DNA from: Bacteroidota bacterium | GTDB lineage: Bacteria > Bacteroidota > Bacteroidia > Flavobacteriales > Flavobacteriaceae | Reading direction: 5' to 3' | DNA length: 64,000 bases | Assembly (NCBI GenBank): GCA_029557895.1 | Contig: JAKQHT010000012.1 | Location: 1 to 64,000, forward strand | In this document: positions 1 to 64,000 of the stretch, in pieces | Position numbering within the stretch: the stretch's first letter is position 1 | How the letters are laid out: each line of letters opens with the position of its first letter | Notes under the pieces: model-generated | Seen by the model: only the letters and a program-made list of their open reading frames with translations | What the model was told of the DNA's origin: nothing | The model's database searches: none | Translations under genes and position numbers: made by a program

Positions 1-457
1 AACCATAAAACCACCCCAGGGAACACTGACCTCTTTGAGCTAAATTTTTGAAGGTTTTATGCTGATGGATTCGTCTTTTACCGCAAACTCTCAAAGGCGT
101 AGAATCGATAAAACTAATACCTGTACAATCAGCCAACCCTTTTGTTTTAAGATAGATCATCATCGGAATAAACGAAGTCGATTTAAGCCCGACCATTCTG
201 TTGCAGCTGACCAAATTTGGAAATTCACTTGTCAAGAATTTACAAACGTATTCCAAATAAAAGGCTTTAAAATTTCTGTAATTGGAGGTATGAAAAAGCA
301 CTTGGATCGTGATGATTTCCGAAAGCGACAAACTGGACTTTCTTATACGTTTTTTTTTACCATAGGAAAGCATCTGTTTTTCCCAATTTGGAACAAAATC
401 TTTACAAAAATCATCAATAGAACAAAAAATAGTCGTAATTTTATCAATGGAAATCAT
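1..457 (-). CDS. IS982-like transposase, N-terminal ~150 aa, open at left window edge
   Basis: Reverse-strand translation from CAT at 455-457 is open to base 1: MISIDKITTIFCSIDDFCKDFVPNWEKQMLSYGKKKRIRKSSLSLSEIITIQVLFHTSNYRNFKAFYLEYVCKFLTSEFPNLVSCNRMVGLKSTSFIPMMIYLKTKGLADCTGISFIDSTPLRVCGKRRIHQHKTFKNLAQRGQCSLGWFYG. FIDSTPL...RRIHQHK...GWFYG motifs are IS982-like. Missing from the ORF track because it runs off the edge. Confidence 0.87.
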   Translation of the reverse strand, partial: MISIDKITTIFCSIDDFCKDFVPNWEKQMLSYGKKKRIRKSSLSLSEIITIQVLFHTSNYRNFKAFYLEYVCKFLTSEFPNLVSCNRMVGLKSTSFIPMMIYLKTKGLADCTGISFIDSTPLRVCGKRRIHQHKTFKNLAQRGQCSLGWFYG

Positions 458-915
458 AAGCAAAAGTTTAGTATTTATTTGAACTTCAAGAACTTAAATA
501 CACTAACTTTTGCTTTTTTATGCAAATTTTTACCTTAAATTATATCGAACTCACGTTAAATACAAATTTCATTTTTTAGGCACTATTTTCGCTTATTTTC
601 CAAACTTGAAACTCAAACAAAGCACAATCACTATTGAAACACTGAATTTTTAGGTTGTTTCATATTTTGCATCGTAAATAGAAGTGTTGTGCGGGTTGCA
701 TCAAACAACGATATTGAAGATCATATCCGTGAACCATTGAATGAATATGTTTCCTGTTCAGCAACCGGAAGAAAATTGGGCCATCCGATGTTGGATAAAA
801 ATAAAACACCGTGAAAATATCCAAATACCAATTGCTTTTCACAGTATTTGGTTTTGTTGTTAAGAAGCTTGTTCGTTGTGCCGGTATCCTTTGCAGTAAC
901 CCTTAATGCGGTCCA

Positions 916-1737
916 CTACTGCAACCCGTTTATCGTCTTGCGAATCGCCACGAGGTTGGTAAGCAGCTTATTGAGGTAATCCAAGTGCAGCATATTGGCG
1001 CCATCGCTTTTGGCATTTGCTGGGTCAAAATGCGTTTCAAGGAATAAACCGTCCACATTGTTTACCACACCGGCACGTGCAATGGTTTCTATCATATCGG
1101 GTCGACCGCCGGTCACACCGCTGGTCTGGTTGGGCTGTTGCAGCGAGTGAGTCACATCGAGAATTGTGGGCGCATATTGGCGCATGGTAGGAATGCCGCG
1201 AAAATCTACAATCATATCCTGATAACCAAACATCGTACCGCGGTCGGTAATCCACGTTTTGTGATTGCCGGCATCTTTGACTTTTTGTACGGCGTGTTTC
1301 ATGGCTTCAGGACTCATGAATTGCCCTTTTTTCAGGTTTACGATTTTTCCGGTTTGAGCAGCAGCGACCACCAAATCGGTTTGTCGCACCAAAAAAGCAG
1401 GGATCTGAAGCACATCCACATATTCGGCAGCCATCGAGGCGTCAGATATTTCGTGAATGTCCGTAACTGTTGGTATATCAAATGTATCCGAAACTTTTTT
1501 TAGGATTTTAAGTGCTTTTTCATCGCCAATTCCCGTAAAACTATCGATACGGCTTCGGTTTGCTTTCTTAAAACTGCCTTTGAACACATAGGGAATTTGC
1601 AGCTCATCGGTAATACTTACAATCTTTTCCGCAATGCGCAATGCCATATCTTCGCCCTCAATGGCGCAAGGGCCGGCAAGAAGAAAGAAATTATCTGAAT
1701 TTTGGTGCTTTATCTTGGGAACATCGTTGAGGGTCAT
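916..1737 (-). CDS. kdsA: 2-dehydro-3-deoxyphosphooctonate aldolase (KDO-8-P synthase)
   Basis: FFLLAGPCAIEGEDMAL, GSFKKANRSR, TDRGTMFGY, DVTHSLQQPN motifs; 273 aa. Confidence 0.96.
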   Translation of the reverse strand: MTLNDVPKIKHQNSDNFFLLAGPCAIEGEDMALRIAEKIVSITDELQIPYVFKGSFKKANRSRIDSFTGIGDEKALKILKKVSDTFDIPTVTDIHEISDASMAAEYVDVLQIPAFLVRQTDLVVAAAQTGKIVNLKKGQFMSPEAMKHAVQKVKDAGNHKTWITDRGTMFGYQDMIVDFRGIPTMRQYAPTILDVTHSLQQPNQTSGVTGGRPDMIETIARAGVVNNVDGLFLETHFDPANAKSDGANMLHLDYLNKLLTNLVAIRKTINGLQ

Positions 1738-1867
1738 CGCTTTTTTTGATTTTTAAAAAGCAAAGTTACATAAAAAAATATGTGAAATGGATGGAATTGA
1801 TAGGTTATGGGTGTTGGCTATCAGTGTCCGGTGCCTGCCTTAAAACAAAATCATCGATTGCGATTCT

Positions 1868-2227
1868 TCAAAACACCTTCTTAATGCTGTTTCGTACCAT
1901 CCAAAGCGCCATGACAAAATTGGCAACCACAAAAAGGCCGCCCAAAAAAAGGCCTTGTTTGGTATTTTCCGAGATAGAAAAAATGTTAAGACTGTCAGAT
2001 AGATACGCTAAAATCATATAGGATGACAGGCAAACAAATGTAATGCCCAAAGAAAAATTTAGTTTTTCGTTGGGTTTTACCAATTGCCAAATAAAAGGAA
2101 TACCAAACAAAAGAATTGGATAAGCCGAAAGACCTTCACTTTGATTGACCATTGTAAACCAATAGGCAATAACGGCCAAAAAATAGAGGTATGGCGTAAT
2201 AATCGAGAATTTGCTGAACATTTTCAT
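1868..2227 (-). CDS. small multi-TM hypothetical membrane protein
   Basis: 119-aa ORF with several hydrophobic segments (YLYFLAVIAYWFTMV, YPILLFGIPFIWQLV). Confidence 0.6.
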   Translation of the reverse strand: MKMFSKFSIITPYLYFLAVIAYWFTMVNQSEGLSAYPILLFGIPFIWQLVKPNEKLNFSLGITFVCLSSYMILAYLSDSLNIFSISENTKQGLFLGGLFVVANFVMALWMVRNSIKKVF

Positions 2228-2477
2228 CTGTCAAAAATTTTAATTATCAGATGCAAATCGCCATTTTGTTAGGGAGGTTGGTAGGGATAGTGGCTATTTA
2301 CTATTAATCATTTATACAACGAAATTACGGCGATTAATTGCAAAATCAATCGCATATAACAAAAATTTAACGGATGTGGCATTTGGGTATAAACCATAGT
2401 ATTCTCATTATCAATTTTTTGAAAATTATAAACCGCTGTTTTGAGTGCGTGTGATAATTATTGGTCCACTTGCAGAT

Positions 2478-2503
2478 TTGAAAAGGAATTTAACGTACCT
2501 TTG
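2478..2503 (+). promoter_or_regulatory. putative Bacteroidetes-type promoter upstream of typA (TTG-15nt-TACCTTTG)
   Basis: TTG at 2478-2480 and TACCTTTG at 2496-2503, 27 bp before the typA ATG; fits the TTG/TAnnTTTG pattern of Bacteroidetes primary sigma promoters. Confidence 0.55.
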
Positions 2504-2529
2504 CACCCTTAAAAAAATCAAGGCGTACT

Positions 2530-4329
2530 ATGTCCAATATCAGAAACATCGCTATCATAGCCCACGTTGACCACGGAAAAACCACATTGGTTGACAAGAT
2601 CATGTACCATTGCCGACTGTTCCGTGAAAACGAAAACACAGGTGATTTGATTCTTGACAACAACGATTTGGAACGGGAACGAGGTATTACCATTACCTCA
2701 AAAAACGTATCGGTAGTGTATAAAGACACCAAAATCAACATCATCGATACACCCGGTCACGCCGATTTTGGTGGCGAAGTTGAGCGCGTTTTGAACATGG
2801 CAGACGGTGTTCTGTTGTTGGTCGATGCCTTTGAAGGGCCAATGCCACAAACACGGTTCGTTTTGGGAAAAGCGATAGATTTGGGCTTGAAACCCTGTGT
2901 GGTCATCAACAAAGTAGATAAGGAAAACTGTACGCCCGAAGAGGTACACGAAGCCGTTTTTGACCTGATGTTTGAGTTGGGCGCAGAAGAATGGCAATTG
3001 GATTTCCCGACAGTTTACGGTTCTGCCAAACAAAACTGGATGAGCCACGACTGGAAGCAAAAAACAGAAAACATTGAACCTTTGTTGGACATGGTTGTTG
3101 CGCACATCCCTGTACCAAAGGTAGAACAAGGCACTACCCAAATGCTGATCACCTCGCTGGATTTTTCTTCCTTTACGGGACGTATCGCCATTGGACGTTT
3201 GCAACGAGGCATGTTAAAATCAGGGATGAACATCTCTTTGGTGAAGCGCGACGGAAAAATCTTCAAGTCAAAAATCAAAGAACTGCACGTTTTTGAAGGT
3301 TTGGGACGTAAAAAAGTGGAAGAGGTGCAAGCCGGCGATATTTGCGCCATTGTAGGACTTGAAAATTTTGAAATAGGCGATACCATTGCCGATTTTGAAA
3401 ATCCACAGGGATTGAAAACCATTGCCATCGACGAGCCAACGATGAGCATGCTTTTTACCATCAATGATTCGCCGTTTTTTGGCAAAGATGGAAAATTTGT
3501 GACCTCACGCCATATCAAAGAACGCTTGACCAGAGAACTTGAAAAAAACCTTGCACTTCGTATGGAAGAGACCGACAGTGCCGATAAGTTTATGGTCTTT
3601 GGCCGTGGCGTTCTGCATTTATCGGTATTGATCGAAACCATGAGGCGTGAAGGCTACGAATTGCAAATAGGTCAACCACAAGTAATTATAAAAGAGATTG
3701 ATGGCGTTCCCTGCGAACCCGTAGAAGAAATGACCATAGACCTGCCAGAAGATGTTTCGGGCAAGGCCATAGAGATGGTAAGCGTCCGCAAAGGCGAAAT
3801 GGTGAGCATGGAATCCAAAGGCGATAGGATGATCGTCAAGTTTTTGATACCATCCAGAGGCATTATCGGTCTGCGAAACAATTTGTTGACCGCAACTGCC
3901 GGTGAAGCCATCATGACGCACCGTTTTAAGGAATACCAACCTATGAAAGGTGGAATTCCGGAGCGTCAAAACGGAAGCTTGGTGTCCATGGAAAATGGTC
4001 AGGCCATCCCATATTCTATTGACAAGCTTCAGGAGCGCGGTAAGTTTTTTATCGACCCGGGAGAGGATATTTATGAAGGTCAGGTAATAGGAGAAAATTC
4101 TCGTGGCGATGATATGGTGGTCAACGTTACCAAAACCAAAAAGTTGAGCAACGTGCGCTCATCGGGTGCTGACGACAAGGCACGGATTGTTCCTGCCATC
4201 AAATTTTCTTTGGAAGAAGCTTTGGAATACATTCAAAAAGACGAGTATGTAGAGGTGACGCCCAACCACTTGCGACTGCGCAAGATCTTGCTCAAAGAAG
4301 TAGAACGCAAACGAGGAAAAGCAATTTAA
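2530..4329 (+). CDS. typA: ribosome-associated translational GTPase TypA/BipA
   Basis: AHVDHGKTTLVDKIM, RERGITITSKN, DTPGHADFGGEVERVL, NKVDK; C-terminal SRGIIGLRNNLLTATAGEAI. Confidence 0.97.
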   Translation: MSNIRNIAIIAHVDHGKTTLVDKIMYHCRLFRENENTGDLILDNNDLERERGITITSKNVSVVYKDTKINIIDTPGHADFGGEVERVLNMADGVLLLVDAFEGPMPQTRFVLGKAIDLGLKPCVVINKVDKENCTPEEVHEAVFDLMFELGAEEWQLDFPTVYGSAKQNWMSHDWKQKTENIEPLLDMVVAHIPVPKVEQGTTQMLITSLDFSSFTGRIAIGRLQRGMLKSGMNISLVKRDGKIFKSKIKELHVFEGLGRKKVEEVQAGDICAIVGLENFEIGDTIADFENPQGLKTIAIDEPTMSMLFTINDSPFFGKDGKFVTSRHIKERLTRELEKNLALRMEETDSADKFMVFGRGVLHLSVLIETMRREGYELQIGQPQVIIKEIDGVPCEPVEEMTIDLPEDVSGKAIEMVSVRKGEMVSMESKGDRMIVKFLIPSRGIIGLRNNLLTATAGEAIMTHRFKEYQPMKGGIPERQNGSLVSMENGQAIPYSIDKLQERGKFFIDPGEDIYEGQVIGENSRGDDMVVNVTKTKKLSNVRSSGADDKARIVPAIKFSLEEALEYIQKDEYVEVTPNHLRLRKILLKEVERKRGKAI

Positions 4330-4331
4330 AC

Positions 4332-4559
4332 ATGGAATTAATTACTTATATAGATTGGGTTGGGTATGCCGCAATGGCCACCTTGTTGGTATCGTTTATG
4401 ATGAAAAATTTGAGGACCCTTCGATTGGTCAACTCGGTAGGTTGCTTGCTCTTCGTGGTTTACGGATTTTTGCTCAATCCACACTCATATCCGATAATCA
4501 TCACCAATACGGCCATTGTCTGCATTAATCTGTACTATCTTTTTTTGAAGAAAGATTGA
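4332..4559 (+). CDS. YgjV-like small inner-membrane protein
   Basis: 75 aa, three hydrophobic segments, WVGYAAMATLLVSFMMKNLRTLRLVNSVGC pattern. Confidence 0.6.
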   Translation: MELITYIDWVGYAAMATLLVSFMMKNLRTLRLVNSVGCLLFVVYGFLLNPHSYPIIITNTAIVCINLYYLFLKKD

Positions 4560-4629
4560 GAGACGTTGCGATGTTTGCCTTGGGTTGTTTTTTTAGAAAA
4601 ACACCAAAATAACCTAATTTGCCAATGCC

Positions 4630-5781
4630 TCATTTATCGCTTTTCAGACCCAAAATACTAAAGAACAGGCTGAAAAGTATAATCTGAATGCTTATTAGTA
4701 TGGTTATGACCGCCGGGATGATGAGCCTAAAAGTTTCGGTTGGTTGTGATGTAGATAAATTGGTTGATTTCCAGTTGGATAAACCTTTATAGCTCAAGAT
4801 GAGCCCCAGAATAAGCAATACAATTCCTATTATCAATCCTTTTTCGAGATTCAGGTATTTGAACAACTTGTCATAACGATTGCTTTTTGGCAACAATCCG
4901 TTTTCTACCGCAAAAATCTTGGTGAGGGCATAAAATATAAAAAACTGAAATCCAATGAGTGTCATGCTCGATGTGTAGAGCAAGGTATGTATGTCAAACG
5001 TGATATTGTTGACGCTTATGGGTCTTACGGTCAACCATGCAGATAGAGCGGCGCCTACCAGCATCAGTGCGATGCTCGGGTACAAAAACAACCATTTTGG
5101 GCTGTAGAGTAGCAAGAACCGCAAATGGCGCCAGCCGTCGCTCCAGGTTTTCAAATGTGGCGCCCGGGTGCGTCCCGCAGGAAAAACGATTGTGGGCACT
5201 TCAGTGATTTTTAGTTTTAACAGCGATGCCTTTACGATGATTTCCGAAGCAAATTCCATCCCGGAGGTCCTGAGGTCCATTTTGATGAACGCTTCTTTGG
5301 TAAAACCCTTTAGGCCACAGTGGAAATCGCCGACCGATGTTTTGAAAAACAGATTGCCAATGAAGGTCAGCACCGGATTTCCAATATAGCGGTGCAAAAA
5401 CGGCATGGCATCTTCTTGTTTGTCGCCCTTAAATCGGTTGCCGATGACCAAGTCATAACCCTCGCGCAATTTTTCAACAAAAGGCATCAAATTCAGGATG
5501 TCGTGGCTATCGTCAGTATCGGCTGTGATGATAAATTTGCCTCTTGCCTGTTTGATGGCGCCTATGGAAGCGCTCCCGTACCCTTTGTTTTGGATGTGTA
5601 CCAGAACAGCACCGTTGTCCGTAGCTATTTTTTGCGACCCATCGTTACTGCCGTTATCACCGATGACTATTTCGCCATTGATGTTGTTGGTTTTTAAAAA
5701 CGTATGTGCTTTTTGGATGCAGGTAGCCAAGGTTTCGGCTTCGTTCAGGCACGGCATCACTATGGACAGTTCAATGTTCAT
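4630..5781 (-). CDS. glycosyltransferase family 2 (DPM1-like) with C-terminal TM region
   Basis: ELSIVMPCLNEAETL, GDNGSNDGS, ADTDDSHD motifs then membrane segments. Confidence 0.88.
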   Translation of the reverse strand: MNIELSIVMPCLNEAETLATCIQKAHTFLKTNNINGEIVIGDNGSNDGSQKIATDNGAVLVHIQNKGYGSASIGAIKQARGKFIITADTDDSHDILNLMPFVEKLREGYDLVIGNRFKGDKQEDAMPFLHRYIGNPVLTFIGNLFFKTSVGDFHCGLKGFTKEAFIKMDLRTSGMEFASEIIVKASLLKLKITEVPTIVFPAGRTRAPHLKTWSDGWRHLRFLLLYSPKWLFLYPSIALMLVGAALSAWLTVRPISVNNITFDIHTLLYTSSMTLIGFQFFIFYALTKIFAVENGLLPKSNRYDKLFKYLNLEKGLIIGIVLLILGLILSYKGLSNWKSTNLSTSQPTETFRLIIPAVITILISIQIILFSLFFSILGLKSDK

Positions 5782-7055
5782 GTAGCCAAACGGTTTTGTT
5801 TAAAATAAGCATCCATCAGCATGAAAACGGCCATGAAAACGACCCAGTCGTTATAAAAAGTAAACCGTTTGATCGTGTGCATTCCCAATGACACCAAGGC
5901 AAGATTCCCAAAGGTCAGGATGAGCAGCAGGCTTATCGTTTTGTAAACAGGGCTTGGTTTTTTTACCATCCCATAAAGCCCAAAGCTCAATAATATGGCA
6001 TACAGCAGTAGGTATTTGGAATTGCCAAAACCATTCACGATGTTCTTGATGTACACTTTAAGCCATAACTTGAAATTGTCAAGAACCAGAGGCAGTACCA
6101 TCTTTTTTGTCAAGGTGTCGAGTGCGATGAATTGTTCTGCTTCCGACAGGTTTTCTCCAAGGAGTTCCCGTCCATATTCATGGAGTGTACCATTTGAAAT
6201 TTCAGGAAAGTGAAGGATGTAATAAGAACTCTCATCGTGTTCAGGAACGTCGGGCAAGTGGTGGATGTTGAGGTGTTGCTCCGCAAGCCGGGCATGCACC
6301 GCTTTAAAAAACTGCTGCTCGACAGGGTCGTCGTACAGCAAATAGTCCTCCGCATCGGATACGTAGTAGGCCGGGGTAGAAAGCGGAATGCCTGTCCATG
6401 GCGTATTTACAAAATAACCGTGCTTCACGTAGTGAAATGTCTTGTCTGTCAGTGATGTGACAAATGGCAGTAAGACAATTCCCATCGTTATCGGCAAGTA
6501 TTTTTTTATGGTCTTTTTCCTGAAAGCCAGCCATAAAACAATAAGAAATGCTACCGGGAGCATAAACAGAAATTGGGTTCTGAACATGACCAGTACTGTA
6601 AGTACAGGCAGCGATATCCACAGGCTTTTTGTTTTTTCGGTAAGCAAGCTTTCCAGAAAAAAGAGTGTCACCAACAGATAAAGTGAGTAGGTCAAAGCCT
6701 CTGATAGATAGTTGTTTGCTAATTTGTGGTTGTAAACAAAAGGCGTCGCGATTATCAACGTGAGAAACAGGAACCACACAGGGTGCATGATGATATGTTT
6801 TTTTAATCGGGTAATGAAACTATAGATGACGGTGAGCCCAATGCCAATTTGCGAAATGACCGTCAGGAGGTCCAAATGTTTAACGGAAATGCATTTGAGA
6901 AGCGACAGAAAAATAGGATAACCGGCAGAGCGGTAAACTTCCATGGTCAGGTAGCCGTAAGAATCTTTCCAGAACACGATAGGCCGACTGATAACGACCA
7001 GAAAAACAACCGTCAAAATTGAAATAAGCAAAAATTTGAACCGTTTCTCGGGCAT
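5778..7055 (-). CDS. polytopic membrane protein, possible GT-C type glycosyltransferase
   Basis: 425 aa, many TM segments; overlaps the GT2 gene by 4 bp. Confidence 0.55.
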   Translation of the reverse strand: MPEKRFKFLLISILTVVFLVVISRPIVFWKDSYGYLTMEVYRSAGYPIFLSLLKCISVKHLDLLTVISQIGIGLTVIYSFITRLKKHIIMHPVWFLFLTLIIATPFVYNHKLANNYLSEALTYSLYLLVTLFFLESLLTEKTKSLWISLPVLTVLVMFRTQFLFMLPVAFLIVLWLAFRKKTIKKYLPITMGIVLLPFVTSLTDKTFHYVKHGYFVNTPWTGIPLSTPAYYVSDAEDYLLYDDPVEQQFFKAVHARLAEQHLNIHHLPDVPEHDESSYYILHFPEISNGTLHEYGRELLGENLSEAEQFIALDTLTKKMVLPLVLDNFKLWLKVYIKNIVNGFGNSKYLLLYAILLSFGLYGMVKKPSPVYKTISLLLILTFGNLALVSLGMHTIKRFTFYNDWVVFMAVFMLMDAYFKQNRLAT

Positions 7056-7136
7056 TCTGTGAATTTATCGTGATAAATAGGGTTTAAAAGTAAAAATAAT
7101 TTTAGTTTTACGTGATTCAATATAATACTATTTTTC

Positions 7137-8141
7137 TTGAAGAAAATAGACCTACATACGGCTTCGTGCTTCGAGGTGCAACGTTATTCCCCTAAACATC
7201 AACACGCGTGGAACGATTTTGTGTCCACGGCAAAAAATGCCACTTTTCTGTTCCATCGCGATTTTATGGAGTACCACCAAGACCGTTTTGAGGATTTTTC
7301 GTTAATGGTATTCAATGATGATAAATTGCTGGCGTTAATGCCTGCCAATAAGCACGGCAACGAGCTCCATTCGCACCAAGGCTTGAGCTATGGTGGTTTG
7401 GTTTTGGACGGATATATCGGTTTTGACAATGTGCTGAAAATATTTAGGGAGATACTCAAATACCTGAACCAAATTGGCATCCAATGGCTGCACCTAAAGC
7501 TGTTGCCGAAAATTTATCATGCGCTTCCAAGCGACGAAATCGATTACCTGCTTTTTTTGGTCAAAGCCGAAATGACCCGCAGGGATTTGACCCAAACCAT
7601 CGCCCTTTCAAACAAAAGAACGATACGTTCGTCCAATAGGAAAAGAAACCTCAAAACTGCCTACAAAAACGAGCTTACCATTGTGGAGTCAGCTCATTTT
7701 GAGGCATTTTGGACAAACATCCTTATACCTAACCTGCAAAGTACATTTGGGGTAAAACCTGTGCACAGTTTGAATGAAATTACGATATTGAAAAACCGTT
7801 TCAAAGACCAAATCCGGCAGTTTGATGTCTACCACCAGTCGGATATTGTGGCGGGTGTTACAATATTTGAAACCGAGCGTGTTGCTCATGCCCAATATAT
7901 TTCTGCAAGTCCCAAAGGACGCGAAACCGGGGCACTTGACCTCGCTTTTCACTATTTGATAAATGAAGTGTATGCCACAAAGGCGTATTTTGATTTTGGA
8001 ATTTCCAATGAAAATCAGGGCAGAGCCGTAAATTTGGGTCTGCAATCTTGGAAAGAATCTTTTGGTGCATTTCCAATTGTACACGACTTTTTCAGGGTTA
8101 ATACAGAAAATCACCATTTGCTAAATGATGTTCTGAAATGA
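7137..8141 (+). CDS. FemAB/GNAT-like acyltransferase
   Basis: TTG start; FDFGISNENQGRAVNLGLQSWKESFGA C-terminus; overlaps the aminotransferase start by 4 bp. Confidence 0.68.
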   Translation: MKKIDLHTASCFEVQRYSPKHQHAWNDFVSTAKNATFLFHRDFMEYHQDRFEDFSLMVFNDDKLLALMPANKHGNELHSHQGLSYGGLVLDGYIGFDNVLKIFREILKYLNQIGIQWLHLKLLPKIYHALPSDEIDYLLFLVKAEMTRRDLTQTIALSNKRTIRSSNRKRNLKTAYKNELTIVESAHFEAFWTNILIPNLQSTFGVKPVHSLNEITILKNRFKDQIRQFDVYHQSDIVAGVTIFETERVAHAQYISASPKGRETGALDLAFHYLINEVYATKAYFDFGISNENQGRAVNLGLQSWKESFGAFPIVHDFFRVNTENHHLLNDVLK

Positions 8142-9238
8142 TAAAATTCTTGGATTTACATACCATAAACGCGCGGTTTGCGATCGATTACCATGACGTA
8201 TTCCAAAGATTTTTGGATTCCGGCCATTACATTTTGGGCAACGAACTGGAAACTTTTGAGAAAGCCTTTGCCGATTATTGCGGTTCCAAGCATTGTATAG
8301 GTACGGCCAATGGTCTGGACGCCCTTATCCTAATTTTCAAGGCTTATATACAGTTGGGCAAACTCCGCCCCGGGGATGAAGTCATCGTTCCGGCAAATAC
8401 CTATATAGCCACGATCCTATCGATTGTCCACGCCGGACTGAAGCCTGTGTTGGTGGAGCCTGATAAAATGACGTTCAACATCGCACCGTCAGAAATTGAA
8501 AAGCATGTTTCACCAAGTACCAAAGTTGTTTTGGCAGTACATCTATATGGCCAGTTGGCCGATATGGTTGCCATTGGCGCCATAGCAGAACGCTACGGCC
8601 TTTTGCTCATTGAAGATGCGGCCCAAGCACATGGCGCAACGCAGGTTACCGGACATAGAGCTGGAAATCTGGGGCATGCAGCTGCATTTAGCTTTTATCC
8701 AAGCAAAAACCTTGGATGTCTTGGCGATGGAGGCGCTGTGACAACCAATGACGACGAATTGGCAAGTTGCATCAAAAAAATGCGAAATTATGGAAGTGCC
8801 AAAAAGTACATTAACGACATCATTGGCTACAATAGCCGTCTGGACGAGCTACAGGCCGCTTTTTTGAACATCAAGTTAAAATCGCTCGATAGTGATAATG
8901 CCCTACGGCAAGGTATTGCCAGGAGATATCTATCAGAGATCAATAATAAAAAAATATTACTGCCGTTTTATGATGGATCCAATAACCACGTGTTCCATGT
9001 GTTTGTGGTCAGGGTCAAAGATCGGGATGGTTTCACCGCACATCTTGATGCAAATTCTATAGGTTGGTTGGTTCATTATCCGTTGCCTCCCCATCGACAA
9101 ATAGCATTGGCATTTTTGGGAGATGCATCTTTTCCCGTTACAGAGGAAATCCATGATTTGGTGGTAAGCATTCCCATGAGCCCGGTAATGACCGATGCGG
9201 AAGTGGGAGAAGTCATCCATATACTAAACCGTTATTAA
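8138..9238 (+). CDS. DegT/DnrJ/EryC1/StrS family sugar aminotransferase (FdtB-like)
   Basis: CGSKHCIGTANGLDALILIFKAY, PANTYIATILSI, EDAAQAHGA, FSFYPSKNLGCLGDGGAVTTND (PLP Lys) motifs. Confidence 0.93.
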   Translation: MIKFLDLHTINARFAIDYHDVFQRFLDSGHYILGNELETFEKAFADYCGSKHCIGTANGLDALILIFKAYIQLGKLRPGDEVIVPANTYIATILSIVHAGLKPVLVEPDKMTFNIAPSEIEKHVSPSTKVVLAVHLYGQLADMVAIGAIAERYGLLLIEDAAQAHGATQVTGHRAGNLGHAAAFSFYPSKNLGCLGDGGAVTTNDDELASCIKKMRNYGSAKKYINDIIGYNSRLDELQAAFLNIKLKSLDSDNALRQGIARRYLSEINNKKILLPFYDGSNNHVFHVFVVRVKDRDGFTAHLDANSIGWLVHYPLPPHRQIALAFLGDASFPVTEEIHDLVVSIPMSPVMTDAEVGEVIHILNRY

Positions 9239-10546
9239 TTGGGAAAATTTCAAAAATATATCAATACCAATGTGTTGTCTCGCGTGGCACACCTCAATAC
9301 TACATCGGTCCTGGTGCGTATCGTTGCGGGCATCCTGACTTCCAAGGCTATTGCAGTGCTCATAGGTGTTGAAGGCATGGCGCTCATAGGCAACTTGCGC
9401 AATTTTTTGAGTGCTGTCCATGCCACCGCAGTTCTTGGTTTTTACCATGGGCTGGTCAAGTTCATTGCCGAAGTGAAAGAACATGTCAAGGAGTTGTCCA
9501 AAACCATTTCCACGGCATTTTACGTTGGTTACGTGTCCACTCTGTTGGTGGCTTTTATCTCTTATTACAATGCCGATTTTATCAATGGATTCCTGTTTTC
9601 AGAAAACTATAATTATACTTATGTTATTAAGATCATGGCGATTGCGCTGCCGTTTTATTCGCTGAACCTGTTCTGTTTTGCCATTATGAATGGTTTTTTG
9701 AAATTCAAGATGATGTTGGTTATCAATATTATAGGTCAGTTTTTGGGCCTGGGTATTACGTTGTTTCTAATTTATCAGAGCAATATAGATGGTGCGCTTG
9801 TGGCAGCTGTGCTTACGCCATCACTGCTTTTATTGATGACTTTTGTGGCAATCTTAAACCAACGGAGTTTGATATCCTTGATAAAAATTTCCAATGTCGA
9901 TCTGACCATTCTCAAGAAGTTTTTGCCTTTTGCGACCATGGCATTGGTATCGGCCATTGCAGTGCCTACGGTTTCCATTTTTATCAGGAATTATATCATA
10001 GAAGTCGTGGGGATGAAAGAGGCTGGCTACTGGGAGGCGATGAACCGGATAAGCGATTATTGCCTGATGTTCATCATGTCGTTGATGAATCTCTATTTTT
10101 TGCCACGGTTTAGCGAAATCGAGAACAAGCGGGAATTCCGTAAAGAGGTGTTTAATTTCTATAAATCCATTTTGCCGTACTTTGCTGCCGGGCTATTATT
10201 AGTGTATCTCTTGAGGTCTTTGATCGTGCGGTTGGTGTTTTCGGAAGCCTTTGCACCGGCAACCGAGCTGTTCATGTGGCAACTTTTGGGCGATTTTGTA
10301 AAAGTGCTGTCCGTGGTGATTGCCTTCCAGTTCATCGCAAAGCGGATGTTCTGGCACTTTGTCATCATTGAGGTGTTTTTGGTCTGTATGATGTATCTCA
10401 CAAGTGTCTATTTGATTGACATCTATGGCGTTAAAGGTGCGGTGATAGGGCATTTTGTAAGTTATGTGCTGTTTTATGGGTTGGTATTGTTGATTTTCAG
10501 TAGTTCGTTGTTTGGGGTTATTCAGGAAGAAGTGCCGAAAGAATAG
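9239..10546 (+). CDS. O-antigen/polysaccharide translocase (Wzx-like)
   Basis: TTG start; about 12 TM segments; VLVRIVAGILTSKAIAVLIGVEGMALIGNLRNFLSA motif. Confidence 0.87.
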   Translation: MGKFQKYINTNVLSRVAHLNTTSVLVRIVAGILTSKAIAVLIGVEGMALIGNLRNFLSAVHATAVLGFYHGLVKFIAEVKEHVKELSKTISTAFYVGYVSTLLVAFISYYNADFINGFLFSENYNYTYVIKIMAIALPFYSLNLFCFAIMNGFLKFKMMLVINIIGQFLGLGITLFLIYQSNIDGALVAAVLTPSLLLLMTFVAILNQRSLISLIKISNVDLTILKKFLPFATMALVSAIAVPTVSIFIRNYIIEVVGMKEAGYWEAMNRISDYCLMFIMSLMNLYFLPRFSEIENKREFRKEVFNFYKSILPYFAAGLLLVYLLRSLIVRLVFSEAFAPATELFMWQLLGDFVKVLSVVIAFQFIAKRMFWHFVIIEVFLVCMMYLTSVYLIDIYGVKGAVIGHFVSYVLFYGLVLLIFSSSLFGVIQEEVPKE

Positions 10547-10909
10547 GTTGAGGCGATTGTTGTTCCCGAAGCAAATCTTAAATCAAAAACCTCAATTTGT
10601 GAGCCATGAAATGTTTAGTTAAAAATCATTATGTTGATTATTAAAGTATTAGATATTAGTGTCGTTTAGCCGTTGTGGACTTTTTTTAGCGTTGGACCTA
10701 TTCAAATCCTTACTTTTAAAGACAATGCAATAACGTTGTAATTTAATAATAACCAATATATTTAATAGATAAGTTGACTCAATGGACAATTGACACCTTA
10801 TAACTTTGTTGCGTACTTAAATGTAAGTGCACAAAGTGTTATACCGGATAAATAATCTGCATTTGGGTAAAAGATTTACTTTTGAAGCTACAATAAGAAA
10901 CCAACCTGT

Positions 10910-12208
10910 TTGAAAAACATCGTCAACCATATCAAATCCAATATATTGATAAAGATAGCTTCGCTTAATTCTGTTGCTATCCTGATCCGCATTATTGCTG
11001 GTTTTTTGACTTCTAAAGCTATTGCCATATTTATCGGTACGGAAGGGATGGCGCTAATTGGGAACTTGCGGGATTTTTTGAGTTCTGCGCAATCGTTCGC
11101 AACGCTTGGTTTTTCAAACGGTATCGTCAAATACGTGTCGGAATTTAAGAACAAGACCATTGCTCTTTCCAAAACCATTTCCACGGTTTTTTATTTCGGC
11201 TTTTTTGCAGCATTATTGGTGTCGCTCTATTGCTATCTGGATTCCGAACGTTTGAACGTTCTTCTTTTTACGCCAGAAAGCGATTATGCCTACATCATTA
11301 GGATTTTGGCCGTGGCATTGCCTTTCTACGCCCTGAATGTACTGTTGCTGGCAGTCATCAATGGCCTGTCGCAATTCAAAAAGTTACTTTATATCAATAT
11401 TTTTGCGCAAATAGTGGTGATGTGCATTACGCTCTACCTTATCTGGCAATACCAATTAAAAGGCGCGTTGATTGCCGTTTCCGTCGCCGAATCGCTTATC
11501 TTTTTTGTGACTTTGTTCGCAGCGCACAATCAAATACAGTTTTTTAAACTAATTCAATTTAAAAACGTTAATTTCCAAAGTTTAAAAAACTTGGGCAGTT
11601 ACTCCATCATGGCATTGTTTAGCGCTTTGTTATTGCCATTGGTAACTGTGGCGATCCGAAATTATATTATAGAAACCAACAGTCCCCATGATGCCGGTCT
11701 GTGGGAGGCCATGCGGCGTATTTCGGGCTATTACATGATGTTTATCAGTACATTGCTTACCTTGTACTTGCTGCCGCGTTTTTCTGAAATACACACTAAA
11801 TCAGCGTTCAGGAAAGAGGTGTTCGGTTTTTACAAAACCGTTATGCCCATCTTTGGGTTGGGGCTGGTCGCAATTTATTTTTTAAGGGCGTTTATCATCC
11901 GATTGGTGCTTACCGATGCATTTGCCGGTGCCGAAAGCCTGTTTTTATGGCAATTGTTTGGTGATTTTATCAAGGTGTTCTCGATAGTGATTGCCTATCA
12001 GTTTTTGGCAAAAAACATGTTTTGGCATTATATCGTCACGGAAGCCTTGTCCATATTGGTGCTGTACTTTGCCAGTATTTATTTTGTGGATTTGTACGGC
12101 GCCAAGGGTGCAACAATTGCACATTTTGTGGACTACTTATTTTATCTTGCTTTGATGTTGCTGTTATTCAGAAAATCGTTGTTCGGAAGGTTGAAAACGG
12201 ATGTTTAG
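10910..12208 (+). CDS. O-antigen/polysaccharide translocase (Wzx-like), paralog of preceding gene
   Basis: Collinear with 9239..10546 along its length: ILIRIIAGFLTSKAIAIFIGTEGMALIGNLRDFLSS vs VLVRIVAGILTSKAIAVLIGVEGMALIGNLRNFLSA. Confidence 0.87.
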   Translation: MKNIVNHIKSNILIKIASLNSVAILIRIIAGFLTSKAIAIFIGTEGMALIGNLRDFLSSAQSFATLGFSNGIVKYVSEFKNKTIALSKTISTVFYFGFFAALLVSLYCYLDSERLNVLLFTPESDYAYIIRILAVALPFYALNVLLLAVINGLSQFKKLLYINIFAQIVVMCITLYLIWQYQLKGALIAVSVAESLIFFVTLFAAHNQIQFFKLIQFKNVNFQSLKNLGSYSIMALFSALLLPLVTVAIRNYIIETNSPHDAGLWEAMRRISGYYMMFISTLLTLYLLPRFSEIHTKSAFRKEVFGFYKTVMPIFGLGLVAIYFLRAFIIRLVLTDAFAGAESLFLWQLFGDFIKVFSIVIAYQFLAKNMFWHYIVTEALSILVLYFASIYFVDLYGAKGATIAHFVDYLFYLALMLLLFRKSLFGRLKTDV

Positions 12209-12258
12209 TACACGACAAAAATTTTCAAATTGTTTATTAGTTTGCTCTTATGGGTTTC

Positions 12259-12395
12259 CCACGGATGCACAGATAAATATCCGTGCCAATGATTTCTATT
12301 GAAGCCGGAAATATCACAGATATTGTATGCCTTGCATTCAATGAAATCGGTGGAATTTTGGCTATTTGAACAAAAAAATATCTCTGCATCTGTGG
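12259..12395. repeat. intergenic element with 17-bp imperfect terminal inverted repeats
   Basis: CCACGGATGCACAGATA (12259-12275) vs reverse complement of TATCTCTGCATCTGTGG (12379-12395) = CCACAGATGCAGAGATA, 15/17 identical. Confidence 0.6.
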
Positions 12396-12462
12396 CAGCA
12401 AATAAGTGGCTGTTTTTTAGTGAGCTGCAATTATCGTCGTGTACTATGAAACGGATGAATAG

Positions 12463-13605
12463 TTAGCTGTTTTCGTTCCAAACCTCCAGATACCGCTCCG
12501 CAATCTTTACATAATGGTGCTCCCGCTCAATAAATGCCCGTGCGTTTTTTGAGATTTCGATGATTTTTTCGGGATTGAGTATGAGCCATTCCAACTTTTC
12601 GGCAATTTTTTCGGCATCGGGCAGGGCGTTGATGGCAACAGTGTCTGCTTCCAAATTATAATGGTCCAACCATTCCTGCTCGGCGCCCGTAAACACCACT
12701 TTTCCTTTGGCCATGGCCTCAAGGGCATTGTAGCCTTGGTCGTAGGCATATACTTGGTCCAAAAGGATATGGCAGGCATCATAAATCTTGATGTACTCGT
12801 TGTAGGGCAAGCTTTCGGTGCGGATGATCTCAACTTTGTCACCAAATTTTTTGCTGATGGTTTTTAAAGCTTCGTCAAAAATATCGTTGCCTTTTTTTAG
12901 ATAATTGTGCCGATTGATACCGTGAAAAATAATAATCTTATCCGTCACATTTAGAGGAATGTAATTGATTTTATCAACGTTAATGGGATTGGGAATCATC
13001 CCCAGATAGTTGTCGTGGCCAAGCATGGGGAGGTGGTAATCCATATCGGATGCGATGACGCCTTGGATGGTATTGTGAACATATCGATGTAGTTGCCTGA
13101 ACGGCTCTTGCAAATACTTAAGTACGGGTTCAAACACCTTTTTGGAAACCTTGCCTGTCAAAAATGGTGTGAGTATGGAGTACCGGAATTTTCTATCATG
13201 CGCATATTTTACACTTATATGGTCTGCGCCACAACACAAAAGATAGCAGGTTTTGTTGTTGTCCTTTATAAATGAAAAGATTTCTTTTTCTTCCTTCGGT
13301 TGAATGTTGAAAGGGCTTTCGTTGATGAGCTGCACCACATTGTATCCGATCAATGATTTTTTGTGCTTAAAAACTTGTCGTTTCATGTTAATGGAGCTTA
13401 TGTCAACATGAAATACCTTGAACAATGCAACTCTAATTTTCTTTATAAACCCTTTTTCGAATCGTCTTTGTAGCTTTATATCTACCGGATAGTTCTTAAA
13501 ATAGTCGCCTGTTCCAATAATGACAGCCTTGTGCCCCAAAACTTCCAAGCCTTCTTTGAGTGAATTATGGAGCCGGCTGTATTCGCCTACCAAAAGAATG
13601 TTCAT
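12463..13605 (-). CDS. glycosyltransferase (GT-B fold)
   Basis: ORF track start is 13710, but MNILLVGEYSRLHNSLKEGLEVLGHKA starts at 13605 and avoids overlap with the divergent gene; C-terminal YDQGYNALEAMAKGKVVFTG. Confidence 0.8.
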   Translation of the reverse strand: MNILLVGEYSRLHNSLKEGLEVLGHKAVIIGTGDYFKNYPVDIKLQRRFEKGFIKKIRVALFKVFHVDISSINMKRQVFKHKKSLIGYNVVQLINESPFNIQPKEEKEIFSFIKDNNKTCYLLCCGADHISVKYAHDRKFRYSILTPFLTGKVSKKVFEPVLKYLQEPFRQLHRYVHNTIQGVIASDMDYHLPMLGHDNYLGMIPNPINVDKINYIPLNVTDKIIIFHGINRHNYLKKGNDIFDEALKTISKKFGDKVEIIRTESLPYNEYIKIYDACHILLDQVYAYDQGYNALEAMAKGKVVFTGAEQEWLDHYNLEADTVAINALPDAEKIAEKLEWLILNPEKIIEISKNARAFIEREHHYVKIAERYLEVWNENS

Positions 13606-13687
13606 TAGTTGTATATTTAGCCGTAAATTTAAACAATTAAATAGTTTAAAATAGTTGCACCAATCCATGCCAGAAGCCAAAACCAAA

Positions 13688-14767
13688 ATGAAAGTCTGTA
13701 TCGTATCCATTACCCTATCACAAGGTGGTGCCGAACGCTCTACTGCGCTTTTGACTAAAATGCTTCATGAAGAAGGCTATGAGGTACATCTTGCATTGCT
13801 GACAAACGAAATTGACTATGAGTATCAAGCCAAGCTGTTTAACCTCGGCTTGTATAAATCCAATCAGGACTATCCTTGGAAGCGCTTCAACAGGATACGG
13901 AAATTGCGAAATTATCTCAAGCAACATGATTTTGATTTCATTGTTGACAATCGCAATAGGCAGTCGCCTGTTGTGGAACTGTTGTATTTGAATTATGTGT
14001 ATCGAGGATTTAAATCCGTTTACGTCGTACGAAGCAGAAATTTGGATAAATACCTCACAAAACACAATTGGGTGGCAAAGCATATTGTGAAAAAAACATT
14101 TAGGATTATTGGTGTATCACAAGACATAACCAAAACCATAAACTCCAAATTCAAAACCGAAAAACCCATCACTATTTATAATCCAATTGAAGATTATCAA
14201 AATACCGAAGTGTCAACTAACTTCGGGGAGCGATATATTTTGTTTTTGGGCCGATTTGACGAAGCAGTCAAAAATTTTTCGTTGTTGTTGGAAGCTTACA
14301 GCCATTCAAAATTATCAGAAAATGCTGTAAAACTTTATCTCGTAGGAGATGGAAAGGATAAAGAATTTTTGGCTCAAAAAATCCAATCAAATCATCTTGA
14401 TGATTATGTTAAACTTTTTCCATTTACCCCAAATGTTTATCCAATTATCAAGAATACCTTATTTTTGGTGCTGACCAGTAGGTATGAAGGTTTTCCAAGG
14501 GTGTTGATAGAGGCGCTATCCATTGGTACGCCTGTGGTGTCGGTAGATTGCCAAAGCGGCCCATCAGAAATCATACAGCACGAATTCAATGGATTGTTGG
14601 TGGAAAATCACAATCCTAAAGCGCTTGCTCAAGCTTTTGACAGGCTCTTGTTGGATGATGCGCTCTATAAAACTTGCAAATCGAACAGTCAGGGTAGCAT
14701 ATCGCACCTCAACCAAAAACTAATTGCCTCACAATGGGCAAAAATTTTAAGGCATGAGCAATTATAA
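13688..14767 (+). CDS. glycosyltransferase family 4
   Basis: ORF opens at 13655; MKVCIVSITLSQGGAERSTALL is the more likely start (13688); SRYEGFPRVLIEALSIGTPVVSVDCQSGPSEII. Confidence 0.9.
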   Translation: MKVCIVSITLSQGGAERSTALLTKMLHEEGYEVHLALLTNEIDYEYQAKLFNLGLYKSNQDYPWKRFNRIRKLRNYLKQHDFDFIVDNRNRQSPVVELLYLNYVYRGFKSVYVVRSRNLDKYLTKHNWVAKHIVKKTFRIIGVSQDITKTINSKFKTEKPITIYNPIEDYQNTEVSTNFGERYILFLGRFDEAVKNFSLLLEAYSHSKLSENAVKLYLVGDGKDKEFLAQKIQSNHLDDYVKLFPFTPNVYPIIKNTLFLVLTSRYEGFPRVLIEALSIGTPVVSVDCQSGPSEIIQHEFNGLLVENHNPKALAQAFDRLLLDDALYKTCKSNSQGSISHLNQKLIASQWAKILRHEQL

Positions 14768-15152
14768 ACTTATAAAAATCCCCAAGATTGAAGACCGCCG
14801 CGGCAATCTGTCGGTCATTGAGAAAGACTGTGTGCCGTTTGACATCAAGCGGGTGTATTACCTCTACGACGTGCCCAGCGGTGCCTATCGGGGCGGGCAT
14901 GCCCATAAAGCGCTGCAACAGTTTTTGGTGGCTTTGAGCGGTAGTTTTGAGGTCATCCTAAAAGATGGCAAAAACACGGAAAGGGTCATGCTCAATAGGC
15001 CCGACCAAGGCTTGCTCATTCCCACAGGGATATGGCGCGAGCTTGAAAACTTTTCGTCCGGTGCCGTCTGCCTGGTGCTGGCTTCTGATGTGTATGATGA
15101 AAACGATTATATACGCAATTTCAAGACCTTCAAATCATCGAAACGCACTTAA
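14754..15152 (+). CDS. FdtA/QdtA-type cupin sugar 3,4-ketoisomerase
   Basis: IPKIEDRRGNLSVIEKDCVPFDIKRVYYLYDVPSGAYRGGHAHKALQQFLVALSGSFEV motif; 132 aa. Confidence 0.87.
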   Translation: MSNYKLIKIPKIEDRRGNLSVIEKDCVPFDIKRVYYLYDVPSGAYRGGHAHKALQQFLVALSGSFEVILKDGKNTERVMLNRPDQGLLIPTGIWRELENFSSGAVCLVLASDVYDENDYIRNFKTFKSSKRT

Positions 15153-16088
15153 TGCAATACCATTTTTGAGAAGCCGCTTTTTGATTCTTAAAAAAATCTT
15201 TAAAATCGGGGTCGGCATCTTCAGCAAAAAACGCTGTTTGCTGTTTAAGTTGCCTTTGTCGATTTTATCGATATATTCTTTCGGTTTGAGTTTGTTGCCG
15301 GCAAGTTTGTATTGAATGGCAATTGAAAACCGATTCAAATCGAGATAGGTTTTAAGACTTTTATTTGTTTTTGCTGCTTCATCGTACGCATTGAGATTTA
15401 TGAATGTACGGAGATTTGTATTGGTGTCTGAAATTCTGTTATCGGCTTCCAAATTATAAATTGCACTCGCTCTGTTACAAAATGCTATGGGGAATTTCAG
15501 GGCAATCCGCATCCAAAGATCAATGTCTTCGCCCGCACCGAATGTAATGGTTTCATCGAAAAACCCTATGGTTTCAAAAACAGTTTTCGGTATCATTACT
15601 GCTGATGTCCATGCAATACAATTGATACTGCTCGATTCAAAAAAATCATCTACAATGCCGGACCATTGTTTGTTGCTCGGAATCCCCTTGTACCGTGACG
15701 CAAAAACCTTGTTTCCCAGTACATTCTCATAAGCTGTGGCATACAGGCCGCAATCAGGAAAGGCTTCAAAAAGCTGCTTTAGGTCGCCGAGATGGTTGGG
15801 TTTCCACGCATCATCGGCATCGAGAAATGCCACCAGGCTCGCACTTGATTTTCCGATCCCATAGTTCCGCGCATACGACACGCCATGGTTTTCGATGCTG
15901 AACAGTTTTATGCGTTCATCCATTACAGAAGCGGCTTCTGCCAAGCTGCCATCGGTTGAGCCATCGTTTACCACAATGACCTCAAAATCGGGAAAGTCCT
16001 GCGCCATAACGCTCACCAAGGTGGCCTTGATGTGCTTTTCTTTGTTATAGAGCGGTATGACGATGGAAAAAAAAGGCATCCAAAACAA
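15135..16088 (-). CDS. glycosyltransferase family 2
   Basis: FFSIVIPLYNKEKHIKATLVSVMAQDFPDFEVIVVNDGSTDGSL; FLDADDAW. Confidence 0.93.
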   Translation of the reverse strand: MFWMPFFSIVIPLYNKEKHIKATLVSVMAQDFPDFEVIVVNDGSTDGSLAEAASVMDERIKLFSIENHGVSYARNYGIGKSSASLVAFLDADDAWKPNHLGDLKQLFEAFPDCGLYATAYENVLGNKVFASRYKGIPSNKQWSGIVDDFFESSSINCIAWTSAVMIPKTVFETIGFFDETITFGAGEDIDLWMRIALKFPIAFCNRASAIYNLEADNRISDTNTNLRTFINLNAYDEAAKTNKSLKTYLDLNRFSIAIQYKLAGNKLKPKEYIDKIDKGNLNSKQRFLLKMPTPILKIFLRIKKRLLKNGIALSAFR

Positions 16089-16187
16089 GTTCTAAAATGT
16101 GATCCAAATGTACTATTTTAAATACCAAAGGCTAAAATTTATTTAAAAAGAAGTACTTTTCCGAAGTGAAAAATAATTGCCCGTTAC

Positions 16188-17102
16188 GTGATTTCAGTTT
16201 GTATCCCGGTTTATAACTACAACGCCTCGGCTTTGGTCAATGCACTGATACGGCAGTCGGATCTCGTGGCTGTTCCCGTGGAAATCATTGTTATTGATGA
16301 TGGTTCGTCAAACGATTATAAATCATGGCACAAACCGGTTTCTGAAAAATTTCGGTACTTTGAAATGGAGAAAAATATTGGAAGGGCAAAAATCCGAAAT
16401 CTATTTTTGGAATATGCGCAGTATGAGTATCTGCTTTTTTTGGATTGTGATGCGTTGGTGGTTACGGATGATTTTATAGAAACTTATATCAAGGCTATTG
16501 CTGTGAATGCTTCACATAATGTGTTTTGTGGCGGTAGGATTTTTAGTGATGAAATACCCGCGAAATCACAACTGTTGCGGTGGAAATACGGCAAGTACAG
16601 AGAAAGCCAGCCCGTATCGGTCAGGGAACGAAAACCCAACAACGCGTTTATGACCAACAATTTTTTGATCGGCCGACAGGTCTTTTCAAAACACAAGTTT
16701 GACGAAAGGATCTATAGGTACGGACATGAAGATACCTTGTTTGGGTATGTGCTCAAAAAAAACAACATCGAAGTCAAGCACATCCACAACCCAATATGCA
16801 ACGGCGATCTGGAATCCAATGCCGCCTACCTTCAAAAAACGGAGGAAGCCCTGAAAAATTTATGCTTCATTGTGAACGATCTGAACGAAGACCAAGAATT
16901 TATAGATTCCATCAGGTTGCTTCATATATATTTTAAGCTCAAGGTTTATAAACTTACTGGATTGCTCAAGTTGACCGGTACCATCTTGCGTCCGTTGCTT
17001 AAGGCCATGCTTTTGGCAGGTTGGGTCCATTTAAAGCTGTTTGATCTTTATAAATTGGTTTTTTTTGTAAAATATTATAAAAAAACACCTGTTGTCATAT
17101 AG
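16188..17102 (+). CDS. glycosyltransferase family 2; C-terminus encoded by an IS end
   Basis: GTG start; ISVCIPVYNYNASALVNALIRQ, IIVIDDGSSNDYKSW; last codons cct gtt gtc ata tag lie inside the IS terminal repeat (from 17087). Confidence 0.85.
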   Translation: MISVCIPVYNYNASALVNALIRQSDLVAVPVEIIVIDDGSSNDYKSWHKPVSEKFRYFEMEKNIGRAKIRNLFLEYAQYEYLLFLDCDALVVTDDFIETYIKAIAVNASHNVFCGGRIFSDEIPAKSQLLRWKYGKYRESQPVSVRERKPNNAFMTNNFLIGRQVFSKHKFDERIYRYGHEDTLFGYVLKKNNIEVKHIHNPICNGDLESNAAYLQKTEEALKNLCFIVNDLNEDQEFIDSIRLLHIYFKLKVYKLTGLLKLTGTILRPLLKAMLLAGWVHLKLFDLYKLVFFVKYYKKTPVVI

Positions 17103-17695
17103 CTTAAATTGATTTTAGTTTTGTTTAAATTTCCATTGCACACAAAGAAATTTAGGTATTGAATGGTTGCAAACGCTGTTGTTTTAGACAAAATCCTTGT
17201 TGCTAAACCTTGAAAAGTTTTTGCAAAATTAACATTCATCACAAATTGACCGTCTAATTGAGAAATGACCGCTGTTTCCTATTAAATTGCAATGGGAGAG
17301 GTTGTGTTTTACGTCCTTGGGATAGTTCACATCGTGAACATTGGCTAATGTAAAATCAAAAGCGTGAATAATTCCGTTTTTTACACAAATCAAGTGCATT
17401 TTATATCCAAAATACCTGCCTTTAATACATCTAAAAAACTGTAATTAAGAAGGAATAGACATATATTCCGATGTTAGATTTAAAGCGACAAGCTCTATAT
17501 CCTGAAGCTTTGGCTTTCTGATTTGAGGCTTATGTTTGATATGCGGACATGTTTTGTTCAATTCATTTAAAATTATTTTGTAGCTTTGGATGAAAATGTT
17601 CGTTTTGTTTAAAGAATTGATAGACAAATAAATACATGACTTTTTTAAGTTATTTGAACAATCATTTTTTGCTTTTTTTCAAATGCACAACAGGT
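17087..17695 (-). mobile_element. degenerate IS982-like element (internally deleted)
   Basis: Ends ACCTGTTGTCATATAG... and ...ATGCACAACAGGT (inverted). Minus-strand transposase blocks: KPKLQDIELVALNLTSEYMSIPS; GRYFGYKMHLICVKNGIIHAFDFTLANVHDVNYPKDVKHNLSHCNLI; NFAKTFQGLATRILSKTTAFATIQYLNFFV. Only 609 bp with blocks missing. Confidence 0.85.
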
Positions 17696-17740
17696 TAATA
17701 AATGATTTATCCTTATTCCTCTTTTTTAGTTTTATAAATA

Positions 17741-18699
17741 ATGAAAAATTTACTAATCCATATAGGATTGCATAAAACCGGTACAACTTGGATGCAGAAT
17801 GAGCTATTTGTATCAGATAGTGAATATTTTATTCCTCTTTCGAATGGAGAATCGATTTCGGGGCACAGCAGTTTAGCAACTAAATTTTATTTGGACAATT
17901 CAAACGATATATTAAATTCTTTTGATGATAACTCTAAAGTTATACATGAAGAGTTAGAAAAACTTACAGTTGATTATAGAGAAACAAATAAAATTTTTGT
18001 TATGTCTCACGAAAGATTATCTGGCTATCCAAACAGTGCTGGTTTCGATGCTTCTATTATCTGTCAAAGGATAAAAAAAATCTTTCCCCAAGCAAAAATA
18101 CTTATTATAATCCGAGAGCAGGTTTCATGCATTCTTTCCAATTATTTTCAATAGCTTAATGGAGGAGGCGTCTTAAGTATTGAACAATATCTAAGAAAAG
18201 ATATGATGAAAGGACTCCAGTGTTTTCAGAGAATTATTTTAAGTATCATTATATGATAAATTATTATCAAACAGAGTTTCAAAAACAGAACGTATTAGTA
18301 TTGCCTTATGAATTATTTCAAAGAGACAAAATGGTTTTTTTTGATAAGTTAAGTCAATTTCTAAATATTGAAATCAAAATTGATCCAGAAAAGTTTAGGA
18401 AGCAGTATAATCTAAAATCTAATCACTATATTAATTATCATTTTCGCTTTTTGAATAACTATATTAATTCATCTTCTTCATTAAATGGAGCTAATGGGTT
18501 AAGATTCCACAAATCCAAAAAATTTTCTAAAAAGTTGAAGCGTTTTTTGAGTTATTTTGGTAGTGATATGAAAGATAAAGCGATACAGGCGAAATTGATG
18601 AAGGTTGTACAAGAATGGTCTAAAGAAAAGTTCATTGAATCAAATAAAATCAGTTCTGAATTGATAGGTGAGGACCTAACTAATTACGGATATGAATAA
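17741..18699 (+). pseudogene. sulfotransferase family pseudogene (nonsense + frameshift)
   Basis: ORF 17741..18154 (LLIHIGLHKTGTTWMQNELF...) ends at a TAG; the same frame continues LNGGGVLSIEQYLRKDMMKG, then coding shifts frame into ORF 18220..18699 (FSENYFKYHYMINYYQTEFQKQNVLVLPYELFQRDKMVFFDKLSQFLNI). Confidence 0.83.
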
Positions 18700-18717
18700 T
18701 GTATTAAAATAGACATT

Positions 18718-18843
18718 ACCTGTTGCGCATATAGCATAAGTTGATTTTAGTTTTGTTTAAAGAATTGATAGACAAATAAATACATGGTTTTTTTAAGTTA
18801 TTTGAACAATCGTTTTTTGCTTTTTTCTAATTGCACAACAGGT
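18718..18843. mobile_element. 126-bp internally deleted derivative of the 17087-17695 IS element
   Basis: ACCTGTTGCGCATATAGCATAAGTTGATTTTAGTTTTGTTTAAA (left end) fused to GTTTTGTTTAAAGAATTGATAGACAAATAAATACATG...GCACAACAGGT (right end); both halves match the larger copy. Confidence 0.85.
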
Positions 18844-18945
18844 AAAAAATTATAGCTTCAGGCTGTTGGTTTTTAAAAGCATTAAAGTTTTGCCGATAAA
18901 CGCACTATTAAATTACCTTGGCACACAAATTGAAAAGCCATTTTC

Positions 18946-20544
18946 ATGAAACATTATTTTCTTCAATTCCTCCTTTTTTACTGCATATCGGTGTTCTCAC
19001 AACAGGAATTTCACGTTGCGCCCAACGGTACGCCTACCGGCAATGGTACCCGGCAAGCACCTTGGGATCTGCAAACGGCCTTGAGCCAAAAACCTGAAAC
19101 GGTGAATGGTGGCGATACCATCTGGCTCCGTGGCGGTACCTATAACGGTCGCTTTTTGAGCACCATCAAAAGTACGATTGCCGACAGCTACATAACTGTG
19201 ATGCCATACAAAGGAGAAAAAGTAACCCTCAACGGCAATGCACCATCCGAACATGAAGCGGTGCTCAACGTGCGGGGCGGACAAGTCATTTTCAGGGATT
19301 TTGAAATCACGTGGCTGGGCGAATTTTCAAGGGATGAAAACGATGAAAATTTTAGGGTCAGTGGTGGCATAAGCCATACTTCGGGTCAGGATTGTCGCTT
19401 TTACAACCTTGTTATCCATGACGTTCCCGGACTTGGTATCGGTTCGTGGAAGGCAACCGGTGGTACCATTATCGAGAACTGTTTTATCTATCACAACGGC
19501 TATACTGCCAAAAACGGCGATGGCAGGGGCGAGGGCATGTACGTGCAGAACCGTAGCGACAAAACACGGCTCATTAAAAACAACATCATCTTTGGAAATT
19601 ACTACAAAGCCGTAGAAATCTGGTCAGCAGGAAAGCATGCCAAAGAACAATTTGTCAAAAATATTCGGTTGGAGGGCAATATCATTTTTAACAGCGGCTT
19701 GCCCACACGACGTAGGGTGGACAATGTCATTATCGCTTCTGACGACCGCAATGGGTTGAACATAGCGCACAACATCCAGGTAATAGGTAACATACTGTAC
19801 CACAATACCGATTATCTGAAAACCGAGCTCAATGGCGATGCACCGTCGCTGACACTTGGGTTTTATGTCAAGTCGCCTGTCGAAAACATATTGGTAAAAG
19901 ATAACATCATCTTGGGACGTACCTTTCCGGTGCGTTTTCTGCACGTCAAGACCATGACCTTTACCGATAACATTGTCTATGGCAACAATCTGTTCTTTAA
20001 CCAGTCAGAGATGCAGTTTGCCAAAAACTGGGTGATGGATCGCAACCATTACTATACCAGAAGCAACGATAAAGCGTATAGGGTGCAAAAAGGCAATTAC
20101 TACAGCCTTGACGACTGGCGTGCATCCTATGGCCTTGATGCCAAGAGCCGATGGAGTGCCGCAGAAACCTTTGACCTCAAAGGGGTTTTGTCCATCCAAG
20201 CGCGTGCCCAGGAGCCCAATGCGTTCAATCTGGCCCTTTTTGACAAACAGGGTGACGCAGTAGCTGTCGATTTTTCGGACTATTCGGTATCAATAGGGAG
20301 TCGCTATACCGTTTATGATGTCGAAAACCGGAAGGCTGTTTTGGTTTCGGGTGTTTTGGGCGATGATAAGAAGGTAACCGTGCCGATGGCCTCAACCGCT
20401 TTTGAGCGCCCGTTGCACAACGAAAAATCCCAAAAGACAGGTTCCAACTTTGGTGCTTATGTCATCAAGTTTGAAACTGAAAGCGCAAACCCCGACAAAG
20501 AATTGAGCACTTTTGAAAGGTTCCTGAAATGGTTGGGGCTTTGA
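18946..20544 (+). CDS. secreted right-handed parallel beta-helix repeat protein
   Basis: N-terminal signal-like MKHYFLQFLLFYCISVFSQ; APWDLQTAL, GGDTIWLRGGTYNGRFLST, repeated NIIFGN/NIILGR turns. Confidence 0.78.
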   Translation: MKHYFLQFLLFYCISVFSQQEFHVAPNGTPTGNGTRQAPWDLQTALSQKPETVNGGDTIWLRGGTYNGRFLSTIKSTIADSYITVMPYKGEKVTLNGNAPSEHEAVLNVRGGQVIFRDFEITWLGEFSRDENDENFRVSGGISHTSGQDCRFYNLVIHDVPGLGIGSWKATGGTIIENCFIYHNGYTAKNGDGRGEGMYVQNRSDKTRLIKNNIIFGNYYKAVEIWSAGKHAKEQFVKNIRLEGNIIFNSGLPTRRRVDNVIIASDDRNGLNIAHNIQVIGNILYHNTDYLKTELNGDAPSLTLGFYVKSPVENILVKDNIILGRTFPVRFLHVKTMTFTDNIVYGNNLFFNQSEMQFAKNWVMDRNHYYTRSNDKAYRVQKGNYYSLDDWRASYGLDAKSRWSAAETFDLKGVLSIQARAQEPNAFNLALFDKQGDAVAVDFSDYSVSIGSRYTVYDVENRKAVLVSGVLGDDKKVTVPMASTAFERPLHNEKSQKTGSNFGAYVIKFETESANPDKELSTFERFLKWLGL

Positions 20545-20668
20545 GGTCAGGAGTATTGGGCACGATGCGTAACGCAATGCCGGTAGTTTCCCGAAAATAG
20601 GGTTAATGTCTCAACAGAAACCTTTTTGGGATACGTATTTTTGTGATGTTAATTAAAGCTTGTGTACA

Positions 20669-21358
20669 TTATTGCGTTGCCTTGCGCTGCACCACTTCGA
20701 ATACTTTGTTTTCGTCGCATTTGAGCGTTTTGCTTGGGTAGCGGAGCAACAGTGCATAGTCGTGGGTTGCCATAAGGATGGTGTTGCCGTTCTTGTTGAT
20801 TTCCTGCAGGACCTCCATGACCTCGATGCTGGTCTGCGGGTCGAGGTTTCCGGTAGGTTCGTCGGCAAGGATGAGTTCAGGATCGTTGAGGAGGGCGCGA
20901 GCTATGGCAATGCGTTGCTGTTCGCCGCCGGAGAGTTCGTGCGGGAACTTAAAGCCTTTGGTTTTCATATCGACTTTGTCGAGCACTTTTTCGATACGTT
21001 CCTTGATTTTGCCCTTATCGGTCCATCCGGTGGCCTTGAGTACAAACTCCAGATTGCCGTTGACCGTACGGTCGGGCAGGAGCTTGAAATCCTGAAACAC
21101 GATACCCAGCTTGCGCCTCAAGAACGGTATGTCTTTTTCCTTTAAGGTGCGAAGGTCAAAATCTACCACCGAGCCTTTGCCTTCGGTAAGTTGAAGGTCG
21201 CCATAGAGCGTTTTCATAAAACTGCTCTTGCCGCTGCCTGTCTTGCCTATGAGATAGACAAAGTCGCCTTTGTTCATTTCAAAATTGATATCGCTCAACA
21301 CCATACTGCCGCCTTGGTAGATGGATACGTTTTTTAGCTCTAAAACCGTTTCGGACAT
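20669..21358 (-). CDS. ftsE: cell-division ABC transporter ATP-binding protein FtsE-like
   Basis: LIGKTGSGKSSFMKTLYG Walker A, LSGGEQQRIAIARALLNDPELILADEPTGNLDP; FtsE-like size and motifs. Confidence 0.87.
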   Translation of the reverse strand: MSETVLELKNVSIYQGGSMVLSDINFEMNKGDFVYLIGKTGSGKSSFMKTLYGDLQLTEGKGSVVDFDLRTLKEKDIPFLRRKLGIVFQDFKLLPDRTVNGNLEFVLKATGWTDKGKIKERIEKVLDKVDMKTKGFKFPHELSGGEQQRIAIARALLNDPELILADEPTGNLDPQTSIEVMEVLQEINKNGNTILMATHDYALLLRYPSKTLKCDENKVFEVVQRKATQ

Positions 21359-21745
21359 TTTTTTGGATTATTTGTGTGTAAAAGTATCATTAAATTGGGC
21401 AATAATCAAATTTCATAAGAAAACAGCCTGCCTTCTCAAGCATCGGGAGGCAAGCCTGACTTCCCGAAGCAAATTCGGGGCAAGCTCAAAAGAGCTATTG
21501 CCCGCAGAACACTGAACATGGGCATTGAATTTGTAGCTTGCCTCCACAAACCATGAAGTGCAGGTACTGTACACCAAATACTTTCCCGACCCTCTGGATT
21601 TTTGGAATTTGTAATTGTTTTTTATTTCGCTTGGTCGTTTCCCAATCCCGATTGCTTTTGTATATTAGCCACGTAATAATCGGTTATTTTGCTTTTGGTT
21701 ATTTACGCAAAGCACTTGTGTTAATGTCTAATATACAGTAGGTTA

Positions 21746-23551
21746 GTGATCTTTCTGAAATCTTTTATAAAAAATCGCTTTACTGCTTTCCATTTCTTTT
21801 ATAGATATTTGGGAATTCGGGTGTTTTTTGTTCTTGGTTTGAGTCTATTGGTTGGTTTTTTGGATGGGTTGGGATTGACGATGTTTTTGCCCCTATTGAA
21901 AATTGCTGACGGTGGTTCCGATGTGATTGGTGACGGCTTGGGCAAACTTGGGATGTTGGTAGAGTGGCTTAATGATTTGGGCATTGAGCTTACTTTATTT
22001 ACGGTATTGTGCTTTATGCTGTTGTTTTTCACCTTGAAGGGTGTCGCCAGCTTTTATAGTACTTATTATAAAGTTGCTGTCAGGCAGTATTTTGTAAGGG
22101 AAATGCGGTTAAAATTACTAACGCACCTGTCCAATTACTCCTATAAACATTTTGTTTCTTCTGATGCCGGCAGAATCCAAAATGCGCTGACAGGAGAAGT
22201 TGGCAGGGTGGCTACGGCCTATACCAATTATTTTGGGACTTTACAGAGTCTTGTAATGGTAATGGTCTATATGGTTTTTGCCTTTATGGTGGATTGGAGG
22301 TTTGCTTTGTTGATCTGTGCAGGAGGCTTGTTAACCGATCTTGTGTTTCGGCGTATCTATACCGTTACCAAAAAGTTATCGTCCAATGTGACGCGTCTGG
22401 GTAATACCTATCAGCGATTGATGATACAGTTTGTTCAAAATTTCAAATATCTCAAGGCTACCGGAACTTCGGGAGATTATGCCAAGAAGATGAAATTTAT
22501 TGTCAAGGACATTGAAAGCAATAACCTGCGGATGAGCGTACTAGGTATCCGTATCAGTGCCATTCGCGAACCAATGCTCATCGGGATTGTCTGTATGGTG
22601 ATTATGGTTCAGGTTTATGCGTTGAAAGGCAGTTTGAGTGCCGTGCTTGTGAGCCTTTTGTTTTTTTACCGCTCTTTGGCATCGTTGACCGCTATGCAGA
22701 CCAACTATAACAATTTTTTGTCTGTATCTGCCTCATTGGATAACATCAGTACTTTTGAGTCGGAACTCAAAGAAGGTAGGGAAGCTGACGGGATTTCAGA
22801 ACTTTCCGGATTTGAAAATGGCATCCAACTCAAAGATATTGACTTTTCTTATGAAGATATTTCTGTGTTGAGATCCATCCATTTGGACATCCGAAAGAAT
22901 ACCACTGTGGCTTTTGTGGGCGAAAGTGGTAGCGGTAAGACTACATTGGTAAACGTGATCACTGGCTTGTTGCCGGTAAGTCGTGGCCAGGTGTTGGTTG
23001 ACGATATGCCACTTTCTGAATTAAAACTTCAAAGCTATCAAAAACATATAGGTTATATTACCCAAGAAGCGGTTATCTTTAATGATACCATTTTTAATAA
23101 CGTAACCTTTTGGGAAGAGGATACTCCAGAGAACCGCGACAAGTTCTGGCGGGTACTCAAACAAGCCTCTATTGATGGTTTTGTGGATCAACTCCCCGAA
23201 AAAGCCGATTCGCTATTGGGACATGGAGGCCTTAATCTGAGCGGAGGACAGCGCCAACGTATTTCCATAGCGCGAGAACTTTATAAGGAGGCCGATATCC
23301 TGATCCTTGACGAGGCTACTTCTGCGTTGGATTCGCAGACCGAGCGCGAAATTCAGGAGAATATTGAATTGCTCCAAGGACAATACACCCTCTTGATTGT
23401 GGCGCACAGGCTTTCAACCATCAAACATGCCGATACCATTGTGCTTATGGAAAACGGAACGATCAAAGCTACAGGAGATTTTGATCAATTGGTGGCCAGT
23501 AATTCCCAATTTAAAGCCATGGTTGAGTTGCAGACTTTTGAAAATGAATAA
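21746..23551 (+). CDS. ABC exporter, TMD-NBD fusion (MsbA-like)
   Basis: GTG start; about 6 TM then VAFVGESGSGKTTLVN, LNLSGGQRQRISIARELYKEADILILDEATSALD. Confidence 0.92.
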   Translation: MIFLKSFIKNRFTAFHFFYRYLGIRVFFVLGLSLLVGFLDGLGLTMFLPLLKIADGGSDVIGDGLGKLGMLVEWLNDLGIELTLFTVLCFMLLFFTLKGVASFYSTYYKVAVRQYFVREMRLKLLTHLSNYSYKHFVSSDAGRIQNALTGEVGRVATAYTNYFGTLQSLVMVMVYMVFAFMVDWRFALLICAGGLLTDLVFRRIYTVTKKLSSNVTRLGNTYQRLMIQFVQNFKYLKATGTSGDYAKKMKFIVKDIESNNLRMSVLGIRISAIREPMLIGIVCMVIMVQVYALKGSLSAVLVSLLFFYRSLASLTAMQTNYNNFLSVSASLDNISTFESELKEGREADGISELSGFENGIQLKDIDFSYEDISVLRSIHLDIRKNTTVAFVGESGSGKTTLVNVITGLLPVSRGQVLVDDMPLSELKLQSYQKHIGYITQEAVIFNDTIFNNVTFWEEDTPENRDKFWRVLKQASIDGFVDQLPEKADSLLGHGGLNLSGGQRQRISIARELYKEADILILDEATSALDSQTEREIQENIELLQGQYTLLIVAHRLSTIKHADTIVLMENGTIKATGDFDQLVASNSQFKAMVELQTFENE

Positions 23552-23745
23552 GCAATTAAAGGAGCTAACTTTAAGGGGGGATAATTTTAGGGCCGGTTCA
23601 CGACCGTATCGCGTTGTCCATTTTTTAGATTACTCATTGCCCTAATACGAACTTTCAGATTATATTTAATGAAGGCATGGCAAAAGCTAAAAGCAACCCT
23701 TACTGGGAATTAATTTAATAGATTTGTGTTATTTTTATTACAGAT

Positions 23746-24501
23746 ATGATTTGCCATAAAAACAAATTGATTTTTATTCATATTTCAAAGTGTGCGGGTA
23801 CCAGTATTGAAAGGGCGTTACTGCAACAAAAGTTGAGCGTCAACATCCCTAATTATGAGTTTTTATATGGTTGGGATCCAAAGGCGGAGTTGTTTTTGCA
23901 CCACGCCACTCCAAAACAACTAATGGAGCTGGGTTTGTTGGATATAAAAACTTGGGATACTTATTTTAAGTTTATTATCGTAAGAAACCCTTGGGATAGA
24001 GCTTATTCTGACTATTTGTGGATGTTGAACCAATTAAAACAATATGATACTTTTAATAATTTCCTTAACAGGGCGGGTGTTTTTAAAAATATCATGACAA
24101 TAAAAAACAGGTATTATCGAGGCGATCATTTAAATAAGCAAATTGACTATTTCTTCATAGATGGCCAAGCGATCAAATATGATAAAGTGCTTTATTTTGA
24201 GAATTTAAAGCATGAATTACCCGAACTGGCAAATGCTATTGGAGTTGAAGCGCATTTTTTTATGAAAAAAGAAAACGTGTCTAAAAGCAATAAGCTACAT
24301 TATTCTCAATTTTACAACGTTTCCCAAAAAAAGATGATTGACGATATGTATTCCGATGATATACAATATCTTGGATATATGTACGAAAAAAAACCAGGCT
24401 CTTGGTTTAAGAAAAAGGTATTTTTGCCCTACCATTTTGGAGTTAAACAATCAGTCAAAATGTATTTCAATTATTTGAAGAACAGTTATATACAAAAGTA
24501 A
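23746..24501 (+). CDS. sulfotransferase family protein (Sulfotransfer_2-like)
   Basis: KLIFIHISKCAGTSIERALL and FIIVRNPWDRAYSDYLWM motifs. Confidence 0.87.
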   Translation: MICHKNKLIFIHISKCAGTSIERALLQQKLSVNIPNYEFLYGWDPKAELFLHHATPKQLMELGLLDIKTWDTYFKFIIVRNPWDRAYSDYLWMLNQLKQYDTFNNFLNRAGVFKNIMTIKNRYYRGDHLNKQIDYFFIDGQAIKYDKVLYFENLKHELPELANAIGVEAHFFMKKENVSKSNKLHYSQFYNVSQKKMIDDMYSDDIQYLGYMYEKKPGSWFKKKVFLPYHFGVKQSVKMYFNYLKNSYIQK

Positions 24502-24504
24502 ATA

Positions 24505-25380
24505 ATGCATTTTATGGTATCCGTTATTGTTCCAAATTACAACCACGCAAGGTTTTTGCAGCAACGTTTGGACAGTATCTTCAACCAAACCTATCAGGAT
24601 TTTGAAGTTATTATTCTTGATGATTGTTCTACGGATAATAGTCTGGAAATCTTGGAACCCTATAAGAATCATCCTAAAGTATCGGCTTTTATTGTCAATG
24701 AGAAAAATACGGGCTCCCCGTTCAAGCAATGGGAAAAGGGTTTAAGGCTTGCCAAAGGAAGTTATATATGGATTGCAGAAAGTGACGATAGTTGTGAATT
24801 GGATTTTATCGAGACACAATTGCAATGTTTGGATAACGCTCATGCAGAAGTGTCGGTTGCTGCAACACGGTATTTTGATGACAAGAACACCATTAAGGGT
24901 AATTGTTCCCACCCGATTTTTAAAAATGACGATCTAAATCACATTTATTGTGGACAGGATGTGTTATATTGCCCGGTGTTAAATGTAAGTGCAATTGTGT
25001 TTCGAGCCAATTGTGTCAAGAACAGTGCTCACTATTCGTCGCATAAATTAATTGGGGACCGGGTTTTTTATCATGAAATGTTTTATCATGGATTATTTGT
25101 TTACAATGCCAAGACCACTTCCTATTTTAGAAAAGTTAATACCGGTGTTTCAGATTTAGGCTCAAAAGGAATTGGTTATTTAAATTTGTATTTTATTGAA
25201 CACGTGAGATTTGCAAATTTAATGTTGAAGAATGAAACTATTTCAAAAGAATTGTACAATGCCTATATCAAGAGGTTTTATAATCGGGTCAAAAACCGTT
25301 TGAACAAAAAGGAAAAAATAAGCCTTGTTTTTTTCAAAGTTTATTTGTTGTATATTTTCTCATTGAGAAAGGTTTGGTAG
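24505..25380 (+). CDS. glycosyltransferase family 2
   Basis: VSVIVPNYNHARFLQQRLDSIFNQTYQDFEVIILDDCSTDNS; IAESDDSCELDFI. Confidence 0.94.
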   Translation: MHFMVSVIVPNYNHARFLQQRLDSIFNQTYQDFEVIILDDCSTDNSLEILEPYKNHPKVSAFIVNEKNTGSPFKQWEKGLRLAKGSYIWIAESDDSCELDFIETQLQCLDNAHAEVSVAATRYFDDKNTIKGNCSHPIFKNDDLNHIYCGQDVLYCPVLNVSAIVFRANCVKNSAHYSSHKLIGDRVFYHEMFYHGLFVYNAKTTSYFRKVNTGVSDLGSKGIGYLNLYFIEHVRFANLMLKNETISKELYNAYIKRFYNRVKNRLNKKEKISLVFFKVYLLYIFSLRKVW

Positions 25381-25501
25381 GATGTGCTGAAGTAAAAATG
25401 ATCTAAGGCTAAAAAGTGACTTTTGCCCGGAGGTCAAACAGCTATTTAATTATAGGGTCTAAACGAGGCAAGGCATAATTTATGGAACATTTTTTAGTGC
25501 G

Positions 25502-25621
25502 ATGAATAATAATGTATTGATCAATATGGGTATTCACAAAACAGTGTCAAAATGGCTGCAAAAAGAACTGTTTACATTTGGCAGCCAACATTTTCAGCCA
25601 TTGTCGGCCAAACAATTTTAA
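25502..25621 (+). pseudogene. 5' remnant of a sulfotransferase gene
   Basis: MNNNVLINMGIHKTVSKWLQKELFTFGSQHFQPLSAKQF* resembles MKNLLIHIGLHKTGTTWMQNELFVSDSEYFIPLS at 17741; the KTGTT loop is altered to KTVSK and the reading stops after 39 aa. Confidence 0.68.
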
Positions 25622-25625
25622 GAAC

Positions 25626-26627
25626 ATGAGAATTGCCCTTGTATTGACCATAAAGAACGAATCCCGGCTGTTGCTCCAAAATATCCGTTACCACTTGGCC
25701 ATTGGATTTGAACAGATTTTTGTATATTTTGACGGTACCACCGATGGCAGCGATACGCTTGTCCAGAATATGGAAGGGGTCAAAATCGCAAATTCCATAA
25801 ATGCAGATCGGTATGCCCATCATCCGGGCATGTCTTTGTTTTGTAGTACAGCAACGGAGTATCATACCGCACGTCAATGCCTCAACACTTATGATGCCTT
25901 GCAACAGTGCAAACTAATGGGTATGGATTGGTTGGTGTCATTAGATGCCGATGAGTTGTTTTTAACCGATAAGTGCCCAATAAGTTTAAATGCATTTTTT
26001 GAAGATTGCAATGATTATGATGTCATCCAATTCAAGACTCTGGAAGTTCTGGGACGTCAGTTGCATTATGACTTTGTGATGGCAGAGGAAACCCTCTTCA
26101 AGACACAAAAAAATTTCTTGAGCAAATGGGACCAACTGTATTTTGATTATTGGGATCCTTATAACAAGAAAAACATTTCACTTCAGTACTGGTTTGGGCA
26201 TAATATGGGAAAATGTGCAATTAATGTCCAAAGCGCAATCGTTCCCAAAAATCCGCACCGTTACTTGATGGTCGATGGTTCCAAACCCAAAGTCAAGATG
26301 CAAGGGTATCTATTGCATTATAATTTATACGATTTTGATGACTTTATAAAAAAATTCACGAATTTCAAACATCGTCCGGATACTTTTTTAAGTGGAAACA
26401 ATATAGAAACCTTGCGGAAATTATGGCTCAATATGGTCAATGACCCCCAATTTGATGCTTCTTTTTTGTTTGAATATTACAAAAAACATTTATGGTTTTG
26501 TCCCAAAAAAGTAAAACGGTTGAGTAAGACCCGATATGGTAATTTCTTTAAACGTCGCGAATCGGCCATAACAGAGATTACTTACCCCAAAATTGTTTTG
26601 GAGCCTTTTTTTCGAAAGTTAACGTAG
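25626..26627 (+). CDS. glycosyltransferase (family 2/92-like)
   Basis: ORF track opens at 25578, but MRIALVLTIKNESRLLLQNIRYHLAIGFEQIFVYFDGTTDGSD starts at 25626; DWLVSLDADELFL. Confidence 0.83.
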   Translation: MRIALVLTIKNESRLLLQNIRYHLAIGFEQIFVYFDGTTDGSDTLVQNMEGVKIANSINADRYAHHPGMSLFCSTATEYHTARQCLNTYDALQQCKLMGMDWLVSLDADELFLTDKCPISLNAFFEDCNDYDVIQFKTLEVLGRQLHYDFVMAEETLFKTQKNFLSKWDQLYFDYWDPYNKKNISLQYWFGHNMGKCAINVQSAIVPKNPHRYLMVDGSKPKVKMQGYLLHYNLYDFDDFIKKFTNFKHRPDTFLSGNNIETLRKLWLNMVNDPQFDASFLFEYYKKHLWFCPKKVKRLSKTRYGNFFKRRESAITEITYPKIVLEPFFRKLT

Positions 26628-26923
26628 TGCTTATTTGGCACTTTGGTTTATCTTTGGCCATGTCATATGCAATTGGCAGGGCTTGTCAAAAGGCATCGGA
26701 GTGCATCCCGCATGTTGTCGCTCGATGTTTTCGGTATTGTCGCAAACAGCTACTTGCGCAGAATTAGATTATGGTGATTGGATGAAAAAAATAAAATCCT
26801 ATATACAATTCCCAATTTAGTGGGTTTTTAAAAACATTTTTTATGTTTGTTCAAGTCTTTTTTCTGTAGATAACGTAAGTACAATTTTAACCATCATAAC
26901 AATATTTTGTAAATACACATATA

Positions 26924-27673
26924 ATGAGCAAAATAACAACTCAAGATTATTGGGAAAAATATTATTCCAAGGCAAAAACAAATCGAAAACAGATACAAGT
27001 AATTATATCTGTATATGACAAATTTTGGGATATATTATTACGGAATAATGGTGCGACCCCTCCCAAAACAATTATTGAGATGGGAGGCTACCCAGGAAGA
27101 TTTTTGGCCTATTTGGCAGACAAGTACAACTTGATTCCTACAAGTCTTGATTTTAATTCAGATAAAATCAAAATAGAGGAAACAATGAAATCGTTTGACA
27201 TAGAAGATTTCAAGATAATTCAGGCCGACATATTTGAGCACATTCCGGAAACGCAATATGACATTGTTATTTCTAACGGATTTATAGAACATTTTGAAAA
27301 TTATCAGGAGGTTTTGGATAAGCACATCCTATACCTTAAACAAGGAGGAACCATGTTGGTAATGATTCCTAATTTAACCGGTTTTAGAAAAGTTTATGGG
27401 TATTTGGTGGATTATAAAAACTTAAAATCGCATAACCTTAAATGTATGAATAAACATACCTTTGAAAGCTTTGCCAAGAGAAATGGTCTGCAAATTTTAA
27501 CTTTGGAATATTTTGGAGGGTTTCCTTTTTCTGTACATCAAAAATTAAATTTCTTTCAAAAAATTATTTACAGATCAACGAGGCTGCTTTTCAAAAAGAT
27601 TAATCCTTATTTAGCAAAAAAACCTTCAAAACATTATAGCAGTTCATTGATTTGTGTCTATAAAAAGGTATAG
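26924..27673 (+). CDS. class I SAM-dependent methyltransferase
   Basis: TIIEMGGYPGRFLAYLADKYNL, DIVISNGFIEHFENYQEVLDKHILYLKQGGTMLVMIPN. Confidence 0.88.
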   Translation: MSKITTQDYWEKYYSKAKTNRKQIQVIISVYDKFWDILLRNNGATPPKTIIEMGGYPGRFLAYLADKYNLIPTSLDFNSDKIKIEETMKSFDIEDFKIIQADIFEHIPETQYDIVISNGFIEHFENYQEVLDKHILYLKQGGTMLVMIPNLTGFRKVYGYLVDYKNLKSHNLKCMNKHTFESFAKRNGLQILTLEYFGGFPFSVHQKLNFFQKIIYRSTRLLFKKINPYLAKKPSKHYSSSLICVYKKV

Positions 27674-27681
27674 ATCTATTT

Positions 27682-28764
27682 ATGAAAAAAATTAAAATCC
27701 TCTATACAATTCCCAACTTTGATACTGCCGGAAGCGGCAAAGTGGTTTATGATTTGGTAAAGGGGCTTGACCCGTCGCGATTTGAGGTACATATTGCCTG
27801 TTTCCACGACCGTGGCGCCTTTTTCAAGGAAGTAGAAGCTTTGGGACGACCAATCCATATCGTCAAAACTATAACCAATTATTATCCTTATGTTACGCTT
27901 TTCTCCCGTATTTGGTCTATTTCAAGGTTTTTTAGGCGACAGAAATTCGATTTGGTACATTCCTGGCAGTGGAGCAATGATTGGACAGAAGCCGTTGCCG
28001 CAAAATTGTCAGGTTCGCGGTGGATTTACACCAAAAAAGCGATGGGTTATGGTAGCAGGCATTGGCGCATCAAAAGCTATTTGGCAGATTTTATCATAAC
28101 CATCAATGATGAAATGCGCCAGTATTTTCCGAACAAAAAGGCACAAGGGCTTATCCCGCTTGGCCTCGATACCGATTTTTACAGCCCGATACATTTTCAA
28201 CATATCCCTTCCGATGGCTTTAGGGTCATCACGGTGGCCAATCTGGTGCCCGTTAAAGGCATAGAAATCCTTATCAAGGCCATAAAACTTTTGGACGACC
28301 CAAATACAAGTCTATCCATCGTGGGACGCCACACCGATGCCTATGGCGATGAGTTAAAACAGTTGGTTGTTGATTTAGGTATGGAACAACAAGTTGTTTT
28401 TCATGGCCCACAGCTTGATGTGCGCCCTTTTTTTGCCAATGCCGACCTATATGTCATCCCAACACTCGATCAAGGCAGAAAAGAAGGTATGCCAATGGCC
28501 CTTGTGGAAGCCATGAGTTTAGGAATTCCGGTTCTGGGATCCGATATATCAGGAATCAATTTTGTACTTAAAGATTTTAAACATTTGTTGTTCGGCGCGG
28601 GGAATGCTCTTGAGCTCTCAAAAAAAATTCGGGACATCAGGTCATTACCGTCACAAGAACGATTGGCCATGGGTGATTCTTTGAGAGCTTATTGTTTAAC
28701 AAACTTTACCCTTCAGGGTTTTGTGTCAGCACATGAAACGCTTTACAGGAAACTGTTGCAATAA
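27682..28764 (+). CDS. glycosyltransferase family 4
   Basis: KILYTIPNFDTAGSGKVVYDLVKGL; ANLVPVKGIEILIKAI; GRKEGMPMALVEAMSLGIPVLGSDISGI. Confidence 0.94.
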   Translation: MKKIKILYTIPNFDTAGSGKVVYDLVKGLDPSRFEVHIACFHDRGAFFKEVEALGRPIHIVKTITNYYPYVTLFSRIWSISRFFRRQKFDLVHSWQWSNDWTEAVAAKLSGSRWIYTKKAMGYGSRHWRIKSYLADFIITINDEMRQYFPNKKAQGLIPLGLDTDFYSPIHFQHIPSDGFRVITVANLVPVKGIEILIKAIKLLDDPNTSLSIVGRHTDAYGDELKQLVVDLGMEQQVVFHGPQLDVRPFFANADLYVIPTLDQGRKEGMPMALVEAMSLGIPVLGSDISGINFVLKDFKHLLFGAGNALELSKKIRDIRSLPSQERLAMGDSLRAYCLTNFTLQGFVSAHETLYRKLLQ

Positions 28765-28773
28765 ATAATTCCA

Positions 28774-29634
28774 ATGTCGAAATATAACAAACACCTCATA
28801 ATCGTTGGTACCGCCCGGAGCGGTACCAGTTGGTTGAGCGAAATCATTGCCACACAATACCGCTACCGATTGTTGTTTGAACCGGACCATGAGTTTAGGA
28901 CTTTAAGGGGAAAGCTCATCTGTGACCGTTTTTTCCTGAACGAGCAGCAAGCGGGTGTTGATGCCATAAAGTATATGAGACAGGTGTTTGCCAATCATGT
29001 GGATTGTGATTGGATTGGCCAGGTGAGCAACCGTAAGTTCAAGCGTCACCTATGGCCGTTTGTTCCCAAACGTTACATCATCAAGTTTGTCAGGGCCAAT
29101 CTGTCGGCAGTGTTCATGAATGCTTATTTTGATATACCTGTGGTGCATATACTGCGCAATCCTTATGATGTAATCCATTCGCAAGAGCGTGTCAAATTTC
29201 CTTGGTTGTACGACCTGTCCAAGTTTGCTGCCCAGCCCATTTTGGTCAGTTTGGTACAGGCACATTTCCAATATGATATTACCCAATGGGAGCAATGCAC
29301 GGCTATTGAGAAGTTGGCCCTGCGCTGGTGTTTGGAAAATGTGATCCCCTTGGAGGTACTGGGCGGTTACAAGGGCCGTGCCTTGGTCATAAGATATGAG
29401 GATTTAAAGAACGATATCGGCTTGTTTTATGATTTGTGCAATACTTTTGATTTGGAGCCTCGGGAAGATATCGAAAGAGTTTACAAACGACCCTCCAGCA
29501 AGACCCACCCAAAGAGTACAATTGCAGGTGCTTCCAAAGAACTGTATGGGACCTTGTCCCAAGAGAGTTTATCGGAAATAAATACGGTTTTGGATGTATT
29601 CAAAACCAAACTGTACCAAAAGCATCATGCTTGA
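28774..29634 (+). CDS. sulfotransferase family protein
   Basis: LIIVGTARSGTSWLSEIIA 5'-PAPS loop; VVHILRNPYDVIHSQ 3'-phosphate motif. Confidence 0.87.
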   Translation: MSKYNKHLIIVGTARSGTSWLSEIIATQYRYRLLFEPDHEFRTLRGKLICDRFFLNEQQAGVDAIKYMRQVFANHVDCDWIGQVSNRKFKRHLWPFVPKRYIIKFVRANLSAVFMNAYFDIPVVHILRNPYDVIHSQERVKFPWLYDLSKFAAQPILVSLVQAHFQYDITQWEQCTAIEKLALRWCLENVIPLEVLGGYKGRALVIRYEDLKNDIGLFYDLCNTFDLEPREDIERVYKRPSSKTHPKSTIAGASKELYGTLSQESLSEINTVLDVFKTKLYQKHHA

Positions 29635-29776
29635 TGGAGATTAAAGTAAATATTAATGATTGATTAGTAGCGGCACCCCCAGTTTTTTGGTTGTTGAGAG
29701 TGGATTTTTTTTTATTCAAATAGGTTTCTTGTCTATAAAAAGTTGTTTCTTTGATATTTGATTTTATCATTTTAAA

Positions 29777-31162
29777 ATGTCGGAAAATACTTTTGCAATC
29801 CCAATTATTCCCAAAAAGCCAACTTTTATTGGCAAAAAAGACAATTTGGATCTAAAGGCAATTTGTGTTTTTTCTGCTTTAGGATTCTTTTTGGATGATG
29901 ATACGTATTATGTAGGCCAAAAAGTATTGAAGCCTGCAACAAAATATGTTATTGATGAGCAGGGCAATATACTTTCAAAAGAACACTATTTCAAATGGTA
30001 TTACAACCCGAAGGAACGTGCTCTTAACCAAATTACCGAAGAGTTTGCCCACCTTTTTGAACAGATTCTATCAGAGCAATCCCGGAATAATAAAGTAATC
30101 CTACCACTTTCAGGCGGCTTGGACAGCCGTACCCAAGCCTGCGGACTTAAGCATATTGGAGCAGCGGTGAGCTCATATAGTTATAGTTTTTCGGGAGGGC
30201 ACGACGAGACACAGTATTCACAAAAAATAGCAACCGCCTGCAATTTCCCTTTTCAGGGTTGGAAAGTTCCCAATGGCTATTTGTGGGATAACATAGCGGT
30301 TTTGGCAAAAATAAACGGCTGTTATTCAGAGTTTACTCACCCCAGGCAAATGGCATTTATCGAAAAGTATGCTTCTATGGGCGATGTTTTTTCTTTAGGC
30401 CATTGGGGTGATGTACTCTTTGATGATATGGGTGTGGCCGATGATCTGCCTTTCGAGCGCCAAATAGAAATCCTGTTTAAAAAAGTGGTAAAAAAAGGCG
30501 GTATGGAATTGGCATCCGCACTTTGGGAGCAATGGGGTTTGGAAGGGAATTTTAAAGATTATCTCTACGAGCGACTAAAATCATTGCTCCTGAAAATCAA
30601 TATTCCCGAGAGTGCCAATGCACAGATCAGGGCATTCAAAAGCATATATTGGGCGCCAAGATGGACCAGCATCAATCTGGCGGTCTTTGAGAGCCAACGA
30701 CCCATTGAGCTCCCATATTACGACAACAAGATGTGCGAATTTATTTGCTCCGTTCCTGAAAAGTATTTGGCAGGAAGGCAAATACAGATCGAGTACTTAA
30801 AAAGGCGCAATCCCCAATTGGCCAAAATCACTTGGCAGGCACAAAGACCATTCAACCTTTATAACTATCGGTACAATAAAGTTCCGTATAATTTGCCCTA
30901 TCGTTTTTTTGACAAGACCAAACGAACCCTTAATCCGCAAAAGTATGTGCAACGCAATTGGGAATTGCAGTTTTTGGGTGAAAAAAATGACAGGCATCTG
31001 CAAAATAGTTTGTTTGGAAACGATGAGATGAATCGCATGATTCCAAAAACATTATCTTTAGGTTTGTATAACAAATTCAAGACAGAAGATGCGGTTTATT
31101 ATTCGCATCCGGTAAGCATGCTTTTGACCTTGTCTATGTTTTTTAACAAAAGAGCCCAATAA
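29777..31162 (+). CDS. asparagine-synthase-like ATP-pyrophosphatase domain protein
   Basis: VILPLSGGLDSRTQACGL PP-loop; SFGGHDETQYSQKIA-like segment; no Cys2 for a glutaminase domain (MSENTF...). Confidence 0.75.
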   Translation: MSENTFAIPIIPKKPTFIGKKDNLDLKAICVFSALGFFLDDDTYYVGQKVLKPATKYVIDEQGNILSKEHYFKWYYNPKERALNQITEEFAHLFEQILSEQSRNNKVILPLSGGLDSRTQACGLKHIGAAVSSYSYSFSGGHDETQYSQKIATACNFPFQGWKVPNGYLWDNIAVLAKINGCYSEFTHPRQMAFIEKYASMGDVFSLGHWGDVLFDDMGVADDLPFERQIEILFKKVVKKGGMELASALWEQWGLEGNFKDYLYERLKSLLLKINIPESANAQIRAFKSIYWAPRWTSINLAVFESQRPIELPYYDNKMCEFICSVPEKYLAGRQIQIEYLKRRNPQLAKITWQAQRPFNLYNYRYNKVPYNLPYRFFDKTKRTLNPQKYVQRNWELQFLGEKNDRHLQNSLFGNDEMNRMIPKTLSLGLYNKFKTEDAVYYSHPVSMLLTLSMFFNKRAQ

Positions 31163-31168
31163 TTTTGT

Positions 31169-32212
31169 ATGGACATTTACATACCTCCAATCAATTTTTC
31201 AAATCACAACAGGCAAACACTGTTTATAGTGACACGTCCATTTTACACACAAAATGGTTGGGTAAATGATGAGAGCGTAAAAAAACATTGGCAGGTTTCC
31301 AATATGTTTAGATATACATCAAATATTGAAGAAGCCAATGCCTTGTTTATTCCATGTCCCATAAATACGTATTCCAGACAAGAATTAAAGGGGTTTAATG
31401 CACTCTGTGCCCTGCAAAACATACCTGGTTACGGTTATATATCGGGTGATTTTGGAAAACAATACCCGGAATTTTCAAACTTGACCTATTTCAGGATGGG
31501 TGGATTTAAGTCGCAATTGAACAGCAAGAACAGAGGGTTTCCGGTTTTCTTATCAGACGGTTATGAAAGAATTTATAATAAAAGCAACATGGACGTCAGG
31601 CCTAAAGGAAGAAAACCGGTAATAGGTTTCTGTGGACATGCCAATGCTTCTGTACCAAAATATTTGAAGGAAAAACTCACTTTTACCAAAGAAAACTTCA
31701 AACGATTCATCGAAAAACCCTTAAGGAAAGATTACGAACCGTTATTTTCATCAGCCTATCAAAGAGCTGCCGTACTGAAGCCGATTGAAAATTCGTTGGC
31801 CGTCACTGCAAATTTTATTTATAGAAAGCGGTACCGGGCCGGCGTCGCTACGGCAAGTGAAAGACAAAAAACCAATAGGGAATATTTTGACAATATCCTC
31901 AATTCTGATTATATTGTGTGTGTGAGAGGCGGTGGGAATTTTTCGGTAAGGCTCTACGAAACCTTGATGATGGGCAGAATCCCCATCTTTGTGAACACCG
32001 ATTGTATGCTGCCTTTTGAAGACACCATTGATTGGAAGAAACATACGGTTTGGGTAGAATGGAAGGATCGAAAAAACATCGCCAAAATAACTGATGAATT
32101 TCATAATGCCTTGAGTGACCACGAATTTGAACAATTACAGATCAGCAATAGGAAACTATGGAAAGAAACACTTTCTGTAAGCAATGTTCTGAAAATGATA
32201 TTGACAAAATGA
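31169..32212 (+). CDS. exostosin (GT47)-like family protein
   Basis: SNIEEANALFIPCPIN; YIVCVRGGGNFSVRLYETLMMGRIPIFVNTDCMLPFEDTIDW. Confidence 0.82.
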   Translation: MDIYIPPINFSNHNRQTLFIVTRPFYTQNGWVNDESVKKHWQVSNMFRYTSNIEEANALFIPCPINTYSRQELKGFNALCALQNIPGYGYISGDFGKQYPEFSNLTYFRMGGFKSQLNSKNRGFPVFLSDGYERIYNKSNMDVRPKGRKPVIGFCGHANASVPKYLKEKLTFTKENFKRFIEKPLRKDYEPLFSSAYQRAAVLKPIENSLAVTANFIYRKRYRAGVATASERQKTNREYFDNILNSDYIVCVRGGGNFSVRLYETLMMGRIPIFVNTDCMLPFEDTIDWKKHTVWVEWKDRKNIAKITDEFHNALSDHEFEQLQISNRKLWKETLSVSNVLKMILTK

Positions 32213-32218
32213 CATTCT

Positions 32219-33454
32219 ATGGGTTTCAAAAAATATTTGAAAGCCAATTTGAAGCACCAAAAGCAATGCGCAATGACCAAGCAGAAACCCCTTAAGATTG
32301 CCGTCTATTCCGGTGAAGTCCCGAGCACCACTTTTATCGAACGGCTCATCGATGGGCTGGCCGAGGCCGGGCATACCATTTATCTGTTTGGTGCAAGGAC
32401 AGGCCGCTTGGGCTATAGAAATGGGGTAAAAAATTTTTCCTATAAGCAAAATCGCCTTTATAAATTGCTTTACCTTGCGCATTATACCATCCTCCTATGG
32501 ATGTTTAGGCCTAAGGACAAACTGCAGTTGGATGCTCTGCTAAAAACGCGATCTAAAACCCTGCTTTATGAAAAGGTAAAGTGCTATCCTGTTTTATGGC
32601 ACCGACCTGATATATTTCACATACAATGGGCCAAAGGATTGTCAGACTGGATGTGGGTCCGGGATTTTGGGATAAAAATTGTAGTAAGTTTTTTGGGCAC
32701 ACATATCAATTATTCGCCAATCACGATTCCGGAAATTGGCTTGATGTATAAAAAGCATTTCCCAAATGTTGACGGTTTTCATGCAGTTTCAAAGGCCATA
32801 GCTTTAAAGGGAACATTATATGGAGCTGATAGAAATAAAATAAAAGTAGTATATAGTGGTATGGATTTGGACACCCTTGATTTGCATCAAGAAACGCCAA
32901 AAAATGAAATATTCAAGATGATATCCGTTGGCAGGGCACATTGGGTAAAGGGATATACTTACGCAATAGATGCATGTAAAATTTTAAAGAATTCAAATTT
33001 CCTATTTGAATATACGATCGTTGGTGGTTTGGGCGATTTGGAGTTGGAACATCAAATTCACGATTTGGGGCTCGCCAATGAAGTCAAGCTTATGGGACGC
33101 TTACCGTTTGAAAACATTAAACACTACATAAATAGGGCAGATGTTTTATTGCTTCCAAGTGTGGAAGAGGGAATAGCAAATGTGGTGTTAGAAGCAATGG
33201 CGTTAAAAACTATCGTTCTGTCAACAGATTGTGGAGGCATGAATGAAGTGATTGAAAATGGTAAAAACGGTTTTTTGATCCCGGTCAGGGATCCAGAAGC
33301 AATGGCAGAGGCTATTTTTCACCTCAAGACCATACCAACAGAAGTAAAACAGGACATTGTAAATAGAGCAAAAAAAACTGTCGATAGACAACACTCCGAA
33401 AGACAAATGGCAGAAGGGATAATCGAGCTCTATGAACGTACAATGCAAACATAA
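32219..33454 (+). CDS. glycosyltransferase family 4
   Basis: SVGRAHWVKGYTYAIDACKIL; LLPSVEEGIANVVLEAMALKTIVLSTDCGGMNEVI. Confidence 0.93.
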   Translation: MGFKKYLKANLKHQKQCAMTKQKPLKIAVYSGEVPSTTFIERLIDGLAEAGHTIYLFGARTGRLGYRNGVKNFSYKQNRLYKLLYLAHYTILLWMFRPKDKLQLDALLKTRSKTLLYEKVKCYPVLWHRPDIFHIQWAKGLSDWMWVRDFGIKIVVSFLGTHINYSPITIPEIGLMYKKHFPNVDGFHAVSKAIALKGTLYGADRNKIKVVYSGMDLDTLDLHQETPKNEIFKMISVGRAHWVKGYTYAIDACKILKNSNFLFEYTIVGGLGDLELEHQIHDLGLANEVKLMGRLPFENIKHYINRADVLLLPSVEEGIANVVLEAMALKTIVLSTDCGGMNEVIENGKNGFLIPVRDPEAMAEAIFHLKTIPTEVKQDIVNRAKKTVDRQHSERQMAEGIIELYERTMQT

Positions 33455-33561
33455 TAAAGGAACTTAAAATTGAAATTGCCCTGATAGAGACTAAATCGGT
33501 TCCTGTAAACAGGACATTGAATATCGGATAGGATTATAAACACATGTAAGTCAATAGAAAA

Positions 33562-34752
33562 TTGTCAATGGCCCACACTAATCAAAGCATAGCATTGGTG
33601 CTCTCGCAAGCTCCCGGATATTCCGAAACATTTTTTAAGAATAAGATTTATGGCTTGGAGTCAAATGGTTTTGAAGTGATTTTGTTTTTGGATTATATAG
33701 GACCTACCGAATTTTCTTGCAAAATTGTACAAACTACTTCGTTTAACGGTAATCTGTTCAACGATACTATATATTCTGTCAAATCGCTTTTCAATTGTTT
33801 GTTTGTGTACCCCAAACAAAGTTTAAAGCATTATCGCCTTGACCGCAAAAGTGGGTTTTCTTTCTTTGCAAGTTTGAGGCGCCTTGTTCTGAACCAACGT
33901 TTTTTTGCATACCGTGTTGATTGGCTGCATTTTGGGTTTGGGATGTTAGCTGTTGGAAGGGAAAACATCGCTGAAACAATAGGTGCTAAAATGGCTGTCA
34001 GTTTTCGCGGGTTTGATCATTATCTTTCCCCCATCAAGCATCCGGGATGTTATGATTTATTGTTCAAGAAGCATTTAAAATACCATGTGCTTTCAAACAG
34101 CATGAAACAAGACCTGGAAGATCGCGGTATCATGCCTAACAGTATAATGGTTATCACACCTGCCATTGATACGGATTTCTTTTCATTACATGTACGGGAC
34201 AAACCAACATCTGTACTGCAACTTGTAACTTTGGCAAGGCTACATTGGATTAAAGGTTTAGACTATACACTTCGGGCATTGGCAATTTTAAATTCCCTAA
34301 ACGTACCATTCCATTATACGATAATTGGTGATGGCGACCAAAAAGAGCGATTGTTGTTTACGGCACATCAGCTCGGTATTTTCGACCGAGTCAGCTTTGT
34401 GGGTAAATTGCCGCAAGAGGAAGTCAAATCTTATCTTGAACAAAGTGATATTTACATACAATACAGTATTCAAGAAGGGTTTTGCAATGCTGTTTTGGAA
34501 GCCCAGGCCATGGGCTGCCTCTGCGTGGTAAGCGATGCCGAAGGGTTGTCCGAAAATGTGCTGGACGGTGTAACCGGATGGGTGGTGCCAAAACGAGAGC
34601 CAAAGGCTTTGGCCAAAAAGATCCTGGAAGTATCACAATTGTCGGACTCCAAGAAACAACAAATCCGGGAAGTTGCCATTGACAGGATAAAAAGGGAATT
34701 CAGTGTTGAACAGCAGATAGGTCACTTTATTGATTTTTATAAGAATTTTTAA
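33562..34752 (+). CDS. glycosyltransferase family 4
   Basis: LARLHWIKGLDYTLRALAIL; YSIQEGFCNAVLEAQAMGCLCVVSDAEGLSENVLDG. Confidence 0.93.
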   Translation: MSMAHTNQSIALVLSQAPGYSETFFKNKIYGLESNGFEVILFLDYIGPTEFSCKIVQTTSFNGNLFNDTIYSVKSLFNCLFVYPKQSLKHYRLDRKSGFSFFASLRRLVLNQRFFAYRVDWLHFGFGMLAVGRENIAETIGAKMAVSFRGFDHYLSPIKHPGCYDLLFKKHLKYHVLSNSMKQDLEDRGIMPNSIMVITPAIDTDFFSLHVRDKPTSVLQLVTLARLHWIKGLDYTLRALAILNSLNVPFHYTIIGDGDQKERLLFTAHQLGIFDRVSFVGKLPQEEVKSYLEQSDIYIQYSIQEGFCNAVLEAQAMGCLCVVSDAEGLSENVLDGVTGWVVPKREPKALAKKILEVSQLSDSKKQQIREVAIDRIKREFSVEQQIGHFIDFYKNF

Positions 34753-34810
34753 AATTCAATATGCTATATTAATGTAGAAGCCTTATTATTGCATCAAAAT
34801 AAAGCGCATT

Positions 34811-35539
34811 ATGACCTTCTATGAATGGCTGCAATGGTTTACTTTTCCTGTACGGACAGTGCATTTGCAAACTGTTAGGAAAGACATTAAGGTATTGGTT
34901 TCGAAATCCCGGAAAAAACAAAGCATACTTGATGTTGGGGGAAGAAAATCGCCATACACAATTGGTATGAAGGCAGATATAACATTATTGGATGTGCCAC
35001 AGGAAGAAGGTACTCGAAAAGACCTCAATTTGGGTTTTACTGACAATATTTTGAAAAATATCCAGAAAAAGCGTTCCAATATCTCAAACCTGATCATTGA
35101 AGACATGACCAAATCGACATTGCCCGATAATTCCTATGATGCCGTGCTTTGTGTCGAGGTCATCGAACATGTAGAAGACGATGATGTGTTTGTCAAAAAC
35201 ATATCTAAAGTTATTAAGCCCGGTAGCTGGGCCTATTTTACGACACCTAATGGCGACTATATAAAAAACGAGGGTCCGGGAAAAAACCCCGACCATGTTC
35301 GCCACTATACCAAAGAAGAATTGCACGCATTGCTACAACGGCATTTTGATAAGGTTGAGGTACACTATGCAGTAAAGACAGGAAAGTACCGTGTCATGGG
35401 TTTAAAAGGGTTTAAGAAAAACAAACCTTTCAGGGCTCTTGCCTCAATTTTTGGAAATATTGTAAATAAAGTACAATCACAAGGCCTTAAAGACAGTAAA
35501 AACGGTACGGCGCATCTTGTCGCCATTGCTTTTAAATAA
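34811..35539 (+). CDS. class I SAM-dependent methyltransferase
   Basis: SILDVGGRKSPYT; YDAVLCVEVIEHVEDDDVFVKNISKVIKPGSWAYFTTPN. Confidence 0.87.
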   Translation: MTFYEWLQWFTFPVRTVHLQTVRKDIKVLVSKSRKKQSILDVGGRKSPYTIGMKADITLLDVPQEEGTRKDLNLGFTDNILKNIQKKRSNISNLIIEDMTKSTLPDNSYDAVLCVEVIEHVEDDDVFVKNISKVIKPGSWAYFTTPNGDYIKNEGPGKNPDHVRHYTKEELHALLQRHFDKVEVHYAVKTGKYRVMGLKGFKKNKPFRALASIFGNIVNKVQSQGLKDSKNGTAHLVAIAFK

Positions 35540-35604
35540 GAACATGTGTCGTAAATAAAACAGTAGCCGGCATTTTTGTTACTAATAATACCTCTGTGAA
35601 GCTA

Positions 35605-36332
35605 ATGGGAAAAAACAAAATCTTTGTTGTAAGTTTACATAAAACAGGAACTACTTCTGCTGCAAGCTTTTTTTAAACATGGGGTATTTGGTTACCGGTC
35701 CCGATACCCATTTATTTGTGCCTGCCCTCAAAAACGATTTCCGGGAGATCGATAAATTTTTGGAGTCATACGATATGTTCCAAGACGACCCATGGTATAT
35801 GATTTATCCTTATTTAAGTCAAAAATACCCGAATGCCAAATTTGTGTTTTTAGAACGGGATGAGGCCTCTTGGCTAAAGAGTGTGCAAAATTTTTATGGC
35901 CACGATAGGTATAACAATGCGATAAGACGGATGTTTTATGGAAATGCCGATACCATTTTGTGTGCTGATAAATATTTGGAAAAATATAGAGATCACAACA
36001 GGGAAGTGAAGGCGTATTTTAAATCTTCCGAAAATTTTATTTCTATATCAATATCCAACAATGAAGATGCCATTAGATTGCAAAAATTTTTGGGTGAACC
36101 TGTTAGATTTAAAAAGTTTCCACACAAAAACAAAGCGAATTTAAATAAAACTGAACGAAAAAAGAAGAAATTTGCCAACTTGTTCTATGGTTGGTTTGGA
36201 TTGAAGCAGGTTTTGAAGAAACAACTTAAGCGTTATATGGGTTATACAAATTTTGTGAACTTTAGAACGAAGGTCAGATTTGTTAGGGCCAAAATAAGAT
36301 TGTTTGTACTAAAAGTCATACATCTAAAATGA
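35605..36332 (+). pseudogene. sulfotransferase-like gene with poly-T frameshift
   Basis: ATG at 35605: MGKNKIFVVSLHKTGTTSAASFF* stops just after T7 (35668-35674); ORF 35679..36332 continues in another frame with MGYLVTGPDTHLF...FVFLERDEASWLKSV. Joining with an 8th T gives KTGTTSAASFFLNMGYLVTGPD, same length as KTGTSTLAAMLRMLGYTVNGPE in the 36456 gene. Confidence 0.83.
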
Positions 36333-36455
36333 TTTTTGTTAAATATATAAATGCAAATATTTGGCAATTTTTTTTTAAATGTCAGCTGACACTCTTGGAT
36401 TGTATTCCCCAAAAAGCGTTATCACTGTTTTATAATTCCATAAAAAGATGTTACT

Positions 36456-37130
36456 TTGGGTTTTATGAAGAACCATAAAGTCATCGTCATCGGACTTCCC
36501 AAAACCGGTACCAGCACATTGGCCGCCATGCTGCGTATGCTTGGTTATACGGTCAATGGCCCTGAAATCCGATATGCCCGTGGCGATTATGGCTTTTTGG
36601 ACCAACAATTTCAGGATTTTGACGCTTTCCAAGATTATCCTTGGTGTTTTGAATGGCAACGGTATATTGATGACCCATCGGTAAAATATATTGTCCTCAA
36701 GCGAGATAGGGAGTCGTGGTGGCGCAGTTTTTATGAATCTTACGGTAAGAAAGACAGTAAGTATCTGTCTTATTCTTATATGAATCTGTCAAAAACCCCA
36801 GAAAACAGGGACGCTTTCTTGAATTTTTTTGATGCGTATTATGCCGAGGTCGCACAGCAAGCCACAGAATTTCCAAAACGTTTTATAACTCTGAATATCG
36901 GCGATTTTGAATGGAAGGATTTGTGTGCTTTTTTAAACGAGCCGTTGCCCAAAACCGTTTTTGGGCAGGTTGCCAGAAAGCCGCATGCAAATAAAAAACA
37001 CAGCCTTGTAAGAAAAACGAAGGCATATGAACTTCAGAGGTACATTCGCGATTTTTTTTTGCCTATCATCGGACTCAAAAAATGGAATTCTATGGTGGTT
37101 TTTTTGAGGAAAAACAATATATACAAATAG
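36456..37130 (+). CDS. sulfotransferase-like protein
   Basis: VIVIGLPKTGTSTLAAMLRMLGYTVNGPE; KYIVLKRDRESWWRSFYE. Start may be 36465. Confidence 0.82.
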   Translation: MGFMKNHKVIVIGLPKTGTSTLAAMLRMLGYTVNGPEIRYARGDYGFLDQQFQDFDAFQDYPWCFEWQRYIDDPSVKYIVLKRDRESWWRSFYESYGKKDSKYLSYSYMNLSKTPENRDAFLNFFDAYYAEVAQQATEFPKRFITLNIGDFEWKDLCAFLNEPLPKTVFGQVARKPHANKKHSLVRKTKAYELQRYIRDFFLPIIGLKKWNSMVVFLRKNNIYK

Positions 37131-37233
37131 ACCCTTGTTTTTAAGTGACAATGTATCCGAAGTATAAATTAAAAGTATCATAAACTATTGAAATCAACAG
37201 ATTGGTAGCTTTATATAAAATCAAAAGTAAAAT

Positions 37234-38322
37234 TTGCAAATGAAGCAATGTGTATTTATAGCTACTTCTTTAAATGGAAGTTCAGTTTCTGATTATTTTC
37301 AGGCTTTGGCCAACAAATTTGACGATGAAGGCTATAAAGTTGTAATATTCACAAAAAAGCGAGACACAATAGATGGATTTAACAAAAACGTCGAAGTTTG
37401 CTTTTATGTTTCCAACCGTCCTACCGGTTTTAGCGATTTTAAGTTGGTATATGACAAAATTAAGATAGATAAGCCTATTTTAACCATTTCGTCTTTTGGA
37501 GCAGTAAACGTTTTTATCCTTGCAAGTTATCTGGCCAAAGTGCCAAACAGAGTTGCTTGGATCAGGACTTTGAGCACTCAATTTGGAAGGCAATCCAAAT
37601 TTTTGGTCTTTAGGAGAACATTAGTATATCGGTTGGCATCCATAATAACGGTCAATTCAAACGCTACAAAAGAGGATGTTAGTTCGTTTTTTAAAATCAA
37701 CAAAAAAAAGATAACGGTCTTGCCAAACTCGGTAAATAATTATCATGACCATGGGGAAGGAGCTATTTATGAGAACAACAAAATTGTATTTGTCGGGAGA
37801 TTAGATCCATCTAAAGGGATAGACACCTTGATACGGGCCGTGAAATTGTTGGTTGACGAAGGAATCGAAGTGACGTTGGATATTATTGGTTCGGGAAAAC
37901 AAAAAGATGAATTGCAAGAATTGGTCGAAAAATTAAAGTTGAATGATGTTGTAATCTTTGAAGGCAATAAGCCTAAAGCGCATGTATTGAAGGCGTTAAA
38001 AAATGCACATTGCACTGTTGTGCCAAGTAGGTCTGAAGCGTTTGGTTATGTTGTTATTGAGGGCATGAGTGTAGGTACATGTGTCATAGGAGCCAATAAT
38101 ACAGGGATAAAAGAAACCATTATAGATAATGAAACCGGCTTGCTGTTTGAAACCGGCAACCACACCAACTTGGCAGAAAAACTGAAAATGGTTTTGTTAG
38201 ACAGTGATTTTAGAAACCAACTCGCAATAAATGGCCATCAAAGGTTTCTGGATTTTTATGAAACCAGCAAAGCCATACAGCGAGATTTTGATTTTTTCAA
38301 AAAGATAGCAAATGACGATTAG
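37234..38322 (+). CDS. glycosyltransferase family 4
   Basis: IVFVGRLDPSKGIDTLIRAVKLL; VPSRSEAFGYVVIEGMSVGTCVIGANNTGIKETI. Confidence 0.93.
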   Translation: MQMKQCVFIATSLNGSSVSDYFQALANKFDDEGYKVVIFTKKRDTIDGFNKNVEVCFYVSNRPTGFSDFKLVYDKIKIDKPILTISSFGAVNVFILASYLAKVPNRVAWIRTLSTQFGRQSKFLVFRRTLVYRLASIITVNSNATKEDVSSFFKINKKKITVLPNSVNNYHDHGEGAIYENNKIVFVGRLDPSKGIDTLIRAVKLLVDEGIEVTLDIIGSGKQKDELQELVEKLKLNDVVIFEGNKPKAHVLKALKNAHCTVVPSRSEAFGYVVIEGMSVGTCVIGANNTGIKETIIDNETGLLFETGNHTNLAEKLKMVLLDSDFRNQLAINGHQRFLDFYETSKAIQRDFDFFKKIANDD

Positions 38323-38653
38323 ATACATTATAGCAAAGTTCATTTGTAGATTTCTACCGCCAATTGTTGCGCAAACAGTCCGTAATATGCTCATTTCGTC
38401 TGTGGACGGTGAAATGTTAAACCGGGATTTTGTGAGAAAAAGCTTTACTAACTATTTGGAGTCGTTGGGGTATTTCTGCTTTTATATTGAAAAAATAGGC
38501 CTTGAGGAAGTGAAAATACACAATTTTGTCATAAAGCGCAGTAAGAATTGGGTTTGCATTCACAAAAAAGACATCCAAATTAAAAAAGCGTTAGACCGCA
38601 CCATCATGTTCAATGCTTTCAACCCTTTGCTGGGTCTTGATACAACATATTAG
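38312..38653 (+). pseudogene. small ORF, possibly an internally deleted FkbM-type methyltransferase
   Basis: 113 aa; N-terminal ICRFLPPIVAQTVRN...FVRKSFTN joined to YLESLGYFCFYIEKIGLEEVKI...KNWVCIHK, resembling FkbM N- and C-terminal ends without the Rossmann core. Motif memory only. Confidence 0.4.
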
Positions 38654-38670
38654 TTTTTTGAAATTATGCA

Positions 38671-39750
38671 ATGAAACAGCGCATCCTCATCATCTATAGC
38701 CATAACCAAGGCCTTTTGTCCGGTTTTTACCAAGAACTGTCCGGGATGCTTGCTGATGACGGGCATGCGGTTTTTAATTTTAGTATCAAGCAGAAGCGTG
38801 CCGATTTTGAAGTTTCGGGTGTCCAAGTGATTGTACGGCCCAAGCGTAACCTTTTGGACAATTACTTCCAAATATTCAAGGTCATACGGCAAACAAAACC
38901 CGATGTGGTAGTCTCAAACTTTGGTTATATCAACCCCGCGCTTTTGTGCGGAAAGCTCCTGGGAGTACCAAGGAACATCGCCTGGTTCCATACCGCATTT
39001 TCCCACTCCAAGCGCCATTGGTTCCATGTTTGGTTCAAAAAGCAATGTTTTAGACTGGCCGATGTGGTTATTACCAATTCTGAAACGTTGAACCGCGATA
39101 TGATACGATATTATGGGGTCAAACCCCAACAATTGTGCCCCATTCCGTTTTGGACCCATATCGATGCGCTAAAAGCCGGTGATGTTCCGTTGGGCCCTAT
39201 CCCACAGGATGTTTTAAAAATTGGTTGTCCCGGAAGGTTGGTCATCGATAAAAACCATGCTGTCGTTGTGGAAGCTTTAGCAAAAATCGACCAACAATAC
39301 CCGGCATGGCAAATGTACATTGCCGGTGACGGTCCTGACAGGTCCCAACTGCAAGAAAAAATAAGTGCCTCACATTTAGACCAAAAGGTAACATTTCTTG
39401 GTAATTTATCGGCAGAAGCCATGAAACGGTTTTACCAATCCATGGACCTTATTGTCTTGCCAAGTCTGCACGAAGCCTTTGGGTTGGTGTTCATTGAAGC
39501 CATCGCTCTTGACACACCGGTACTTGTATCAAAAGCTTTTGGGGCATTGGATTTTATTGACACAAAGCAGTTTGATGTCAGCGCTTTTGTTTTTGATCCT
39601 GAAGATTCCGATGCATTGGCTGCAAAACTGCTGCCTTATTTTTTGGGAAAAGGCTTGGATGCGGCCTATTTTAAATCGGTTTATTCCGGTACTTTTAGCA
39701 AATCACACATTTACTTAAAAATAAAACAGGCCATCATTGGATCATATTGA
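38671..39750 (+). CDS. glycosyltransferase family 4
   Basis: GCPGRLVIDKNHAVVVEALAKI; LPSLHEAFGLVFIEAIALDTPVLVSKAFG. Confidence 0.93.
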   Translation: MKQRILIIYSHNQGLLSGFYQELSGMLADDGHAVFNFSIKQKRADFEVSGVQVIVRPKRNLLDNYFQIFKVIRQTKPDVVVSNFGYINPALLCGKLLGVPRNIAWFHTAFSHSKRHWFHVWFKKQCFRLADVVITNSETLNRDMIRYYGVKPQQLCPIPFWTHIDALKAGDVPLGPIPQDVLKIGCPGRLVIDKNHAVVVEALAKIDQQYPAWQMYIAGDGPDRSQLQEKISASHLDQKVTFLGNLSAEAMKRFYQSMDLIVLPSLHEAFGLVFIEAIALDTPVLVSKAFGALDFIDTKQFDVSAFVFDPEDSDALAAKLLPYFLGKGLDAAYFKSVYSGTFSKSHIYLKIKQAIIGSY

Positions 39751-39883
39751 TTAGTTTTGCGGTCATAACTACCATAAATAAGCAGCATTTGCGACGTCAT
39801 AAACCCGAAACATATAGAGGTATTTCATTTTTTTGGTGTAGCAAAGGCATTGTTGCAACCTTACAACTTCCAATTCTTGCCTG

Positions 39884-41212
39884 ATGCCGTTTCAGTTTTT
39901 GTCATATTTACAGCCTACATCCTATTTTCGGAGATTAAAAAATTCGGGCAATTCGCAATATCCAAAGGTTGAGGCTCTGCCAAAAAAGGAGTTGTCCTAT
40001 CTGAAAGAGGATGCCTCTTATGAGCACCCCATGTCCGTAGCATACGATTTATCATGGCAAGCCGTACAGGGCGGTTATGTGGGCAATGCCGAAACATATC
40101 GTGAATTCCAAGCTTTGCCCGTCATTGACAATTATCGGTTTGCCCGAAAAAATTTTCACCCTGCTTGGGTTTTTTATGTATTGATGCTTCGTTTGGTAAG
40201 TTTGCACAACCCCGTAAAGGAGATAGGGTCGTGGTGGAATACCAGAAACGTGACCCGAAGCGGCATCAAACAAGTCCCGGATTTATATAAAGATTGGGAT
40301 GGGTACCAATCTGGCTTACTGACGCAAAGGCCATTGGTCAGTGTGGTCATCCCTACACTTAACCGTTATGGCTATTTAAAAGATGTTTTAAATGATTTTG
40401 AACTTCAGGATTATAAAAATTTTGAAGTCATTGTCGTGGACCAATCCGATGCATTTGATATTGGGTTTTATGATCAATTTGATCTAAATATCCATGTCAT
40501 CCAACAAAAAGAAAAAGCCCTGTGGCTGGCACGGAATATCGCTGTCAAACAAGCCAAAGGTACCTTGGTAGCCCTTTCGGAAGACGATGTGCGCATCCAA
40601 CCCGATTGGATTTCAAGCCATATCAGATGCCTCGATTATTTTGCTGCAGATGTTTCAGCGGGTGTGTTTTACCCAGAAGGAAAATCGATGCCGAAAGAGC
40701 GATCGTTTTTTGCGGTAGCTTCGCAATTTGCAACCGGCAATGCCATGTTGTACAAAGAGGTCTTTAAGAAAGTTGGGCTCTTTGACCGTCAATTTGAAAA
40801 ACAGCGTATGGGTGATGGCGAATTCGGGATGCGTATTTATTTGTCCGGTTTCAGGAGTGTTTCTAACCCTTATGCTTCCTGTGTGGATGTCAAGGCCGGG
40901 GTTGGAGGTTTGAGGGACATGGGAAGTTGGGATGCTTTCAGGCCGTCCAGCTTTTTTGCCCCACGTCCCATACCGAGCGTTATTTATTTTTACAGACGTT
41001 ATTTTGGTGACAAAGCCACAAGGCTGGCACTTTTAAAGACCGTTCCTATTTCTCTTTTTCCCTATCAATTGAAAAAAAACAGGCCTTTGTTGCTCGTTGC
41101 CGCATTGCTTTCCATCGTTATTTGTCCCATAATCTTGTTACAGGTGCTGGCTTCATGGCGATTGGCAAATAAAATGCTAAAGCAAGGACCGATTATTGAA
41201 ATTTTTGAATGA
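39884..41212 (+). CDS. glycosyltransferase family 2
   Basis: PLVSVVIPTLNRYGYLKDVLNDFELQDYKNFEVIVVDQSD; ALSEDDVRIQPDWI. Confidence 0.92.
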   Translation: MPFQFLSYLQPTSYFRRLKNSGNSQYPKVEALPKKELSYLKEDASYEHPMSVAYDLSWQAVQGGYVGNAETYREFQALPVIDNYRFARKNFHPAWVFYVLMLRLVSLHNPVKEIGSWWNTRNVTRSGIKQVPDLYKDWDGYQSGLLTQRPLVSVVIPTLNRYGYLKDVLNDFELQDYKNFEVIVVDQSDAFDIGFYDQFDLNIHVIQQKEKALWLARNIAVKQAKGTLVALSEDDVRIQPDWISSHIRCLDYFAADVSAGVFYPEGKSMPKERSFFAVASQFATGNAMLYKEVFKKVGLFDRQFEKQRMGDGEFGMRIYLSGFRSVSNPYASCVDVKAGVGGLRDMGSWDAFRPSSFFAPRPIPSVIYFYRRYFGDKATRLALLKTVPISLFPYQLKKNRPLLLVAALLSIVICPIILLQVLASWRLANKMLKQGPIIEIFE

Positions 41213-42333
41213 ATGCCAAGCTTAAACATATTATGATTGTAACCTCCGAATTTCCCCCATTGCCGGGCGGTATCGGCACCCATGCATACCAGTTGGCATT
41301 ACATTTGTCCCGGAAAGGCTATCGGGTATCGGTTGTTGCAGACCAAAGGGCAAAGCAGGTAGAAGACGAACGTGACTTTGACCGTAACCTGCCATTTGAG
41401 GTCAGACGTGTCCGGATACGCAATTTTAGGCCCATCATGTACCTCAACCGTATTTGTCTTGTTTTTCAGAACCTTCGCCACACCAGCCATGTGATTGCTA
41501 CGGGTAAGTTCTCTCTTTGGAACGTTGCCCTCTGCACACTGATTTTCAAACGCCCTTCACTTGCCGTCATCCATGGTACCGAAGTAAACTATAAGACGCC
41601 ATTGTTGCGTCGCTCCATCGCTATGGCATTGCGCCGATTTTCGGCCGTTGTTGCCGTTTCACATTATACCAAAGGCCTGATAGCACATCTGAACCTTCCC
41701 GTAGCGGTCATCCCCAACGGCATCGACCTTGACGGTTGGGTACGGCCAAAATCATCAAAGAAGCCATTGGCGGGTTCACCGGTACTTACTACGGTAGGAC
41801 GGGTAAGTGCCCGAAAGGGGCAGCTTCAGGTCATAAAGCTATTACCACATTTATTGAGCCGTTTTCCGGAACTGCACTATCATTGCGTAGGCATTATGGG
41901 CGAAGCAGCCGAATTTATCAAGATTGCAGAGAAACTTGGTGTGGCATCCCGAGTGACGTTTCATGGAAGTGTTGCGCATGACACGCTGCTTGATTTTCTG
42001 GCACAGACCGATGTTTTTGTGATGATGAGCGTGGAAAGCACTACGGGTGATGTTGAAGGTTTTGGCATTGCCATTCTTGAGGCCAATGCGATGGGCGTTC
42101 CCGCTATCGGTGCGACTGGCTGCGGAATTGAAGATGCCATTAAACAAGGAACATCCGGTTTTTTGGTTCCCAACGGGGATGGCAAGGCTTTTGGGGATGC
42201 TTTAGAACATATTTTGAATGCCAAAGACACATTTTCTGATAGTGCCAGGCAATGGGCCGCTGCCCACGACTGGAACGTAGTGGTGGAACAATATTTGGAG
42301 TTGCTTGAGAAAACAGGAAGTGGTTTAAGTTGA
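41209..42333 (+). CDS. glycosyltransferase family 4
   Basis: IVTSEFPPLPGGIGTHAYQLALHLS; TVGRVSARKGQLQVIKLLP; EGFGIAILEANAMGVPAIGATGCGIEDAI. Confidence 0.94.
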   Translation: MNAKLKHIMIVTSEFPPLPGGIGTHAYQLALHLSRKGYRVSVVADQRAKQVEDERDFDRNLPFEVRRVRIRNFRPIMYLNRICLVFQNLRHTSHVIATGKFSLWNVALCTLIFKRPSLAVIHGTEVNYKTPLLRRSIAMALRRFSAVVAVSHYTKGLIAHLNLPVAVIPNGIDLDGWVRPKSSKKPLAGSPVLTTVGRVSARKGQLQVIKLLPHLLSRFPELHYHCVGIMGEAAEFIKIAEKLGVASRVTFHGSVAHDTLLDFLAQTDVFVMMSVESTTGDVEGFGIAILEANAMGVPAIGATGCGIEDAIKQGTSGFLVPNGDGKAFGDALEHILNAKDTFSDSARQWAAAHDWNVVVEQYLELLEKTGSGLS

Positions 42334-42713
42334 AGTGTTAAACGGGTCTTCGACAAGCTCAGACAGACAAGCTCAGACAGACAAGTTAAGGTTCTTAAAC
42401 GGTTCAAAATTAAAGACCAAACTCTGTCCCACTGAGCCTGTCGAAGTGCTTTCGAAGTGTTTACGAATCGCAAAACAAAACTCTGTCACACTGAGCCTGT
42501 CGAAGTGCTTTCGAAGTGTTTACGAATCGCAAAACAAAACCCTGTCCCACTGAGCCTGTCGAAGTGCAATCGAAGTGTAATCAATAATTGAACGGGTCTT
42601 CGACAAGCTCAGACTGACAAGTACAGGTTCTTAAAAGGTTCAAAATTAAAGACCAAACTTTGTCCCGCTGAGCCTGTCGAAGCGGAACCAAAGCACTTTA
42701 AAATTAAGGAACA

Positions 42714-43037
42714 ATGAAGTACTATTACGTTTATATCGTAAAATGCAGTGACAATTCCTACTATACAGGATTTACAAACGATTTGGATAGAAGGATCAAT
42801 GAGCATAATGCAGGTTACAACAAAGAGTCTTACACCTATCCAAGGCGACCGGTAGAGTTGAAATGGTATGAAATGTTCACCGACCCAAGCCAAGCGATCA
42901 TAGTGGAAAAGCAAATAAAGGGGTGGAGCAGGCGCAAAAAAGAAGCCTTGATTTGTGAAGATTGGGATCGATTGGTGTCGTATTCCAAAAATTATACTGA
43001 AAATGGTAAGGATGGGTCTTCGACAAGTTCAGATTGA
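42714..43037 (+). CDS. GIY-YIG nuclease family protein embedded in repeat array
   Basis: MKYYYVYIVKCSDNSYYTGFTNDLDRRINEHN...PRRPVELKWYEMFTDPSQAIIVEKQIKGWSRRKKEALI: GIY-YIG core (YVYIVKC...YYTGFT). C-terminal GSSTSSD* is encoded by a repeat arm. Confidence 0.93.
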   Translation: MKYYYVYIVKCSDNSYYTGFTNDLDRRINEHNAGYNKESYTYPRRPVELKWYEMFTDPSQAIIVEKQIKGWSRRKKEALICEDWDRLVSYSKNYTENGKDGSSTSSD

Positions 43038-43399
43038 CAAGTTAAGGTTCTTAAACGGTTCAAAATTAAAGACCAAACTTTGTCACACTGAGCCTGTCGA
43101 AGTGCTTTCGAAGTGCAATCAATATTGAACGGGTCTTCGACAAGCTCAGACTGACAAGTTCATACTGACAAGTTAAAGTTCTTGGACTGATCGTAATTAA
43201 AAACCAAACTTTGTCCCGATTAAAAACCAAACTTTGTCCCGCTGAGCCTGTCGAAGTGCTTTCGAAGTGTAATCGTCTTCGACAAGCTCATACTGACAAG
43301 TTCAGACTGACAAGTACAGGTTCTTAAACGGTTCTAAATTATAGTCCAAACTTTGTCCCGTTGAGCCTGTCGAAGTGCTTTCGAAGTGTAATCGTCTTC

Positions 43400-43455
43400 G
43401 ACAAGCTCAGACTGACAAGCTCAGACTGACAAGCTCAAACTGACAAGCTCAGACT
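43400..43455. repeat. 14-bp tandem repeat (GACAAGCTCAGACT x4) within the last repeat arm
   Basis: GACAAGCTCAGACT at 43400, 43414 and 43442 with GACAAGCTCAAACT at 43428. Confidence 0.93.
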
Positions 43456-43655
43456 GACAAGTTAAGGTTCTTAAACGGTTCAAAATTAATGACCAAACTC
43501 TGTCCCGCTGAGCCTGTCGAAGCGGAGCCAAAACAGTTCAGATTTTTGTTGACTTCCCTGGCTCTGTTAAAAAAACAAATGCTTTCCCCAAAAATTATGG
43601 ATACAAACGCCATAATCTTTTAAGGAAGCTTATCTTTGGCAATAAACGACAGCTT

Positions 43656-44786
43656 TTGAAATTAGTCATTATATCACATACTGAGCATTATAGGTTGGAG
43701 GACGATACCATAGTTGGGCTCGCATCAACAATCATGGAAATCAACCATCTGCTGGATGTTTTTGACGAAATCTCTCACGTTGCCATGCTTCATCAGGGGC
43801 CAATACCTTCTAACGTAATCCCTTATAGTTCCGAACGTATTCGGTTTATTGCCCTTCCACCTCTTGGAGGGACAAAGTTTAAAGATAAATTGGGAGTTGT
43901 TTTGAAAGCTCCGAGCGTAGTGAATATCATAAATTCGGCACTTAAAGATGCTGATTACTTTCAGTTTCGCGCCCCGACCGGGATAGGTGTTTATGTGATA
44001 CCCTACCTTGTGTTTTTTTGCAAGATTCCAGGATGGTTCAAATATGCGGGCAATTGGAAACAGGAACACGCTCCAATTGCGTACAGGATCCAAAAATGGT
44101 TGTTGGAACACCAGAATCGGTATGTGACCATTAACGGTAAGTGGCAAGACCAAAAACATCATTGCTTGAGTTTTGAAAATCCTTGCCTGACCAATGACGA
44201 ACTTTCGGACGGAGCAATTTGCGCTTCCCAAAAAACATTTGATGGTATCATTGACTTCTGTTATGTAGGTCGCCTCGAACCGGCCAAAGGCCTTGATTTG
44301 GTTTTGGATGCGTTGGGACTGTTGGATATGGATTCAAAACATCGGATTGGAACCGTACACATTGTTGGAGGTGGGACCAAAACCCAATATTATAAAGATG
44401 TTGCTGCAACATTGGATTTGGACATTGTGTTCCACGGACTGTTGATCAGGGATGAAGTACACGGAATTTACAAAAAATGCCATGCCATCCTACTGCCATC
44501 GGCATCGGAAGGATTCCCAAAGGTCATTGCAGAGGCCATGAACTACGGATGCCTGCCAATTGTAAGCGATGTGTCTTCAATAGGGCAATATGTACAGGAT
44601 GGGGTGAACGGTTTTTTGATTAAAGCACTGGAAGCTAATTGCTTGAAAAATTGTATCATGGATTTTTTACAACAACCTGAAGAAATTTTGGAGCGTATGG
44701 CCGATCGAAATTCGGAAATAGTGGAGAAATTCAGTTATGACAAATACAATATCAAATTGAGAAGTGTTATTTTAAAAAATGCTTAA
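43656..44786 (+). CDS. glycosyltransferase family 4
   Basis: TTG start; CYVGRLEPAKGLDLVLDALGLL; LPSASEGFPKVIAEAMNYGCLPIVSDVSSIGQYV. Confidence 0.92.
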   Translation: MKLVIISHTEHYRLEDDTIVGLASTIMEINHLLDVFDEISHVAMLHQGPIPSNVIPYSSERIRFIALPPLGGTKFKDKLGVVLKAPSVVNIINSALKDADYFQFRAPTGIGVYVIPYLVFFCKIPGWFKYAGNWKQEHAPIAYRIQKWLLEHQNRYVTINGKWQDQKHHCLSFENPCLTNDELSDGAICASQKTFDGIIDFCYVGRLEPAKGLDLVLDALGLLDMDSKHRIGTVHIVGGGTKTQYYKDVAATLDLDIVFHGLLIRDEVHGIYKKCHAILLPSASEGFPKVIAEAMNYGCLPIVSDVSSIGQYVQDGVNGFLIKALEANCLKNCIMDFLQQPEEILERMADRNSEIVEKFSYDKYNIKLRSVILKNA

Positions 44787-44811
44787 ATCAATTTGATTAT
44801 TCGTTTATCTT

Positions 44812-45666
44812 ATGAAAAATATTATATTTTTAACCCAAAATAAGACACCACGTAGCGGAATGCTAATAAAAAAACTCCAAAAAATAATCAAGCGCCACCC
44901 TTTGCTATATTTGACCAGATTCCGTCTGCTTTCACAAAATTCAAGCATTGACGAAATTGCCGGATTGTATTATAACCAATGGAACAAAAAGAAACATATA
45001 CCGGGTTATTTTTTTGAAATCAACCAACGTATTTTTGCGGAAGGTTTGCCGGAAAACGATATGGATAAAGTGCTCAAAATCAGTATTTGGTTAAAAGAAC
45101 ACATCAAAGGTGGTCGTGGATTAAGTGAGCCTTCTGAAAAAGCACTAAAGAACATGCTGTACGGCAAAGGGGGCGTGTGTAGTGATATGGCGCAGATTTT
45201 TAATAATTTTTGCGTGATCAATGACATAAAGGTCAGGGAATGGGGCACAACGACCATCCCATTTGACCGACTCCATGGTGGGCATGCATTTAACGAGGTT
45301 TATATCAAGGAATTGGATAAATGGCTGCTCATCGATGTCTATTGGGGCTTAATGTTTCATAGATCCGATGACGACTTCCCCTTATCGGTAATAGAGTTAT
45401 ATACCTTAAAGCGTAATAATGGACTTTATCACTACAAATCGTATCTTCATCAAGAAGTTGATGCGTCCATATTGGAAAGGAATTATTTGAACACTTCTAT
45501 AGCGCCCTTTTTGATATATAACTATAAGAACAAGGTTTATGATACATTTTTGGAATATACCCGTCCGTTAGTTCCGATTTTTGTGATTCATTTTTTTGTT
45601 TATTTGATCGGTCAAAACTACCGCTACAAATTCCCTTTGGATGATTATAAGCAATTGTTTGCTTAA
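44812..45666 (+). CDS. transglutaminase-like domain protein
   Basis: Candidate Cys-His-Asp triad GKGGVCSDMAQIF / HGGHAFNEVYI / WLLIDVYWG. Confidence 0.72.
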   Translation: MKNIIFLTQNKTPRSGMLIKKLQKIIKRHPLLYLTRFRLLSQNSSIDEIAGLYYNQWNKKKHIPGYFFEINQRIFAEGLPENDMDKVLKISIWLKEHIKGGRGLSEPSEKALKNMLYGKGGVCSDMAQIFNNFCVINDIKVREWGTTTIPFDRLHGGHAFNEVYIKELDKWLLIDVYWGLMFHRSDDDFPLSVIELYTLKRNNGLYHYKSYLHQEVDASILERNYLNTSIAPFLIYNYKNKVYDTFLEYTRPLVPIFVIHFFVYLIGQNYRYKFPLDDYKQLFA

Positions 45667-45751
45667 TGTTTTTGATTTTATGCCTTTAATTTATTGAAAA
45701 TTGCATTACCATAGGTCAATATTGCAAAGAGTTGATACCAGAATATCCAAT

Positions 45752-47101
45752 ATGAGTTATTTTGGACAGATAGCATTGCATATACTTATAGGGATACTTA
45801 TATATTTGAACGAAGGGCTGGCCAAGATCTATTTTTTTGTAATTCTCGGCTATTTTCTGTACAGAATCACTTTGTCAAGTCATGATAATTCCAAAACCTA
45901 TGAAGTGCTCAAGGCTTGCGCCTATTTTGTGGGTGCCGAGGTTTTTTTAAGGACTGCTCGGGGAGCGATTTCTTATGAAGCTGTCAAGTACATAGTGATG
46001 CTCTTTATGCTTATTGGGATGCTGTACAAAGGGCTTTCGGGAAGAGGCTACCCTTATTTTATCTATATGATGCTTTTGGTTCCTTCTATTTTTGTGGCCT
46101 CAACGACCTTGAGTTTTGATGCCAACTTCAGGACCAACATTGCTTTTGTGTTGAGTGGCCCGATATGTCTGGGTATCGCCGCATTGTTTTGTTATGATAA
46201 GCGGGTTACTTTTGGACAAATGTCAAACATTCTCTATCTGATGGTCTTGCCGATCGTTTCACATGTCGTATATATTTTTTTTTACAACCCGAGTGTCAAG
46301 GAAGTCATTAGCACTGTAGCATCAAACAGGACTGCGTCTGGAGGGTGGGGGGCCAACCAAGTGTCCGCTGTTTTGGGCCTGGGAATGCTGATCATGGTCA
46401 TACGGTTGTTTACAAGCTCACCGAGCAATAGGCTTAAATTGGTTAATGCATTGATTTTGGTTGCCATGTCTTATCGAGCTTTGGTAACTTTTAGTCGTGG
46501 TGGTGTGATTACCGCCTTAATAACCATAGTGGTTTTTTTGGTTTTCTTTTATATACGTTCATCAGAGACAAAAAGGAATGAAATTCTTGGTGTCTTTATT
46601 TTTATATGTGTCAGTTTTTCAATTACATGGATGGTAAGTGTAAATCAGACTAGTGGACTCATTAACCTCCGTTATGAAAACAAAGATAGTTTGGGGCGCG
46701 AAAAAAGCGATTTTACCACCGGTCGCGGGGAATTGTTCAAGAAGGAATTGGATGGATTTATTGGGAATCCTTTTCTTGGCATAGGCTCCAGTAGGGCCAA
46801 AGATCAACGGATAGAAGAGGAAGGACAAGGGGTGACATCACACAGTGAAGTCAGTCGTACTTTGGCAGAGCATGGTATCTTTGGGGTGCTTATTTTATTG
46901 ATATTGATTTTTAAACCTTTGAGTGTCCGTTATTACAATAGAGAAAACTACTATTTTTATCCTTTTTTGTTTTTTTGGTTTCTTACCATCAACCATATGT
47001 CGATGCGCTTGGCCATGCCAGCCTTTATCTATGCTTTAGCCCTTTTAAGAGTTGTCAATGATCCAGTTATTATATATCGGAAACAGATTGCGCCAAGGTA
47101 G
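45752..47101 (+). CDS. O-antigen ligase/polymerase-like (Wzy-type) membrane protein
   Basis: ORF opens at 45701 (TTG); ATG at 45752. About 10 TM; VTSHSEVSRTLAEHGIFGVLILLILIF and GRGELFKKELDGFIGNPFLGIGSS motifs. Confidence 0.83.
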   Translation: MSYFGQIALHILIGILIYLNEGLAKIYFFVILGYFLYRITLSSHDNSKTYEVLKACAYFVGAEVFLRTARGAISYEAVKYIVMLFMLIGMLYKGLSGRGYPYFIYMMLLVPSIFVASTTLSFDANFRTNIAFVLSGPICLGIAALFCYDKRVTFGQMSNILYLMVLPIVSHVVYIFFYNPSVKEVISTVASNRTASGGWGANQVSAVLGLGMLIMVIRLFTSSPSNRLKLVNALILVAMSYRALVTFSRGGVITALITIVVFLVFFYIRSSETKRNEILGVFIFICVSFSITWMVSVNQTSGLINLRYENKDSLGREKSDFTTGRGELFKKELDGFIGNPFLGIGSSRAKDQRIEEEGQGVTSHSEVSRTLAEHGIFGVLILLILIFKPLSVRYYNRENYYFYPFLFFWFLTINHMSMRLAMPAFIYALALLRVVNDPVIIYRKQIAPR

Positions 47102-48074
47102 GGCCAACGTGTCTGCCATTGATGCTTTAGGCCCTTTGTTAGAAAACGAAGGGTATGGGGTATATTATGCATCAACTAAAAACAACAAATTAGTGCGGAT
47201 GTTCGATATGCTTATGGCTGTCATCCGTTATGGCCATAAAGTGGATGCGGTACTGATAGATACTTACAGTACACTGAATTTTTACTATGCGCTATCGGTC
47301 AGCCAAATCTGCCGTATGTTAAACATCCCGTATATCCCCATATTGCACGGAGGTCATTTGGAACGCCGTCTGAAACACAACCCCAAGATGAGCCAATTGG
47401 TTTTTGGGCATTCCAGGGCTAACGTGGCTCCTTCGGGCTATATCAAGACGGTCTTTGAACGGTACGGTTACAATGAGTTAAAGTTTATTCCAAACGCCAT
47501 TCAGATTGATCGCTATCCGATTCTCCAAAAAGAATATACAGACATCCGCCTTTTATGGGTGCGTTCCTTTTCTGAAATCTATAATCCATGTATGGCCGTA
47601 CGTGTCCTTAAAACTTTAAGCGACCAAGGCTTTTTGGCACGTCTGTGTATGGTGGGGCCGGATAGTGATGGTTCGCTTAAAAAAGTGAAAATGCTTGCCG
47701 ATGCTCTGGAAGTTGAGGTAGAATTTACCGGAAAGCTATCCAAACAGGAATGGATCCAACTCTCTGAACAGTACAACTTCTTTATCAATACCACGACAGT
47801 TGACAATATGCCTGTAAGCGTAATGGAAGCCATGGCTTTGGGATTTCCTGTGATCTCTACCGATGTAGGCGGAATGCCCTATCTTATTGAAAACAAAGAA
47901 AACGGGCTTTTGGTGCCAAACAATGCTGTTGATGCCATGGCAAAGGCTGTCACGATGTTGTATGGGGACGAAGTTTTAAGGAACAAAATCATCAACGGTG
48001 CCCGCAAAAAAGCAGAACAGCTTGACTGGGGCATGGTAAAACAGGCTTGGCACGACGTCTTGAAAGGGTTGTAG
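47052..48074 (+). CDS. glycosyltransferase family 4
   Basis: LLWVRSFSEIYNPCMAVRVLKTL; NTTTVDNMPVSVMEAMALGFPVISTDVGGMPYLIE; overlaps the polymerase gene. Confidence 0.91.
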   Translation: MSMIQLLYIGNRLRQGRANVSAIDALGPLLENEGYGVYYASTKNNKLVRMFDMLMAVIRYGHKVDAVLIDTYSTLNFYYALSVSQICRMLNIPYIPILHGGHLERRLKHNPKMSQLVFGHSRANVAPSGYIKTVFERYGYNELKFIPNAIQIDRYPILQKEYTDIRLLWVRSFSEIYNPCMAVRVLKTLSDQGFLARLCMVGPDSDGSLKKVKMLADALEVEVEFTGKLSKQEWIQLSEQYNFFINTTTVDNMPVSVMEAMALGFPVISTDVGGMPYLIENKENGLLVPNNAVDAMAKAVTMLYGDEVLRNKIINGARKKAEQLDWGMVKQAWHDVLKGL

Positions 48075-48124
48075 TTTTTGCAGATTAATCTTTATATATT
48101 TACACGAAGTTCAACCGCATTGTA

Positions 48125-49519
48125 ATGGGCATTAAAAAAGACATCCACTTTGAAGTATCTGAACGCAAGATCCTGTTACGGGTTTTTGACATTCTATCCG
48201 TATTTCTTGGGTTGATACTTCTGGAGTTTTTTTTTAATTACGATTACCTATTGCTCGATAGCCAAAACTCCGGGTATCTTTTGGTACTTGCATTTTACCT
48301 TACCATTATGGGTACCGTCTTTGAAATGTACGACCTGCAAAAGGCCAGTAAACTCGATGTAACGTTTCGGAATATTGTGCTGACCGCTTCAACGACCATC
48401 CTATTTTATTTTTTGACCCCTATTATCACACCCTTTTTGCCGGAAAGACGTTTGCAAATCGTCTATTTCTACCTTGCCATCGTTGTAATGTTGTTTTTAT
48501 GGCGTTTGGCCTACGTGGCATTTATTTCATCGCCACGGTTCAACAAGCGTGTTTTGCTGGTGGGCGAGACCAGCTATGTTGAGAGTATTGTGGATTCCTT
48601 GCACGTGTCTGATCCCAATTACAGAATCATTGGTTTTGTCAACTGTGAGGAAACCGCCGGTAAAAAGGTAAGACATGAAGGGCTTGAAGAGTTTGATCCC
48701 GAATCATTGCCTTATGTGATAGAAGATCGGAAAATTTCTGAAATCTTGGTGGCGAGTTTTAACCCCGAAAACATTACCGCAAACATATACCACGAACTTA
48801 TCACGCTTTTGGAAAAAGGCTTTACAATTAGGGAATATACACAGGTTTATGAAGAGCTCACGTACCGAGTGCCAATACAGCACGTAGGCAAGGATTTTTA
48901 TAAATATTTTCCATTCAGTAGGAGTAACCAGAACACGCTTTACCTGTTTTTGCACCGTATTTTTGATATCAGTTTTGCATTGGTAGGCATTGTATTGGGC
49001 TGTTGCCTGCTGCCTTTTGTGCTTTTGGGAAATTTATTGGGAAATAGAGGTCCTTTGTTTTACACACAGGAGCGGGTAGGCAAAAATGGCGTACCGTTCA
49101 AGATTGTAAAACTCCGTAGTATGATAACCAATGCCGAAAAAGATGGTGCCAAATGGGCAGAGGCCAACGACCAACGTATCACCAAGTTTGGCAAGTTCCT
49201 TCGGCGGACACGTCTCGATGAGTTTCCCCAGTTTTTCAATGTTCTCAAAGGCGATATGAGCATCATCGGGCCTCGACCCGAGCGCCCTTATTTTGTAAAT
49301 GAACTGTCACAGATCATTCCCTTTTATGAAACACGCCATATCATCAAACCCGGACTTACGGGTTGGGCACAGGTCAATACCCTTTACGGTAGTACTGTAG
49401 ATCAAAGTTTGGTAAAGTTGCAATACGACCTCTATTATATCAAACACCGAAGTGTCTTTTTGGATATCAACATCATTGTAAAAACCTTGAGTACTATTCT
49501 TTACTATCGGGGACAGTAA
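48125..49519 (+). CDS. exopolysaccharide polyprenyl glycosylphosphotransferase (WcaJ-type priming sugar transferase)
   Basis: GPLFYTQERVGKNGVPFKIVKLRSM; FLRRTRLDEFPQFFNVLKGDMSIIGPRPERPYFV; LTGWAQVN. Confidence 0.95.
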   Translation: MGIKKDIHFEVSERKILLRVFDILSVFLGLILLEFFFNYDYLLLDSQNSGYLLVLAFYLTIMGTVFEMYDLQKASKLDVTFRNIVLTASTTILFYFLTPIITPFLPERRLQIVYFYLAIVVMLFLWRLAYVAFISSPRFNKRVLLVGETSYVESIVDSLHVSDPNYRIIGFVNCEETAGKKVRHEGLEEFDPESLPYVIEDRKISEILVASFNPENITANIYHELITLLEKGFTIREYTQVYEELTYRVPIQHVGKDFYKYFPFSRSNQNTLYLFLHRIFDISFALVGIVLGCCLLPFVLLGNLLGNRGPLFYTQERVGKNGVPFKIVKLRSMITNAEKDGAKWAEANDQRITKFGKFLRRTRLDEFPQFFNVLKGDMSIIGPRPERPYFVNELSQIIPFYETRHIIKPGLTGWAQVNTLYGSTVDQSLVKLQYDLYYIKHRSVFLDINIIVKTLSTILYYRGQ

Positions 49520-49575
49520 CATTTTTTTTATTTATCTGGTTTTTGAATGCCTGCCTTCAAAGGCCCAATGCCTGT

Positions 49576-50724
49576 TCAATTTCTTGCCAAGTAAATATAA
49601 CGTACTGTCAGGGCAAATACTAAAGGTAGGAGCGATAGGGCGAAAATCTGCATCCCGAAGAGCCAGTGCAGTGCCATAAGCGCCAAGAGAATTATCAGGA
49701 ATTTTATGTACTTTCTGAACCATGGTTTTTGTTGCGAGCGCAATACTTGCGCAAGTGCCAAAAGATTCAAAGGAAATGCCCACAGCACATTGTAATTGAG
49801 TGCAGTTGCCGTATGGTCTGTCGCAAACCACAATAAGGCGATGATGGTACCTATCAGTCCGGTAAGTCCAAACATTATGGCATCGAGCAGTCGGCTTCTT
49901 TTGCCACGCTTGTAATCGCAATAGGTGCAATACACAATGATGATGGACAGTATGCCAAAAACCACAAAGGGCGTAAATACGAAGTAGCCCGAATTGGCTT
50001 TATTTTTACGATTGTAAATCACTGATGAACTTTTTACCAGATCCCTGTTTCCCAACTTGGCGGTTGCAAAAAACGCATGGATGTATTTTGGTAAAAACAT
50101 GTGTTCGTACGGGGTAGCCGTTTTGTCAATGACCGAACCAAGTGCCAAATCGATGCCAAAACTGCCCCAATTGTTTTTACCTGTATGGTCATAAATCAAA
50201 CTACGGAATGTTTTTGCCTTAAAATCTTTGGGTCCTACAAACACCATTGAATCTTCCACCGCCTGTTGCAACACATCTCGAATTCGCGTGGCACAATTGT
50301 CAAAAAAAAAGTCGTAGCGGTATTTTCGGTTTTCGGGCTTGTAATTTTCGGTCAGAAGCCTGAACAGTTTTTCTTTTTCATCTTGTGAAAGGTTTAATAC
50401 CTGCTCTTCGATGGTACGGTCGTGATGGGTGTAAAAACGATAGATGTCATAGAAGTTGTGCTTGCTCATTTGGTATTCCAACTTCCCTTGAGCAAACTTC
50501 AGGTAGAAATTGGGCGTATCAAAATCGTATTCGCCATAACCATATACAAGGTCAATCCTATGGGTTTGATCCTTGACCCTGAAAGCACTATGACCGAAGG
50601 CGTCGTTGAGATTATCGCCCGGTCCTATGGTCAGTACCGAAATCTCGGCATCGGGCGATAAGGTCTGCGAGTGGCACCAGACCACAGAAAAAAGTACAAG
50701 TATAATGGCAAGCCTTTGTAACAT
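49576..50724 (-). CDS. DUF4105/Lnb-type domain membrane protein
   Basis: Signal peptide, ISVLTIGPGDNLNDAFGHSAFRVKD, FFFDNCATRIRDVL, C-terminal TM segments. Confidence 0.8.
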   Translation of the reverse strand: MLQRLAIILVLFSVVWCHSQTLSPDAEISVLTIGPGDNLNDAFGHSAFRVKDQTHRIDLVYGYGEYDFDTPNFYLKFAQGKLEYQMSKHNFYDIYRFYTHHDRTIEEQVLNLSQDEKEKLFRLLTENYKPENRKYRYDFFFDNCATRIRDVLQQAVEDSMVFVGPKDFKAKTFRSLIYDHTGKNNWGSFGIDLALGSVIDKTATPYEHMFLPKYIHAFFATAKLGNRDLVKSSSVIYNRKNKANSGYFVFTPFVVFGILSIIIVYCTYCDYKRGKRSRLLDAIMFGLTGLIGTIIALLWFATDHTATALNYNVLWAFPLNLLALAQVLRSQQKPWFRKYIKFLIILLALMALHWLFGMQIFALSLLPLVFALTVRYIYLARN

Positions 50725-50727
50725 ACC

Positions 50728-51804
50728 TTATCTAAAAACACTAAAATCGAGCTTTAACGAAAACACATTGCTGTACAGGGCGGCGCTTTGGTCGCCAATA
50801 TCCGTAAAGGCATAATCCAACTGGATGCCGCGGTATTTGAATCCCACACCAAAGTTGGGCTGAAACGACATACTTTTAGAATTGTCGATCTGGAGTTCAT
50901 TCTGAAAATTGCCTACACCGGCTCTCAAGAAAACAAGGTCAGTATATCCAAACTCAAAACCCAATGCGGGGTTGATGCTGGCAAAGGAACTGGAAATGAT
51001 GTCGTTGTTTTCTTCAAAACGTACATTGAGGTCGAAAGCTGCCAGTAGTGAATAGTCGTAATGAAAGATGAACTTTTTGGACATTCCAATCTGTAATTTG
51101 GGGATTGTGAGTTCGGTTGACTCCGGTACTTCCTGGTTTTGGCCTTCCACGGCATTCTGAATTGTTGCCAGTTTAGCATCATCAAAGGTCCAGGCATTGA
51201 ACGTGGTTGTGATATCCCGCGCCATAATGCCGAATTTCCAACCGCTGCGGCTCTCAAACTGAATTCCGGCATCGAGTCCAAAACCCCACGATGAGGCAAA
51301 ATCGCCGATGATCCTTCTTATGACCTTGGCGTTGACCCCATAGCTCAAACCATCGAGAGGTAAGCGCCGAGCATATGAGAAGGTTAGGCCATAATCGGCC
51401 GTGGAGAAAAGACGGATCCGGTCGTAATTGATGTTGCCTTGATCGTCAATGAGTTGGGTAGTGTCCAAAATATCATCCACTCCAAAACGGATGAGCGACA
51501 AAGCAACGGCGCTGTTGTGGTCCAATGGCATGGCAAAGGCAGCATAATTGTACGTAGCGATGTTGGCAAAATAATTGGAATGCATGAGCGCCAACTGCTT
51601 GTCTTCGAGCATAACCAGACCAGCAGGGTTCCAATAACCCGAATTGACATCGGAGACATGTGATACCACTGCATTGCTCATGCCCATAGCTGCGGCGTCC
51701 ACGCCAATGTTCATAAATTCATTGGAATATTTGCGCGCCGTTTGTGCCGAAAACATTAGCGGAATCAGCAAGAAAGCGGTCAGTAATTTCGTGTTCAACA
51801 GCAA
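50728..51804 (-). CDS. PorV/PorQ family outer-membrane protein
   Basis: FMNIGVDAAAMGMSNAVVSHVSDVNSGYWNPAGL, beta-barrel pattern ending in F-R. Confidence 0.83.
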   Translation of the reverse strand: MLLNTKLLTAFLLIPLMFSAQTARKYSNEFMNIGVDAAAMGMSNAVVSHVSDVNSGYWNPAGLVMLEDKQLALMHSNYFANIATYNYAAFAMPLDHNSAVALSLIRFGVDDILDTTQLIDDQGNINYDRIRLFSTADYGLTFSYARRLPLDGLSYGVNAKVIRRIIGDFASSWGFGLDAGIQFESRSGWKFGIMARDITTTFNAWTFDDAKLATIQNAVEGQNQEVPESTELTIPKLQIGMSKKFIFHYDYSLLAAFDLNVRFEENNDIISSSFASINPALGFEFGYTDLVFLRAGVGNFQNELQIDNSKSMSFQPNFGVGFKYRGIQLDYAFTDIGDQSAALYSNVFSLKLDFSVFR

Positions 51805-52181
51805 AAATTTTTACAAAGATGCATTTTATTTTTTAACTTTTGAGCTTGTTTAAATTTATATAACGAAATTTGCGTTAGTGTTTTTTTTGAGTGATATCAG
51901 GCATCCTGACAACTATCGGAATTAAAGGTTGGCACGACATCATTTCAGAATTTGACGAAGTCGCATCCCCCAAAAGCGTCACAAATTAATATGATAAACG
52001 TAAACATGTTCTTTAACTTCAAAAAGTGTGACATATTGTATTATTGCTTGGTGTTGCGACAAATAGTTTGTTATTTTTACATTTACAAAGCCATAAGGGA
52101 GATTAAGCATTGAATCCCGATCTTGAACCCGTACAGGAATTTCGGGTTTGTAATATTGGGATTTATCCTAACGGCAGGAAA

Positions 52182-52955
52182 ATGAACACCATGAAAACTA
52201 TGTCTATCAAACGTTACATTCCGAACGCTGTCACATTGCTAAATTTGTTCAGCGGATCGATAGCAGTCCTTTTTGCGGTTTACAATAATTTTGTTGCCGC
52301 AGCCCTTTTTGTTTTTCTGGGCATTATCTTTGATTTTTTTGATGGCATGCTTGCACGAAAACTCAAGGTCCAAAGTCCTTTGGGAGTGCAGTTGGATTCA
52401 TTGGCAGATGTGGTAACCAGTGGTTTGGTACCCGGTATCGTTATGTTTAAGCTCTTGTCCATGGCTGTCGATACCTCATATATTATAGAAACCACCGATG
52501 TATGGAACGGAGGCATGCACTGGAACGGTATTAAGATTTCTTGGGTTCCTCTCACCGGGCTTTTCATCACCTTGGCTTCGGCCTACCGCTTGGCAAAATT
52601 CAATATTGATGAAGAACAGCAAAATTTTTTCAAAGGTTTGCCAACCCCGGCAAATGCCCTTTTGGTCGTTTCGCTTCCCTTGATTTTAGAGTTTCAAAAC
52701 AGTGCTTTTATAAATTCCGTCATCCTCAACCCTTGGTTTTTGGTAGCTTTTACTTTGGTCAGTTGCTATTTGCTTAACAGCAACATCAAGTTGTTTGCAT
52801 TGAAATTCAAGGATTTTTCATTTCAGAACAATGCAATCCGCTATGTGTTTCTTGCTTTGGTCGTGGTGCTCATGGCCGTGTTGCAATTTGCTGCCATACC
52901 ACTGATTGTTTTACTTTACATACTCGTGTCGCTATTAGATAAAACCAACCGATGA
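52182..52955 (+). CDS. pssA: CDP-diacylglycerol--serine O-phosphatidyltransferase
   Basis: PNAVTLLNLFSGSIAVLFA; FFDGMLARKLKVQSPLGVQLDSLADVVTSGLVPG CDP-alcohol phosphatidyltransferase motif. ORF opens at 52110. Confidence 0.88.
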   Translation: MNTMKTMSIKRYIPNAVTLLNLFSGSIAVLFAVYNNFVAAALFVFLGIIFDFFDGMLARKLKVQSPLGVQLDSLADVVTSGLVPGIVMFKLLSMAVDTSYIIETTDVWNGGMHWNGIKISWVPLTGLFITLASAYRLAKFNIDEEQQNFFKGLPTPANALLVVSLPLILEFQNSAFINSVILNPWFLVAFTLVSCYLLNSNIKLFALKFKDFSFQNNAIRYVFLALVVVLMAVLQFAAIPLIVLLYILVSLLDKTNR

Positions 52956-53084
52956 TGATAGGCGATTGTTGTTCACTTCTTGCCAGCCTCCCATGTCCCA
53001 TAAAGTTTTTGGGCGGTAGGCTTTTACGGATAAGGCCATAATCACGTAGTTTTCATGGCCACCACTAATAACTAAAACATAAAA

Positions 53085-53969
53085 ATGGCTTCAGGAATTT
53101 TTGCCCTATTGGATGATATTGCAACCCTATTGGACGATGTGGCCGCCATGGCCAAGGTTTCCACAAAAAAAACCGCTGGGATATTGGGTGATGATCTGGC
53201 CGTAAATGCCGAAAAAGCCTCCGGGTTTGTTTCCGAAAGAGAATTGCCTGTGCTTTGGGCCATTGCCAAAGGATCGTTTCTCAATAAGGTCATTATTTTG
53301 CCATTAGCCTTTTTGTTGAGCGCTTTTTTTCCGTTTGGAGTAACCGTGGCTCTGATTATCGGTGCCATGTATCTTGCTTATGAGGGTGCCGAAAAGGTTT
53401 ATGACTACTTTGTACCTCACAAACATGGTGAAGCATCCATTTTTTTGAAAACCGATTTGACCAAGGAAGAAATACTGAAAATTGAAAAGGAGCGCATCAA
53501 ATCGGCCATCGTTACCGACTTTATACTTTCTGTGGAAATTGTCATTATCGCTCTGGGAACTGTAGTGGGGCAACCCTTGAAGTTTCAGATATTGGTGGTT
53601 TCTATCGTGGCGATTGTTGCGACGATAGGAGTTTATGGCATCGTAGCGCTCATAGTTAGGATGGACGATTTTGGTTATCGATTGATACGGTTCAATGACA
53701 GGGACAACAGTATTTCCGATTTTTTTGGAAGATTGCTTGTCAACGCACTGCCCAAAATTATCAAAGCACTTGCCGTTATCGGGACGATAGCCCTAATGTT
53801 GGTTTCGGGTGGCATCTTTTTGCACCATCTGGATTTTTTGCACCATTTTCTTGAAACCTGGCCTTCGCTATTGAGGGAATTTGTTGCGGGATTATTGGCA
53901 GGCATCGTGTTGCTACCAATCATCAACGGCATAAAGCTGTTGTTCAAAAACATAAACAGTAAAAAGTAA
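53085..53969 (+). CDS. DUF808 family membrane protein
   Basis: MASGIFALLDDIATLLDDVAAMAKVSTKKTAGILGDDLAVNAEKASGF. Confidence 0.9.
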   Translation: MASGIFALLDDIATLLDDVAAMAKVSTKKTAGILGDDLAVNAEKASGFVSERELPVLWAIAKGSFLNKVIILPLAFLLSAFFPFGVTVALIIGAMYLAYEGAEKVYDYFVPHKHGEASIFLKTDLTKEEILKIEKERIKSAIVTDFILSVEIVIIALGTVVGQPLKFQILVVSIVAIVATIGVYGIVALIVRMDDFGYRLIRFNDRDNSISDFFGRLLVNALPKIIKALAVIGTIALMLVSGGIFLHHLDFLHHFLETWPSLLREFVAGLLAGIVLLPIINGIKLLFKNINSKK

Positions 53970-53984
53970 ATAAGTACATTAAGT

Positions 53985-54725
53985 TTAGAACGACAATTTT
54001 TTCTTACGAAGTTCAAAGTTTTGGCCCAGATACACTTTGCGTACCGTTGCATCATTGGCAAGGTCTTCGGGAATACCTGCTTTTAAAATGCCACCTTCAA
54101 ACATCAAGTAGGTTCTATCGGTAATGGCGAGCGTTTCCTGAACATTGTGGTCGGTAATGAGGATGCCGATGTTTTTCTTGGTAAGCTGTGCCACAATTCT
54201 TTGGATGTCCTCGACAGCTACTGGATCTACGCCAGCAAAGGGTTCGTCGAGAAGGATAAAGTTGGGGTCTGTAGCCAGTGCGCGTGCAATCTCGGTGCGG
54301 CGGCGTTCGCCACCAGAAAGCAGATCGCCACGGTTTTTGCGGATATGGCCAAGACCAAATTCCTCAATAAGCGATTCCATTTTGTCATGCTGCGATTTCT
54401 TGGAGAGTTTGGTCATTTGCAGAACGCTCAAAATATTGTCTTCGATGCTCAATTTCCTGAATACCGATGCCTCTTGTGCCAAATAGCCGATGCCATTTTG
54501 AGCACGTTTGTACATGGGATATTTTGTAATGTCCTGCCCTTCGAGGTGTATGGTGCCGCCATTGGGTTTTATGAGCCCCACGATCATATAAAAAGAAGTG
54601 GTCTTTCCGGCACCGTTTGGTCCCAATAACCCGACGATTTCCCCTTGGTTCACTTCAAGGGAAACGCCTTTTACCACTTGCCTACCACCGTAGGACTTCA
54701 TCAGGTTGTCTGCTCGTAATTTCAT
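53985..54725 (-). CDS. lptB: LPS export ABC transporter ATP-binding protein
   Basis: [87 protein letters not shown] opens at 54761. Confidence 0.95.
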
Positions 54726-54797
54726 TTGCAAGTTCTTCCGGCTAAAATAACAAAATCGCAAGTAATCCCACTTTTTGCCCTTCTATTTATTAAAAGT

Positions 54798-55145
54798 TTA
54801 ACGCCCGCTTTCCAGAGCTTCCCAAAATTCATAAGCACGCCTCAAATGGGGAATCACGATGGTGCCGCCTACCAAAGTGGCAATGCCGAGAGCTTCGCCC
54901 ATTTCTTCTTTTGTAATGCCCTGTTGGTGGCACGTTTGTAAATGGTACTTGATGCAGTCGTCACAACGCAGCACCGTGGATGCAACCAATCCCAAGAGTT
55001 CTTTGGTCTTTATATCCAAGGCACCTTCAGAATACGCATTGGTGTCCAAATTAAATATACGTTTGATGACCTTGTTGTTGTCTGCCAGTATTTTGTCGTT
55101 CATTTTGGAACGGTAAGCATTAAATTCGTTAACGGTATTTGACAT
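54798..55145 (-). CDS. carboxymuconolactone decarboxylase (AhpD-like) family protein
   Basis: VLRCDDCIKYHLQTCHQQGITKEEMGEALGIATLVGG. Confidence 0.92.
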   Translation of the reverse strand: MSNTVNEFNAYRSKMNDKILADNNKVIKRIFNLDTNAYSEGALDIKTKELLGLVASTVLRCDDCIKYHLQTCHQQGITKEEMGEALGIATLVGGTIVIPHLRRAYEFWEALESGR

Positions 55146-55159
55146 AGTGTGCTGTATTT

Positions 55160-55978
55160 TTAGGTTTGGGCCTCCTTTTTGTTTTTTGTGACAATGGCCG
55201 CAATGTAAATGCTCACTTCGTACAGGATCAAAATTGGGATGGCAACGATGATTTGGCTTGCTACATCGGGCGGGGTGATGATTGCCGATACTACCAAAAT
55301 TATGACCAGCGAATATTTGCGGTAGCTTCTCAACCCTTGCGCAGTAACCACGCCTATTTTTGCCAGAAAATAGACAAGAATGGGCAGTTCAAAGACAAAT
55401 CCCGATGCCAGTGAAGAAGACCTTACCAAAGCGATATATGAGCTCAAGTCAATCTCATTGGTGATTTCCGAACTTACGCTATATGTTCCCAAAAAGTTGA
55501 TGGAAAGCGGTGTGACCACATAATAGCCGAACAGGACGCCCATGAAAAACAGGAGTGAGGCGATAAGGATAAAACCTTTTGAATGTTTTCTTTCGTTCGG
55601 GTGCAGTCCCGGGCTGATGAAATGCCACAACTGGTAAATGATGTACGGAAAAGCGATGACAATGCCCGCATAAATGGCCGTCCAAATATCGGCTGAAAAT
55701 TGCCCGCCCATGGTCCTGTTCTGGATGGTAAACGGAAACGATTCTGCACAAAATGTCGTATCCAAATTCATGGATTGTGAGATTTTGCACAAATATTTGT
55801 AAGTGGGAAAACTCATCTTTTTTGGCCCGAAGATTATGGTGTCAAAAATGAAACGCGAAAACATGAACGCGCCAATACCCGCAATAACAATGGCCAAAGT
55901 GCTCCGTATCAAATGCCATCGCAAATCTTCGAGGTGGTCCAGAAAGGACATTTCGTCTGTACTTTTTTTTACCGTCAT
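55160..55978 (-). CDS. tatC: twin-arginine translocase subunit TatC
   Basis: MSFLDHLEDLRWHLIRSTLAIV; six TM; FELPILVYFLAKIGVVT. Confidence 0.95.
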   Translation of the reverse strand: MTVKKSTDEMSFLDHLEDLRWHLIRSTLAIVIAGIGAFMFSRFIFDTIIFGPKKMSFPTYKYLCKISQSMNLDTTFCAESFPFTIQNRTMGGQFSADIWTAIYAGIVIAFPYIIYQLWHFISPGLHPNERKHSKGFILIASLLFFMGVLFGYYVVTPLSINFLGTYSVSSEITNEIDLSSYIALVRSSSLASGFVFELPILVYFLAKIGVVTAQGLRSYRKYSLVIILVVSAIITPPDVASQIIVAIPILILYEVSIYIAAIVTKNKKEAQT

Positions 55979-56940
55979 AAAATTCCTTCCCTTATTAAGT
56001 CATGTACGTGAACCACTCCGGCATACTTTCCTTTGTCTTCTACCAGCAATTGGGAAATGCCGTTGGTTTCCATAAGCTCCATCGCATCGATTGCCATAGC
56101 GTTTCCGTCTATCCTTTTGGGATTGGAACTCATGATGTCCCTGGCAATCAATCCCATTATAGATTCATTTTTGGACAGCATCCTACGAAGGTCGCCATCG
56201 GTGATGATGCCTACAATCTTGCCTTCATCGACCACAGCTGTGACGCCAAGCATTTTTTCGGATATCTCCACAATTACCTGCCTGACATTGGTGTCGGGGC
56301 TAACCTGTGGTTTTTCGTTTTGTGAGGACAGGTCGTTCACCCTAAGGTACAACCGCTTTCCGAGGGATCCACCGGGGTGGTATTTGGCAAAATCCTTGCT
56401 CGAAAAGCCACGTAGCTCCAAGAGACAAATGGCCAATGCATCACCCATGACCAATTGTGCCGTGGTGCTGGTAGTTGGCGCAAGGTTGTTGGGGCAAGCT
56501 TCCTGTGCCACGAAGGCATTGAGTACATAGTCCGACTGTTGACCCAAAAAAGATTTTGGATTGCCCGTGATGGCAATCATTTTGTTTTTTGCATTTTTTA
56601 TCAGTGGAACAAGCACTTTTATTTCGGGTGTATTGCCACTTTTTGAAATACATATTACCACATCATCTTCCAGAATAAGCCCAAGGTCGCCGTGGATGGC
56701 ATCAGCAGCATGCATAAAGACCGAAGGTGTCCCGGTAGAGTTTAGCGTAGCTACGATCTTGTTGGCAATGATAGCACTTTTTCCAATGCCGGTAATGATT
56801 ACCCTGCCTTTGGAATTGTAGATTAGCTGCACGGCATTGGCAAAATCGTTATCCAGAAACTCAGAAAGTTGGGCAATTGCCTGGCTTTCTAAAGCTATGG
56901 TTTTTTTGGCCGTATTGAGGATGGATTCTTTTTGGTTCAA
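55975..56940 (-). CDS. kdsD: D-arabinose 5-phosphate isomerase (KpsF/GutQ family, SIS + CBS)
   Basis: GRVIITGIGKSAIIANKIVATLNSTGTPSVFMHAADAIHGDLGLI; CBS repeats. Confidence 0.93.
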   Translation of the reverse strand: MNQKESILNTAKKTIALESQAIAQLSEFLDNDFANAVQLIYNSKGRVIITGIGKSAIIANKIVATLNSTGTPSVFMHAADAIHGDLGLILEDDVVICISKSGNTPEIKVLVPLIKNAKNKMIAITGNPKSFLGQQSDYVLNAFVAQEACPNNLAPTTSTTAQLVMGDALAICLLELRGFSSKDFAKYHPGGSLGKRLYLRVNDLSSQNEKPQVSPDTNVRQVIVEISEKMLGVTAVVDEGKIVGIITDGDLRRMLSKNESIMGLIARDIMSSNPKRIDGNAMAIDAMELMETNGISQLLVEDKGKYAGVVHVHDLIREGIL

Positions 56941-57029
56941 AATTTATGATTTTTTGGTTTGAAGTCTTTAAAGAATTTTAGTATCTTTAAATCTCGATGC
57001 AAATTTATACAAAATACCAATAGGGATTA

Positions 57030-59231
57030 ATGGACAAAATAGAAATTGACTTACAGGGGGCTCTTAAAAAATACTTTGGATTTACCAGATTTAAAGGCCT
57101 CCAGGAGCAAGTCATAAAAAGTATTGTGTATGGCCACAATACTTTTGTGATAATGCCCACGGGCGGGGGCAAATCGTTGTGTTACCAATTGCCGGCGCTC
57201 ATCAAGGAAGGTACAGCTATCATAGTTTCGCCTTTGATAGCGCTTATGAAGAACCAAGTGGACGCCATCAGGGCCGTTTCGCAAAATGATGGCATCGCTC
57301 ACGTTCTCAACTCGTCGTTGAGCAAAACGGAAATCAAGCAAGTGAAATCCGATATAAGCAAGGGTATCACAAAGTTACTGTACGTCGCTCCTGAATCATT
57401 GACAAAAGATGAATACGTCGATTTTCTCAAAGGAGAGACCATATCGTTCATGGCCGTTGATGAGGCCCACTGTATCAGTGAGTGGGGGCACGATTTCAGG
57501 CCTGAATACCGCAACCTAAAACAGATTATCGAGCGTATAGGCAATGACATCCCAATAATCGGGCTTACGGCTACAGCTACCCCGAAAGTACAGGAAGATA
57601 TCCTTAAAAGTTTGAACATAACCGATGCCAATACCTTTAAAGCCTCGTTCAACAGACCCAACCTCTATTATGAAGTGCGTCCTAAAACCAAAAATGTCGA
57701 TGCTGATATCATCCGTTTTGTAAAACAGAACCAAGGCAAATCGGGAATCATTTACTGTTTGAGCAGAAAGCGTGTCGAGGAACTTGCGCAAGTGCTTCAG
57801 GTAAACGGCATCAAGGCCGTACCATACCATGCCGGGCTCGATGCCAAGACGCGGGTAAAGCACCAAGATATGTTCCTTATGGAGGATGTGGATGTGGTCG
57901 TGGCGACGATTGCTTTTGGTATGGGTATCGACAAGCCCGATGTAAGGTTTGTTATCCACCATGATATGCCAAAAAGCATTGAGAGCTATTATCAAGAAAC
58001 GGGAAGGGCAGGCCGTGATGGCGGTGAAGGCCATTGCCTCGCCTTTTATGCCTACAAGGATATCGAAAAACTAGAGAAATTTATGGCCGGAAAGCCTGTG
58101 GCAGAACAGGAAATAGGACAGGCTCTCTTACAGGAAGTGGTCGCTTTTGCGGAAAGTTCGGTGTCAAGGCGCAAGTTTATCCTCCATTATTTTGGTGAAG
58201 AATTTGACAACGAAACCGGCGAAGGTGGCGATATGGACGACAACGTCAGGCATCCGAAAAAACAACATGAGGCGATGGATGATGCTTCCATAGTATTAGA
58301 GACCATCGAAAAAACCAACGAAAAATATAAGGTCAAGGATTTGGTGCATGTACTCATCGGCAAGTCCAATGCACTGATTGTTTCGCACAGAACCGATACA
58401 CAGGATTTTTTTGGTATTGGCATGGACAAGGACAAGCGATACTGGATGGCCCTCATTCGCCAACTATTGGTAGCCGGGTTCCTCAAGAAAGACATAGAAA
58501 CCTATGGTGTGCTAAGGCTTTCCGATGCAGGCAAGAATTTTATCAAGTCGCCAAAATCGTTCCTGATGACCGAAGACCACGTTTTTGACGATAGTTCCGA
58601 TGATAGCATCGTCACCACAGCCAAAACAGACGGTGGCGTAGCAGATGAAGTTTTGATGGGCATGCTAAAAGATCTTCGCAAAAGCAACGCCAAAAAATTG
58701 GGAGTGCCTCCCTTTGTCATTTTTCAGGATCCGTCTTTGCAAGATATGGCCCTGAAATATCCGATAACACTCGAAGAATTGAGCAACGTTCACGGAGTGG
58801 GAGAGGGTAAAGCCAAAAAGTACGGTAAGGATTTTGTGGCACTCATTGCACGCTATGTCGAGGATAACGATATAGAACGCCCTGATGATATGATAGTTAA
58901 GACTACGGGTTCCAATTCGGCGTTGAAGCTCTATATCATCCAAAACATTGACAGAAAACTTCCTCTTGACGATATCGCCAAGGCCAAAGGCATGAATATG
59001 AAGGAATTTATCAAGGAACTCGAGGCAATTGTGTATTCGGGAACCAAGATCAATATTGACTATTGGATCGATGAAATTCTTGATGAAGACCAACAAGAAG
59101 AGATCCACGATTATTTCATGGAGTCCAAAACCGACAAAATAGATGTGGCCATAAAAGAGTTTGACGGCGATTATGACGATGAAGAATTGCGGCTCTATCG
59201 TATCAAGTTTATTAGTGAAGTAGCGAATTAG
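57030..59231 (+). CDS. recQ: ATP-dependent DNA helicase RecQ
   Basis: FVIMPTGGGKSLCYQLPAL; VDEAHCISEWGHDFRPEY; GRAGRDGGEGHCLAFY; HRDC-like C-terminus. Confidence 0.96.
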   Translation: MDKIEIDLQGALKKYFGFTRFKGLQEQVIKSIVYGHNTFVIMPTGGGKSLCYQLPALIKEGTAIIVSPLIALMKNQVDAIRAVSQNDGIAHVLNSSLSKTEIKQVKSDISKGITKLLYVAPESLTKDEYVDFLKGETISFMAVDEAHCISEWGHDFRPEYRNLKQIIERIGNDIPIIGLTATATPKVQEDILKSLNITDANTFKASFNRPNLYYEVRPKTKNVDADIIRFVKQNQGKSGIIYCLSRKRVEELAQVLQVNGIKAVPYHAGLDAKTRVKHQDMFLMEDVDVVVATIAFGMGIDKPDVRFVIHHDMPKSIESYYQETGRAGRDGGEGHCLAFYAYKDIEKLEKFMAGKPVAEQEIGQALLQEVVAFAESSVSRRKFILHYFGEEFDNETGEGGDMDDNVRHPKKQHEAMDDASIVLETIEKTNEKYKVKDLVHVLIGKSNALIVSHRTDTQDFFGIGMDKDKRYWMALIRQLLVAGFLKKDIETYGVLRLSDAGKNFIKSPKSFLMTEDHVFDDSSDDSIVTTAKTDGGVADEVLMGMLKDLRKSNAKKLGVPPFVIFQDPSLQDMALKYPITLEELSNVHGVGEGKAKKYGKDFVALIARYVEDNDIERPDDMIVKTTGSNSALKLYIIQNIDRKLPLDDIAKAKGMNMKEFIKELEAIVYSGTKINIDYWIDEILDEDQQEEIHDYFMESKTDKIDVAIKEFDGDYDDEELRLYRIKFISEVAN

Positions 59232-59305
59232 AACATTGTTTTGGGACGAAGTGTTCAAAATAATTAAATCTACGATCGTAAATCGCACATAAGTAAATCA
59301 ATTTG

Positions 59306-59313
59306 TATCTTTG
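59306..59313 (+). promoter_or_regulatory. putative -7 box TATCTTTG upstream of the PPIase
   Basis: TATCTTTG matches TAnnTTTG, 25 bp before the ATG at 59339; argues against the ORF-track start at 59303. Confidence 0.5.
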
Positions 59314-59338
59314 CATCTTCAAACAAAAAACACATAAG

Positions 59339-60271
59339 ATGCAAGACGGATTATACGCAAAAGTCAAGACCTCCAAAGGCGAAATACTAATCAAATTAGA
59401 ACATGTAAAGACCCCCGGCACTGTCGGGAATTTTGTTGCCCTGGCCGAAGGGAATTTAGAAAATACTGCCCGGCCACAAGGTCAGCCTTATTATGATGGT
59501 TTGAAATTCCATAGGGTAATTTCGGATTTTATGATTCAGGGCGGTTGCCCGCAAGGGACGGGAACAGGTCATCCCGGCTATAAGTTTGATGATGAATTTC
59601 ACAAAGATTTGAAACATGATGGCCCTGGTGTCCTATCCATGGCAAATTCTGGCCCCGGTACCAATGGAAGCCAGTTTTTTATCACCCATGTCGAAACACC
59701 TTGGTTGGACGGCAAGCATACTGTTTTTGGCAATGTTGTGAGCGGACAGGATGTTGTGGATGCCATTGCCCAAGGCGACGTGATGGAAAAGGTCGAAATA
59801 ATCAGGGTGGGCAAGGAAGCAGAAGGGTTTAATGCCGTTGAAGCCTTTAGGACCTTTGAGGGAAGCCGCCAGAAACGTATTGCAGCAGAACGTGCGGCCA
59901 GGGAGGAAGAACTTAACGCGCTTTCTGTCGGGTTTGATAAGACACAAAGCGGTCTGCGTTATCAAATCATCCAGAAAGGAACCGGCAAAAAAGTAGCAAA
60001 GGGCAACACGGTATCGGTACATTATAAAGGACAACTGGCCGACGGCACGGTTTTTGATTCTTCCTATAAGCGCAATGAACCTATTGATTTTCAGGTAGGT
60101 GTTGGTCAAGTAATACAAGGTTGGGACGAGGGTATCTGCCTCTTGAGCGTTGGCGACAAGGCGCGTTTGGTCATCCCGAGCGATTTGGGTTATGGCGCTT
60201 CGGGCGCCGGAGGTGTCATTCCGCCCCATGCAACATTGATTTTTGATGTAGAGGTGATGGACACCAATTAA
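59339..60271 (+). CDS. peptidylprolyl isomerase: cyclophilin domain fused to FKBP domain
   Basis: [25 protein letters not shown]...[25 protein letters not shown]; then [44 protein letters not shown]. Confidence 0.95.
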
Positions 60272-60295
60272 TCCGGCCATTATCCCAATATTACC

Positions 60296-60323
60296 AAAAG
60301 CACCCTAATCAGGTGCTTTTTTT
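60296..60323 (+). terminator. rho-independent terminator
   Basis: AAAAGCACC-CTAATCA-GGTGCTTTT followed by T run, 25 bp after the PPIase stop. Confidence 0.88.
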
Positions 60324-60544
60324 ACACCCCATCCGCCCAAATCGACAGTTCGGTAAATCATATTGTGTTGTCAAAATTTGGAATGTGATATTTGCTCCGT
60401 AAATCTTGAATACTGATGCGATACCTAACAGTTACATTTTTGCGGGAGGAAAGTCCGAGGGACTTACAGACCGATTTTGGAAAGGCAAAGCAACTTTTTG
60501 TTACCTTTAGGCATCTGTTACCAATAGACCCACAATAACCTATC

Positions 60545-60895
60545 ATGCTAACAAACATACATCCAAAATTGCCAATGCGAGACAAAAAAGCAACCAAAAA
60601 CTTTTATATTAATATATTGGGTTTTAGTGAGTTGTCTGATTACGGTAATTATCTTTTAATCAAAAAGGACAGCATCGAAATTCATTTTTTTGAATTTAAG
60701 GCGCTCGACCCAAAAGAAAACTATGGGCAAGTATATATACGGACAAATGATATTGATGCGTTTTATCAATCATTGTTGGTCAACAAAGTGCATATTCACC
60801 CCAACGGCGCAATGCAGGCCAAGCCCTGGGGGCAAAAGGAATTTTCATTGCTTGATCCGGACAGCAACCTATTGACTTTTGGACAATCCATTTAA
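60545..60895 (+). CDS. VOC (glyoxalase/bleomycin-resistance-like) family protein
   Basis: IHPKLPMRDKKATKNFYINILGFSELSDYGNYLLIKKD; PWGQKEFSLLDPDSNLLTFGQ. Confidence 0.9.
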   Translation: MLTNIHPKLPMRDKKATKNFYINILGFSELSDYGNYLLIKKDSIEIHFFEFKALDPKENYGQVYIRTNDIDAFYQSLLVNKVHIHPNGAMQAKPWGQKEFSLLDPDSNLLTFGQSI

Positions 60896-60925
60896 AGAAT
60901 ATATTGTTAATCTGAAAACATCAAA

Positions 60926-62257
60926 ATGAACAAGTCTATCAAATACCTTTATATCACTTTTTGGATTAGCTGCGCTGTTTATTTGGCGGTCAATGTGGTT
61001 TTTGGTGGGTTTGATTACCAGAGTTTTGATGAATTTCTGATAGATTTTGGCAAGTACCAGCTTTATGGTATCCTTCTTGGGTATTCCAATTATTTGTTCT
61101 TTGCTTATCTTGAAAAGCGGCTTTGGAACAAAACCGAGGAGCCTATTCGGATCATCATCGGATTATTGGGTTCCGTTATCATCACTGTCTTTGGTCTGTT
61201 CTTGCTCAATGCCTTTATGGTACTGGTGTTTGAGGGCAAATCGTGGCAGGATTTTATTACAATACTGCATTGGGGTCAGTTCAGCTTTGGGTTGTGGATT
61301 ACTTTATCTATTGTGGTCACGTTTTACATTATTTTCTTTTACAACAGGTACCAGCAAAATAAGGTAAAAGAGCAAAAATTCATAGCCGGTACAGCCAACG
61401 CCCAATTTGATGCCCTGAAAAACCAGCTCGACCCACACTTTCTGTTCAACAGCCTCAACGTGCTATCGAGCCTTATCGAGGAAAACCCTGATAACGCCCA
61501 AAAATTTACCACAGCACTATCAAAAGTCTACCGATATGTCCTCGAACAGAAAAATAAAGACCTTGTTTCTGTTGACGAAGAGTTGGATTTTGCACGTACT
61601 TATATGCTGTTGCTAAAAATGCGTTTTGAGGACAGTATCATATTTGACATACCCGAAAAGGCCACAAATCCAGATGCTAAAGTAGTACCGCTATCCTTGC
61701 AATTGTTGTTAGAAAATGCAGTGAAACACAACACTGTAACAAACAGCAGGCCCTTAAAAATAAGTATTAAAGAGGATGGTGGGATGTTGGTGGTCGAAAA
61801 CAACCTACAGCCAAAACAGGTCGTAAAAAAAGGCAGTGGAGTGGGTCTGGCCAACATCCAACAACGTTACGGCATTTTGACCAATAAAAAAGTAATCATC
61901 AATCAAAGGGCGGACAGTTTTGCAGTTGCATTACCAATGCTCACTAAACAATTATCAATTATGAATTTTGAATCAATGGAAAATCAGAAAGACGCTTACT
62001 ACAAAGCGAAGAAACGGGTTGAGGAAATCAAGGGGTTTTATGGCAATTTACTTTCGTTCTTTGTCGTCATGCCGTTCCTCATCTTCATTAATTACAGGAC
62101 CTCATGGGTATTTCAGTGGTTCTGGTTTCCTATGCTCGGGTGGGGCATGGGTATCATCTTCCACGCTTTTTCGGTATTTGGATACGGTAAATCGTGGGAA
62201 GAACGCAAGATTAGGGAAATCATGGAAAAAGACAAATTAAACAATACCTGGAACTAA
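60926..62257 (+). CDS. LytS-type sensor histidine kinase with C-terminal 2TM domain
   Basis: LDPHFLFNSLNVLSSLIEENPDNAQKF; LLLENAVKHNTV; C-terminal DAYYKAKKRVEEIKGFYGNLLSFFVV...GKSWEERKIREIMEK. Confidence 0.9.
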   Translation: MNKSIKYLYITFWISCAVYLAVNVVFGGFDYQSFDEFLIDFGKYQLYGILLGYSNYLFFAYLEKRLWNKTEEPIRIIIGLLGSVIITVFGLFLLNAFMVLVFEGKSWQDFITILHWGQFSFGLWITLSIVVTFYIIFFYNRYQQNKVKEQKFIAGTANAQFDALKNQLDPHFLFNSLNVLSSLIEENPDNAQKFTTALSKVYRYVLEQKNKDLVSVDEELDFARTYMLLLKMRFEDSIIFDIPEKATNPDAKVVPLSLQLLLENAVKHNTVTNSRPLKISIKEDGGMLVVENNLQPKQVVKKGSGVGLANIQQRYGILTNKKVIINQRADSFAVALPMLTKQLSIMNFESMENQKDAYYKAKKRVEEIKGFYGNLLSFFVVMPFLIFINYRTSWVFQWFWFPMLGWGMGIIFHAFSVFGYGKSWEERKIREIMEKDKLNNTWN

Positions 62258-62571
62258 TGAAAATCGACTATAATGAACAGGATCGCTATGATAGGGCGGT
62301 AAAAAAAGTAAAACAAATCAAAGGGTTTTATTCACATTTGCTGGTGTATATCGTCATCAACCTCATGATTTTTGTACTCAACGTGCAAGACCTTGAACCG
62401 GGCGAAAGCTATTTTCAGTGGCAGAACTTCTTGACGCTTTTCTTTTGGGGCATTGGCCTTTTGGCCCATGGTTTGAGCGTGTTCATTCCGGACATAATCC
62501 TCGGGAAAGGATGGGAAGAACGAAAAATAAAAGAATACATGGATAAACATAAAAATCAACAGTGGGAGTAA
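62257..62571 (+). CDS. 2TM domain protein
   Basis: RYDRAVKKVKQIKGFYSHLLVYIVINLMIF...GKGWEERKIKEYMDKH, paralogous to the kinase C-terminus. Confidence 0.87.
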   Translation: MKIDYNEQDRYDRAVKKVKQIKGFYSHLLVYIVINLMIFVLNVQDLEPGESYFQWQNFLTLFFWGIGLLAHGLSVFIPDIILGKGWEERKIKEYMDKHKNQQWE

Positions 62572-62691
62572 TTTGGGTTATGGGTTGAAGAACGATGAGC
62601 AATCCATAATCTGTGATGCCGTCCGTGATTTGTGCCTATGAATGTCCTTATATACTTAAAAAAACTAACCTATAACCAAAATAGAAAATCA

Positions 62692-63450
62692 ATGAATGTC
62701 ATCATCATAGAAGACGAAAAACCATCAGCAAGACGGTTGCAGCGGATGCTGAATGCTTTGGGCATTGAGACAGAAGTAATGCTTCACTCTGTGGAAGCAT
62801 CTATCAAATGGTTTGAAAGCAATCCGCATCCCGACCTGATTTTGTTGGATATCCAGTTGAGCGATGGACTTTCTTTTGAGATTTTTGAGGCTTTGGATAT
62901 CAAATCGTACGTGATTTTTACTACCGCCTATGATGAATATGCCCTTCAAGCCTTTAAATTGAACAGTATCGACTACCTGCTCAAGCCCATAGACAGCGAC
63001 GAGCTTAAAAACGCTGTGGAAAAATACAAGGCGCGCATCCCTATAAATCAACCTGTTTCGCTCGATTTTGACGAAATCAGGAAACTATTGGTAAACCCCA
63101 TAGAAAGGGAGTACAAAAAACGGTTTTCTGTAAAAGTGGGACAACACATAAAGTTGGTAAACATTGATGATGTGGCATGTTTTTACAGCGAAAACAAAGG
63201 CACATATGCGTTTACGAACGAAGGCCGAAACTTCTTGTTGGATGCAGCTCTTGATGACATAGGTGAAGAACTGTCGCCAAAAAAATTTTTTAGGGTGAGC
63301 CGAAAGTTTTACGTCAATATTGATGCAATCAAAGACATTGTGAGTTATACCAATTCCCGGCTGCAAATCAAGCTGCATCGGTTCAATGAGCAGGAAATCA
63401 TTGTGGCCCGGGAGCGGGTCAAGGAATTTAAGGACTGGATAGAGCGATAA
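62692..63450 (+). CDS. LytTR family response regulator
   Basis: MNVIIIEDEKPSARRLQRML; PDLILLDIQLSDGLSFEIF; FTTAYDEYALQAFKLNSIDYLLKP; LytTR C-terminus. ORF opens at 62632. Confidence 0.94.
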   Translation: MNVIIIEDEKPSARRLQRMLNALGIETEVMLHSVEASIKWFESNPHPDLILLDIQLSDGLSFEIFEALDIKSYVIFTTAYDEYALQAFKLNSIDYLLKPIDSDELKNAVEKYKARIPINQPVSLDFDEIRKLLVNPIEREYKKRFSVKVGQHIKLVNIDDVACFYSENKGTYAFTNEGRNFLLDAALDDIGEELSPKKFFRVSRKFYVNIDAIKDIVSYTNSRLQIKLHRFNEQEIIVARERVKEFKDWIER

Positions 63451-63687
63451 TCACTCCACAACAGACTGTCCCCGATGAGGTTTTAGAGCGTCCCTGACGC
63501 TTTTCAGGTCGGTTTCATCAATGACCATATAAGCAATGCTGTGCAGTTCGTTCAGCGTTTCTGTACCCGTGCCGGTAACGTTCAGTCCGGTTGCGGAGGC
63601 ATATTCGTTAAGGTGGATGCAATGGTGTTCTGCAATCTTCTCTGCGGTCGTACCCCTAAAATCCCAGATAAGCTTTAATTTACGCAT
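63451..63687 (-). CDS. small hypothetical protein
   Basis: MRKLKLIWDFRGTTAEKIAEHHCIHLNEYA...; ORF opens at 63714. Confidence 0.65.
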   Translation of the reverse strand: MRKLKLIWDFRGTTAEKIAEHHCIHLNEYASATGLNVTGTGTETLNELHSIAYMVIDETDLKSVRDALKPHRGQSVVE

Positions 63688-63988
63688 TGGACACAGATTG
63701 GCCATTTTCGGCAAAATTCTTGAAATTTTTCATATACTTCATCGTTTGCTTTTTGAAAGCATTCGGCATCAACCCGAGCATGGCGCGCATTTTAAAGTTC
63801 AAAGGTAAGTAATTGCAAATTGTTGTCCATTTGGTGCTTCCATTGGGCAATTCTACAAAATGGTTTTCGATATTGTTCACCAAGCCATCGGCAGTATAAG
63901 TACCGTGGAACTCACGAGGAAGTTTATTGTGGGTCACCGTTTCTATCAGTACCATTTTTCTGGTGCCGTTAGCATAAGTAAGCTTCAT
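63680..63988 (-). CDS. SRPBCC-like protein, possibly extending past the right window edge
   Basis: KMVLIETVTHNKLPREFHGTYTADGLVNNIENHFVELPNGSTKWTTICNY. Confidence 0.55.
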   Translation of the reverse strand: MKLTYANGTRKMVLIETVTHNKLPREFHGTYTADGLVNNIENHFVELPNGSTKWTTICNYLPLNFKMRAMLGLMPNAFKKQTMKYMKNFKNFAENGQSVSNA

Positions 63989-64000
63989 TTTGGCACCTAC

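Follow-up and report, generated by a model that had tools for sequence, protein, structure and literature searches.

Is the small GIY-YIG nuclease gene that lies in a palindrome array of this flavobacterial contig a partner of the repeats around it, and could it be the enzyme that moves them? A sequence-only reading of the window (the whole 64,000-nucleotide stretch analyzed here) had described six inverted palindrome pairs and two half units, with a 107-aa GIY-YIG gene between two of the units, and had proposed the nuclease as their mobilizing enzyme, in analogy to RAYT/REPIN systems and on an unrelated fold. Our analysis indicates that the locus is probably an autonomous copy of a nuclease–REP partnership, in which the nuclease would spread the tagged hairpins together with its own gene.

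The layout was confirmed exactly. The motif CTTCGACARGCTCAG (≤2 mismatches) occurs 14 times within 42348–43522, where 0.1 copies are expected in shuffled sequences, and no copy was found in the rest of the 64-kb window. The gene starts 31 nt past the preceding arm, not 32 nt as first read, while its stop codon does lie inside the next hairpin, and the final residues of the nuclease are encoded by the following repeat arm. The features of the locus, with the evidence in brackets, are:

42348–42446, 42598–42682, 43018–43102, 43135–43256, 43277–43375 and 43396–43522: paired units 1 to 6 (motif bounds)
42491–42505 and 42550–42564: half units (motif bounds)
42346–42369, reverse strand: TGTC-tagged hairpin, type A, left arm of unit 1 (motif and structure scan)
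42425–42448, forward strand: TGTC-tagged hairpin, type A, right arm of unit 1 (motif and structure scan)
42484–42507, forward strand: TGTC-tagged hairpin, half unit (motif and structure scan)
42543–42566, forward strand: TGTC-tagged hairpin, half unit (motif and structure scan)
42596–42619, reverse strand: TGTC-tagged hairpin, left arm of unit 2 (motif and structure scan)
42661–42685, forward strand: TGTC-tagged hairpin, right arm of unit 2, bordering the gene upstream with its tag facing away from it (motif and structure scan)
42714–43037, forward strand: GIY-YIG nuclease gene, 107 aa, UPF0213-like (open reading frame, Pfam PF01541, PDB relatives 1zg2 and 1ywl, AF2 model)
42990–42992, forward strand: codon for N93, the residue that tracks specificity, in the nuclease gene
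43035–43037, forward strand: nuclease stop codon, in the hairpin that begins with the arm at 43018
43016–43039, reverse strand: TGTC-tagged hairpin of degenerate form with a GAAC core, left arm of unit 3, bordering the gene downstream and holding the stop codon (motif and sequence)
43081–43104, forward strand: TGTC-tagged hairpin, right arm of unit 3 (motif and structure scan)
43133–43156, reverse strand: TGTC-tagged hairpin, left arm of unit 4 (motif and structure scan)
43235–43258, forward strand: TGTC-tagged hairpin with imperfect stem, right arm of unit 4 (motif and sequence)
43275–43298, reverse strand: TGTC-tagged hairpin with imperfect stem, left arm of unit 5 (motif and sequence)
43354–43377, forward strand: TGTC-tagged hairpin with imperfect stem, right arm of unit 5 (motif and sequence)
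43394–43417, reverse strand: TGTC-tagged hairpin, left arm of unit 6 (motif and structure scan)
43501–43525, forward strand: TGTC-tagged hairpin, right arm of unit 6 (motif and structure scan)

The array is surrounded by glycosyltransferase-like genes (window positions 37234–48074), a neighborhood that resembles a surface polysaccharide cluster.

The encoded protein matches Pfam PF01541 (GIY-YIG; E = 8e-20), and searches of NCBIfam and PHROGs assigned it to no family. Across 60 homologues, Y7, Y17 and E65 are invariant and R27 is kept in at least 90%, so the catalytic Tyr, Arg and Glu of GIY-YIG enzymes are present. The nearest structures, by sequence and by Foldseek, are UPF0213 proteins (1zg2, E = 1e-14; 1ywl) and Slx1, which share both the fold and sequence likeness with the window nuclease. 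Slx1 acts on branched DNA and requires Slx4; to our knowledge, no repeat partner is known for it or for the UPF0213/GIY-YIG proteins. In the AF2 model (pLDDT 89.6) the last predicted helix spans residues 84–92, and residue 93 follows directly on its C-terminal side.

The repeats share a common plan: an unpaired TGTC(A) tag is followed by one strand of a 4-bp stem, by GAG, by either a loop or a longer hairpin, and then by CGA and the complementary stem strand. They fall into three types: A with a two-base YT loop, C with a GNA loop and B with the apical hairpin TATCGAGA. Nearest-neighbor DNA energies predict a good fold for the whole unit (z = −3.6) and no stability for single 25-nt hairpins, so covariation was used as the test of the stem and provides all of the support for the single hairpin. 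Among 136 type A and 122 type C hairpins, gathered without demanding pairing, stem pairs 3 and 4 were Watson–Crick in 86–96% of cases versus 26–40% with shuffled partners, and all four pair types were common; the fifth pair was at or near chance, and the tag was conserved. Covariation of pairs 3 and 4 argues that the hairpin is under selection and that its outer stem is 4 bp long. One possible drawing of the inner core has G.A pairs in tandem, then a G-C pair, a T bulge and, around the GNA or two-base loop, a closing C-G pair. Rfam gave only sub-threshold matches.

Searched with the strict motif alone, the flanks of only 5 of the 30 best homologues carry CTTCGACARGCTCAG; 27 of the 30, however, have some repeat common to both flanks, each in its own variant. 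The weak look of the association is thus a product of the strict motif, and with repeat variants counted the association is strong. Our structure scanner identified 52 sites in 834 kb (0–3 with five altered-core versions) and showed 27 of 35 close homologues (77%) to have a tagged hairpin on each side, compared to 6 of 2031 control windows (0.3%) and 3 of 57 distant GIY-YIG genes. The expectation that GIY-YIG relatives are flanked by the palindromes therefore held for these family loci, and it held again in 78% of 86 independent loci with full flanks versus 0.17% of controls, figures to be read against the fact that control windows are mostly coding and the repeats intergenic. This second set was drawn mostly from named Bacteroidota genomes, with additions from Ignavibacteriota, Nitrospirota, Nitrospinota, Chloroflexota and sphingomonads. 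In many bacteria, nucleases related to this one are enclosed by a version of the repeat that matches, so the hairpins and the nuclease appear to spread jointly, and we propose that they do so as one selfish unit.

Copy counts in this genome and its relatives, which the sequence-only reading had suggested, gave 22 exact copies of the motif in four clusters of the window's own genome (assembly 85% complete; 0 for a reversed-pattern control) and exact copies in 34 of 100 genomes of the same family (reversed pattern in two genomes). The repeats are thus not restricted to the nuclease locus, and neither of the outcomes named beforehand as speaking against a partnership, repeats found only here or homologues lacking the association, is what we observed. 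A GIY-YIG homologue was present in 31 of 34 motif-bearing genomes versus 34 of 67 others (p = 5e-5). Outside the nuclease locus, genomes carry more copies of the type that matches their resident nuclease (p = 8e-4 for A, 4e-3 for B and 9e-7 for C), with some off-diagonal correlations also significant and repeat-rich genomes being rich in several types. Presence of the repeat and of the nuclease is not strictly coupled, since two genomes (G098 and G081) hold 18–31 type C copies with no close nuclease detected and a third (G085) holds as many with a distant nuclease only; we assume gene loss in such cases. One of these three genomes belongs to the window's own genus.

Repeats in the window's own genome also occur in other settings. 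A tandem array of 11 tagged hairpins with no nuclease lies beside a tilS-like gene (L026, contig C11, 2176–2867), with 9 of the 11 in one orientation at a spacing of ~50 bp and a duplicated segment of ~384 bp. Two methylmalonyl-CoA mutase-like genes contain in-frame repeat copies (L025, 161–2302, and L027, 154–3501; contigs C1 and C22), which add short peptides such as SVILSLSKDN.

Comparison of host sites revealed both presence or absence of the cassette and its wholesale exchange. The site upstream of fabF is occupied at G349, L161 and L180, and in most relatives, including the congener G526, the genes abut or overlap. Downstream of fabF, the occupied loci are G534, L163 and L166; in the congener G362 this site has a different tagged repeat pair with no nuclease. 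The minimal cassette (L180) is a hairpin, the gene and an inverted hairpin, with the tags outermost. At one host site with the same flanking genes, Seonamhaeicola sediminis and Hyunsoonleella aestuarii (L190 and L214) contain a C cassette and Seonamhaeicola aphaedonensis (L219) a B cassette instead, indicating that gene and repeat type were switched together. Some loci have tandem duplicates of gene plus array, and some nuclease copies have internal stops. No target-site duplication was definable at the cassette sites.

Enzyme and repeat are matched as cognates. Types A, B and C follow the nuclease tree, with 18 type changes on the larger tree, and residue 93 tracks the repeat type, so the suggested co-variation of arm variants with nuclease phylogeny proved positive. 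N at this position goes with type A at 29 of 29 loci, K with B at 39 of 41 and C with C at 46 of 46, or 114 of the 116 typed loci with N, K or C; this relationship is correlational. An independent-pair test restricted to starred branches found too few of them to reach significance, and pairs were therefore taken from the best tree, a less stringent approach. Of 15 edge-disjoint pairs whose members differ in type, 11 have the expected residue at position 93 in both members and 0 are reversed, with 5 for the next-best column, on a tree built without the C-terminal columns from 85 columns and with many weak forks.

The proposed system has two parts. Its non-coding part is the TGTC(A) tag, the variable 4-bp stem, the conserved GAG...CGA core and the small loop, arranged in inverted pairs that are scattered and tandemly amplified. 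Its coding part is a UPF0213-type GIY-YIG nuclease that stands alone and is encoded between two inverted hairpins. The nuclease would use its C-terminal region, residue 93 included, to bind its own hairpin in single-stranded DNA (on the lagging strand, or in DNA from transformation) and would nick near the TGTCA tag; host replication or repair would then copy the repeat and the gene into new intergenic sites. GIY-YIG chemistry is hydrolytic, so such spread would be of the cut-and-repair (homing-like) kind, unlike RAYT transposition, which proceeds via a covalent intermediate. With the association general and the co-variation positive, there is good support for the proposed RAYT/REPIN analogy built on an unrelated nuclease fold, and mobilization by the nuclease has only indirect support, from copies in trans, empty sites and cassette swaps.

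The same single-domain enzyme with many dispersed repeats would also suit a nuclease that moves nothing, the pair instead cutting single-stranded DNA that enters or is exposed in the cell and the repeats serving as marks used by the host; an enzyme of the same fold in Neisseria reportedly acts on a repeat and modulates transformation. We regard this as unlikely, because selfish spread accounts better for cassettes that some congeners have and others lack and that are exchanged as gene–repeat pairs, for tandem duplicates with their arrays and for copies interrupted by internal stops. Another account takes the gene as a homing-type parasite of pre-existing palindromes that something else moves, leaving nothing between the two but an insertion preference. 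Its position between hairpins and the genomes with repeats and no close nuclease agree with this. However, repeat type outside the locus follows the type of the resident nuclease, and no PF01797 match, that is, no RAYT-type (Y1) transposase, was detected in the window's genome (85% complete). Minimal cassettes with one inverted hairpin per end, at sites empty elsewhere, further suggest that the hairpins arrive together with the gene, making the parasite account improbable.

A passive association would require that repeats and small nuclease genes simply collect in the same variable intergenic regions, and both do lie in such places, here within a glycosyltransferase cluster. We rejected this explanation as very nearly incredible: it is contradicted by the control windows (6 of 2031; 0.17%), by enrichments of >200-fold that were replicated independently, and by the matching of type to residue 93 and the tag-specific controls. 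Spread of tagged hairpins and gene by the nuclease is our preferred reading.

Among known systems, RAYT/REPIN pairs GTAG-tagged REPs with the TnpA-REP Y1 transposase (PMC3116915, PMC2817692, PMC8266576). In both systems, inverted palindromes flank a single gene, non-coding inverted pairs are dispersed, and cognate variants occur. The enzyme, however, is HUH/Y1 there and has a GIY-YIG fold here, the tag is GTAG there and TGTC/CGTC here, and the present system differs further in having several nuclease copies and types per genome. On our best reading it works like RAYT/REPIN yet lacks two of its defining features, the enzyme fold and the tag, and is not a member.

Di Nocera et al. (2013, PMC3733652) split REPs into two groups, those tagged GTAG, which are the partners of RAYTs, and those tagged CGTC/TGTC, which 'apparently lack a dedicated transposase'. 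The latter have an unpaired tag at one end, a stem-loop with a stem of 8–9 bp and a loop of 4–5, inverted dimers and many copies, and Bacteroidetes are among their phyla (PMC3733652). Our repeats likewise have a stem-loop with the unpaired CGTC/TGTC tag on one side, inverted dimers and multiple copies, although the ~20 copies of the window's genome are modest; in place of the 8–9-bp stem, the close type has four canonical pairs and a non-canonical GA/GC...C-GA inner core, and a nuclease gene lies consistently inside the repeats. Distant GIY-YIG subfamilies are flanked by classical long-stem YGTCAT palindromes such as CGTCATTCCTGCGAAGGCAGGAAT (both sides, 12 of 53 versus 3 of 640; p = 4e-12). 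As a tentative generalization, the entire CGTC/TGTC-tagged REP superfamily may have its dedicated mobility enzymes in stand-alone GIY-YIG nucleases, making a second nuclease–REP system that is independent of RAYT/REPIN and parallel to it, with cognate recognition largely via one C-terminal residue (N, K or C) reading the hairpin apex. CGTC-tagged REPs have been without an enzyme since 2013, and this 'orphan' class of palindromic repeats may now gain its missing one, for which we offer a candidate, a general anatomy and a one-residue specificity hypothesis. If so, unrelated nuclease folds have domesticated or exploited bacterial palindromic repeats on at least two occasions; the presence of GIY-YIG genes in repeat clusters across Bacteroidota and several other phyla would be explained; and a large set of hairpin-specific nucleases would become available for study.

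Repeats of other kinds accompany distant GIY-YIG genes as well, with 54% having repeats common to both flanks versus 1.9% of controls. A second, distant GIY-YIG gene in the window's own genome (L028, G000:C18, 1672–1953) has on its flanks both CCCGATAGCTATCGGGA palindromes and a direct repeat of 55 bp that includes a terminator and the 3' part of a tRNA-Asn gene; another GIY-YIG subfamily may use tRNA ends. Other long direct repeats, of 27–77 bp, bracket distant GIY-YIG genes at L115, L119, L121, L125, L146 and other loci, some of them tRNA-like (L119) or terminator-like.

A limited literature search found no paper linking GIY-YIG enzymes with REPs. The closest known system is Ssn, and such GIY-YIG/repeat pairs lower the claim of novelty. 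The sequence-only reading had considered neither these pairs nor the CGTC/TGTC-tagged superfamily. A 2025 study is said to describe GIY-YIG site-specific single-stranded DNA nucleases, among them the N. meningitidis Ssn with its NTS repeat, which was reportedly proposed to act in transformation, and to report thousands of homologues with their own cognate sequences. By that description, both systems combine a single-domain GIY-YIG enzyme with a multi-copy genomic repeat, whereas the present one is centered on Bacteroidota, its repeat forms inverted hairpins that bear a TGTCA tag and a conserved inner core, its gene is bracketed as a cassette and one residue is proposed to track the repeat type.
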